From: Chlamydoabsidia padenii
Lineage: Eukaryota > Mucoromycota > Mucoromycetes > Mucorales > Cunninghamellaceae
NCBI GenBank assembly: GCA_025330725.1
Contig: JAIWND010000033.1
Coordinates: 224,225-288,224, forward strand
DNA length: 64,000 nucleotides
Direction of reading: 5' to 3'
Position numbers and translations under genes: made by a program. The notes below the pieces were generated by a model that ran no database searches, was not told the origin of the DNA, and was given only the letters and a program-made list of their open reading frames with translations. Below, piece after piece: positions 1 through 64,000 of the stretch (positions within the stretch are counted from its first letter, which is position 1; each line of letters opens with the position of its first letter).

Positions 1-250
1 TAAAGGGTACGGCTGTTATTCTGGTTGATGTTCCTGCAATTATTGTTGTTCCAGTTGTTGTTGAGCATCCAGTAGTAGTAGTAGTAGTAGTAGTTGTTGT
101 TCGAGTAATTGTTCAAGCTATTCTTCTATTCGTCCAGTTGCATTAGTTAAAGCATTGGCAGTATTATTTAGTTATCCATTTTCATTTTCTATTGCTTTCA
201 ACCGTTGGTCTATGGCCTTGATCCTGTCGAGTGATAGTTTGGTTAATTGC
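1..250 (-). pseudogene. Decayed coiled-coil, Leu/Gln-rich coding remnant
   Basis: Read on the minus strand, one frame gives a helical stretch (LTKLSLDRIKAIDQRLKAI), then a Leu run from a TAG/CAA-type microsatellite at about 79-105, then Gln-rich sequence. At least four in-frame stops break it. The composition (short heptads followed by Q-runs) resembles the N-terminus of the partner gene in the tnp2 element at 33363, so this may be a relic of the same kind of mobile ORF. That link is inference; no family was recognised. Confidence 0.3.
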
Positions 251-1130
251 CTAAATAACAATAAGAAAGGTAACTAACAATAAAAAAGGTGTTGTGGCGC
301 AGAAAGGGTTGATGTTTTGCTAAGTAACATAGTATATAGTGTATTAACGCCCAAATAACATTTCCAAGTGAGTTTTACCTGATTTGTGTACTTTTCAGTA
401 GGTGATTGTGAAGAGGACAGCAAGAAAGAAAAGTAAAATCGACATTTAAAAAACACGCCATCATTTTAGATTTTACCCTTTTCTTCCCACTTCTTCTCCA
501 CTTTATCACTATAATGAAATTGGTTTGCACTGTGAACAATGCTTGTACGAATGCTCGATGGTTGGTCTACTGGGGGTATCTTTAATTGAAAAATCAACAA
601 CTGACATGGACAACCAATCAATCAACAGCAACAACAATAGCGTACCTCCTCACCTCAACACCATATATTCGATGGTTTATTAACAAGTGCTGTACAGTAC
701 ATCGATCGGTGACAAAAAGAATACACTATCCGATGATCTCCAAGGTCCTGGTTAACAGGTTTTGCAGACATACAAGCTTCCCCATTACACGGCAACATAC
801 TATTTTGGCGATGTGCTATTCTTCTTGGAACATCGTGGTGCACAATACGTTGTCGTATGGCTTTATCAAATGGAATATGATTATGACAATTGGATGTATT
901 ATATAGGTCGCCGGAATACTCAAAAATGAACAGTGGTATTGAAGGCCAATGGTGGGACTCCTGAAAAACAGTACGTCTTCTGGAAAACAATGGTGATTGG
1001 TATGTATACAATGGCAAAGTACCGTGGTAGATTAGAATAATTTTAGTAATAGTTTTATATGGTGAATAAAAAGTAATGTTTTTAACATTGGTATCAATCA
1101 ATATGTTTTTTATTAATGGATGAAGTTTTA
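251..1130. other. Mostly non-coding, one possible decayed ORF
   Basis: No intact gene is supported. On the plus strand at about 640-1010 a frame with scattered stops reads like protein (YYFGDVLFFLEHRGAQYVV and onward), suggesting a relic of an unknown coding sequence. Overlapping open frames on both strands have no recognisable domain. Confidence 0.3.
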
Positions 1131-1440
1131 TTATTCCTCGGATCATGTACATCCATGATGTATCATGTAGATTACACGATGCCACGATTGACCATGTTTC
1201 ATCATGTATACCCTCACGATTAAATCAGGTAAATACATGATGGATCTTGTATCAGGTAATTACATGATTCAATCGTGATTAATATTACAAGATCCATCAT
1301 GTATTTACCTGATTCAATCATGCAATCGTATAAGTACACGATGGATCTTGTAATGTCACGATGGAGATCATGCATTTTACATGATTATACTTGATCCATC
1401 GTACAATCGTGTAATTTACAAGATCAATCATGCACTTTTT
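1131..1440. repeat. CATGAT/CACGAT palindromic repeat block
   Basis: The block is built from variants of CATGAT, CACGAT, GGATCTTGTA and their complements. It contains a perfect 29-bp inverted repeat: 1223-1251 pairs with 1286-1314 around a 34-nt spacer. Outside the perfect arms the pairing continues with C/T differences (CACGAT against CATGAT). No ORF crosses it. It looks like a decayed foldback or MITE-type element. Confidence 0.7.
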
Positions 1441-1938
1441 TTACCGTGGTATTCAAAAAAAATTCATCTTCGGCTGAGCCTAATTCATTACCTCTACCTC
1501 ATCATCTTGTACCTGCATTTCTGAGTTTATATAATGAAGTTATATGTAGATGTGCAATTCAAAAAATTTAAAGAAAAAAAAATAACTTGCCTTGTTTGCT
1601 TAGATCAAACAATAAAAAAGTAAAGCAAAGATAAATGCCGGATACGACATTCATCAAGAACCTTTTGAAACAGTCAGGAAAAAAATAGCCAAGCGAGACG
1701 GAAGAGTACCAAGACCAAGCAAAATTTGTTCTTGGCAAACTTCCATGATGTCCGATCCTCACCACACAAAAAAAAGGTCAACTAACCCAGAAAAATTTAA
1801 ACCCTTGGCGAGTAGTAAAAAAAAAAAAAGCAACTCCGCAGGTCAAAAAAGTGTAGATCCATATAAAAAGTCAACTAATTGATCTTTCCAGTTATCATCT
1901 TCTTCCATCTTGTAAATTAAATCACTTGTCATTTCATC
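1441..1938. other. Intergenic, 5' side of the RTA1-like gene
   Basis: AT-rich spacer with several A runs. It carries the presumed promoter of the gene starting at 1939; no clear TATA box was picked out. Short open frames here have no recognisable domain. Confidence 0.4.
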
Positions 1939-2799
1939 ATGAGCAGCCCATCCACCATATCCAAGAACCTTCTTTACTTCCACTATGAACCGATCAATAT
2001 TGCCCCTGAAATCTTCGCCGGTCTTTTTGCCATCATCGCTGTTGTCTTTATCCACCGAATCAGAAAGTCTCAAAGTGGAAAATGGCTCTACATCTTACCT
2101 GGAACAGCCGTGGCCGAGCTGATAGGCTATGCATTTCGGATGGCATGCATCTACAATCCTTCCCTAGGCAATTACGTTGGTATGAATCTCTTACTCCTGG
2201 TCTCTCCCAACGCACTGGCTCTAGTTAACTACAAAACACTTGGTAAAATAATTGCCGCCAAATCGCATGGTCAAGACACGAAGAAAAATCAGTTCTGGCT
2301 TCGTCCCAAATTTGTCACTTGGTTTTTCTTTTGGAGCGATTTCATTGCCTTCTTTTTACAATGCAGTGGCGGTGGAATGCAAGTATCCGAATCGTTACGT
2401 ACCATCGGTCAGGTCATCACTTTAATCGGGTTGGCTGCTCAACTTTTCTTTTTTGCCGCTTTCACAGCCATTGCGATCTATGTTCATAAAAGCCATCAGT
2501 ATGATTATCAACTCTTGTCGTCTCACCATCTTCAACCGAAACGTCAAGTCATGACCTGTCTGTTTGTTACTAATGTCTTGCTTTATATCCGTTCTATCTA
2601 TCGTGTCGCTGAATACGCTACGGGGTATGATGGCCCGGTGGCGATGGCTGAATGGGCTTTCTACGTCTTTGACTCGGCTATTATTGTTGCTTTCTATATC
2701 GTTTATTATATTTGGTTTGTGGGCGATTATCTGCCCAACGTTGAAGATACCCGGGACGAGACATCTCATGTTCCCCTTTCTGTAATTCATAAAGTTTAG
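1939..2799 (+). CDS. RTA1-like seven-transmembrane protein
   Basis: This is an intronless 286-residue protein of the fungal RTA1/RTM1 (lipid-translocating exporter, RTA-like) family. Seven hydrophobic segments can be seen, at about residues 23-42, 52-70, 78-98, 125-145, 157-180, 205-225 and 240-262. Family hallmarks are the polar residues inside helix 2 (AELIGYAFRMA), the Gly-rich start of helix 5 (QCSGGGMQ) and the SIYRVAEYATGYDG segment, which corresponds to the conserved FR..E...G motif of RTA1 proteins. The short cytosolic tail is hydrophilic. Family members act at the plasma membrane and are linked to stress or drug resistance and sphingolipid handling; substrates are poorly defined. It is the only apparently intact host gene in the first 19 kb. 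The ATG at 1939 gives the usual short N-terminus. Confidence 0.93.
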   Translation: MSSPSTISKNLLYFHYEPINIAPEIFAGLFAIIAVVFIHRIRKSQSGKWLYILPGTAVAELIGYAFRMACIYNPSLGNYVGMNLLLLVSPNALALVNYKTLGKIIAAKSHGQDTKKNQFWLRPKFVTWFFFWSDFIAFFLQCSGGGMQVSESLRTIGQVITLIGLAAQLFFFAAFTAIAIYVHKSHQYDYQLLSSHHLQPKRQVMTCLFVTNVLLYIRSIYRVAEYATGYDGPVAMAEWAFYVFDSAIIVAFYIVYYIWFVGDYLPNVEDTRDETSHVPLSVIHKV

Positions 2800-3269
2800 A
2801 CTGTTTCCTTCTCGCTTTTACTTGATAAAAATCTCATTTCTAATGCTTCCGAATTTCAAATTCCACCAATCATGCTGATTTCAAAATACCACCCTTCTAC
2901 CACAAACAAAATATGGATTTCGTCAAGTGAAAAGTTCCCTTCAAAGAACTACCCCAAATACCAAGTGTACTTTGAGATGCATACAAGAAAAGGCCAGTCA
3001 CAATTGTCTGGTCAAGTTGTTACCATCGACATTAGCTTATTTCAGCAAACAACAATGTACGCTGCGACAAGTAAAGAGAAAAGAGAATTAAAGGATACTG
3101 TGAGGGTATTTTTCAAGTTTTAAGTAGATTGACCAATAAAATACAAAGGTAAAATTAGGCCCAGGGCTCATGCATCCACTATTCATTGCAAAGCTGACAT
3201 GTCATATCAGAAACTTGAGGCAAATGTTTGTTACGTATGACTGTTTTATTAATTGATTAAAAGGTGTCA
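2800..3269. other. Intergenic
   Basis: Contains the 3' flank of the RTA1-like gene and the 3' flank of the polyamine-oxidase relic, which converge here. An 83-codon open frame at 2872-3123 has no recognisable domain or codon signature. Confidence 0.4.
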
Positions 3270-3948
3270 TTATTCAACATAAGCTCGTTTCATGATTGTA
3301 CTTTCCTTCATTTTAGCATTGATGATCTCTGAATAATACGAAGCGGCAGGACACTTGTTCTTTTTAATACACTGAATGACAATCGCCGCGGCATCTTTAC
3401 CCGAAATCCAACCACCCTGGAAGTACCCATGGTACTCCTTGGACATGGCTTCACCAGCAAAGAAAACCTGATTATGAAGCGGGCTTTCATATTCATATGA
3501 TGTTGATCGACCTCGCTAATCGGCCAGTTTGAGTATGAGCCACGGAAAAGCGGATCAGAGTGCCATCGCGGAAAGATAATGCCAGTAGGTTCAGGCGCAT
3601 TTGCTTCGCCGTACATTTTGCGCAACACCGTCATAAGTTGGTCCATGACTTGCTCGTCCATCATTGCTTCTACCATATGTGCATAATCTTGTGTCACCGT
3701 CACCATAAAAACATTGTCCTTGGTGCCCTGGGGGAAGTAGCATGTTCTGCCACATCGAGAATAAACCCCGACTGGTTGGATTGGCGTACAGCGTGAACCC
3801 GAGGTCTGACCAAAACTGATGTTGAAATTTCAGAAATACTTTTGTGTATGTAGTAAAATGGAACCCAAAGATTACTTCCGCCTTCCAGTCTGGTAGTTCT
3901 GGTTTCCAATCTACATCACGATGTTGAAGCACACCCACCCTTTTCATA
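3270..3948 (-). pseudogene. Polyamine oxidase / flavin amine oxidase, C-terminal relic
   Basis: Minus-strand pieces in successive frames match the C-terminal half of fungal polyamine oxidases: GVLQHRDVDWKPELPDWK (substrate-domain start), FLKFQHQFWSDLGFTLYANP, LRKMYGEANAPEPTGI, RWHSDPLFRGSYSNWPIS, then VFFAGEAMSKEYHGYFQGGW (the FAD-binding FAGEA motif) and ISGKDAAAIVIQCIKKNKCP before a stop at 3270. At least two frame changes are needed, near 3715-3730 and near 3480-3510. The N-terminal Rossmann half with GxGxxG is absent; the homology stops near a poly-A stretch about 90 bp from the left end of the Harbinger element. The intact enzyme would oxidise polyamines, making hydrogen peroxide. This copy cannot. 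Confidence 0.85.
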
Positions 3949-4263
3949 AAAGAAAAAAAAAACAAGTTAGTATTTTTGCTTTTTGGTGTCTGTCTGTCTG
4001 TCTGTCGAGGGTTCAATTATTTACGAGAAGGTGGAGATTGCAAGTCTCACATTTTTTTTTGACCAATAGAATTTGACTAAAATTTTATGATTTTTTTGGG
4101 ACTTTGAATGCCCTCAATGGGTTTTTCACGAAATGTCGGAGTTATCGCAGATGTCGCAGTTGTCGCAGCTGTTGCTAGATTATATTTCCTCAACAAAATG
4201 CGTGTATGTAAAGCTGTTTCGAATGTTAATTAATAAAGCACTATTCCCTTTCTTTCTAAAAAA

Positions 4264-5177
4264 ATGTCTCTTACTCCTGATACTGCGCAAGTTCCTGCCC
4301 AAGTGTCTGACGATGTGCCTGCTATATCCATCAATAAGAGCTAGACCAACGACTTTGACTAAAATGGAAAGTCGTCGGTGGATATCATTGTTGATTGGGT
4401 GACGACCTGCCAAAACTACAACTCGTATACCGGTACCAAGGCCATAATCGGTGAAGCGCGCACAAAAGACAGCTGGCTTAAGGAGATCAAAGAGTTGTTA
4501 GTGACTAATGGCCATATTGAACGGAATTTGCCAAATATTCGCGAAAAGGTAAGGTACCTGAAGACGAGATTCAGCGAGGTGCAAAAGATGCTTAATCAGA
4601 ATGGGTTTGGTACAATCCCCGAAAGTCCAAATCGCGCTGCCGCCATTAAAGGTATAAAACTATATAAAAAAATAAAGCAGACTAAACTAATAATACTTGT
4701 TCCACCGCATAGAATTGGTTATCAGCAAGTTCAAATACTATTATACACTTGAACCTATTTTCTGCGATAGACCATCTGTTAGTCTTGCTGGTGTTTCGAC
4801 CTTAGAAGATGCTTTTACCGACAGTTCTGCTATATCTTCTCCTTGTCCTCTGTCTCCACTAAGTACATCCTATTCGGATATCTCGCTTGCCCCCCCCCTA
4901 TTGTGCCTGTGTCTGCTAACGCATCTGGTGGTGGTAGAAGCAACAAAAAAAAAAGCACAAAGACATGATGGATGTCTTGCATGACTTCTTTGAGGTGCGG
5001 GTCAAAAGCGAGTTGCGGGAGGGAAAGCGTAGGGTGCATGATGACTACATGAAGGCACTTACCCTCCTGACTCAAGTCCCCGAAGGCAGTGATGCCTATA
5101 AGAGGATTTCAAAATCCGTAGATAGATTAGAGCATATGATAGATGATAGTGATGATGATAATGATGATAATGAATAA
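4264..5177 (+). pseudogene. Harbinger-associated Myb/SANT-like protein
   Basis: The first frame has two stops close to the start (about 4342-4368). It then runs into a Myb/SANT-like helix-turn-helix (VDIIVDWVTTCQNYNSYTGT, KDSWLKEIKELLVTNGH, RNLPNIREKVRYLKTRFSEV). A 61-nt intron (4652-4712, GT..AG, phase 1) joins to ELVISKFKYYYTLEPIFCDR, the conserved segment before a Ser/Pro-rich linker. The frame breaks at the C9 run near 4890-4898 and/or the A10 run near 4945, then continues as MMDVLHDFFEVRVKSELREG with an acidic tail. In the family this protein binds the element's ends and helps bring the transposase into the nucleus. Four or more lesions show this copy is dead. Confidence 0.8.
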
Positions 5178-5436
5178 AAAACAAAGACGAACGAGTGAAA
5201 AATCCAAAAAACAATATTCAAATCCCGACATTCATGCAAACGGTCTCGGTGCTTTTTGACCCATATACGATATGTGATGATTGTAACTGTCATTTCCTTT
5301 TTTATTGCCTTTGCTACGGCCAACTCATACATATATATTTATATGACTTCAACATCGTGATATGGCAAGAATGAATATAATTTAATTGAGAAAAAAAAAA
5401 GTGGAATGGAAAACTATTCAAAATCTTACATTGCCC

Positions 5437-6640
5437 TTAAACTTGAGGGACAAGCAGGTCTAACAATGCATTTCTACGAGCATGTTGGGTGTGGCGGGCA
5501 TTGTTTACCCCTTCTTCAAAATCATCAACAGTACCAGTCGGCAATAGGCGGGGTGTTTCAAATTCATCATCAAACAAAGCATTATGCAAAACACAACATG
5601 AACGGATATACATACTGACGTATGCAGCGTCTGATCCACTCGAAATCCGAATCCGCATGGCTTTCAGACTTTGAAACCTACCTTTCAGGGCACCATTACA
5701 GTGCTCGATTTTAACCCGAGCCTTACTGTGTAGCATATTGAATTTCGAATGCCTTTGATCCATCTGATTCCCAGGTAGTGTCTTAAAGGCAGGGACAACC
5801 GACGGGGAAAAGGGGTATGCCGCATCATCCAAAATATACTCGTGATTCCTGAAGTACCTTTCTTTTTCTGTATGCAGAGGGCTTTCGCTATAAACCCTAT
5901 TGTTATGCGAACACCCAGGTAAACTAGTGGATACATACCTGATTTTAAGCATGTCATCACAAACCAACATGGTGGACACACCATAACCGCCTTTATGTGA
6001 GTGTATTTTTCACCGAAATGAGATGGGCGGTTGTCCAACCCGACCAGCGTTCCATCCACAAACCCAACGCAAGAGGGGAAACCGTAATCATTATAAATTC
6101 GCCGATAAATATTGTCTTCTTCTTCATTACCAGGCCAGTAAACGTACTCACGTTCTTTTGCAAGGATTACCTTGACGACGTTCCACGTAAAATTGTCAAC
6201 CGATCCTCCTATCAATAAAAATAAGAAAAAAAGAAAAAAAAAAAAGCGTACCTGAAATTCCAAAATAATCAGCAATAAGACCGATCGAAGCGATGAAAGG
6301 CTACCAAAAATTGCAGTTGTGCGGGATAGCTTTGGGTGGCATAATCAAACACTTCATGATCCTTGAATGCGTCAACCATTTTCTGGAAATCATCCCAAGT
6401 CATCCTGATCTTTTGCTTGAAATGATGCTTTTTGTTTTCCAAAAAAAAAAAAAAGATTAGGATAGCTGGGGATAACACTTCGAACAGCACCCCCAAGTTC
6501 GTCGGCTCAGGTACCGGCTACTAGCGATGATTGCATACGCGACAGTAAAATCATCCAAATCTTTTCTCGATTGAGCATCTTTACCATCCAATAACATTAA
6601 AAACATCAATATTCGATGGTTTGCAATAGTTGCTGGCGGT
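5437..6640 (-). pseudogene. PIF/Harbinger DDE transposase
   Basis: Minus-strand segments in order are DLDDFTVAYAIIASSRYLSR, MTWDDFQKMVDAFKDHEVFD, PAQLQFLVAFHRF, a 43-nt intron (6209-6251) exactly between GIS and GGSVDNFTWNVVK, then YGFPSCVGFVDGTLV with the first catalytic Asp, KGGYGVSTMLVCDD, LPGCSHNNRVYSESPLHTEK, YILDDAAYPFS with the second Asp, and KARVKIEHCNGALKGRFQSL with the Glu. The DDE triad is therefore present. However, single-base frame changes are needed at about 6280 and about 6000, and a stop lies near 6470. The C-terminus is acidic. The gene converges on the Myb-like gene of the same element. Confidence 0.85.
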
Positions 6641-6671
6641 AAGTCTGTCCGGTTGTCATTTAGCAAGAGAA

Positions 6672-6779
6672 AGTAAAGAGGTAAAAGGCAGTAAAGAGGT
6701 AAAAGGCAGCAAAGAGGTAAAAGGCAGCAAAGAGGTAAAAGGCAGTAAAGAGATAAAAGGCAGTAAACAGGTAAAGAGG
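6672..6779. repeat. 18-bp minisatellite, six units
   Basis: Six consecutive copies of AGTAAAGAGGTAAAAGGC, with one or two changes in some units, lie inside the 5' end of the Harbinger transposase locus. The array stays open on both strands because 18 is a multiple of three. It encodes SKEVKG repeats on + and Leu/Cys-rich LLPLC repeats on -. It probably expanded after the element arrived. Confidence 0.95.
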
Positions 6780-6960
6780 TACAAGTACGCTTTCGTGTTG
6801 AAGGTACAATGGCGCTGAAGACCACATCACATTTTTTTTCATAAAACGGTTCTCGAATTTTATTGGCTAAAATATTTGTGAAAATATTTGTGAGACTTTG
6901 AACTCCCCTATTTACCGACATTTTCGACGGGGGCCTTCATAAAAACGAAATGATGTACAA

Positions 6961-8886
6961 CTTTGGTGACATCTATATTGGAATATATGGACGGATTCAC
7001 ATCACACACCAAAACATCACAATCTTTGGAATTAATCCATTTGGTCATTTATAACTTTTCACCTGCAATCAGGTACAAATCCTCGTACATGATTAACTAC
7101 ACAATCTTTCCCAGTCCTGTGTCACCAAACAAGAAAAACTTCTGGACGTACATGGAACCACTTTACCAAGAACTTCGTGTACTAGCAAGAGAAGGAATAT
7201 CTGTAATATGTGATAATGGAATTCAACGCACCAAAAGAGTACACACGTTGATATTTACTGGTGACATACCGGCTGTCGCTCCCTTGGCTGGTCATGATGG
7301 TCACTCATGTTACAGGCCATGTCGCATATGTCTGGTGTCTTACCTTCGACCGAATAAAAACGCTGGACTCCCTAGACGACTACCACCCTGTGCAAACGAA
7401 GCCCTGCGTACCAAAAAAAAAAAGCTTCCTCAACGGCGATATAGTAAGTTTTTACAAAATTCATGCATTTTCAAATCCCTTTTTTTTTGCTGATCCCTTT
7501 TTTTTAGTACTACCGATAGGGAACAGAACTTGCAAATCTACCAAACTTCGGTGGGCCCTTTTTCTTTGGTTTGGACGAGCTTCATCAAATTGGTAAGGGT
7601 GTTTGTAAACAAATATTCAAGCTTATAAACGGGGACTTCAACGGTGTCAATGCTAAGCAAGGATCTTTCTCTAAAACTAACAAATGGCTCGAAACATTCA
7701 AATCCGATCTTCAATTATCACAAAAAACATAAATATCGCCAATTTTAATGGCTCTTTTCAGTACCCGTGTGGTCGAAATATAATACTCGTGCTGTTGATT
7801 GGATTGATTTGGTATGCTACGTGGTTCCTGCCCTTGTTGTTCCTTCAATGCAAACAAGCGATGCTAAAGCTCTAATGGCTTTTGTCAGGTTTATACAGCT
7901 ATCGCAACTAAAGTCTCTTACAAACTCCGATTTGGATCAGATCTCTGGCACTGGAATTATCATCTTCAATCAATGTTGGATCGAAAGATCATCGACCACA
8001 AGTTTTCTACACCCAACCATCATTACATGCAGCATGTAACAGAGGCAATCCGTCGACTTGGACATTTAGCAGGATATTCAACACGGTGTATGGAAAGATC
8101 AATCGGTGCCATTAAAAAGATCATTAAATCTAATCGTGATTAAGGGGTAAATGCATCAAATGCAATGTTAGATATGGCGGCATTATCATATGTCCATTTA
8201 CACTCTGACAGATCTGATCAACGACAATGATCGCTGGGATGTGGATGATTTAAATGATTCTGATGATGAAGACGACGATGGTAATGGATGATATGAATCA
8301 GACGACGATGAATGGAAGGGATATACAACTCTTGGTGGGAATCAAAAAGCTTTATGTACCCCGACGATGCAAACCGGGCCCATCTCTCTTCGTGATTTCT
8401 TCTTGGTTCATTCTTCGTGCTTTTATGACGTCGAGCAAATCACGATCAGTGATACTTGTCATCGCAATAATTGTAAATGGGCCAAAAAGCAATTTATGTT
8501 TATAGCACCAGACCCTTTGTCGTAAGTCATGGGATTTATTCATTGCTGCTATAGCTGGTTACTAACATTGATTTTGATTTTGCACTAGCTCGACCAAAAA
8601 ACTCATATATTTCGGCCAAGTGGTGCTATATTCAAATCTTAATTACAAAACTTATGCATTAATGGCAAAGCGAAACACTAAACAAGATGATATAACATCT
8701 TTGTACTTTACCAACACCAACGAAGACCCACAAATGACATTGATCAATGTCAAATACATCAGTAAATCGGTCAATATTTTTATAAACAGTGATGAAAAGA
8801 AAGACTTGTTCTTCTGGCGTGGAATGGTGTCAAAGTGTAACCGAGAAAGTACGTCGCTAGGTAGATTTATGTCCATTATCATGTAA
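6961..8886 (+). pseudogene. tnp2 (CACTA/Plavaka-like) transposase fragment
   Basis: Segments match the Tnp2-type transposase seen at 30.3-33.2 kb: YMDGFTSHTKTSQSLELIHL, WTYMEPLYQELRVLAREGIS, LIFTGDIPAVAPLAGHDGHS, CYRPCRICLV, GPFFFGLDELHQIGKGV, NTRAVDWIDLVCYVVPALVV, STRCMERSIGAIKKIIKSN, and a C-terminal exon KLIYFGQVVLYSNLNYKTYA. Two introns are still recognisable (7444-7507 and 8522-8588). Several stops and frame changes interrupt it (for example TAG just after 7507, TAA near 8141, TGA near 8296). The N-terminal third is missing: homology begins about 70 bp from the Harbinger element's right end. No terminal repeat of its own was identified. Confidence 0.8.
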
Positions 8887-9405
8887 ATAAATATCCCGAC
8901 CTTTTAAAAATTCATGCCATTTTCACTTTCGGGACTTGAAACATCAGAGTTTTTTTTTCTTCTTTTACCAGATAACCAAAAGCTATACCTATCACTGAAG
9001 CCATACAAAACTATGTCATAAGGAAGAGAAAAAAAAGTGAAGGGGCTAATCGAATTGTTTTGTTTTTCACCAGTCATCGAAAAACACGTCCCGATGTATA
9101 CCGACACAGGCAATCGTGAATGATCTACTTTTATTTGACCGACGCAATATCTAAACCCCGCACACCCACATGGGCGGATAACGAGACATGTACAGTACAT
9201 GTAAGAAACATTTAAAATAAGGCTTACATTATAAATCCGTCTTCTGGAAAAAGTTATTACCCGCCCTTTTTTTTTAAAAAAAACCGCCCTTTGGCGCTGG
9301 AACGACTGTAAATGTGTATTTTATTTTTGCTCGGCAGGTTTTCAACTGAAGTTAGTGTTTGGGAATCCCGAATACCCGCTCCTACGGGTTTTAACCCATC
9401 GAGTG
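8887..9405. other. Intergenic / transposon debris
   Basis: No supported gene. It holds possible 3' debris of the tnp2 fragment, a poly-T/poly-A junction at about 9270-9288 and the outer flank of the mariner copy. A 98-codon minus-strand open frame at 8904-9200 has no recognisable domain. Confidence 0.4.
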
Positions 9406-9672
9406 CCAGGAAGTGAATTCGCCTTTGGCCGAAAACAAATGCAGTCAATGGCGAGAACAAAACTCGTGTTGCACAAAAAATAAGTTCGTCCTTTTGGAAA
9501 ATGAATTCATGTTGTACCAAAATGTAAATTCGCCTTCGCTGACAAATCGGATGTTCTGTTGCCAAGTGTTTTTGTGGTACGAGGTTTGGTATCTTTGGGT
9601 ATAAGAGCACACCAAGTGTCTGTCCCTGTTTTTTTGTTACTTTTCCACAATTACATCAGAAACTACGTGATA

Positions 9673-10975
9673 ATGAACGTTCAATTTTTGTATGAAAACG
9701 GGCAAGGTTCTGTTGTCGGCGAGCATGGCAGACCTGAACCAATGGATTATATTGTTGATGAGGAGCAGTTTCGTCTTGAAACATTGAGCTCTCATACACA
9801 ATATTTAGCACAACTGCTTTTGGAGAGCGAGAAAGGATTAGAGTCAATGCAGGTGGAAAAAGAGGTGGTAAAGTCTCGTAGGGATGTTGTTATGAGGGAA
9901 GAATCAATGAAACGGAATTATACACGCTATTCTGATCAGGACAAAGTGAGATTCTTCAAGCTTTTGTTTGAGAAGTGTTTAAGCGCGGCTGCTGCTGCAA
10001 AACGTCTTGGGACTCACGTTCGTACAGGGCAAAAATGGGCTGAACAATACGAGAGGGTTCCTGATAGTATCTTTAAGAAAAGGAAAAGGACCGGTCGTCC
10101 GCGCATTCTCAATGAGGAGCACAAAAAAGTTATTCTTGAGTGCATTGATGCAAACCCGTCAGTCGTCTTGTATGACGTGATGAAGTATTTAAGACAAGCA
10201 TTCACAGAATTAAAAATATCCAAAAGCACTTTGTTTGATTTTGTAAAAAAAAACATTGCAATTTGTCTCTCAAAAAAGCTCGGTTTCAACCCATAGACCG
10301 GAACAGTGAGGAAAAGATTCAAGAGCGCCTGAATTGGATTCGTAAATGGGAAAAAATAGACATGGATTTTACGACAAACTGCGTCTTTCTTGATGAATCT
10401 GCATTTCATATTAATTTGAAACGTAGTATGGCATGGTAGGTTCCCCAGAAGTGGTCACGGTTCCCAAAACAAGAGCAAAAACAACAACTATTTTAGGTGC
10501 GATTTCTGCCGAAGGTCTGATAAAATGCAGTCTCAGGCTTCCTTAGCCTCCATCCAATAAAAAGAGAAAGCGAGGAGAAGATGTTGGGCGCGTGAGCAAA
10601 GGAACAGTAACGGGACACTACGTCAGTTTTCTGAAAGCCACGATGGATGAAATGGACCGATACCCGCATATGAAAGGCCATTATCTTGTGATGGATAATG
10701 CTCCAATCCATACTTCGGTTGACATATCAAAATATGTAGAATCTCGCGGGTACCGCTGTATCTACTTGCCATCCTATTCTCCTGAGCTCAATCCATTTGA
10801 ACAGTTTTGGTCAGTGGTTAAGAGTAAAGTAAAAAGGAGTAAGTTCCTGGAAATGGAGACACTGATGACTAGAATCAGTGAGGCTGCTAATAGTTTGCAG
10901 CTGAGCGATTTTAAAGGCTTTGCTTGGCATTCTCATCAATGCTTGGACAAATGCCGTAGTAAACAAGAGCTCTGA
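9673..10975 (+). pseudogene. DD34E transposase, copy 1 (frameshifted)
   Basis: The N-terminal half has an acidic/coiled segment, then a helix-turn-helix pair (KVRFFKLLFEKCLSAAAAAK, RILNEEHKKVILECIDANPS). The catalytic half shows CVFLDESAFH (first Asp), GHYLVMDNAPIH (second Asp) and ELNPFEQFW (Glu), with 34 residues between the second Asp and the Glu. Lesions: the frame must slip by -1 at an A9 run (10245-10253); an 8-nt deletion near 10436 relative to copy 2 creates a stop right after SMAW; and a TAG interrupts LRLP/PPSNKK near 10543. The A9 and TAG lesions are shared with copy 2. The start used is the ATG at 9673; an in-frame ATG at 9559 would add 38 residues of poor quality. Confidence 0.85.
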
Positions 10976-11071
10976 TAAGCACCTTTCATTTCAAATTACA
11001 GATGGTCTTTCTCTGTTTTGTTTCAATAGGCAGATTGCAAAAAAAAAAAAAAAAAAAAAAAGAGACACTTT

Positions 11072-11396
11072 GTTGTTACCTTTCACACTGTTGTTACTAT
11101 CTTTCACACTGTTGTTACCATCTTTCACACTGTTGCTACTACCTTTCACACTGTTGTTACTATTTTTTTACTGTTGTAACCATCTTTCACCATCTTTCAC
11201 GGTTGTTACTATCTTTCACACTGTTGTTACCATCTTTCACACTGTTGTTACTATCTTTCACACTGTTGTAACCATCTTTCACGCTGTTGTTACTATCTTT
11301 TACACAGTTGTTACCATCTTTCACACTGTTGTTACTATCTTTCACGCTGCTGTTACTATCTTTTACACTGTTGTAACCATCTTTCACGCTCGTTGT
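11072..11396. repeat. 21-bp minisatellite at the 3' side of mariner copy 1
   Basis: About 15 units of the consensus GTTGTTACTATCTTTCACACT, with recurring variants (CCATC for CTATC, TTTTAC for TTTCAC, GCTG for ACTG). The period is a multiple of three, so the complementary strand is open as VKDGNNS heptapeptide repeats. The order of variant units in the distal part matches the array of copy 2. Confidence 0.92.
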
Positions 11397-11657
11397 TACT
11401 TGTTAAAAAAAATGAACCATTCACGTTCCGCTTTTTATTTATTTTTGAGCTGCTCCTTTGCCCTGAAAATAAACAAAAACAAAAAGTACTTTTTTTTCTC
11501 AACAATAACCGTGGAAACAGTGATTACAATAGGGCAAGCAGCTTGTATGCTGCTAGGAGACATTGTTTCTGATGACAACAGACGAAAATGCAAGGCTTTG
11601 ATGGAAGAAACACCATTGGAAATAGTTTACAGTCCAGAAAGTGGTAACAAATGACCA
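11397..11657 (+). other. Spacer with an open frame of unknown meaning
   Basis: Between the minisatellite and the interrupted gene lies a plus-strand frame reading GQAACMLLGDIVSDDNRRK and ending SPESGNK-stop just before the ATG at 11658. It may be a 5' exon or an upstream part of the same gene in another frame; no splice pair joining them convincingly was found. Confidence 0.35.
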
Positions 11658-12025
11658 ATGGCCATCGGAAAAGTTGTTGTGCAGCGACAACCTTTTGACT
11701 ATCTGAAATATCCTGACACTCCCCCTCATGTATCAATGTCAGTAATGGAAAGCGACGCCAACAATGATACATCCACAATGGAAAGTGGTATGTTTTGGGA
11801 TGATTATTGTATTCCAGCAGAATGTACTGATAGCAGATCTTACACCGCCGTAGCACCTAGTCCACAAAGCTCTTTGGCATCAGATGATAGCGGAATCAGT
11901 ACGTGTAAATGCAAATCTTTAATTTTTAATAACTGTAACGAATTGACGTGCCATCTGGCTTGCCAGCAATCAGACCTGCCAAACACAGCATCTTGGATTT
12001 AATGAAATGTATATTTTCGCGGGAC

Positions 12026-12033
12026 GAACCAAA
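12026..12033. repeat. Left target-site duplicate of the MULE
   Basis: GAACCAAA immediately outside the left end, repeated exactly at 15779-15786 outside the right end. The next base (G) also matches, so the duplication could be read as 8 or 9 bp. Both sizes fit the 8-11 bp usual for Mutator-like elements. Confidence 0.93.
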
Positions 12034-12125
12034 GGGGAGCCGATATTTTGGAGGTACCTCCAAAATTTCGGCTGACTTTGAGGGTACCTCGAAAATCCGC
12101 CAACAAATTGGAGGTACCTTAAAAT
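12034..12125. repeat. Left MULE terminus with GGTACC palindromes
   Basis: Contains a 22-bp perfect palindrome at 12045-12066 centred on GGAGGTACCTCC and two diverged copies at about 12081-12091 and 12110-12120, spaced roughly 30 bp apart. Repeated palindromes in the termini suggest binding sites for a dimeric transposase; that role is inferred. Confidence 0.85.
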
Positions 12126-12273
12126 TTCCTTTTCTGTACTTTCGGCAATCAATAAAATCTTCCTTCATTGTTAATACTACCAAAATTATGGATATATCTT
12201 TATTTTATAATATAATATTCACTAAAATATTGAATAGTTTATATATATGCGAAAAAAAGTAGAACTACTGTTG

Positions 12274-15200
12274 CTATTTTACTTTCAACTTCAAGAAAAG
12301 ACGCTGTTGCTTAATTCTTTTCCTTGGTATTGTAATTTTGCATGAAGAAGAAGGAGGAGAAGAAGGAGAAGGAGAAGGAACGGCAAGAGCAATAGCAGCA
12401 GCAATAGTACCATCATCAGTAGTAGCAGGGACACGGTCAGGATTAGCAGTAGAGGAAGTGGTCGACACTTTCTTATACATCACCATCGCCGTGTTCTTCA
12501 TTCGTCCATCCAATGACTCCATGTTGCATGTTTTTAATTTTTGTGAAAGGTTGTCTACCTTATACACCACGCTATCACCGTCAACATAGTATGACCAGAA
12601 ATGAGCACCAGTCTTGGATGCTGCACATATCCGTCCCATCAGCAAAAAATAGTCATCACCCAAGTGAAAAGAGTTGGGGTAATCAACTGATATATCTTCC
12701 AAAGGATCAGACAAGAAAAGGTAACTGGGTAAGTGATTACTGTCAAAATCTTTCAAAGTTGAATCCATAATCGATTTTTGAACATATTGGCCGAAGGAAG
12801 AGTGAGTAGGATTAACACCAGCATTTAGAAGTACATACGGACCAAGGAAAGATTTTGTTGTCGTTAAACAAATGAAAGGCTGTAGTAAATGATCCTTAGT
12901 ATACAATACACTGCCCCGGATGTTGTCAAGAAGTAAGTGAAGAACATCGCGACAATCACCCATCATACCTTGTGGAACTTTTCCATATTCCCATACAAAA
13001 GATCTGGCAACAGACAAGGCTTGGGCAAAGTTATTGTTTTTTGTGTGCTGTTTAAGTAGCCTAAAGAAGTCATTGATAACGTTATCCTTGCAGGTGTTGG
13101 TGCCAAATACGATGGATGGGAGGATGATCCGGTTAATGAGCTCCATAATGCAATCGATGAAGCATGAATTGCTTTGGTTCGGCAGTAACTTATCATCATC
13201 ATCATAATTTTTCGCAGAGGAGGAAGTGCTAACCAGAGACCATTTCGAAAAACTAAAGATGGTGTAAGGAACGAGGGATAAAGAAAGAGAAATGAAAAAA
13301 AAAAATCATATTAGTATGGCAGTGAACGTCGGGTAATTTAATAAGACTTACTTTTCCTTAACTACTTCGCCTTCGATCACCTCTGGGGACTCATCATCGC
13401 TTACCATGATAATGGATTTTTCTTCTAATAAATGATAGTTTATCAGTGTACATGCCTATTTTGTGAAATTGTCTGTCATTTTACCTGATTCATGCAAGTC
13501 ATCTGGCTTACCGTCGTTAAAGTACTTGGGTTTCTTGACTATTTTTCTTTTCTTTTCTGATTTTTTTTCCTGCTTTTCTTCTTTCATTTTTTCTTCATCT
13601 GCTTTTTTTCTTTTTTTGGTATTGACTTTATTTGGTGTTCTAGTCCCATAATACAGCGGATAGCCTTTGAAGTAGTGTTCGATGCCTTGTTTATCGTCTT
13701 CTATGATGTTAAGTAGAAACTATCAAGCAATACTTTTTTAATACTCGTTATGTTTTCCCAAATTATTTTGAGTTTTTTTTACCTCCACGTTGACCACAAT
13801 ACTTTGGCGTTTTTCCATGTTCTGGTATAAAAGATTATGAAAGCTTTCGATACCATTTGTCGTATTGGTAGGATGGTTCATGAGATTGCGAGTCATCTTC
13901 GATACAGAAGGAAAAATCATTGAACGAACATTCTTGGCCATCCAGAAAGAAAGCCAATTTTTTGTTTTTGGATATTTTTTGGATATTTTTTTTTAATGTC
14001 TTTAAGAGCTTGTTTTGTTGGTGCCTTGGTGAGCTTGTATATCAATTTTTTTAACTCCTGTTGCCGCTTTTTCACTAGCTTTCTTTTCTCGTCCTTGTTG
14101 ATTACTTCTCCTGGCAATGGAAGGACTATATCCGAGCGTTGGACCAATTTGCTGACAGAACCTTGGAAGTGACCATAACAGCCTTTCAAAAACTTCAAGG
14201 CGTTTCGGGACTTGTCTTTTGTTTTTGCAACATACGCTTCGCGGAACCCTTTTAATTGTGCGGCCGAAAAATCCATCACCATGCCCAAAAAGCTTTTATC
14301 ATTAAAGTTGATGTTATAGGCGTCAAAAAAATCAACAAAATAACGCTTGAATGTTGCCGTATCACAGTTGCGGATGACAGCAGCATACAGAAGAGCATGA
14401 CGACCCAATTGCCTGCAATATATAACGGAAGAGCAAAAATAGTAATCCTGGAAAACCTTGAAAGTTACATCCGTGAGAACAGGATATCCTTTAAAATCCA
14501 CCACTGAATCCAAAGAGTTTGATTTGATTGAAATAATAAAATTTTGAACATGAATATCGCATAATCTAAACATGTTTTCATTTTCCATCTGGAGAGCCAA
14601 AATATCTTCAATTGAAGTAGTCAGTGAGCGGCGAAGACCATGTGCTTTTGCAATCTTGTTTCGTTCGTATCGTGTTCTGTCAATGTTTTGCAAAGTGGGG
14701 TGAATCAATCGAACGGGTTTGATCGCTCCAGGTCCAGCAGGGGTGCCCTGTACAAGCTTTTTCGCTGTTGTTGATGGGTGTAACAGTACCAGATTTTCTA
14801 ACTCTTCTGCACATTCTGGAGGTAAATGAATCGCACGATAGGTTGCATGTGTGTGCTCGGGAGCTTCTTCCAAATTGGTTGAAAACATGCGGCATGTATC
14901 ATTTTTGAATAAAAAGTTTATTTTCACACTGCATGAGATATGAATTAACTCTTTATGACAACCATTACAGCCTGTTATTTTACATTGTTTTTCCAATGAA
15001 TTTTTTGTCGTAAGAGGTCTTTGATCCAAAAGGTGAAGGTCACACTTTTCGTTCATGCAACGAACTGAGCCAAGGCAGGACTTCGACACATTTTTTTGAC
15101 CACCAGATCTAAGGTAACCGCTGTTTTGGCGCTTCATGGCCCAGCCAATGTTGATAATTTTAGGGTTGATGCGGCCACCATCAAACGGAGCAGATATTGT

Positions 15201-15371
15201 GACATCAGCGTCAGCAGGAGGAAATTGAGGAAAGCTGGTAGGTAATGCAGACATTCCAATTGTGTTTTGAAGTAAAAGCAAAGGAAAGTTTTTTTTTCTT
15301 TTCTTTAAATGATAGGGTTGTTGTATTCCCAGTTTTTCCCAAGAGACTCTACACCGCTCTCCCAGATCCAC
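12274..15371 (-). CDS. MULE transposase fused to a USP-like (C19) protease domain
   Basis: Exons (high to low): 15371-13783, 13719-13485, 13424-13352, 13252-12274, all introns GT..AG. The summed exons are one base short of a full frame: a -1 shift (or one missing A) at the A9 run 13986-13994 gives 958 residues. Domain order: a Cys/His zinc-binding region (SCLGSVRCMNEKCDL, TGCNGCHKELIHISC, HTH) like the WRKY/GCM1-type fingers of MULEs; the DDE core with Asp in YPVLTDVTFKVF, Asp in FLGMVMDFSAAQLKGF and Glu in TTNGIESFHNLLY; a Lys-rich linker; then a ubiquitin-specific-protease-like domain with a Cys box (QSNSCFIDCIMELI), the QGMMGDCRDVLHLLLDNI segment (USP helix), and a His box (GAHFWSYYVDGD) ending in NTAMVMYKKV. 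A more internal start, ATG at 15253, is possible. The protease could cleave ubiquitin-like modifiers; activity is untested. Confidence 0.85.
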
Positions 15372-15650
15372 GATTAGATTTGATTCACATCTGTTTTTTT
15401 TTTTTTTTCAGAATGTAAATCAATTTATTTCAACGACAGGAAAACAGAACTATCATCTATGACCAAGAACTCACAACTACTGCTTATCAGTCCTGTTCAG
15501 CACCAACTATGGATTCACATCTAGCTGTCAGATCTTGGGATTATGTATATCCTTTTTATTTATTTAGTAGAAAACATCTTTATATTGTATCACTATAAAA
15601 GACAGGAATAAATTGGTTTTTATTAAAGAAAGGTACTCCATAACATAGTT

Positions 15651-15778
15651 GGGAAATCGGAGGTACCTCCAATTTCACTTTTACAAATTTGGAGGTACCT
15701 CCGATTTCCCGCGAACTTTGAAGGTACCTCCACTTGCCTTATATGGAACTGGAGGTACCTCCAAAATACCAACTCCCC
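15651..15778. repeat. Right MULE terminus with GGTACC palindromes
   Basis: Four GGTACC-centred palindromes in 104 bp. The first two lie within a larger near-perfect inverted repeat: GGGAAATCGGAGGTACCTCC starting at 15651 faces GGAGGTACCTCCGATTTCCC ending at 15710. Confidence 0.88.
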
Positions 15779-15786
15779 GAACCAAA
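15779..15786. repeat. Right target-site duplicate of the MULE
   Basis: GAACCAAA, identical to 12026-12033. The exon of the interrupted gene resumes in frame directly after it. Confidence 0.93.
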
Positions 15787-16750
15787 GCACAACAAAGAAC
15801 GATATGAATTCCATTATTTGTCACAGCAAGCCCTATTTGATTTACTGAAAGATTACATACCAAATATCAGCAGTTATTGCACAGCAAGAAAGGTGAACGA
15901 CTGGATATCCAAAGAATGCATTTTGCATCGTACTAAGAACATACGGCAAGGTCATATGGTATTGAAAGCAAGACCTGCATGGATATTGAAGCAAGAATTT
16001 CGAGGTATGATTTGGAAATTCACGTTGAATGGAAAATTTTGCTTACCTTTTTGTGTGTGTCCATGCGTGTATGTATGTTAGAAAATGAAATTGAAACTGT
16101 ATTCAATCGCCTTGCGTTTAAACAGACAGTGCGCAACATTCCTGGTTGGACGACAATAGGCTACGCTCGAAAATCAATTTCTAATGAATCTACGAAAAAA
16201 CGTACAGCCCTTTTACAGACAATGATTGAAAATCTGCATATCAACGATCTCTGCGAAAAAGTTTACGTATCGCCTATGTGTTCTGCAAATTCAGAATTGA
16301 TGAGACGAGATTACCATAGAACAGCTTCCACAACCACCGTTTTGCAACAACTACGATTTCATGACGGAGATATGCAAGGTAAGAAAAAATGTTCAAAATA
16401 GTGTATCGTGTATCGTGACTTATATTGTACGTATCGTTTTTTCATTCAATAGATTTCATTGTATTTGCAAAAACTACTACAATGAACATTCGTCTGGTAG
16501 TTTTGGATTACGCGGGATTAACGACAAAACCAGATGATCTTCGCAAATTTGTGAAGTAAGAAAAATAATTAATTGATAAATGATTTGTTCTTATTTTTTT
16601 TTTTATAGAAGCATCAAATCCATCAAAGAGATTGTTGTGGACAAGGGACACAAACTGGAGTGCTTCACTCGGCACAAACTATTGACTTCTGACGACATAC
16701 AAAAATTTAACTGCAGAACAGCTAATGTGAAACGGTCGGCATTATGTTGA

Positions 16751-17181
16751 CCAGTTTTTTTATTTCCATTACTTGATATCTAGTAAAAGCAATAAAAAAA
16801 ATATCGTCTTTACTTGGTTATGAGTCTGGTTATTTTTTGTTAATTTCGTTTCTGTTAATTTATATGGCCACGTTTAACAATGGCTGGTATAGTCGAAAGG
16901 ACTACGAGATTTAACAATAATGGTTTATTCCAATATTAAAAAATCGAGGAAGAAAAGAAATATGGAATTACGTAGTGGAATCCAAAAAAGAAATAAGAGT
17001 TCAGGTACAACACAGGGTGTTGTGAGACCAAAAAGTCTTTTTGCTAAAATGTATGTTTTAACGCAGCTGTGTATCTCAAACAGTGCCAAAATTGACAACT
17101 GGTATGATATTTTTTATAGTGTTGTACAGAAGATTTGAAAATTGGCGCGAGAGCATGAATGGTGAACGATGCAACACACAG
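16751..17181. other. Intergenic between interrupted gene and mariner copy 2
   Basis: AT-rich. A 72-codon plus-strand frame (16920-17138) begins with a Lys/Arg-rich stretch but has no recognisable domain and is not supported as a gene. Confidence 0.4.
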
Positions 17182-17524
17182 CATGAAAGATGACAACAAC
17201 AGTGTGAAAGATGGTAACAACAGTGTGAAAGATGGTAACAACAGTGTAAAAGATGGTAACAACAGTGTGAAAGATGGTAACAACAGTGTAAAAGATGGTA
17301 ACAACAGCGTGAAAGATAGTAACAACAGTGTGAAAGTTAGTGAAAGATGGTAACAACAGTGTAAAAGATAGTAACAGCAGCGTGAAAGATAGTAACAACA
17401 GTGTGAAAGATGGTAACAACTGTGTAAAAGATAGTAACAACAGCGTGAAAGATGGTTACAACAGTGTGAAAGATAGTAACAACAGTGTGAAAGATGGTAA
17501 CAACAGTGTGAAAGGTAACAACAA
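17182..17524. repeat. 21-bp minisatellite at the 3' side of mariner copy 2
   Basis: About 16 units; on the plus strand the unit reads GTGAAAGATGGTAACAACA, a period of 21 bp, open as VKDGNNS repeats. About seven consecutive variant units occur in the same order as in the copy 1 array. Extra units occur at opposite ends of the two arrays, so both have expanded independently since the copies separated. Confidence 0.92.
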
Positions 17525-17607
17525 AGTGTCTCTTTTTTTTTTTTGTAATCTGCTTATTGAAACAAAACAGAGAAAGACCATCTGTAATTTGAAATGAAAG
17601 GTGCTTA

Positions 17608-18919
17608 TCAGAGCTCTTGTTTACTACGGCATTTATCCAAGCATTGATGAGAATGCCAAGCAAAGCCTTTAAAATCGCTCAGCTGCAAACTATTAGCAGC
17701 CTCACTGATTCTAGTCATCAGTGTCTCCGTTTCCAGGAACTTACTCCTTTTTACTTTACTCTTAACCACTGACCAAAACTGTTCAATTGGATTGAGCTCA
17801 GGAAAATAGGATGGCAAGTAGATACAGCGGTACCCGCGAGATTCTACATATTTTGATATGTCAACCGAAGTATGGATTGGAGCATTATCCATCACAAGAT
17901 AATGGCCTTTCATATGCGGGTATCGGTCCATTTCATCCATCGTGGCTTTCAGAAAACTGACGTAGTGTCCCGTTACTGTTCCTTTGCTCACGCGCCCAAC
18001 ATCTTCTCCTCGCTTTCTCTTTTTATTGGATGGAGGCTAAGGAAGCCTGAGACTGCATTTTATCAGACCTTCGGCAGAAATCGCACCTAAAATAGTTGTT
18101 GTTTTTGCTCTTGTTTTGGGAACCGTGACCACTGCTGGGGAACCTTTCTTCGACCATGCCATACTACGTTTCAAATTAATATGAAATGCAGATTCATCAA
18201 GAAAGACGCAGTTTGTCGTAAAATCCATGTCTATTTTTTCCCATTTACGAATCCAATTCAGGCGCTCTTGAATCTTTTCCTCACTGTTCCGGTCTATGGG
18301 TTGAAACCGAGCTTTTTTGAGAGACAAATTGCAATGTTTTTTTTTACAAAATCAAACAAAGTGCTTTTGGATATTTTTAATTCTGTGAATGCTTGTCTTA
18401 AATACTTCATCACGTCATACAAGACGACTGACGGGTTTGCATCAATGCACTCAAGAATAACTTTTTTGTGCTCCTCATTGAGAATGCGCGGACGACCGGT
18501 CCTTTTCCTTTTCTTAAAGATACTATCAGGAACCCTCTCGTATTGTTCAGCCCATTTTTGCCCTGTACGAACGTGAGTCCCAAGACGTTTTGCAGCAGCA
18601 GCCGCGCTTAAACACTTCTCAAACAAAAGCTTGAAGAATCTCACTTTGTCCTGATCAGAATAGCGTGTATAATTCCGTTTCATTGATTCTTCCCTCATAA
18701 CAACATCCCTACGAGACTTTACCACCTCTTTTTCCACCTGCATTGACTCTAATCCTTTCTCGCTCTCCAAAAGCAGTTGTGCTAAATATTGTGTATGAGA
18801 GCTCAATGTTTCAAGACGAAACTGCTCCTCATCAACAATATAATCCATTGGTTCAGGTCTGCCATGCTCGCCGACAACAGAACCTTGCCCGTTTTCATAC
18901 AAAAATTGAACGTTCATTA
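17608..18919 (-). pseudogene. DD34E transposase, copy 2 (less damaged)
   Basis: Same protein as copy 1: N-terminal helix-turn-helix part (18919 down to about 18345), A9 run where a -1 shift is required, then KKARFQPIDRNSEEKIQERL, CVFLDESAFH, SMAWSKKGSPAVVTVPKTR, a TAG just after SLRLP (about 18038), and SKGTVTGHYVSFLKATMDEM, MDNAPIH, ELNPIEQFW to the stop at 17608. It carries the A9 shift and the TAG like copy 1 but lacks the 8-nt deletion. The C-terminal Glu context is NPIEQFW here and NPFEQFW in copy 1. Confidence 0.85.
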
Positions 18920-19184
18920 TCACGTAGTTTCTGATGTAATTGTGGAAAAGTAACAAAAAAACAGGGACAGACACTTGGTGTGCTCTTATACCCAAAGATA
19001 CCAAACCTCGTACCACAAAAACACTTGGCAACAGAACATCCGATTTGTCAGCGAAGGCGAATTTACATTTTGGTACAACATGAATTCATTTTCCAAAAGG
19101 ACGAACTTATTTTTTGTGCAACACGAGTTTTGTTCTCGCCATTGACTGCATTTGTTTTCGGCCAAAGGCGAATTTACTTCCTGG

Positions 19185-19433
19185 AAAGAGTGTACACTTC
19201 GACGGGTCAAAATTTCCCATCGTGCTAGAGGCTGGTTCATCTAGAACAATGTAGCACAAAAGAGATAATAGACTAGACTACATAAAAGCAAACGCAGTTT
19301 TTGTTTATTGGATAATAAGCTTAAGATATAGTGGTGAAATAAATGTGTGTGGGGAAGTATATTACATAAGAAATGAAGAACAGAATAAGTAAAGTTAACA
19401 AAAAAAAAAAAAAAAAAAAAAGAGAGAGAGGAA
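19185..19433. other. Downstream flank of the chromatin remodeller gene
   Basis: Short AT-rich stretch with an A21-type run at about 19400-19420; probably 3' UTR of the gene ending at 19434. Confidence 0.4.
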
Positions 19434-25856
<6,423 letters not shown>

Positions 25857-26885
25857 TTATATAGTTGCTGTTTGATATACCAGGAATTTTTGAGTTGTTG
25901 TTATTATTCTTATTCTTATTGTTATTGTTATTGTTGTTGTTGTTGTTGTTGTTATTGTTGTTGTTGTTTCCGCCCACCTATTGAACCAATAATAATAAAA
26001 TGTATGTGTTAGTACCAGTGTTACGCGTATGTAGTAATACTACCCAGTCCTTGAAAGAAAAGAATACACTTGTTCAATCTGTTCTTTTTTTTTTCTTGTT
26101 TTTGTGTATAGTAGATTAGCAGTTGCTTTTAAAAAGTAAACACGCCATCAAAACAAAAACATGAACAAGATAAAAGAGACACACCCTCAAGCAATGCAAT
26201 GTATATTGAAGGGAGATTACCTTTTTATCCACACTATTACTTTACCTTTTTCAAAAGAGTTTGATGCCAATGTATATAAGTTTTACCAAGAGAGAAATTT
26301 GAAACGAATCAGTAGAGTAAATAAAAAGTAAGGGATGGTGGAAGAATGGATGGATAAACGTTCTTAATCTTTTTCAAGTAAAAAGAAGAGTGTGAATGCA
26401 AGTGTATATTGAAGGGAGGAGTAAGATCCACAGTGTCGTTGTTTGGAGAAGGATAAAGAATGAAGTAGAATAAATAAGTGAGGATTAAGGTTATTAACAC
26501 ATATACAGGTGAAGGGGGGAGGAAGGAGGAAAAAAAAAAAAAAAAGTGAAGAGAGAATCAATAAAAGAAGCCCGCTTGTGTGTGTTTTTCTTTTCTGATA
26601 GAAATTTAGCATTTGCGGTGATTTTGAGTCTCAGACGGACAAACAAGGATCAAAATGACAAAAAGAAAGTGATTGGTCAATGATGCTCTTAAATGACTTA
26701 CGTGTGAATGACCTCAACTGGCAATGTGATGGGGTTTATCGTACTGTAATGTGAGGCAGACATAGTTAATTTGGTTATAAAAAAGGTAACACGTTTTTAT
26801 TCGTTTTGATAAAACACAATATGAAAAATAAAGATATATATAATAAAACAAGAGATCACATCCTAATTACTAGTTTATATAACCC
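25857..26885. other. Intergenic, promoter side of the remodeller
   Basis: Carries AAC/AAT microsatellite at about 25906-25975 (read on the minus strand, in the presumed 5' UTR) and AT-rich sequence without supported genes. The remodeller's 5' end faces the 3' end of the V-ATPase gene on the same strand. Confidence 0.5.
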
Positions 26886-29582
<2,697 letters not shown>

Positions 29583-30139
29583 TATGTTTGCAGTTTCTTT
29601 TTAAAAAGGAATGCCAAGAGGTATATGTAAAAGAAGAAGAAGAAGAAGAAAAGACAAAAAAAAAAAAAAAAAAAGGTTTGTGACAAAGAGGGGGAAGGCG
29701 TTTGCCAGTCGAATTTGTTTCATCCAGTCGGAGTGACGTGTTGAAAAGCCGCTGGAATTGAAATTAAAAAAATCGTAAACCAGGTACCTGTCAAACAAGT
29801 ACATTTAAAAGAAAGAAAATAAAGCAAAAGGTTCCGAGTGTATGTATATGAGTATATACACTTGACATCAAGCAAACTGGATTTGATAAACAACGAAGCC
29901 ATAAGTGATGCACCAAAAACCGATCCCCATGATTAGAGCAGTATTGTGTCAAGATGTTTTTTCTACAAAATACATATAATACTGTAATAAAATAATGGAT
30001 GTGATCTTTAATCATGAACACAATGTCCAGTCTGTGTGCACACAAGTGAAATGATCGATTAATGCATAGATGGCTTTCTATTCCAAAAAGGGTAACCAAC
30101 TTCAAATTCCGATCGAGTATATATATATATATAATATAC
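29583..30139. other. Promoter-side spacer of VMA1
   Basis: Contains a GAA microsatellite and A20 run at 29632-29673 and no supported ORF. It ends where the tnp2 element begins, so the element sits about 560 bp upstream of the VMA1 start codon. Confidence 0.5.
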
Positions 30140-30298
30140 ACCATCGGAAAAAATTGCTGAAGTCAGAATTTTCAGCAATAGGATTCCCAAAAAAAGGCAG
30201 CGGAATCCAAAATTGGCTGACCATTCTTAAGAAGGTATCAGGATTGGATGTACTACCCAAATAGGGCGACGGTCTTTTATTGATCAAAGTAAAAGCAA

Positions 30299-33150
30299 CT
30301 ACATCAAATCTTCAATGCTTGCATGATTGAATTCTTTCGAATTCCAATTTTTTTGTATGATGATTTCTTTTTCTTTTTCGATCGGGTCTTGTAATAGCCC
30401 TATATGACCATCTATTTCGCTTGCATGTAAAACAAACGACTTGTCGTGGTATTCACCCTTCTTCGTCCAAACGGGAAGTAAATCACTTGACGTTTTTTCA
30501 ACACCCTTCATAATCTTACAGACTACAAAAAGTTTTGGGCGATGGGTGATTCTACAACTAGGAAATATTGAATAGACCCATAGTGTGAGTTTCTGTGCAG
30601 AAAAAAAAAAAGGTAATGTTAAGGGTATGCTGTCACATTTGCTTTAAAGACTTACCTAGGGGTTTGGGTTCTTACAAGATGTTTTTGTCGTCGATCATCA
30701 CCTGTCTCCTCCTTTTCAATACCAAAAGTTAATCCATCCGTGGTTGTCAAGCGATCCACTTTGTACATGTCATTGGAATAAACATTTATTGTAAAACCAG
30801 AACTACCACTTCTCTCTAGACATGTAAACATGTTTTCAATGATTGAAGGGTCCAATTCATGCGACTTGATTTTCTTCATTTTTTTGGGCAATCGGGATTT
30901 GAATCGTGCATAATCGACAGGAACTTTTTCCACATTATTGAGATGGTTGATAGTGGCCATGATTTCTCAACATTAGAAAGATTTTCACTGGGCTTGCACT
31001 TCTACTTGTTCTGGGCAGCATATACACCAATTATACGCTCGAGGGAGCGACAAGAGACAGAGGGGAGAGGGCCCATGCTTGAAATCAGCAGTTTTATGTG
31101 CCCAAATTAATGCTGTGTAACAGTAAAAACTGAGAGTTTGATGGTGCCAAGGGAAATCTGCGATCGTAAAAAGTTATGCCAATGATCAAAAGCTTTGTCC
31201 ATTTTTTCCAAGTCTGATTGGGTGATGTTGTCCCATTTGGTGGCAATCATTATTCCTTCAATAAAGTGTGTGCAAGCAACGCGGGTTTCTTCATGTTCCA
31301 AATTCGGAATCACTACAGCAGGAAAGACGTACGAAAGAAAATCAAGCCAATCAACCGCACGATAATGGGTGTTGGATTCCATCACATCGGTCCAGTTGCT
31401 CAGAAATATTGATGGAATACTTCGGCATGATTGATCCGATATCATCCATTGACAAATTACCTCGTAACTTGAACATCGAGCCTTTGTCGTCGAAGTTGTT
31501 GTTCAAAAGACCGAATATGAGCTTGCTGTGTCCATGGCCGAATAAATGCATTTCGTCTAACCCCCAAAAAGTTGGTCCGTGGAAGGTGGGAAGAGATACA
31601 AAATGGGAGGTGTCCCTGAGACTTGATTGTCGTCTTGTGTGGGGATCATCAGTCCAGGAATCAACTGTTCTCAATGCTGTTGTTTCCAATGGCTTCTTGA
31701 AGTATATTCTCCGGCTGTTCAAACGTTCACCTTCAGTGATGCATATACGGCACCCATGCTTGGAATTGTGTCCCATGTGAGCAGCGATGTCAGCAACAGC
31801 AGGAATATCACCGGTGGCCAAAACAAGGTGGACTTTTGCATGAATTATTAAATCGCCGACTTCGACGATCATTCCTTTTTCGGACAGTATTTTCAATTCA
31901 TCAATAATGGAATCCAAAAAGGACCAAAGACTTGCTGGCTTGCGAGTTCTAGGTATGACACAAACTTGCATCAGGTTTTGCGATTGATAGCGCTTCCTTG
32001 GATGAATACTGTAATTTACCAGTTGAACCATAGTGGCAGTTAAGTTGCCCCGTTTCATCGGTTTGAACCCATCAGTGTAAAGGCCGACCGCAACATCATT
32101 GGGGTTACTGAAGTAATCATCTTTCCTTGTCTTATAGATCGATCCATCTAAAATATCATTCAATGTGTTGTTACTGGCTTTTTGATCGTAGGTGGATCGA
32201 TAATTCATCTGGTCCCGGGTTTTTTGACCACTTAGCTTTAGCGCTAAGGCACAACCAATGGACATCATTTTGATTGTCATTTGAGGTGTGTTGTTGTTTT
32301 TTAATCGACTTTCTTGGCACGTAATGCAACTAACTTCACCATCTTTGAAGCGACGACATCCATTTTTGCAAATGTCAACTGAATAAAACGACGAAAGCCA
32401 GCGGTCAATGAGAAGTTTCTGACACTTGTAAGGCGAAAGAATTTCACCTGTAAAGTCAATTGGAAAAAAGGGAAAAAAAAAGGGAGACTTAGCACCATGT
32501 ATCATCTTTGTAAACTCGACTTGAAGAAAATCATGCTGTTTGAAATCCCGCTTATTTTTAACTTCACTTACCATTGCGAGATACCTTATCAACAAGCGTA
32601 TTCATGAGTTTAACCAAAGCATCGTGTGCATCCCTTCCTATGCCATGTGATTTAACGAGCTGAAATAGTTCCAAGCTAAGCTGTTCACCGTCTGTCAATG
32701 ATGTTGTATTAGTGGCAAACTTGTAATGGGCAGGGCGAGTGCTATCAAAATTACCAGCATCAGTGGCATAGATTTCATCTTCATCTGAGCTTTCATCATC
32801 ACGTGGATCATCGTTTGTAGTTTGAGCAGGTTCTGTACGGTGATCAGCATGGTTATCCGCCGATGGATTATCATAAATAATCTCCATTGGACCATCTTCA
32901 TCAACAGACCGAGTGACAATAACTGTATTGTTACGTGCTTCTTCTTGTATTCTTTCAGCCTATTGTAAATGGAGCGTAAGCAAAATTTTACTTGTTCATT
33001 GTTTCATGATTGAATACTTACTGTTAAAGCGGCCGATATCTTTTCCAAAGCGCAAGTTTGCTTGTGTTTTGAAAATGCACTGTTGGCGTTGATAATCTCT
33101 GAACACACAGGGCATTTGTTTTGTCTTTTTCCAATTCTTTTAGGTGGCAT
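30299..33150 (-). pseudogene. Tnp2-family transposase, nearly complete but disrupted
   Basis: It starts at MPPKRIGKRQNKCPVCSEII (a zinc-knuckle) at 33150. Next comes an acidic exon ending LMNTLVDKVSRNG, then an 88-nt intron to GEILSPYKCQKLLIDRW. The long exon includes DICKNGCRRFKDGEVSCITC, DVAVGLYTDGFKPMKRGN, MVQLVNYSIHPRKRYQSQN, LVLATGDIPAVADIAAHMGH, SKHGCRICITEG and FHGPTFWGLDEMHLFGHGH, the Transposase_21/Tnp2 signature. Downstream: NTHYRAVDWLDFLSYVFPAV, SLERIIGVYAAQNK, a 64-nt intron, and a C-terminal exon ending SIEDLM. Lesions: a frame change near 31400, stop codons near 31100 and 31010, and another frame change at a T5 run near 30530. The gene is thus recently dead or near-complete; the acidic DDE residues were not all placed. 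Confidence 0.83.
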
Positions 33151-33362
33151 GAAGTTAACTTGATGAATTCGGGAGATAGATGTAGAGAATGTGACAAAAA
33201 AATTTAATAATATGGTGGTGAATGTCAATCTGCATAGATCTGATCTGATGGCCATGGAACCAATAAGGTCATATCAATCAACTTTTTCAAATCCCGAATT
33301 CTCATGAATCTATTTTTATTTCCTTTTCCTTTCTTCTTTATTTACTTTATTCCATCAACAAG

Positions 33363-34605
33363 ATGTCAGATAACATTTCCCATCAAGACCTAAAACAACT
33401 TATGGAAACTGTGCTTAGAGCTGTTCGTGACCTGGATGAAAAGGTCACATCAATCCAACAAAAGCAGCAACAACAACAACAAGAACAACAACATGATACG
33501 GTAGCCAATTTGCCCTCGGTTCCAAGAGCTCGCCCTGAAGAAAAGAACATCCGGAGACCCACTGATTCGACAATTGTAAGTGAAATGGAGCGGCTCTTGC
33601 TTTTGTGGGTCCCAATTGGAAACGGTGCTGCAAATGTGAAAGTGGCCAGTCAACTTTGCCTTGTCCAGTCTCCAAGAAGCCACTCAAACCCGGGAGTCTG
33701 TCAGGTGCCTTGGTCTAAAATCCAGGAAAGTATCAAGTTGGCCTCAATCAAGACACTGGAAGATAATTGTTTTTTTCTTGGGGTCCCAGTCGACCGTCGC
33801 ATTGGCTCTTGGTTTGCTGAAGAAAAACTCAAGCGGAAATGGCAAAACGCCCACTAATACCATGTGAAGAGGACCTCGAAGAAGAAAACATCTCCGGTAA
33901 GAAAAACAAAATTGTGACGCTTGCTAACTAAACTTCATTAGGTATCTTCGTCCGTAGTGCCTTCAACAGTTGGACCGGATCTGTCGGATTCAAGGTAATA
34001 TACATCAATAAACTATCATGTACATGTTTTTATTTTTAGGTGCTAAGGTCTGCTCAGGGGTCATCAGTTTTATTGTGGTTAACGGCACATAAAGCAAAGT
34101 ATGAGCTCATACTGTTAGGGAGGAAGACATATATACTAGCTTCCTTAATCTTTTACTTATAGTGCTTCACCATCATCAACTACTCCCTTACCGTTTGCTC
34201 CATTGCCACCTGCTCCCTTGCCGTCTCTGCCGTTGTCAACATCATCATCAACATTCCAAAGTGGGTCCATGGACATAGCGTCTGTTCTATATGTTTGAAA
34301 CAAGCATATGTTGTATCTGTTTAAACACATTACATTTTTTATTTATTTATTTATTAGGAGACCCAGTTTTGCAAAGACCTTTTATATGGATACAACGTAA
34401 GTTCTATTTGCTTGGAACAAGTATACCTGAATATGTTTAGCTTATTTCTTTTTTTTATATTATTATTAGGGAACCTAGTTTTGAGCATATCTTCCGCGTA
34501 GAAACAAGGTATGTATCTTATTCTACATGTATGACTTTACTAATGTTTATTCTTTTTAGTTGTAGATTGATGCCATCGACGAAGTCCCCTGTAAACAAAA
34601 TGTAA
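33363..34605 (+). CDS. Uncharacterised multi-exon partner gene of the tnp2 element
   Basis: It lies inside the element's inverted ends and is divergent from the transposase with 212 bp between the start codons, so it is probably an accessory element protein. Exons include 33363-33896, 33942-33994, 34040-34098 or so, then several short ones (about 34163-34291, 34358-34400, 34471-34509, 34560-34605). The N-terminus is a coiled coil (LKQLMETVLRAVRDLDEKVT) followed by a Gln run. The middle has FVRSAFNSWTGSVGFK and the C-terminus is Ser/Pro-rich and basic. The frame that splices cleanly from 33896 (PLIPCEEDLEEENISG) differs from the frame open at the ATG, so one frame change in exon 1 must be assumed. 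No known domain was recognised. Confidence 0.5.
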
Positions 34606-34952
34606 AGATCCACGAACAATCAATACAAAAGTACTAATTATATATTTGTTGCCATCTATACTAGGCCACTGCAATTCATTGAAATGGGTCTGCAAGCGGT
34701 AAAGCGTGTGCAGCGCAGCAAAGCCAACAACAACAATAGTGTAGAATAGCATAGTGGTATCAGTAATGGTATTAAATAAACGAATCATTTTTATTATATC
34801 GCATCCACTGATTTGGGTATCCGTATTTGTGTGTCATTGTACGTTCCATATTTGGGTGTTCCACGCCGTTTTCATTCTCCGTTGCTGAAATTTTGCTTAC
34901 GGGGAATCCAGCAATCTTTTCCGATGGTAGAGGGGATTTTCCCCTTTCTCAG

Positions 34953-34959
34953 TATAAAA
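34953..34959 (+). promoter_or_regulatory. TATA box of the mitochondrial carrier gene
   Basis: TATAAAA 116 bp upstream of the ATG at 35075 and only 25 bp from the right end of the tnp2 element. The position fits a core promoter with a leader of about 85 nt; expression was not assessed. Confidence 0.55.
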
Positions 34960-35074
34960 TGCTCATTTCTTTTTTACTCCTTTTTTTTTCTTATCTACAT
35001 TTATATATCTTACAGTAGTGGTATTATAGATAACACCCTTCTCTCTACTGAATTAGTCCACACCACACACAGCC

Positions 35075-35353
35075 ATGTCAACAAAACAATCTACTCCTTT
35101 TTACTTTGGTGGTGCGTCTTCATGTATTGCTGCCATGGTAGTCCATCCCTTTGATTTGACCAAGGTACGTTTGCAGAACACAAAAGGTGTTGGCAAACAA
35201 GGTATGTTTGCCACCATGGTCAAGATTGCTAGGACAGAAGGTGCTTTACAACTCTATGCAGGGCTATCGGCCAGTATTCTTCGACAAGCAACTTACTCCA
35301 CTGTACGATTTGGCGGGTATGAAAAGATGAAGCAACATATGGCCAAAGGTCAA

Positions 35354-35414
<61 letters not shown>

Positions 35415-36138
35415 GAAATGGGGGTGTAAAGCATGACTAAAAAGAAAAAGTGTTCATGTAGATCCTACAGTATGGCAACTATTGGTCGCTTCTAGTACAG
35501 CAGGTGCTCTTGGTGGTGCATGTGGTAATCCCAGTGATGTGGTGAACGTGCGTATGCAAAACGATGGCCAACTCTCTCCACCACAACGACGAAACTATAA
35601 ACATGCTTTGGATGGTGTGGTGCGTATTGCTCGTGAAGAAGGTGTCACTTCATTATTTCGTGGTTTGGGTCCTAATATGAATCGGGCCATCTTGATGACT
35701 TCCTCTCAATGTGTTTCTTACGATACATTCAAAGATCTTCTTTTACGATACAGTCCACTACAAGATGGATTGATCCTTCATTTTACCTCTAGCACACTTG
35801 CTGTAAGTTGCTGAATTGGGGGAACACACGCAAATGACACAAACCACTCATTCTATTCACATTTTATTTAGGGTCTGGTGGCAACAACAGTATGCTCACC
35901 TGTGGATGTCATCAAAACTAGAATCATGACAGCAGGCTCATCTGATCGAAAAATGTCATCACTCAAAATCATGTCAAGTATGTATCGAAACGAAGGTATG
36001 ACTTCCTTCTTTAAAGGATGGACTCCAGCATTCATCCGGTTGGCTCCTCAAACCATCATCACCTTTGTCATATTAGAACAATTCAAGAAATGGCATTCTT
36101 CTTGGAATGATAGACAACTTTTGGTGGCAAAGATTTAA
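35075..36138 (+). CDS. DIC1: Mitochondrial dicarboxylate-type carrier (SLC25 family)
   Basis: Exons 35075-35354, 35462-35802 and 35872-36138 give 295 residues, the usual carrier size. The three tandem repeats each carry the signature P-x-D/E-x-x-K/R: HPFDLTKVRLQ, NPSDVVNVRMQ and SPVDVIKTRIM. The matching second halves are GALQLYAGLSASILRQATYS, GVTSLFRGLGPNMNRAILMT and GMTSFFKGWTPAFIRLAPQT. The repeat-2 contact NPSDVVNVRMQNDG and the RQATYSTVRFG segment are as in dicarboxylate carriers (yeast Dic1), which exchange malate or succinate for phosphate across the inner membrane. Oxaloacetate or 2-oxoglutarate carriers are close alternatives. Intron 1 has a run of 56 A directly after GT. Confidence 0.9.
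35357..35412. repeat. A56 homopolymer inside intron 1 of the carrier gene
   Basis: Starts immediately after the GT of the 5' splice site and fills about half of the 107-nt intron. Confidence 0.95.
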
Positions 36139-36951
36139 ATGGACTCTGATTTTTTACTTACTCTCATACTACATATATATCTATTTAACAAAACATCATT
36201 CCTATACTAATCCTCATGGTCATATTACTCTTTATTCTCCCCTTTCTTTTAAAATATAATCATATCAAACTAATAAAACAATCCAATTTGGCTTTTACTT
36301 TACTCTGACTTTAGGTATATATTTTGTGTAAATGCGGGGTAATCAAGGAAGTTATATACTCTGCAAAATCCCGTAATGTCCCGTCGATTTCCTCTTAATG
36401 TATCGGCTATTCAAACTCCGGACGCATGAAAGCAAAACTAAACAAAAAAACATGCATCAGATAAAAAAGCCATTAACTACAACGAATTCACTATTTGTAC
36501 ACCTGTTGACTTGCCTCTCTCTCAAGGCGGCGGGGTTATTTTTTCTCTGGTCCCTGGCATGTATTATTTGGCGGATCTATATATTTCCTACCTAGAAGGA
36601 TTATTTGGTTCGGGTTTATGTAAATCCAAATAATGAAAATTAGCGTTTGTAGGTGATTTGTGCAAACAGAATTTTAGGATTAGCGAGGTTTAAACATTGA
36701 GGAGGTGGGTCAATCGATTGAAGGTACCCTCGCTGTAGATTACTGATGAGCACCAAGTTGGTTAAATACATGGTAGAACTGCTTTCACCAAAAGACATCT
36801 TTTTGAGATCCCACATATCATTTTTTGAAATAGCTGATCTCCTACTATAACTGGATTTAGACACACCGGGTTAGTGCTCATTGTTCAATTTGATGAAAAC
36901 TCGTAATTTATGCGCTTATAATTCACCATTTCAAGCTGAGACTTTCTTTCT

Positions 36952-37001
<50 letters not shown>

Positions 37002-37265
37002 ACTTGTTTCTATAATCAAAGATAGAAAAAGGTAATGTCTTAAAAGTGGGCATTTTCATGTTCATTTATTCATGAAGTTGGTGTAAAGGGAACATTTAAG
37101 AAATGGATGACTGATGTTCCCTTCCGCCTGATCATTCATTCAGGGCTCAAAGCGTGATTTAAAAATCCATGGTGGGTTGAACATAAATACATTTGGAACA
37201 TTTCTTTCTTCTTCTCACTCCCCCCCCCTCTCTCTCTTACTTTTACTTTTTCTTTACAATTTTTA
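36139..37265. other. Intergenic with A42 run
   Basis: Holds the 3' flank of the carrier gene, an A42 homopolymer (36956-36997) and a CT-rich leader before the GDH start. A 74-codon minus-strand open frame (36640-36864; contains YLTNLVLISNLQRGYLQS) could be a gene fragment but no family was recognised. Confidence 0.45.
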
Positions 37266-39430
37266 ATGGCCTTCCTCTTGAAACAATTACCTCAGACGTA
37301 AGTAATTCAAGTCTCTCATTCCTTGCCTCATTCACCAATTCTTTTATAGATCGCGCCCCTTGGTGAATGCTGCTGCTCATCGAGCTACCTTACCTGCTCT
37401 TTTTCGATCCATGACCACAGGTAAACCCCCCCCCCAATCTTGCTTCTACAATCTGGAACTATTGTCTTTATTTTACTAATGAACTCTCTTTCTCATAGAT
37501 GCCACTCAAGTCGCCTGTGAGGCTCATGAACCTAGTTTCTTGCAATCGGTGGAATCATACTATGACGATGCTGCCAAGATCAGTAACGTAAACCCTGGTA
37601 CTCTCAGTCATCTTCGTGCAGTTGATTCTCTTCTTCGAGTGACCTTCCCTATTGAAGTCGGTAATGGAAAGTATGAAGTCATTGAAGGTAAAAAAAAAAA
37701 TAAAAAATAAAAAAAAATAAAATGAATGTCAAGGAAGGGATAATCACTAATAAACATTACTTTTTTTTTTTTTAATTAGGTTATCGTGCTCAACACTCTC
37801 GCCATCGTTTGCCTGTCAAGGGTGGTATTCGATACTCTGAAGAAGTTGATCTTCAAGAAGTCGAAGGTAGGGATATACCTAGCTTGTTGAAGATTTATCT
37901 AACTTTATAATGACATCTACCACTTAGCTTTGGCCTCTTTGATGACCTACAAGTGTGCTGTTGTTGATGTGCCTTGTAAGTATTGATCCCTACCCGAATG
38001 AGTACATCGATTCTTATGACTCCCTCTCTCTCTCTTTGTGTGTGTGTATGATATGTAGTTGGTGGTGCCAAGGGTGGTGTTAAAATCAATCCTAAAAAAT
38101 ACACTGAAGAACAACTGGAACGTATTACTCGTCGCTTTACCATGGAACTGTGTCAAAAAAACTTTATTGGTGTTGGTACTGATGTGCCTGCCCCAGATGT
38201 TGGTAAAGTAGTATGCTGCAAATGGAATGACAATGGCTAAATGATCTTTTTTTTTTTTCATGTATAGGTACTGGACCTCGTGAAATGTCTTGGATCATGG
38301 ATACATACCGTCAATTCAATCCAGGTGATGTGAATGCTGCTGGTTGTGTTACTGGTAAGCCATTGTCTCAAGGTGGTGTCCGTGGTCGTACCGAATCTAC
38401 CGGTTTGGGTATTTACTACAGGTAATAGAAATAAGAATGGTGATTTATGCTATTTTATCATACCAAACTCGGCTTATCTTTTTGTCTCTGATTAGTATAC
38501 GTGAATTCTTGTCTTACCCCGAAGTCCAAAAGAAGACAGGCTTAAATGGACAAGTAAAAGATACTAGCGTCGTGGTCCAAGGTTTTGGTAATGTTGGTTA
38601 CTATGTATCCAAATTTTTTGCAAACAACGGGTAATGTAAATAAATGAAGGGAAAAAAAAGAATTAACATTACTCTCTCTCTCGCTTCATTGTATTATAGT
38701 GCAAAGGTGATCGGTGTTGGTGAACGCGACTGTGCCATTTACGATCCCAATGGTTTGAATATCGAAGATCTTCACAAGTACTATACTGACAACGGTACAT
38801 TCCGTGGCTACTCATCCACTGCACACATTATTGAAGATTCTGTCAAGATCCTTGAAACCGAATGTGATATTTTGATCCCTGCTGCTCTTGAACGTCAAAT
38901 CGGGTTGGTCAATTGTGACAAGATCAAGGCCAAAGTGATTGGCGAAGGTGCTAACGGTCCCGTGACGCCTGCTGCTCATAAAGCATTGGAAGATCGTGGT
39001 GTGGTCGTGCTGCCTGATCTACTTTTAAATGCTGGTGGTGTCACGGTGTCTTACTTTGAATGGTTGAAAAACTTGTCTCATGTCCGTTTTGGTCGCATGA
39101 ACAAGAAATGGGATGAATCCATGGTAAGCCAAACACACATATAGAATAATCTGAGAACTAAAAATATTGTAGCGCCACAAATTATTCTCTCTTGTGGAAG
39201 AAAACGCTGGCCGTAAATTGACCGAAGCTGAACGTAAAGCGATTGTCCATGGTGCTGAAGAAGCTGATTTGGTTTACTCTGGTCTCGAAGACACCATGAT
39301 CCAAGCATGCGGAGAAACTCGTCAAACTGCTTCTCTCAAGAATGTTGATTTCAGAACTGCAGCTTACCTCAATGCCATCCAAAAGATTGCCGCTGTGTAT
39401 GAAGGATCTGGTATGCTCTTCATGCACTAG
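37266..39430 (+). CDS. Glutamate dehydrogenase, animal/GLUD-like mitochondrial type
   Basis: Ten or eleven exons, roughly 520 residues. The N-terminus ([11 protein letters not shown], then [18 protein letters not shown]) is rich in Arg/Ala without acids, like a mitochondrial presequence. Core motifs: [39 protein letters not shown] with the catalytic Lys region; [40 protein letters not shown]; the NAD(P)-binding [17 protein letters not shown] (GxGxxG); [34 protein letters not shown]; and a C-terminal [19 protein letters not shown]. The enzyme interconverts glutamate and 2-oxoglutarate plus ammonium. The motif set matches the roughly 50 kDa GLUD/bacterial-like type rather than yeast Gdh1 or the 115 kDa fungal Gdh2. 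Cofactor preference cannot be read with confidence. The gene converges on the kinesin with 367 bp between the stops. Confidence 0.93.
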
Positions 39431-39797
39431 ACTTTTTATTTAGTTAATGATAGTCTATTCTCTTTCTATCATATACAAAGAGTATCACCCCACTTTTTTT
39501 ATCACCTCACATTTTAAAATCTCTTTATCGTATTTATATTTATTTACCCCCAAACAATAAATATTTAGAGCAACAATTGATTTGTGCTCTTTTATAAACA
39601 TCATTCATGCCGCCTACTTGTTTAAACCCCGCCGTTTTTGAGCCCATGCCATCAAAGCTTGTTGACCTATTCCGAAAAAAAAAAAGACGTATAATACATA
39701 TAGATAATAGATCATTACTAGATTTTTTATTAATTGGTATTCTACATATAAATAAAAGAAGAGGGGACTATACAAAAAAAAGTAAAAAAAAAAAAAA

Positions 39798-42700
39798 CTA
39801 GAAGCACATGAATTTGTTTTTCTTGGTCATCAATTCCTCCATTCTATTTTCCAAGATCAACCGAGCCTTTTCCGCTTTTTCCTTAAGCCTTCGTTCTTGT
39901 TCAAGAGACTGTTCGAGCTGTTTCCTTCGTTCACCCGCTTCGTCCACCGATGACTTTTGTTGACTCATGATTTGAGTGACTTGAGACCTGAGATTCTTGA
40001 TTTCCAAACTATAAGCTTGCTTTTCCTTGTTGAGCACTTCGAGTTGTTTCTTGACATCCCGTACGGATGTTTCTGATCGAGACAGTTGAGTTTCCAGTTT
40101 GCTAATTACGTCTTGGTGGGCACGGACATCAGATTCGGCAACCTGGGCTTTACGTTGTAAGGAGCGAAGCATCTTGTCGTATTGTTCCGAGGTCGTCTGG
40201 GTGGATTGTTGACTGTTGGGTAAACTCGTGTCACTGAGTGTGGTATGGATCGAGCTGGTGCGATTTAAAGGAATGGCTGGTAAAGGTGTGGTGGGAATGG
40301 GTGGTAATGGATTGGAGGGTGGTGCTGAGGGTGGTGGAATTGTGCCGCCCATGAAGGAAGACGTGATGGATGAGATGGAGCCAGGTCGATCCGATCGAAA
40401 GCTGACAGGTCTATTGTCATCGTTGTTGTAATCTGATGATAGGGCCCGATAGAAATGAGGGTTCTTGGTCGTCAAACTGTTTGAAGAGAAATCCCGGTGA
40501 AGTTTGTATCCATTTGTAGCAGTAGGAGATGTTACTCGAGGTGTTTGTGGAGGAGATGAGAATGTGTTGCCACTATCATTCGTGTTGGCAATTTTCCTAT
40601 TGCTGCTACTTGAGAAGATGGGCCCAGATGAGACAGAGGTAGAGATAGGCGGGTGACGAGGCATGATTTGTTCCATTTCCTTTTCCATCCGATCATTTGC
40701 AGCGCTGAGTTTCATCAATTCCAGTTCCAAGTGCTTTGTTTCCGTGCTGAATTGATTGCGTTGTTTGGCAAGCTGAGCCTCCAAATCATCCACCTGAGTC
40801 ATTAATTGTGTCTTGTCATTACAAAGTTGTTCCAACATGTCTTGAGATGACTCGTCGCCATGCTGTCGCTCGTTTTCCAATCGGTCTGGTAAGTATCGTG
40901 ATTGTTGTTGTTGTTGTTGTAGTTTCATCAAAGCGGTGTCTTTTTCACGCAGCAAAGTTTCTTGTTCCGAAAGTTGACGTATTAGACTGGTGACATCGTA
41001 TGATTGCTGTTTCCATTGGCTGGTCGTTGGTAAAGTAGTAGACAAGAGTTCTTCTTCTTTTTCTTCTTCTTCTTCTTCTTCTTCTTCTTCCGTATCCCTT
41101 TCTTCCTCCACATCCTTTAACCAACGACTGTTTGTAGACCGACGACGATGTAATTGATCCTGTAACTGTTGAAGCTGCATTGATTTTTTCGAGTGACTGG
41201 CCACGGCTTTATCTAGTCGTTGTTGCATGGATTGTAAAGACTGTTCGAGAGTCGTCACCACATGAGACTGGTTCTTGTATGCCTTTTGAGTCTTATCCAA
41301 ATCCTCCATTGCCCGATCAAATCGGTGTTCATATTCATCTTGGTCCAATTGTCGTGCCCGTTCAAGTACTTGTAACTTGTCTTGTAATTCTGCCAGCATA
41401 CCTGTGGTATCGTTAGCCACCAAGAGTCCACGTTCCCTTTCCATCGAGGCCATAGTGTCACCAAGTCGTTGTTCCATCTGTTCGAGTTTGATCGCTTGCT
41501 TTTCAATGGTGGCATGGGCCTTAACCAGTTCGGCTTGTTTGAGTTCCAACGTATGATCCAGATCAACTTTGTCCCTGTTGGCTTGTTCAATGGCTTGATC
41601 TAGCTCCACCATCCTGCTTTCCAGCGCAGCCAGTCGTTGAGCGTCAATATCGGCAATCAGTGGGTCATCCCGGTCTTGTAGCTTTTGTTGTTTATCCTTC
41701 AAGGCTGCCTTGGTATCGTCGAGTTCCAGCGTCAGTCTTCTCGTCGATACTTTACCCTTTTCCACCGACGTATGTAATTCCTTGATCCGAGCCTCCAATT
41801 GTTCCACCATGTGTAATCGAGCTACATAATCCGCATCGCGCAATTGGTGCAATTGTTCAAGTTCAGCCAAGGATATCATACTAGACATGGTGCGATCGTC
41901 TTGTCGTTGCAGCGATTTATCCATCCAGGCCACAATTAAATCCAGCTTTTTCCGCTCCATGCCAAGAGCTGCCATATCACGAAGGACAGCCTGAAGATCC
42001 TTTTGCATTGTTTTGACCCATTGCGTTTTCAATTGATTGTCCTTCTCGAGCTGTTTGACATGACTATCCTTTTTCTCCAGTTGGCGCTCTAGTTGAGCCA
42101 TGGCTTGTTCCATGTCCACCATCTTTTGTTCAAACACCCGGATAATCTGTTCTTGTTTGTGTTCCACCTGTTGAAGAGCACCCATGTCCAGTTTGAGCTG
42201 TTCTAATTCGTTCAGGCGTAAGCGAAGTGTGATTTGTGTGCCTTGTTCGTGATCCCATAATTGTTGCTGTAGTTGCACTTGCTTGTCCAGGGCCGTTTGA
42301 TGATCCAATTTTTCAGTAGCCATTAGAGATGTCAGATCAGCAATTGTCGACTGAGCTTGATCGTATTGAGCTTGTAGATCCTTTTCCACATGAGAGTGAT
42401 GTTCCTTCATATCAACCAGCTGTTTTTCAAGTCCCGACATGCCCTGTTCATGCTCCGATCGAAGGACAGCCAGTTCTTGGTGTAAGGTGTCCATTTCATG
42501 TAATTGTTTTTCCAAATTCGCCACATGTGTTTCTTTTTTCTCCAGCTGTTGTTGTAGGTCCGCCATGGTTGCGCTAACTGTACCTGCCTGCAGGTTGTTC
42601 GTGACTAGATGATGCTTGATAGCATCCAGGATCTTGCTGATTTCCGCATGTTGAGACTGAGTTGAGTTGTCGTCGTTTGTCGTATGATCCCATGTTACTT

Positions 42701-45674
42701 GCAGTGTGTCCAAATATTGTTCAGCTATTTTTACCAATACATTTCCCCGAGTATGGTCCGTGTCTGCCTTGGCATAGTCAGCATCCAGAGTGTGCAGGTC
42801 CACCGTACCTTGAAGCGCCTGAGCAAGTCGGAATTTGAATTCAGTCAATGTACCATGTTGTGATCCTGCCAATTGTGATTCCAGTTGTTCGATGTAGCAC
42901 CTTGTCGATTGTTCACGTTCAGTCAATTGAAGCAACGAGTCTTTCAAACTAGTCAGTTCATTATGTTCTTGATCCCGCAGAGCTTGATATTCGGCCATTT
43001 TGACTTCTTGTTGCGCCAATGCTTCATCCGAGTGAGTTAATGCCGCTCGAGCCAAAGCCAATTGAGATTCCAGACCAGAGATAGATTTTTCATATTCTTC
43101 AATGACAGGCTCCACCAAGTGTTGGAAATCAAGACTACCAACTGCAGAATCGTGTGAGCTGTGTGATACCCTACTGATACTATGTTGTTGTTGTTGTTGT
43201 CTGATATTATCCAGGTCATCTGGAGGTAAAGAGCAAGTGGTAAGATGATGCTGTTGATTCCCCCCAAGCTGCGACTCCACCCATTGGTTGCGTTCACGTG
43301 TCACGATGAGTTCATTCTGCATTTCTTCAATTTGTCGCCGAAGATCAGATACCACCAATAACTGAGAATGATCAAAATCCCCTGAATCCGAATGTGTATT
43401 GCTACCGAGTACGGCTGATGGTGATGGACTGGGCGGTAAAGGATGTTCTTTTTCAGTAGATGATGAAGGTGAGATGATAGGTGAGCTGCCCTTTCGATTT
43501 GTCGTTGCTACTACGGTTGAATTATTAGTGGTGGTATTTGATGATTTTAATGTTCGAATTTCTGATTTTAGCTTGGTGATAAGTGTTCGTAAAAAGTCGA
43601 GACTGTCATTCGTCATCCAATCTTCAGCTTCATTACGTTCGGCCTTGTTCTTAATACTTCGCGCACGGTAAGCATACTTTATCGTGTTGGCAGTTTCCGT
43701 CAAGTTGATCTCGGCAGGACTGATACAGGCGATCATCAAAGTGGTTGCATTCCCGCCCAAGGAGTCTTGCAGTAATCTTGTCAATTTAGAGTCACGATAA
43801 GGTATGTGTGCCGCCTTTTTATTGTGATGGGAGGGGTCAGAAGCAAGTGCGGAAATCACATTGCCTAGTGCCAAAAGTCCAGCATTAATGTTAATCCCTT
43901 CTTTCCGTCGATCACCTTCAGCAGCGGTACGTTTCAAGCGTTCAGAGCCAGCCAAGTCGACAAAGTGGAATTTTGAGTGTAACACCATCCATTCGCCATC
44001 TTCATCATCAGTTGATTTGTTGTTGTTGCCTGCTTGTTGTTGTTGTTCCATTTGTCCCACCATTGTCTTGACATTGAGACAACTAGCCCGACGACTATTC
44101 ATCATGGTCGATCGTGAGCTGGTCGGTGCAGGGTCCCTTTTCCGTAAAGAGGAGTTGCTAGTCATTGATTTTGATGCTGTTGGAACCCACTTTTCTTGCT
44201 TTAGAGTGACCGAGAAGATGGCGTGAGATCGAGATGATTTTGCATTCATATCGGTCGATCCAGTAGCGCGGCTATCCGTCCCAATTTGTAAATGCCTAAA
44301 TGCAAGTAAATAAACAAAAAGGTGAAATTAGTCTAGGTCGATCTACATCATAATAAAATAAACATGTGATCGTCGTTTCACATTATTATGATTAAGCTTC
44401 TTACCTTAGCACTTCTTCAGCACTGTTTACAACCACTTCTTTAACCCCAGTCCAGTGTATATGTCCCTTGGTATCTTCACGAATGGTGGCTGGTGGACGT
44501 TCGTTTGGTGGTGCAGGATTCAGTAAGTCGATTAGTTCTTCATTATATATTTCCACAAATGATACATGGACAGTGTGTCGAGTGGTTTTCTCAGAAAGAT
44601 CGTCTTGTGTTGCAGGTGCAGAGCCACGTCTTAATGGACTCGTGCCATTGCTGTTGCTATTGTTTGGTGCAATCATTGAGATGGGTCGTAGTTTGTTGGA
44701 TGATATGGCTCGTCGAGGAAGCCTTAAACCAGATGCTTGTTGAGGAAAAGGTGGGAATGTCGAATGTGGATTTACTGTTGATAGTGATGATGTAGGTCGC
44801 CGTGATAATGATGGTGATGGCGATGTTGATGATGATGATGATGATGACGAATGTAGTCGCTGGAAGAATGCAGACATTGCCCGAGGAATTATGCCTACAG
44901 TATCAATTAATTAGTCTTTTCTGTTAACAAAGGGGGATTCATGTGTAAAAATAGAATACATGATATTACCTTCTTGATCAGGATCGGTGGAACCCATGAT
45001 TGTGTGTGTCTTGCCAGATGAAGTTTGGCCCTGTGTAACAGTGATAATATAAAAAGGTGAGTTCATAATATATAACCATTGCACATGTCAAACCTTTAGT
45101 GCAGGATAAGAACAATGGCATTCCACCCCACCCCTTGACACATACCCAACTCTTTACTTTTATCATATTATCCATATTGTTTTACTTACATAGGCGAGGA
45201 TTGTTGCATTGTAACCTAGTAGTTATTTAGCTAATGGGTTAGCAACAGGTTTATAAAAAGTTCAAGGAGAAAGAGGCTTTTTGCTTACCATCCAAAAATC
45301 GATCGACAAGATTTGAGGCTACACCAGTAAATACTTGGTCTTGTGCGCTTTCAGTATCAAATACATAGTCAAAGTTGAATGACTTTTGGTGTGGGATGAT
45401 TGTGATTGTATTGCCAATGGTTTTGATGACATCAGAATCAGAGGAATGAGAGAATCGTGGTTGACTTCGGTCTTGTTGTGTTAATGGTCGTACTCGAATG
45501 GCTAGATTCATTGTTGTTCCCAACAGTTGAAAAAAAAAAAAAAAAAAAAAAAAAAAAACGCAAAGAGGATCAGTAACAGTTTGATTTGATAGCCTATTTG
45601 TTATGATTACCAACTTGTACAGCAGTCGTTTGTGATTCTTTGGTGGATATAGTAGGTGAAGGTAGGTTGGTCAT
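39798..45674 (-). CDS. Long kinesin with N-terminal motor (kinesin-4-like)
   Basis: The start exon (45674-45611, [20 protein letters not shown]) is joined to [15 protein letters not shown]; a 26-nt exon (45190-45215) encodes YNATILAY before the P-loop [21 protein letters not shown]. Next come [15 protein letters not shown], switch I region [15 protein letters not shown], switch [42 protein letters not shown] and [20 protein letters not shown]. The [15 protein letters not shown] ending and long stalk favour the kinesin-4 (KIF4/KIF21) group, which work on chromosomes, spindle midzone or microtubule length. Low-complexity insertions rich in Ser/Pro and Gln split the motor between strands. About 1,200 residues of coiled coil follow, with an E-run from a GAA microsatellite. 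There is no tail zinc or WD40 domain. Last residues: KNKFMCF. Confidence 0.9.
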
Positions 45675-46588
45675 AATTATTATAAAGGAGTAGTAGTCAT
45701 CAAGTTTTAAAAAGTAGGGAATGAAGATCAAAAGAATGAGGGTAAGCTGCGCGTTACAATGAGAGGGGGAAAAAAAAAAAGAAGAGGAAGGAAGAAATAT
45801 ATATAAAAAAAGGGCAAAGTTGAATTTTGTAAGAAAGGAGTGATATCGGGGTTTGAAAATAGAGAAACGAAATCAAGGGGAAAAAGGATATCCGCTTGCA
45901 AGGGAACAAAACAGGGAGGTTATTATAAAAAAGAGCGTGTGTTTAAAATAAAATGAATGTGGTGATGAAAAGGTGATGATTTTTCTTGAGAAAAATTCGG
46001 GCGAATCGTAAAGGAAGTGAATGTGAGGGGCGGCGTTCGAGTTTGTTGGCAAAACAAAAAGCAACGTGACTAGATGAAAGAATACTACATCAGTTACTTT
46101 CTGCATAAAATTTTGTATATGATAACTTACGTTTATTGAGAAACAAGTGAAAAAAGATGAAAAAAAAAAAAAAAAAATGAAGGAATACTCATCTTTTTTT
46201 TTTTTACAACCCTTTGACAAAAGGTACAAAGTCAAATAAGCTATTAAAGATTGGCCAATCATATCATTCGCTGACTCTTCGTCTAACATTGGGGGGCACA
46301 GACACACAGAAAATCCTTCTCGATTTCAGATAAAAATATCTCGACGATATTAAAAAGATAAATTTTGACATCATGCTCAAGACAATGAAAAACACACGAG
46401 ATTCAAATATGGGGTGGTGATGGATGATATATGAAAAAATTTATTTAAATCCCGACATGATGTTTTTTTCTTCTTTTACTGCACGATTGTCACTCTGCTA
46501 TCAGCTTTCTTCTTCCAAAACTTCCAGGGCTTATTTTTTTTTGGACCAGGAGAGGTGGTTAACAGCTTTTCAGGATTAGAAATCTAGG
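45675..46588. other. Intergenic, promoter side of the kinesin
   Basis: Several A/T runs (A17 at about 46160, T12 at 46195) and a TTTAAATCCCGACAT motif at 46444-46458. No supported ORF; a 144-codon open frame at 45873-46307 (minus) is AT-driven and unlikely. Confidence 0.45.
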
Positions 46589-47428
46589 TTAATCAAGAGT
46601 GATTCGTAAGAGAGATGAGGGTAGTAAAGGGGAAACGATGGGGGAAATAAATTTTCTTACCTTTTCCTTTTTCATTCTTTTCGACAAGGTTAAAATAACC
46701 TTTTGTAAGTGTTTGGTTTTACTAGACTTGACTTTCTTAGTTTCGGTCGCCACCACCAACGTCTGTTCAGAGCCTCGGTTATCAAAAGTACCCAAAATGT
46801 CGGACTTTGCGGGATCTGAAACGTGGCTGCCAATGGAAAGTAGTGCATGATCGAGGCAATCAGTGTGCTTCAGGTCATCATCAGGCGAATAAAGGAAAGA
46901 CGATGTGATGGATGTGATATCGCTAATCATTTCTTCTTCTTCCTTACCGGAATCATTGTGTTCATTATCATTATTATCATCATCATCACTTTCTTGCTGG
47001 TGTAGTAATGAAGTTTGTGTTACCTCGAACGGGTGACTAGTTTCATTCTCTTGATTATTATCCACTACTTCTTCTTCATTGATGATGATGGTCAGGGGAC
47101 GATCGGTAATGACTGATATACTATCCACTTTTTGATCTTCGTCGTCTATTGAAAAGCTTTCAATGATATCGTTTTGCATGGTCACCGGAACTGCAGCCGT
47201 CAAATGTTCGGTTGGTATCACCACCGGTGCCTCACTTTCCGAAGGTTTTGTCACCATGGACTCCACATTCTTGATTCCCACTACCTCCTTTTTTCTTATC
47301 GTTGTAGGCTTGTTGACAGGCAAACCTAATTTGATGGCTCTCTTGGCAGCTTTTTTGGCAGCTTTTTTTTCTTCGCGTTGGATCGCCCGTCGCTGAGCTC
47401 GATTACCAGGTGTTGTCATTGAATCCAT
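46589..47428 (-). CDS. Hypothetical acidic protein with basic ends
   Basis: Intronless, 279 residues, family not recognised. The N-terminus is basic and Ala/Lys-rich (RREEKKAAKKAAKRAI-like, about residues 9-32), suggesting a nuclear localisation or nucleic-acid-binding helix. The centre is acidic with a Glu/Asp/Asn run near residues 145-165 and many Ser/Thr, probably disordered. The C-terminus is again basic (TKHLQKVILTLSKRMKKEKV). The frame stays open despite compositional bias and starts 20-60 bp after a GAA-rich leader, which supports a real gene. The function is unknown. Confidence 0.6.
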   Translation of the reverse strand: MDSMTTPGNRAQRRAIQREEKKAAKKAAKRAIKLGLPVNKPTTIRKKEVVGIKNVESMVTKPSESEAPVVIPTEHLTAAVPVTMQNDIIESFSIDDEDQKVDSISVITDRPLTIIINEEEVVDNNQENETSHPFEVTQTSLLHQQESDDDDNNDNEHNDSGKEEEEMISDITSITSSFLYSPDDDLKHTDCLDHALLSIGSHVSDPAKSDILGTFDNRGSEQTLVVATETKKVKSSKTKHLQKVILTLSKRMKKEKVRKFISPIVSPLLPSSLLRITLD

Positions 47429-48500
47429 ATTGTGAAGGGAAGAAAGGTATGTAAACAGAAATTCAAAACAAAAGAAGAAGAAGAAGAAGAAGAAAGAAGA
47501 AAAAAAAGAGAGGGAAAGAGGATGGGGTACTTTATAGGCGTCTTGAAACGTTTATGGTAAAACTTCCCCCCCTCTCCTCTTTTCATATTAACTTCCCTAA
47601 TCCTACTTATCACCCCTCCCCTTACTTTTCTCTATCGCACTATTGTTTACTAGTGTCTATGATTGAGTCATCTCCCTTTGGGATATTCCCCTCCCCTATT
47701 GAAATGGTTATTAAGCTTGGCTTGAAAATACATCCAACGGCTCCATCGTCATTATGGATGCATCATGCATTAACTCCCTTTGTCCACATGAACTCCCTAG
47801 CGCATTCAATATCCCAAGCACAAACCCCGACAGTACAGGTATATGTACCACGTAAAAAAAGTTAACATAAACAGTAAACCCGTCAAACTTCCTTTTCTCT
47901 ACGTATCACCCACGTTTCATACTCAATCACACACACACATGTAAATACAAACAATTGGGTTTTATTACAATAGTTGCTATTCTAAAAAATTATTGCATCA
48001 ACAAGAAGAGAGTATATATTGTTGCTGGGCAAATAAACAAACAACTCAGATCATCACATCTCCTTTAAACTAAACTAAAATCGCATCTACTGTATCCAAT
48101 CCAAGTTGTCCACGGCGGGCGAGTTCCGATCGCTGTCAAATTTCCTTTTTTCGTCTAGTTCCCAGAGAATGTCGCATCGTTTCCTCTTTGGCATGAGTCA
48201 TCTTATACTATTACAAAAGGTATGTATTATATAGGAGTCCTTTGTTTCTTCTTTTTCCATTTTGCCTTTTTTAATTCAATTCCTTAAGATATCAAACCAA
48301 CAACAACGGGCGCTGCCACACACCTCATGTTCCTGATTCACTCGAGTACAACAAGAGAATCCCAATCTTAGAGCACAGTATGGTGATATCTTAAGTTAAA
48401 AAAGCTTTTTTTGCTCAACTTGCGTGTCTTGTCCTTTGAGCAATGGATGGTGTGGCTCTTTGATTTTCTTCCATTTCGGCCAAACGTCTGATAATGAGTT
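47429..48500. other. Intergenic
   Basis: GAA/AAG microsatellite at 47472-47510 in the presumed 5' leader of the hypothetical gene. A proline/serine-rich 103-codon plus-strand frame (47554-47865) is most likely chance. No recognised gene. Confidence 0.4.
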
Positions 48501-48589
48501 ATCCCCCGTGTCGGTTAAAGATGGTAAAAAGCCCTAGATAAAAGAATAAAGTCATTGGTAAGGTTGCAAGTCCTACTTTATCTTTTTTG

Positions 48590-50190
48590 TTATACAAACC
48601 GGAAATATAGATAGTACCTACTGGAAGGTGTGGAAGAGTCTGAATGTCCTTGAGTGAGTAAAAGATGAGAAAAGAAAGAAAGGAATGGAAAAAGCAAAAA
48701 GTTTGTAAAAATAAGAATATTTAAAAGCTCGCCACACAGACTTTTGAGTGATTTTGAAAACGCATTATAAAATTTCATTATAGCCTTTTTTTCTATCTTG
48801 CTGGGTGTGAAGAAAATGTTGTGATGAGAGTGAGGGTTCATATCGTCTTGATTGTCAACAATCTCACAGAGCTGTTCAAAGTCAAGTCGTTTCTCATATG
48901 CTGATTTCGCCTCTTCAGCAACATCCAACACAAGCGTACTATATATATAAGGTGATGATCCATGAATCATTTTCTTACATTAGTCACTAGACGATAAAAC
49001 TTTCTTTTACTTTATTACCTGAGTCGTCCCATTCGTACGGAGGTTTTTGTATTGTTGTTGCAAAGCCGAGAAAGGTTATGGTTCTTGGTTTCTTGATTTC
49101 CATGCTACTTTGTTCAATGTTGTATTCGCCGCACTTTTCCAGCAAATCAATCCTTCGTTCCATAAGATCCTCTCCGTCATTGCTTCCATACACCATCTCA
49201 TTATATTGCCGAATGTCTTGGGTACAGTCGCTTGTTTGCTCTCCACTATTATTTTTGTAAGAAGACCAAGTCATTATAACTTTTTTTCGGTACATACCAT
49301 ACATTACTTTTTCATGACCCATAAACCAACGTTCGGCGTCAGGTCCAACATCATCATAGTCGTCCATTTCTTCAGGGCAGATCGTTCTAGTATCAACAGG
49401 GTCACCCAGAGCCACTATAGTGTTCATATTGTGACAAGTTGATATTGTTAGACCACCGGAGACAAAGAGCAAACACTTTGCTTGCATTAAAGACACGTCC
49501 GACCCGCCAGTTGAAAATGTAATTTTTAAAATACATGTAATACCAATGAACATACAAATCCGCTGCTGTCCAGCGATTATCCCCAGCCACTTCGGTCCAT
49601 TGGTTTACCGCTACCCTGAATTTGCGGACTCACTCGTTCAAGGCTCTTAGTTGCCGGGCTTTGTCGGCTGGTGTTGGTGGTGCCGCTTCCGCTGCGGCGG
49701 ATCTAAGGGTCCTGATGTTGGGTGCATGATTATAGTGATACGTCTCGTTGTCGTCGCTTTCGATTCATCAGATGATTGGTTTCTCAAAGACACCAGCTTA
49801 AATAAAAAACAAGATAAATAAATCAGTGTCAAAGGGTAAAAAAAAGAGAGTAGGCACTTACAGCATTTCTAGGGTTATCATCACCCAGTACCCGTGCTGA
49901 ATTCGGCCACCACATTTCAAAAAGGGCTTCTCTCGTTTCTTTGCTACTACCGCCATGGTTGTCGTCCATAAAGTGTCGTCGTTTGGTTGCTTGATCCATA
50001 TCGGGTGAAGACAGTGGTTGTTTGGCGGCGGTCCGGTTCCTGTCACCTAAATCTACATTATCTCTTTCACCGTTGGTTTGAACCCTTGATGCTTGGCTCC
50101 ACTCGTACGTCGCCTGGCGGTACAAATTCACAAGTCTTTTGGTACTCTGTTAGTTTTCTATCAGTCGATTCAAAAACCCTTCTTTGGAGG
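48590..50190 (-). pseudogene. Broken multi-frame coding region of unknown family
   Basis: Consecutive minus-strand frames read as protein: RLVNLYRQATYEWSQASRVQ, ALFEMWWPNSARVLGDDNPR, a GT..AG intron (about 49802-49860), KARQLRALNE-stop-VRKFRVAVNQWTEVAG, DNRWTAADLYVHWYYMYFKN, then another frame with TICPEEMDDYDDVGPDAERW, QDIRQYNEMVYGSNDGEDLM and PRTITFLGFATTIQKPPYEW, and LDFEQLCEIVDNQDDMNPHS. Stops (TAA near 50150, TGA near 49635) and frame changes show decay. The W-rich, WPNSAR and RWTAADLY segments do not match a family I can name with confidence; an origin as a mobile-element ORF is possible. Confidence 0.45.
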
Positions 50191-50299
50191 GGTTCCAGAC
50201 CTGAAATCTACACCTAACTCTACGCCCAGCAGTTTCCCCTACAGCTGCCCCCCCCCAGGCGGGATTTCAGGAAGTCAACCTCGATTTTCATACCATTGA

Positions 50300-51014
50300 A
50301 TAGCGGGATTTTCCGCGGATACGTAAGCATTTCGCACGTAGACTTTTCAAGATTGCAGGATTTGATAAAGTGGATATGAAACCAACCAAGGTAGAGCCAA
50401 ACAAAAGAGAATCAATCATTGTAGAACGTATACTATAATTATAAGGACAAAAAAAGGGGAAGAGAGCAACAAAGGATAAAAGGGAAGATAATGAAGAAAG
50501 CAAAAAAAAAAAAGAAAGAGAAAGGAGGAATAACAATAATCAAAATCTAGAAATTTAAGGAAGAGTTCAATGCCGACAAGCGTGTGAATTCAATGTTTCA
50601 TTCACTGACCACATTTCTTTTCCGATTGTTTATTGTTTGCGGATCATCTAAACCCCTGATTTATTAGTAAAGAGTGCAGCTTTTCCCATTTTCGGTACTT
50701 CCGGTTGATTGACCATCTCCATTTTACATCGGGATTTGAATTTCCTCTGACCCAAATCCTTCACTATTGAAAGCAAGCATAATGTCGGCCGACGGTAAGT
50801 TCGAAAAGCCAGACATTGTGAATTAACCAATATAGTATATACTAACGGTTATTTTAATCTTCGCTTATGGACCAAAACATTCAAGTCATGTACTCTATGT
50901 AGTCTTCTCATATGTACTCGAATAATTTGATTATAAAATGATTATTATTATTTATTATGATTGTTTATCTAATATATAAAGGGAAGGGGGTAATTAAAAA
51001 CAAGAGGGTAAAGG
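50300..51014. other. Intergenic
   Basis: AT-rich; includes the 17-bp motif ACATCGGGATTTGAATT (50726-50742), repeated exactly at 53691-53707. No supported ORF. Confidence 0.4.
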
Positions 51015-51515
51015 TTACGCTTGAAGCATCAAGACAGCCAAGATAAAGGCAAAAGTAAGATGTATAGTAGGCAACAAACTCCAGGCAGAAGAAGGATGGA
51101 GCATGATGGGGAAAGATCTCAAACTAAAGTTCCCAATCTCAGCCTGTGTTGTTTCATACACAGTCAGATAAAAAGTAAAGTTCATACCATGAGGTACATA
51201 CCAATCGTACGTCCCGTTCTTGGTGAAATCGACTTTGACTCCACTGGAATTACCCGCGGCTAGAGCGTAATCTGTCACGACATCTTGGATCTTGATGGTT
51301 GCTGCTGGATCTTGCCATAAGGATATGTTGACTGAAACAGGACCAGTGCCAAGGTTCTGGTACGCAAACGAAATGGTTTCTTTACTGCCTGGATAGACGG
51401 TAGCATTATTAGCGGGAGTTAAAATTTCAGGTCCCACTTGGGCCTGGATCCCGAGTATCATCATCATCATCATTATGAAAAAGATAAACGAACAGGAACA
51501 AGAAGAGATAAGCAT
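51015..51515 (-). CDS. Secreted GPI-anchored cell-surface protein
   Basis: About 166 residues when started at the ATG at 51515, which gives a compact signal peptide (hydrophobic core with a Met run, ending ILGIQAQ). The mature part begins VGPEILTPANNATVYPGSKE and forms a small beta-rich domain (ISFAYQNLGTGPVSVNISLW) reminiscent of the Kre9/Knh1-type N-terminal module of Ser/Thr-rich GPI proteins. Six N-glycosylation sequons are visible (NAT, NIS, NSS, NGT, NFT, NFS). The last 20 residues (LLPTIHLTFAFILAVLMLQA) are hydrophobic after a small-residue site, as in GPI anchoring. It probably sits at the plasma membrane or wall. A TATAAATA lies about 140 bp upstream. Upstream in-frame Met codons would destroy the normal signal-peptide layout. 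Confidence 0.8.
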   Translation of the reverse strand: MLISSCSCSFIFFIMMMMMILGIQAQVGPEILTPANNATVYPGSKETISFAYQNLGTGPVSVNISLWQDPAATIKIQDVVTDYALAAGNSSGVKVDFTKNGTYDWYVPHGMNFTFYLTVYETTQAEIGNFSLRSFPIMLHPSSAWSLLPTIHLTFAFILAVLMLQA

Positions 51516-51777
51516 GATGAAAGGACTGAATGAAAAGGAATGAATGAGTGGAGGGGTGAGTGTTGGAAAAGAAAAAGAAAAAAGTGAAATGAAGAGACAA
51601 AAAGGCACTTCACTTTCCTTTTATTCTTCTCTCCACATGCGAAAAAATGATTATTTATAGATTGAATCCCAAGTGTGATACACATTTAACATCAAAGACA
51701 CCCACTACACGACCAATTACATTTAAGGTTTATAGTCAAGAAGGATTTATTCATGTACGACTTTTTAAAAAACTAAT

Positions 51778-52753
51778 TCAAAGAGCGACTTTTGATTTCC
51801 CGCTTGCATCTTTGAGGCCGAAATGGGTCTCGACTCCATTATCACCACCATCCTTCCAATTCGAGTCCAATGCTTCAAAGTAGTAATATTTAACATCCGA
51901 GATCGTTTCGAGTTGCTTGACATAGCTTTGCACATTGGCCACACTAGGCACGGCCGCCCCATTCTTTTTACCCGCCGAAGGCCAACCGGTTTCCGACACA
52001 TAAACAGATTTACCCTTAGATTTCTTGCTCACAAACGACCTGTATTGTTCAACCATGTTGGATGCCGCCTTTGAAATATCGACCTTGCTAAAGTAAGGAT
52101 GGATATTGACTCCGATCACATCAGAGGCGTCGATCACACTGGGCGTCAACGCACCAGGGGTATCGACGGTGCCGACAGGAATACCAGTAGCGACTTGCTT
52201 GACCTTGTGGATATTGGAAATCAGGGCTTGGCTGGAGAGGGAACCGGATTGTAAGACTTCGTTACCCACCGTGATACTGTTGACCACACTGGATTTCGAT
52301 CCCGCGGACTTTAAATTTGAAGCAAGTTGCTTGATTTCTTTTTCGTCCCCAGAGGAGCCATCAAGCCAGACAGCAGCTGTCACCGACATGGAAGGATCAA
52401 TTGAAGCAATCGCGTTAATAATGTGGGTCAACTGGTTACATTCTTGAGAATAGGTACGGATGTTCATGATCCCACTGCTTTTGAAATCCTTGACATATTG
52501 ATATACTTGTTGAGCACTTTGACAGCTACCATCAGAATTTCTAGCAGTGTATCTGAGTTGGATCGAGAAAGAGAGAGAGAGAGAGAGAAAGTGAGAAAGT
52601 GAGTTTTCTTGATCTTTTTCTTTTCAAGGTTGCCTGTACTTACGTGATACCATATAATCCATTGTCGCCCCGGGCTTGGATAGGAGCAGCCTGCACTAAA
52701 CCCGTAGTGCAAACCAATGTCATAACAGTAGAGATCAAAGTAGAAAAATGCAT
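51778..52753 (-). CDS. GH17 family beta-1,3-glucanase/glucanosyltransferase (Bgl2-like)
   Basis: Two exons, 52753-52644 and 52552-51778, 294 residues. Signal peptide MHFSTLISTVMTLVCTTGLV ending near QAAP, then GDNGLYGIT joined by the intron to YTARNSDGSCQSAQQVYQYV. The GH17 TIM-barrel landmarks are present: MNIRTYSQECNQL, VTAAVWLDGSS, SITVGNEVLQSG with the acid/base Glu, GVNIHPYF, and KSVYVSETGWPSAG with the nucleophile Glu, followed by YYYFEALDSNWKDG. Proteins of this family (yeast Bgl2, Scw4/10 and relatives) remodel beta-1,3-glucan in the cell wall. Alternative ATGs upstream add a second hydrophobic stretch and are less likely. A TATA-like element lies about 90 bp upstream. Confidence 0.94.
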
Positions 52754-53758
52754 GATAAAATGAATATAAAATGAGAAGCTGAACCGGCAGCAAAATAAAA
52801 TGATAAACAAACAAACAAAGAAAATAAGCAAGTGAGCCACTTTATATAAGGCGGTCCCCCTGTGTGAGTGGCTTCTTTTGATTCGTCAAGTGCCAATTTA
52901 ATTCGGAGTGTTCCTTTTTGTCGCGAGAAATGGAATCAAGTCATTATCATATATATCCAAGACCTATCCACTGACAGTAGATCTCGTTCCTGAAAAAAAT
53001 TCGTGGGCACTTTTGCAACTCTAAATTTGTAAACGCCGACAACATTTCATTGGATCAATTTCGGCCCTGGCAATCTACACGTGGATTAGACTCCGGCTAA
53101 AAAAGGCGACATGATAGATCTTACGGAAAAGAAGGCAAAAAGAAGGTCATTCATCTGTTTTGGCATACTCAAGTCATAGAGGTCCTCCTATTTGAATGCA
53201 TGTAAGTGAAGCATAAATTCAATATATGTGAAACACCTGTATAAAGATTACCCACACGAATAGTGATGCCGGATCCTGATCCGAGGACAGTGAAGAAACG
53301 ATTGGTCACAAAGACGCTGGGGAAGAAATAAAGAAAGAAGCCAGTCCAATTTTAGATTGGGTCGATTAGTCATTGTTCAAAAAAAAGTTAGCATGTATAC
53401 ATAGATCCGGTATCATTGGAAGACTGTGCGAGTCCTTGGTGTAGTTGATGAGTAAAGTAAATCCATTCAAAAGACGAAAGATCAATTTTTTACCCCTTAG
53501 TGGTGGCGGGATATGAAATTTTCTGTATTTTGTTTTTTTTTCCAGAAAACACATGACAGAAAAAGAAAAATGGAAAAATATGTCTTTCATCACCTATGTC
53601 TTATCATCTAAAGTAAATGAAATCTGAAGTAAAAGTACCCCCATTTAATCTACACATTTATACAAGGAATACAGTAGATGAAAAGGTAACACATCGGGAT
53701 TTGAATTGATTGACAGTGCACGTCCCCTTTTTTTCACTGGTGGAATTCTTTATTTCCG

Positions 53759-53812
<54 letters not shown>

Positions 53813-53909
53813 AACCGCCTGGTAGACAAACATTCAACAAGACAAGATCCAATGTGTTGTTTATTATATTAAATAGTTTCGAGTTGAAATAAATAAAAAG
53901 GTTAACAAT
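52754..53909. other. Intergenic with T45/A9 homopolymer junction
   Basis: Contains T45 (53761-53805) followed by A9, flanked by CCGGG and CCGCC, resembling the poly-T/poly-A junction near 9270. The motif ACATCGGGATTTGAATT is at 53691-53707. A minus-strand stretch at about 53265-53330 reads VFVTNRFFTVLGSGSGITIR between plausible splice sites and may be a lone exon relic. Confidence 0.45.
52841..52850 (-). promoter_or_regulatory. TATA box of the GH17 gene
   Basis: CTTATATAAA on the minus strand, 88-97 bp upstream of the ATG at 52753. Confidence 0.6.
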
Positions 53910-56260
53910 CTAAGCGGCTAATCCAAAACTATCTACTAACATGGTATTTAAGGTATTAACCCAATCTTCAGCTTGACCCTTGGCTACTTCAAAGGTATAT
54001 GACTTGTCAGGCTATAAAAGTTAAATAAGTAAAAGAAGGTGAGTAAATACAAGTCTCTCCTCCTCTTTGTGATTTGTATACATACCGTGTGTATAGAGAA
54101 GAGTGATTTCCCTTTTAATTCTGGAAATAACTTCGATGTCCAGCCAATTTCACACCGTAACCCTCCGCCCGATCCATCTTGCTCCTGACCTTCATCCAAA
54201 TAAAGCAACCTCGGGCGATCTGTCAAGATCAAGTATCGTTTCTTGGTAAACAATCCACGTCTTCGATTGACCCTACCTGCCCGGACAATGGATTCACTCG
54301 GATAAAGGTGAGATATCCTATATAAAGAAGAGAAAGAAAGAAAGGTCGAATGAGGGGGGGTTCATGTTGATAGGATAATTTTTTTTTTACCATGGTGGAT
54401 GTGATTGATTCCCTAGTCGGTCTTGAGTAGTAGAGTGTAATGTGGAGAAAGTGGCCTGGGTGCTGTTGGTCTTAGTAAAATGAGGACGTTGTGGTGAGCA
54501 AGGAGGTATTGACTCTGTGGGTGAAGAGAAATGGATGGTTGTATCAATTGGATCGGTTAAAGGTTGTGTTGGTGATGTCGGGGTTTGTTGAATTGGATTG
54601 GCAGCCTCATCACTAAAAGGATTGCCGGTGGGACTTGATGCAGCTTCCCGATAATATTGTTCCTGTTGATATCGTTGTTGACGTCTTTGCCGCGGTGATG
54701 AATGTTGTTCTAATTCTTGATGATGATCCACTTTATGTTGTTCGTTTCCATCAAACCAAGTTCCAAACCCATCATCATCATCTTGGTTACCATGCCCACT
54801 ACCTCGATTTAACTGTTGCTGTGCTTGTTGCCATTTCCAATCTTCCATGTATTGTTGAGCCTTTGGAGGAGCAGGTTGATGGAAAACCTGACCAAAGTCC
54901 ACACTCTCAAAGAATGAATGAGCCATAATAGAATTCACTCCACCCATTGCATCCGAGCCCAGACGACCGTCGACATCCAACACCAATAATTTTTGCACAA
55001 GATCCTTGGCCACCGGAGGAAAGTCTTCAGGGAATTCATAATCTAGATTCTTGATCTTTTGAAAAATAAGATAATCGGTTGCAGCTTTGAATGGAGATCG
55101 TCCCGAAAGCATTTGAAAGATCACGCAACCAAAAGCCCACCAATCTGCCCTATTTCATGATCAAGACAAGTGATGAGTTGTTATTGCCATTAATTCTAGT
55201 TTCTTACTTACTCTTTTGATGTTGGATCGCTTCGTAATAGTTCAGGAGCCACGTATTGTGCTGTGCCAACAAATGATCGAGCACCTACACATATTGTATA
55301 TTGTCATTAGTTGATTATATTAATGATTATGTATGTGTATTTTTTTTTCTTTGTTATATACCTGATGACTGATTGGAAGTGTTGCTATTATCATAGAGTA
55401 GTTTAGCTGATCCAAAGTCCGCGATTTTTATATGCATTTGACCATCTAAAAGAATGCTACATAAGGAGTGAGTTGAAGGGGGGGGGGGAACACAATGCAG
55501 TCACTTACTTTTCAGGCTTAATATCCCTATAGGAATATTATCAAGTTAAGTATTGAGTTGATCATATATAACCATACTTACCGATGTACCACATCTTTGC
55601 TGTGAATATGATTTACGGCCAACAGGATTTCCGATGCATAATAACGAGTGGTTTCCATATCAAGAGGTGCCATCTGTAAATCAAAAAAAAGAATGAGTGA
55701 GTGAGTGTGACAAAGACATGGATACTTTACCTTTCGAATAAAAGTATACAATTCACCATGAGGAGCTAAATCTATCACATAATCTATATAACATAACAAT
55801 AAGATTAATGTGTACATGTCTTTTTTTCCTGTTCTGTTCTACTTGCATAAGCTTTTATTATCTCTAAAAGTCCAATAAAGCTTGACGATTCCAGGATGGT
55901 TCATTCGACCCAGTGCGTCCCGTTCAATCATGACATACTTGACTTTATCATTTTTTACTATGTGAGCCTTGTCAAGTTTCTTGATTGCATACTGTTTACC
56001 CGTTTTCTTATCGCGAGCTACAAGTACCTATAATATATAAATTTCAATAAGTAAGCATGATAGAGGTGAGCCAGTTTTACCGTTGAATAGCTTCCTTCCC
56101 CTAATGCTTCACCATATTCAAAATCAGCGACGGTACGACGATGATGATAAAGCGGGTGAGAGGGATCGTCTACATCAGTCACTGTTAACGGTTGTTCAGG
56201 CTGAGGGTGAAGATTCTTAGTGTTGATGGGTGTAAGTTGTCCAGCTGCCTGTGTGGCCAT
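53910..56260 (-). CDS. PDK1-type AGC kinase with C-terminal PH domain
   Basis: About 10 exons. The N-terminus ends TVADFEYGEALGEGSYST (Gly loop split by an intron before VLVARDKKTGKQYAIKKLDK with the ATP-binding Lys). Then ERDALGRMNHPGIVKLYWTF, YVIDLAPHGELYTFIRK, SKDVVHRDIKPENILLDG (catalytic loop), IKIADFGSAKLL (DFG), GTAQYVAPELL, ADWWAFGCVIFQMLSGRSPF and GRLGSDAMGGVN. After a Gln/Ser/Pro-rich linker a PH domain follows (ESIVRAGRVNRRRGLFTKKR, YLILTDRPRLLYLDEG, KSYTFEVAKGQAEDWVNTLN). Kinase plus PH matches metazoan-type PDK1, which activates other AGC kinases downstream of lipid signals; yeast Pkh1/2 lack an obvious PH domain. Odd points: an 18-nt exon (55509-55526) and a GC..AG intron (55784-55846). 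Confidence 0.93.
55509..55526 (-). other. 18-nt microexon of the PDK1-like gene
   Basis: It encodes D-I-K-P-E of the catalytic loop and is flanked by CCTATAG upstream and GTAAGT downstream. Skipping it would delete the core of the HRDxKxxN motif. Confidence 0.88.
55784..55846 (-). other. GC..AG intron of the PDK1-like gene
   Basis: The donor is GCAAGT and the acceptor TATATAG; the join gives NKSLY-YVIDLAP, the conserved kinase sequence. No GT donor within reach keeps the frame. Confidence 0.82.
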
Positions 56261-56574
56261 GATTCATATACATGTGCAGTGCTTCCAACAAGCAGCTTGT
56301 CAAAATTGATGTCACTACATAGCCGTTAATAAAAATGTCACTGGCCAATTAAAATTGGGCTGAAAAAACGAAGTTATCCCTTCCCCCAAAAATCACGTAA
56401 CTCGAAGTCCGACAAACTTGCTTCCTTTCGATTAGGCAAAATTTTTATTCCGAGTGGCTTCCTATAGTCGCCATTTTAAAATAATAAAGATGAAAATCAA
56501 AAAGAAAAATCTGCTCTCTTCTTTTGTTCTTGGTGTCTCTCTCTCTTCCTCTCTCTACAACATTCCCTTTTACT
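56261..56574. other. Divergent promoter region
   Basis: Separates the PDK1-like gene (-) from the small gene at 56575 (+). A CT-rich tract at about 56515-56560 precedes the latter, typical of leaders in this window. Confidence 0.5.
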
Positions 56575-56841
56575 ATGGTTTTAATTCAATCAGCTGTCAA
56601 CTTGCTTAATCAACGGATCACTGGTGTGGTGAACGATTACGACACCATTTGCCCTGTCACTCGCATCATGCCTCGCCGGGATTGGGTATTGTTTTTGCGA
56701 AGGGAATCACAACGAACGAGCTCGACGTATTACAACGTAACTTCTGGGTCCCGGGTGACCAAGAACAAGAACTTTTTGGAACAGTTTGGTAATCATGGTA
56801 GAAGAGTGTTTGTTGATTGTCCTAGACGTTCTAACAAATGA
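56575..56841 (+). CDS. Small hypothetical basic protein, 88 residues
   Basis: The frame starts at ATG (56575) after a CT-rich leader and a context of TTTACTATGG. The product is basic (many Arg), with MVLIQSAVNLLNQRITGVVN, CPVTRIMPRRDWVLFLRRES and a C-terminus RRVFVDCPRRSNK. No signal peptide or membrane segment; no family recognised. Codon choice and leader suggest a real gene; orthologues in related genomes would settle this. Confidence 0.55.
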   Translation: MVLIQSAVNLLNQRITGVVNDYDTICPVTRIMPRRDWVLFLRRESQRTSSTYYNVTSGSRVTKNKNFLEQFGNHGRRVFVDCPRRSNK

Positions 56842-57611
56842 CGCTAACACAACACTCATGACGATACCAACAATTCTGTCAAGAAAAGAAAAACGAAAAT
56901 GAACTTCAAAGAGGGAAGTCTTTCTAATAACTGTAACGTATGTGTATCATTTACTAACTTTTATTTTTTTTTTTTATTTTTTTTATTTTTTTTATTTTTT
57001 TTATTTTTTTTTTTATTTTTTACACAAGTGTCTACCATGGGGCTAACAAGGACCTTGGATAATGAAAAGACTAGTCGATATCAATCCAGGGGTCAGCCTC
57101 ACCTTTATTCGACATCTTCTTCTCCTCCTCACCACCAACCAGCGGGGTACGTCGGTCTCATTCAATGAACGAAGGAAATACTTAACAAATGGATGAGGGC
57201 AAAAGGATAAATGCAGATGGTTGGACTTGGTAATTAGGTTAGATGAATAGTATAGAATATAGCTATTATTATGTTATCATAGTAAAGTACCTTTTTATGT
57301 AAATATCTTGTCTATTGGTGTTGTCTATGACTGAAACTGTTGTCGGTGGTTAATGACTGGTATGTACAGTATATGGCTCTGGGTTTAAAGTTCCGGTCTT
57401 GACACATCTTTGAAATCATGCAACTACAACAGCATCTGGATCCTGAATTCTTGTTTTGTGACAAAGACATGGCTGAAATGATGGCAGTTTTCAATATGAG
57501 AATCATGGACTATATGAGTCAGTAAAAAAATAACTACTGTATATCATGATAATGGAGGTATTTACATGAAGAATATTTTATTTCAAATGAAAAAATAATA
57601 AAAGTATATAT
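56842..57611. other. 3' flank with intron-like T-rich repeat
   Basis: Contains a stretch with donor GTATGT (56938), a TTACTAAC branch-point-like site and (T7-10 A)n repeat 56962-57021 ending ACACAAG, all hallmarks of an intron, possibly in the 3' UTR of the small gene. A 43-codon open frame after it (MGLTRTLDNEKTSRYQSRGQ) is Ser/His/Pro-rich and not recognised. Confidence 0.4.
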
Positions 57612-58277
57612 CTATTGTTTTTTAATAATGTTGGCCTTTGAGTAAGATAATTTAAGACCAAAATGGTCCAGTACAGGAGTTATAATTGACTCGAAAACCT
57701 TTGGCATTTCCTCCTTGAACGAGTGGGGTAGTTGTTGTTGAAGAGCAAAGCCTTAAGATACACCTTCTTCGGCCAGTTTGGGGGCATGTCCCTTGCCACC
57801 TGGCTGGGACGATCGGTTTAAAAACAAAATCAAGTAACCTGTAACGGTGATTTCCAAATTAAAATCACGGAGTGGTTCAGGTACTTGTAAGCATAAACAC
57901 GCATAATCAATCGATTGTTGAAGTGTTGGGTGCATATCGTACCAAGCAGCCAATGGCTTTTTGGAAATTGTTGATTTGTACTTCACTATAGTTGGCTTTT
58001 TTTGTCGCCGTCGAAGATTATCGTTATCAGAATGGCGTGGCCGGAATCGGATCATGTCGCATAGTTGAGTAAAGGCGTGTTCGGCTTGAGAGAAGTTATT
58101 CGATTTAGCACTCTTTGCCACAAACAACCGGGCTTCCATTACGTTTCGAGGAGGTCGGTTTGGCGTGATCAATGGTTTAGAAGCAAAAAGATACTTGAGA
58201 GATAGACAAAAAACCGGCACAGACACTGTCTTCCAGACAAGTACTAAACCGTTTTCTGTAAAATCATTGGTTTTCAC
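57612..58277 (-). pseudogene. Unknown ORF, 174 codons plus in-frame extension after TAA
   Basis: From ATG at 58277 the frame is open for 174 codons (ARLFVAKSAKSNNFSQAEHA, AWYDMHPTLQQSIDYACLCL, EPLRDFNLEITVTGYLILFL) to TAA at 57753-57755, then stays open for 46 more codons (LPHSFKEEMPKVFESIITPV, LDHFGLKLSYSKANIIKKQ) to TAG at 57612. The extension reads like protein, so the TAA is probably a nonsense change in a decaying gene; stop readthrough is less likely. No family was recognised. Confidence 0.45.
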
Positions 58278-59634
58278 GTGGTATATTAAAACCTAGTATT
58301 CCCACCATATCCCATGATAGTTTCTTTGCCCAATCCGCTTATCTTTACTGATCGATCACCATTTCACCATAATCATGGGTATATAATGTAAGACCATAAT
58401 CCTTCATACCTTCATATAGTAAGCGCTTCATTCCAATGTCATTTCCCTTTTTCGCACTTTAATCCCAGATTATCACAATGCTACCTTTTTTGTGTGTGTG
58501 TGGGGAGGGGCTCACATGCATTCTTACAATAGACCTACAACCTTAAAAGTTACATCAAGATATGGCACTGATAATAGATCGAAATGGAGCATATGATTTG
58601 TACATTGTATCTGGCATGAGTCATTGCTACTTTACAAACTTTGCTTTTGTCTGCCACCAAAAGAAATATATACATGTAGCCGGCGATCAAGTCGATCGGG
58701 AGTCCCATTGGTTCGTGCAAGAAAAAGGATCAGCATAGAAAATGCCATAATCTGATTAGCTAGTACAATATCGTTATTGCACTTACCTTTTCAGGTATCC
58801 CAGTGTTTATAATATGAGAGGTCAAAGTATCGGTGGATCATGACTATTCCCACGTATGCCCAACAAAAAGTAGCATGGTTTCATCTGAGGAATCCTTATT
58901 TCTTATTTGGAGTTAGAAGACTTCTAAACATATTTTTTCTTCTTTCTTTTCACCAATAACTACTTTTATTTGAACAAGCATGAATCGAATAAACAAGGCC
59001 TGATCTACCAAAGTGACGACGTGATAAGAGAGTACTTGTATGAAGTCGACCATCAACATAAATGTACTGTAGTAAGTTAATAATAATCAACTATTCTTTC
59101 CATACAACGATGTTTTGAAAGACTTGATTTTAACTTTAGTGAAAGATGAATCATTCTTTTATAGTTGGAGTTGACCGAACACTGGGAATTATGCCAGCGT
59201 TGATACGAAAAAAATGGGTAATTGAAAGAAATAAGTTGATAACCATTAACATGCAAATCAAAAACAAGACTCATTGTTTTCTTGTCATCATATTAGAGTA
59301 CATGTAACTTTTTATGTATATCAGATTTGAGATATATTTTTTAAAACGTTTTTTATGATCATGATAAATATGGGTTTTTTTTAGTTTTAATAAAACTATC
59401 TTTGCTGCAATGGTTTGATTTAGTTGATGTTGTGAATCGAATACGAGTACGATTCAAATGCTTTGGTAGTTCGCTGACGTAAAGAAGAAAAAAAAAAAGG
59501 TAACAGGAACATGATTGTGAAGGTACTGACTGTGAAGAGACGTAATTAAAGTTTCATACAAGATGTGGTGCACGGACATTGTGTAACAATAATCGATGGA
59601 GAAGATGATCAAGATGGGAATACAGTCAACGGTA
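58278..59634. other. Intergenic, no supported gene
   Basis: AT-rich with TG repeats near 58490. I see no conserved coding frame, repeat or RNA gene here. Confidence 0.4.
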
Positions 59635-59751
59635 AGGTCACTCTCGCGACACTTTTCCGTTCGACCTTCAGGTTGTCCGACCTAAAGCATTTCATTGGTC
59701 AATTTCATTCACCGCTAAAGGTCGAACGGAAAAGTGCCGCGAGAGTGACCT
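59635..59751. repeat. Long hairpin (34-bp arms, 49-nt loop)
   Basis: 59635-59668 pairs with 59718-59751 at 33 of 34 positions (AGGTCACTCTCGCG ... CGCGAGAGTGACCT at the outer ends). A smaller stem (AGGT-GTC / GAC-ACCT type) lies at the start of the loop. The arms are GC-richer than the surroundings. A foldback MITE or a structured transcript are the two readings. Confidence 0.9.
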
Positions 59752-60650
59752 ATACCGAGATCAAATCTAATAGGATTTGCGTATCAATGGATTGTACTTA
59801 CAGACTGAGGAGAGGAACAAGGACTAGCAAGAATAAACAATCATTAGTATGGTGTTTGTTTGTTTTTATTTTTTACTTGGCTGGAAGGTTCGTATAATAC
59901 TTACGGAATTAAAGGCGGAGAAGACCAAGACCTGTCGAGAGAAGAATAAGAAGAGAGGATAGAAATTAATATTATAATGGTGTAGTAAGATAAAGTATCA
60001 TGAAAAGGTTCATACCGTATCGCGTCTTTTCCAATATATTGTGTTGTGTTTGAGTTGAATCCAGTTGTTCCATCGTTGAGAAGTTTAAGGAAGACTTGAG
60101 CTGAGCACCTAACAAACTTCGACGTCTTCAGAGAGGTATGTTTATTGATTGACAAAAGTACCATGATGTTCACCTAGTTGTCCATACAGTGTTTGAATTC
60201 ACCTTCCAAACTTCATCAGTAGTGGTTAGTTAGTATCTATCAATAGTATGATAATAATAATAATAAACGCGGGGCTCGTCTCCGACCTCTGACCGGGCTT
60301 CTCCTGTTACAATTTGTCTATTAGAAATTGGGTTACAGTTTGTGCGCTAAATGTTGGGCTACAGTTTGTGTGTTGAATGCTGGGCTACATTTGTTGTGTT
60401 GAAGGCTGGGAAGTATTGTGTGTGGAGGGTTGGATGATGCATTGCATGCTGACTGCATTAAAAAAAGTCAGACCAGTTAAAATCAAATAACGCTTCAATC
60501 AGGCATAGTCAAAGGCGTCGGGAATAGGTTTTTATTATAGAGAAGACATTTAAATCCAGCTTATACGATAAGGTTTACGATTAGCTAACTACCGTTACTT
60601 CTTTAAAAGTGTCAAATAATGTTCATAAGAAGAAGAAGAAGAAGAAGAAG

Positions 60651-60682
<32 letters not shown>

Positions 60683-61601
60683 AAGAGGAAGAGACAAACT
60701 AATGATTTCCGGCCCCCCTGACACTTTGAATTTTTTAGTTTTATCATGATGATTTTGGGATGTGAGTGAGACTTTTTAGGTTCACATTCCAGCCAAAAGG
60801 AGGCGTCTTGGATAACTGATGATTCTCTTGTTACTGTAAAGCAACTAGCATGAGAACAAATATAGAGTGCATAATCTTTCATTCATGTACCAGTCGATCG
60901 GTATGTTAGGAAGCAAAAGCTTGGGCGGTCATTTTAGGACTACTGTACTGTATCAAAGGAGATAGCTCCCTGAAAATCGTTCGTTCACTGAACGAAAACA
61001 TGCAAAAGAAACTGTGAAATGATACAGAATGATGTGATTCATAGTTCATCTTTGTCAATCCTTTGTGCCTCTTCTTTCTCCCTTGGACCAACTGATTATT
61101 ACTTGCACTTTTTCTCACATATTACCATCACGACACTGTGTATCCCATACGGATAATTGCATGAACTGTCAATCACTTGGTGACATTTAAATAAAAAGGC
61201 GATCTTTAAATCCGTCTTTGTTTTCTTGAAAAAAAGGGTATCATATTAAAGATAGTTTCTCTCCGTTATCCTTATGGTTTCTTACATATGCATGGAGGCA
61301 AAAAGAGATTTCTTTCTTTCTCCTAATGATCTACAGAGTAAACTAAAAAAAAAAAAAAAATGCACGCCTCATTCAGGGGGGAGGATGTTACTTTTTCCAT
61401 ACACAAGAGATTTCTCTCCCTTTGAAGGATTTCGTGTCCCTGATGACGATCTTGCTTTCATAGAGTGCCATGATATGCTATCCTGTTGCTCCTCCATTAT
61501 GTAAAGCGAACTCCCCTTCAAATGTTCTTGCTTTCCTTTACAAATATAAATACGGTACCAATGCTTTGTTTTCAACTTTTTATATTCACTTTGATCACAC
61601 T
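59752..61601. other. Intergenic
   Basis: Contains a 26-bp tandem repeat (60309-60412), a GAA/A24 microsatellite (60630-60680) and TATA-like CAAATATAAA at 61541-61550, 52 bp or so before the secreted-protein start. Short open frames are not supported. Confidence 0.45.
60309..60412. repeat. 26-bp tandem repeat, four units
   Basis: Units start at 60309, 60335, 60361 and 60387, for example ACAGTTTGTGTGTTGAATGC plus TGGGCT; a fifth, more diverged unit follows. Neighbouring units differ at roughly 5-9 positions, so it is an old expansion. Confidence 0.85.
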
Positions 61602-62126
61602 ATGAAGACAGTTTTATTGGCCAGCGTATTTTGCTTACTGATTGCAATGGTTACTGCCGGCGCGGACAGCACCTTGAATCACGATAAAGATTGCATTGCA
61701 AAGACTAATCCCAAGTCGCATCCTGAATGTATTGGAGGAACCGTCAGTATGACAGATGTCGTAACCCAAGGAACATTCTGCTACTGCGGTTGCAACAAAG
61801 TGTATGGTCTCGCCCTAAAAGCCAATCGGTGCTTTTACGCCCTGGCAAATTATCAAAAACCAGATTATAAACCTGGGGAAAGCGAAGTGGGTAGTGGAAA
61901 TCTAGGTTCCATGATCGCTAATTTATTCTATAAGATACCAGTGGGAGAAATCCAAAAGATCGGCTCTGGAGCAAGCGATGCAGTGGGTGCATTCGAATAT
62001 TACAAAGCAATGAACAAGGATGCAACCATTGATCAATTCATGGCGAGTGAATTCAATCCGTGTCCCAGAATGTTGCAGGAGGCGAAGGACGTTTGCAGCA
62101 AATGCCCTGTTTGTTCTTTATCTTAA
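61602..62126 (+). CDS. Small cysteine-rich secreted protein
   Basis: 174 residues. The ATG at 61602 gives a textbook signal peptide (MKTVLLASVFCLLIAMVTAG, cleavage probably after AGA). The mature chain has ten Cys: DKDC, HPEC, FCYCGC, NRCF, NPCP, DVCSKCPVC, enough for five disulfides. Between the Cys clusters is a Gly/Ser-rich stretch (GESEVGSGNLGSMIAN) and an alpha-helical part. A TATA-like element stands about 55 bp upstream and the gene has no intron. No family recognised; small secreted Cys-rich proteins of fungi are often lineage-specific, with roles in the wall or toward other organisms, but nothing here shows which. Confidence 0.75.
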   Translation: MKTVLLASVFCLLIAMVTAGADSTLNHDKDCIAKTNPKSHPECIGGTVSMTDVVTQGTFCYCGCNKVYGLALKANRCFYALANYQKPDYKPGESEVGSGNLGSMIANLFYKIPVGEIQKIGSGASDAVGAFEYYKAMNKDATIDQFMASEFNPCPRMLQEAKDVCSKCPVCSLS

Positions 62127-62385
62127 TTCTTGGAGAAAACACCGTACGTTATCATTAGTTTAAGTATCTACAAGTTTAGTATAGAATCGAATGTTTCATA
62201 ATGTGGCAGTAATAAATACTTTTCAGTCTTTACTAATTTGCAAAAGCATGGTACTTGGAGCGGGAAAAAATCAAGGAGTAAAAGCAAATGTCTCTTGAAA
62301 CCATGGAGCAATGGACTATTTTATTGTCATATTTCGATATGCCTTTAAACGATCTTCGGCAAGTAGGTCTTCATACAACTTGCAA

Positions 62386-62444
<59 letters not shown>

Positions 62445-62812
62445 GTGAAACCAGCTTCATGCGTGAAACTATAGATTTAGGTGATGTAATATGTAATAGA
62501 AAGACGTAATTTCATTTATTTGGCATGTATTGTAGAGCATAAAGATGTAGCCTTCCACTACTATTTCTACTACTATTTTTATAATCCTCGTTTCCTCGGT
62601 CAGACATTGTCATTTTTATGATACCGAGTAATATAATTCATCACAGTAATGTAACGCTTTGCATGAAGCATGTTGAAGGAGAGTCAAGATTTTTATTGAT
62701 ATGAAGGGGTAAAAGTATATAAAGTAAAGAAAAAAAGAGAGTAAAAGGGCCAAAGGGGAGTATATACAATTTGGGTGAAGGATCTAAAAAAAGTGCTACC
62801 AAGAGAAGAGAT
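62127..62812. other. Intergenic with A53 run
   Basis: A plus-strand frame starting at 62288 (MSLETMEQWTILLSYFDMPL) ends at AAG|GTAAAA and the A53 tract (62389-62441), as if it were an exon followed by an A-rich intron. No continuation could be joined. Confidence 0.35.
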
Positions 62813-64000
62813 TCAATTTTTTTGTTTTTTGGATATTGTATCATCATCATCATCTTTTTCATTTTCAATATCTTCTTTGGTTCGTTTATGTGAATCACTA
62901 CATCAAGTAAGTATATATATATATTATATATGTGTAAATATATTTATAGTACGTCAGCCAGGCTTGTTTTATTATGAGTATTTACCTTCCTAATTTCGCC
63001 AAAGGTGATGGTTTGTAATCCTTTGAAGCCGGTGGCCAATGGAATGTGTTACCCACAGTAGGAGTTGCCGAGAAGTTGAGTGGACTAGGTAATTCACTTT
63101 GTTGAAAAAAGTCGGGATAAAAGGAAGAAGGACTAGGCAAGTTTTGTGCAAATTGTGATGGTAGAGCTGAAGGTGGTCCGGCTGAAGATGGTTCATCATT
63201 TGTTGCTGCTGTTGCTATTGTTGTTATTGTTGTTGTAGATGCCATTGTTGATTTCTTTTCCCTTGATGATTCTTCCTTTGTTGATGATGATGTGGTGATA
63301 TTTCTTTCTGTTGTTGTTTCCTCGTCGGTGGAATGCATTGAAGATGAAGAGATGGTGCGTTTATGTTGGTACTGGTCGTCCTGGTGTTGAGGAGGAGGTG
63401 TTGTTGCTTCAGGAATATGTACACGCAATTTGGGAGGTTTTCGAGCTGGACTATTCGTAGGAGAAGAGCCTGGGGTCATGGAAGAAAGTACTGGAGCTGG
63501 GTATGGAGAATGTGCCGAAGGTTGTCGAGAATGTTGTCCTGGTGATTGATGATCAAGGTGATGTGGTGGGGGTGATTGAGAGTAAGTAGTTTGCATAGGT
63601 GGTGGTGGTTGCTGTGATTGAATGGTGGAATGTTGAATATGGTGAGATGGTGAAGGTGTCGGATGATAATTAATGCCGGGAGGTGGAAGAGGAGTGTCAC
63701 TCACATGAGGTGTTCCCTAAATAAAGATTACATAAATAAAAAATGAAGGTCCCGGTATTCTATTTTCTATTTTTTTTTTAAAAAATTTAAACTTACATGC
63801 ATCATGTACATTTGATGAGAGGGACCAGTTGACGGATGAGGAGGTAGGTTTTGATGATGATAATGGTGTTGTTGTTGCTGAGGTGGCATTGAGTAAACGT
63901 CATAACCTGGTGATGGATGTTGATGTTGTACATGAGGAGGAGGAGGAGGAGGAGGAGGAGGAGGAGGTCCAGTATATCTTATTTGACTTGGTTGATAATA
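62813..64000 (-). CDS. Pro/Gln/Ser-rich nuclear protein, 3' part; possible MADS-box (MEF2/SRF-like) factor
   Basis: The gene enters from beyond the window. Three exons are visible: 64000 to about 63797 (Pro/Gln/His-rich, with a poly-Pro run), 63718-62984 and 62896-62813, ending with an acidic/basic tail (SHKRTKEDIENEKDDDDTIS, then KKQKN). The middle has ARKPPKLRVHIPEATTPPP; a K-L-R-V-x-I-P motif in such Ser/Pro-rich tails occurs in fungal MEF2-type MADS factors as I recall them, and SPLNFSATPTVGN also fits a transactivation region. The DNA-binding domain is outside the window, so the assignment is tentative. Confidence 0.5.

Follow-up and report, generated by a model that had tools for sequence, protein, structure and literature searches.

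A MULE-like transposon of Chlamydoabsidia padenii with a predicted USP-clan peptidase domain behind its transposase

Main finding

The window analysed here, a 64,000-nucleotide stretch of the genome of the mould Chlamydoabsidia padenii, contains a DNA transposon of 3,743 bp at positions 12035-15777. In the explanation that we prefer, and that we consider probable though not firmly so, it belongs to the MULE superfamily of cut-and-paste transposons, nearest to MuDRF, and its one spliced gene would encode a transposase ending in a USP-clan peptidase that would edit ubiquitin or SUMO. This explanation builds on terminal repeats, a target site duplication (TSD), intact sibling copies, the order of the domains and exon borders, all observed in the genome, together with a predicted fold of the peptidase.

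The gene is the coding part of a complete element with close copies

The preliminary description had read the gene but overlooked the element around it, which has terminal inverted repeats and a perfect 10-bp TSD. Counted by hand, its left and right terminal inverted repeats agree in 25 of 28 positions, and repeats of GGAGGTACCTCC are present close to both ends; at the right end they were found at 15659, 15691 and 15751, with a variant at 15720. Terminal inverted repeats together with a TSD in the range of 8-11 bp, as used to recognise MULEs, are therefore both present.

The host assembly (34.2 Mb, 95 contigs; Mucorales) contains six further close copies (L031-L036), one of which, L035, is missing its right end. 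Among the seven copies, the TSD measured 10 bp for the window copy, L032 and L036 and 9 bp for L031 and L033; none was found for L034 or for the right-truncated L035. Over 3.7 kb, the window copy shares 99.9% identity with L031, indicating recent movement. The exact 19-bp terminal core occurred 15 times in the genome and 0 times in the control. Fourteen occurrences were at the seven copies, including two that overlap at the sole remaining end of L035, and one was at a fragment (C43:29897). Besides the seven copies, this fragment was the only candidate for a short derivative sharing the exact core, a search that diverged ends escape.

Two other transposon copies were observed in the same region. 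Inverted DDE_3-type (Tc1/IS630-like) copies at 9406-11050 and 17533-19184, 99-100% identical and about 6.5 kb apart, flank the MULE on both sides (left copy, Pfam E 3.3e-20). Both are adjoined by short-period repeat arrays (about 11200-11390 and 17160-17524), which are mutually inverted.

Table 1 Features of the element in the window
Feature	Position	Strand	Remark
TSD, left copy CGAACCAAAG	12025..12034	.	identical to 15778-15787
Left terminal inverted repeat, contains GGAGGTACCTCC	12035..12062	.	
Exon 4	12274..13252	-	USP-clan-like cysteine peptidase domain, Ser/Pro-rich tail, basic end
Putative triad Asp (VDN)	12553..12555	-	alignment rows
Putative triad His (GxHF)	12601..12603	-	alignment rows
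Helix box MGDCRDVLHLLLDN	12922..12963	-	aligned with USP7 stretch QHDVQELCRVLLDN
Cys box PNQSNSCFIDC	13150..13182	-	Cys 13162-13164; Asn five residues earlier, 13177-13179
Exon 3	13352..13424	-	residues IIMVSDDE at 13390-13413, SUMO-interaction-motif-like
Exon 2	13485..13719	-	end of transposase region and Lys/Arg-rich linker (KKPKYFNDG)
Exon 1	13783..15254	-	GCM-like Cys/His finger, MULE-like DDE core; frame broken in window copy
DDE Glu (NGIESFH)	13846..13848	-	in window copy, not in the frame of the start
C-x2-H motif past second Asp (GCYGHF)	14169..14180	-	
DDE second Asp (VMDFSAAQ)	14271..14273	-	motif alignment
DDE first Asp (TDVTF)	14469..14471	-	Glu instead in one decayed locus, C70:11408
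N-terminal GCM-like Cys/His finger	14880..15146	-	approximate borders
Right end	15659..15777	.	terminal inverted repeat 15750-15777 and subterminal GGAGGTACCTCC
TSD, right copy	15778..15787	.	perfect 10-bp repeat

Four exons probably encode a single protein

The gene is located on the minus strand (15254-12274) and has four exons. The three introns proposed in the preliminary description (13720-13782, 13425-13484 and 13253-13351) all have GT...AG borders, and the three motifs that it had named (NSCFIDCIMELI, QGMMGDCRDVLHLLLDNI and GAHFWSYYVDGD) are present. Its exon layout for one spliced gene stands, but the broken frame of the window copy had been overlooked: a frameshift in exon 1, past the second Asp of the DDE triad but ahead of its Glu, leads to a stop after 445 codons. 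An uninterrupted spliced frame of 919 amino acids was found in 4 of the 7 copies (L031-L034), and the frame is broken in the other three (the window copy, L035 and L036).

We infer from the sequence that exons 1-4 are joined into one protein at the RNA level. Alternatively, two proteins could be made, with exons 1-2 giving the transposase and a second transcript giving the peptidase by itself. L031-L034 have an in-frame ATG within intron 3, upstream of the exon-4 frame, and four database proteins from C. padenii carry the domain of a second MULE type (described below) without a transposase, as expected if two proteins were made. We nevertheless find this alternative improbable. The exon-4 frame of the window copy has its first Met after the catalytic-type Cys, and the borders of exon 3, read by eye, recur among divergent copies; both observations disfavour a separate peptidase gene. 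In addition, a single frame links a GRP linker to the domain in the second MULE type (L048).

The transposase is MULE-like by anatomy

In L031, the residues corresponding to the DDE core and the C-x2-H motif are D262, D328, C359, H362 and E470. They were kept wherever covered in an alignment of ten rows, some of them fragments and two of them (L033 and L049) representing one locus, except for Glu in place of D262 in C70:11408. The arrangement typical of MULEs, a DDE core with a C-x2-H between the second D and the E, is therefore present.

The sole protein-database match to residues 1-560 was P0005 (507 aa, 43% identity, JGI source), which matched Pfam GCM with an E-value of 4.7e-5 and 23.8 bits, under the cut-off of 25. 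This match is in keeping with MuDRF, the branch of MuDR that carries a GCM finger; WRKY-GCM1 fingers were reportedly described by Babu and colleagues in 2006. The window copy itself had no Pfam GCM match, and the GCM profile returned no match in the C. padenii genome, nor in the control genomes either.

The MULE DDE core claimed in the preliminary description is upheld by the order of the motifs, the TSD and the resemblance to MuDRF, but not by a Pfam match. A rival reading is an element of another DDE superfamily with 9-10-bp TSDs. Pfam MULE (PF10551) had no match in the scanned proteins of the window element's family (family 1). When the transposase was aligned to MULEs of the same genome by hhalign, a first run gave no usable match and a second run only a weak alignment of the stretch around the C-x2-H. 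The structure model of the transposase was unusable (pLDDT 38), and a fold search that listed no RNase H chain is meaningless with such a model. The order D-x-T-F, D-x3-A, C-x2-H, E and the 9-10-bp TSDs are those of MULEs, the GCM-like finger is as in MuDRF, and a MULE recognised by Pfam bears the same C-terminal domain. Collectively, these features make a non-MULE origin hard to credit, and the assignment to MULEs is supported by anatomy (motifs, TSD and MuDRF resemblance) rather than by profile.

The transposase-peptidase order recurs in the genome

Recurrence of the same domain order across fungal genomes had been proposed as a check on the fusion; here it was looked for within the C. padenii genome. 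Grouping 38 transposase matches by hand gave 20 family-1 loci, and the domain was found downstream on the same strand in 18 of them, these counts being lower bounds. Such same-strand recurrence indicates that the arrangement is more than chance. The two loci without the domain (C55:66882 and C36:136939) are both degenerate pieces. At C70:11408 (G000:C70:5937-12868), a family-1 element has inserted into an older one of its kind, parting the transposase of the latter from its domain.

The domain was also found in a second MULE type (L048 and L050). L048 matched Pfam MULE with an E-value of 3.7e-8 and had a sub-threshold SWIM finger (15.7 bits versus 19.6). Its last frame runs uninterrupted from the GRP linker, which we take for the C-terminus of the MULE, directly into a domain 26% identical to that of the window copy. 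Contigs C43, C91, C70, C41 and C5 hold further matches nearer to the second type, and C2 has one that is more distant.

Between family-1 subfamilies, pS was 0.71-0.91, near saturation, and pN was lower, ranging over 0.24-0.32 for the transposase and 0.34-0.45 for the domain (four pairs of fewer than 60 codons were set aside). Selection therefore seems to have acted on both parts during the active life of the lineages. Comparison with the distant L048 gave a pN of 0.36-0.50. In closer pairs the ratios were 0.35-1.1, which is what decaying copies should show.

Two other arrangements were observed at these loci. An IS1595/ISXO2-like transposase (Pfam E 3.4e-17) is present within the second-type MULE at L048 3525-4403. 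At L039 3325-4044, a Pfam-MULE frame from another multi-copy family is followed, about 1.4 kb further on, by a USP-like domain belonging to the L037 subfamily; the two may be either neighbours or parts of a hybrid element.

The C-terminal domain has a probable USP-clan fold

The domain contains, in the order found in the USP clan, a Cys box, a helix box, a His box and an acidic third residue, and the register of these motifs agrees with USP7. The structure prediction suggested along with the preliminary description gave a model with a pLDDT of 56, whose best VIA-align match was the SUMO protease USPL1 (C98; PDB 7p99, 7zju and 7zjv), with several USPs reaching an equal Z. This prediction, the USP7 motif register, the conserved exon borders and the recurrence all support a USP-clan fold behind a MULE-like transposase, and we regard a cysteine peptidase fold of this clan as probable. 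The first reading as a ubiquitin-specific C19 peptidase is not established, since the best match is a SUMO protease, level with USPs, and neither the USPL1 (PF15499) nor the USP/UCH (PF00443) profile matched the domain.

Sequence comparisons returned few relatives. No Pfam match over cut-off to PF00443 was found in the domain or at the domain loci, nor to PF15499 in the domain. Ulp1 (PF02902) and OTU (PF02338) had no Pfam match in the domain and matched elsewhere in the genome. PDB sequence searches gave either nothing or weak unrelated rows. A protein-database search with residues 590-870 scored 0 of 942 candidates, and one with the domain alignment found only the four C. padenii proteins mentioned above. 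Viral and prokaryote contigs yielded no relative. Recent capture of a host USP is disfavoured, because PF00443 matches many loci in the genome but not these. At one other locus (L052, G000:C89:193550-194050), the stretch ILPFCWLDCLLMWLVPVNEL resembles the Cys box of USPL1 (PF15499 E 0.0085, under the cut-off) and may belong to a host C98-like gene.

A serious alternative, to which we give roughly one chance in three, is that the domain is a true C19-like deubiquitinase guarding the transposase from the proteasome, the hints of SUMO being accidental. Three observations argue against it. The Cys box of family 1, C-[FY]-x-D-C, resembles that of USPL1 (CWLDC) and not that of USP7 (CYMNS), the His-Asp spacing is 16 as in USPL1 compared with 17 in USP7, and PF00443 does not match these domains though it matches many other loci.

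The fold could also be catalytically dead and act in ubiquitin or SUMO binding or in dimerisation. The triad is putative, the model of the domain has a pLDDT of 56, and the Asn at -5 of the Cys, presumably of the oxyanion type, is present in family-1 copies and not in the second MULE type. However, the Cys was kept in 10 of 11 covering rows, the exception being an Arg (SRFIDC) in the decayed copy L039, the His in 10/10 and the Asp in 8/8. A dead fold is therefore unlikely, and we retain a putatively active USP-clan peptidase as the preferred reading.

A SUMO-interaction-like motif precedes the domain

Exon 3 encodes SIIMVSDDESPEV in L031, KIIVLSDTETDD in L037 and L044, AT[IV]LSDIEGSSDD in L041 and L043, PIILSDSEISSD in L042, PIILSDSEISS in L038 and FVISSDSEISSD in L046. 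A short exon with a SUMO-interaction-like motif was thus found ahead of the domain in all eight copies looked at, the motifs being chosen by eye from three frames. We liken these peptides to the consensus of SUMO-interaction motifs. Exon by exon, comparison with shuffles gave 0.40, 0.11, 0.13, 0.10 and 0.27, none of them significant, so each motif looks like a SUMO-interaction motif and is weak when taken alone.

The match to USPL1 and the motif in the preceding exon slightly favour SUMO over ubiquitin as the tag. In the mechanism that we propose, the GCM-like finger would bind the GGAGGTACCTCC-rich ends of the element and the DDE core would cut the DNA. The tethered peptidase could deubiquitinate or deSUMOylate the transposase itself or proteins present where the DNA is cut. 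Removing the tag might stabilise the complex or free SUMO-linked silencing or repair proteins.

A wider proposal, which we offer tentatively and hold to be less probable than not by some distance, is that a USPL1-like SUMO isopeptidase, so far unrecognised, is present in at least two MULE lineages of this one mould, preceded in the GCM type by an exon-encoded SUMO-interaction motif. If true, Mutator-like transposons would have recruited a ubiquitin/SUMO peptidase fold for a third time, after Ulp1 and OTU, and would possess a self-contained module that both binds SUMO and removes it where transposition takes place. Repeated capture of different deubiquitinase or deSUMOylase folds by one superfamily would indicate a shared need for ubiquitin/SUMO editing in transposition or silencing. 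The USP clan would, moreover, gain a divergent family that escapes Pfam. The mould offers copies that look intact and moved recently, so the idea can be tested directly.

Comparison with known systems

Ulp1 (C48) or OTU peptidases are described in MULEs, Ginger elements or Helitrons, with Ginger1 carrying Ulp1 or OTU, in the accessible part of PMC2836005. These elements resemble ours in joining a DDE transposase to a C-terminal ubiquitin/SUMO-type cysteine peptidase and, as far as that text goes, differ in the peptidase, which is C48 or OTU rather than of the USP clan. The accessible text of a MULE survey (PMC6446971) gives OTU in one element, the hydra MuDR-6_HM, and names no USP. The genome of C. 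padenii has three Ulp1 and two OTU matches of its own. One Ulp1 match (C55:5913) is located 3.4 kb after a Pfam-MULE match (C55:2255) on the same strand (G000:C55:2255-6497), so this genome may have a Ulp1-bearing MULE as well; the other Ulp1 and OTU matches had no MULE match within 20 kb.

MULE-Mucorales shares a Mucoromycota host and a 10-bp TSD with the window element, and its SWIM finger is hinted at also in our second MULE type; the part of the survey table available (PMC6446971) lists no motif besides SWIM. USPL1 shares the CxxDC Cys box, the GDC helix box, the HF...D spacing of 16 and the best VIA-align match with the domain. It differs in giving no sequence-level match, and the window domain, by eye, is without USPL1-like CxxC pairs. 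A C19-type domain joined to a transposase is known from Trichomonas vaginalis XP_001314237.1 (transposase_11 + Peptidase C19; accessible part of PMC2836005), where the transposase belongs to the transposase_11 superfamily and not to the MULEs.

Our literature search, mainly of freely accessible papers, found no MULE named with a USP or C19 domain. This suggests that the pairing of a MULE with a USP fold is new within the literature searched, Ulp1/OTU MULEs and a transposase_11-C19 protein being already known. The closest published branch is probably MuDRF, found in Puccinia and other Basidiomycota and in Naegleria according to the accessible text of PMC3164196. MuDRF combines a MuDR-superfamily DDE transposase with a GCM-type finger in one protein and has a 9-bp TSD, a layout that the MULE-like core and GCM-like finger of the window element resemble; it is described there as GCM and DDE only, with no peptidase. 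The C. padenii element differs from it by a TSD of 9-10 bp and by the added USP-like domain.
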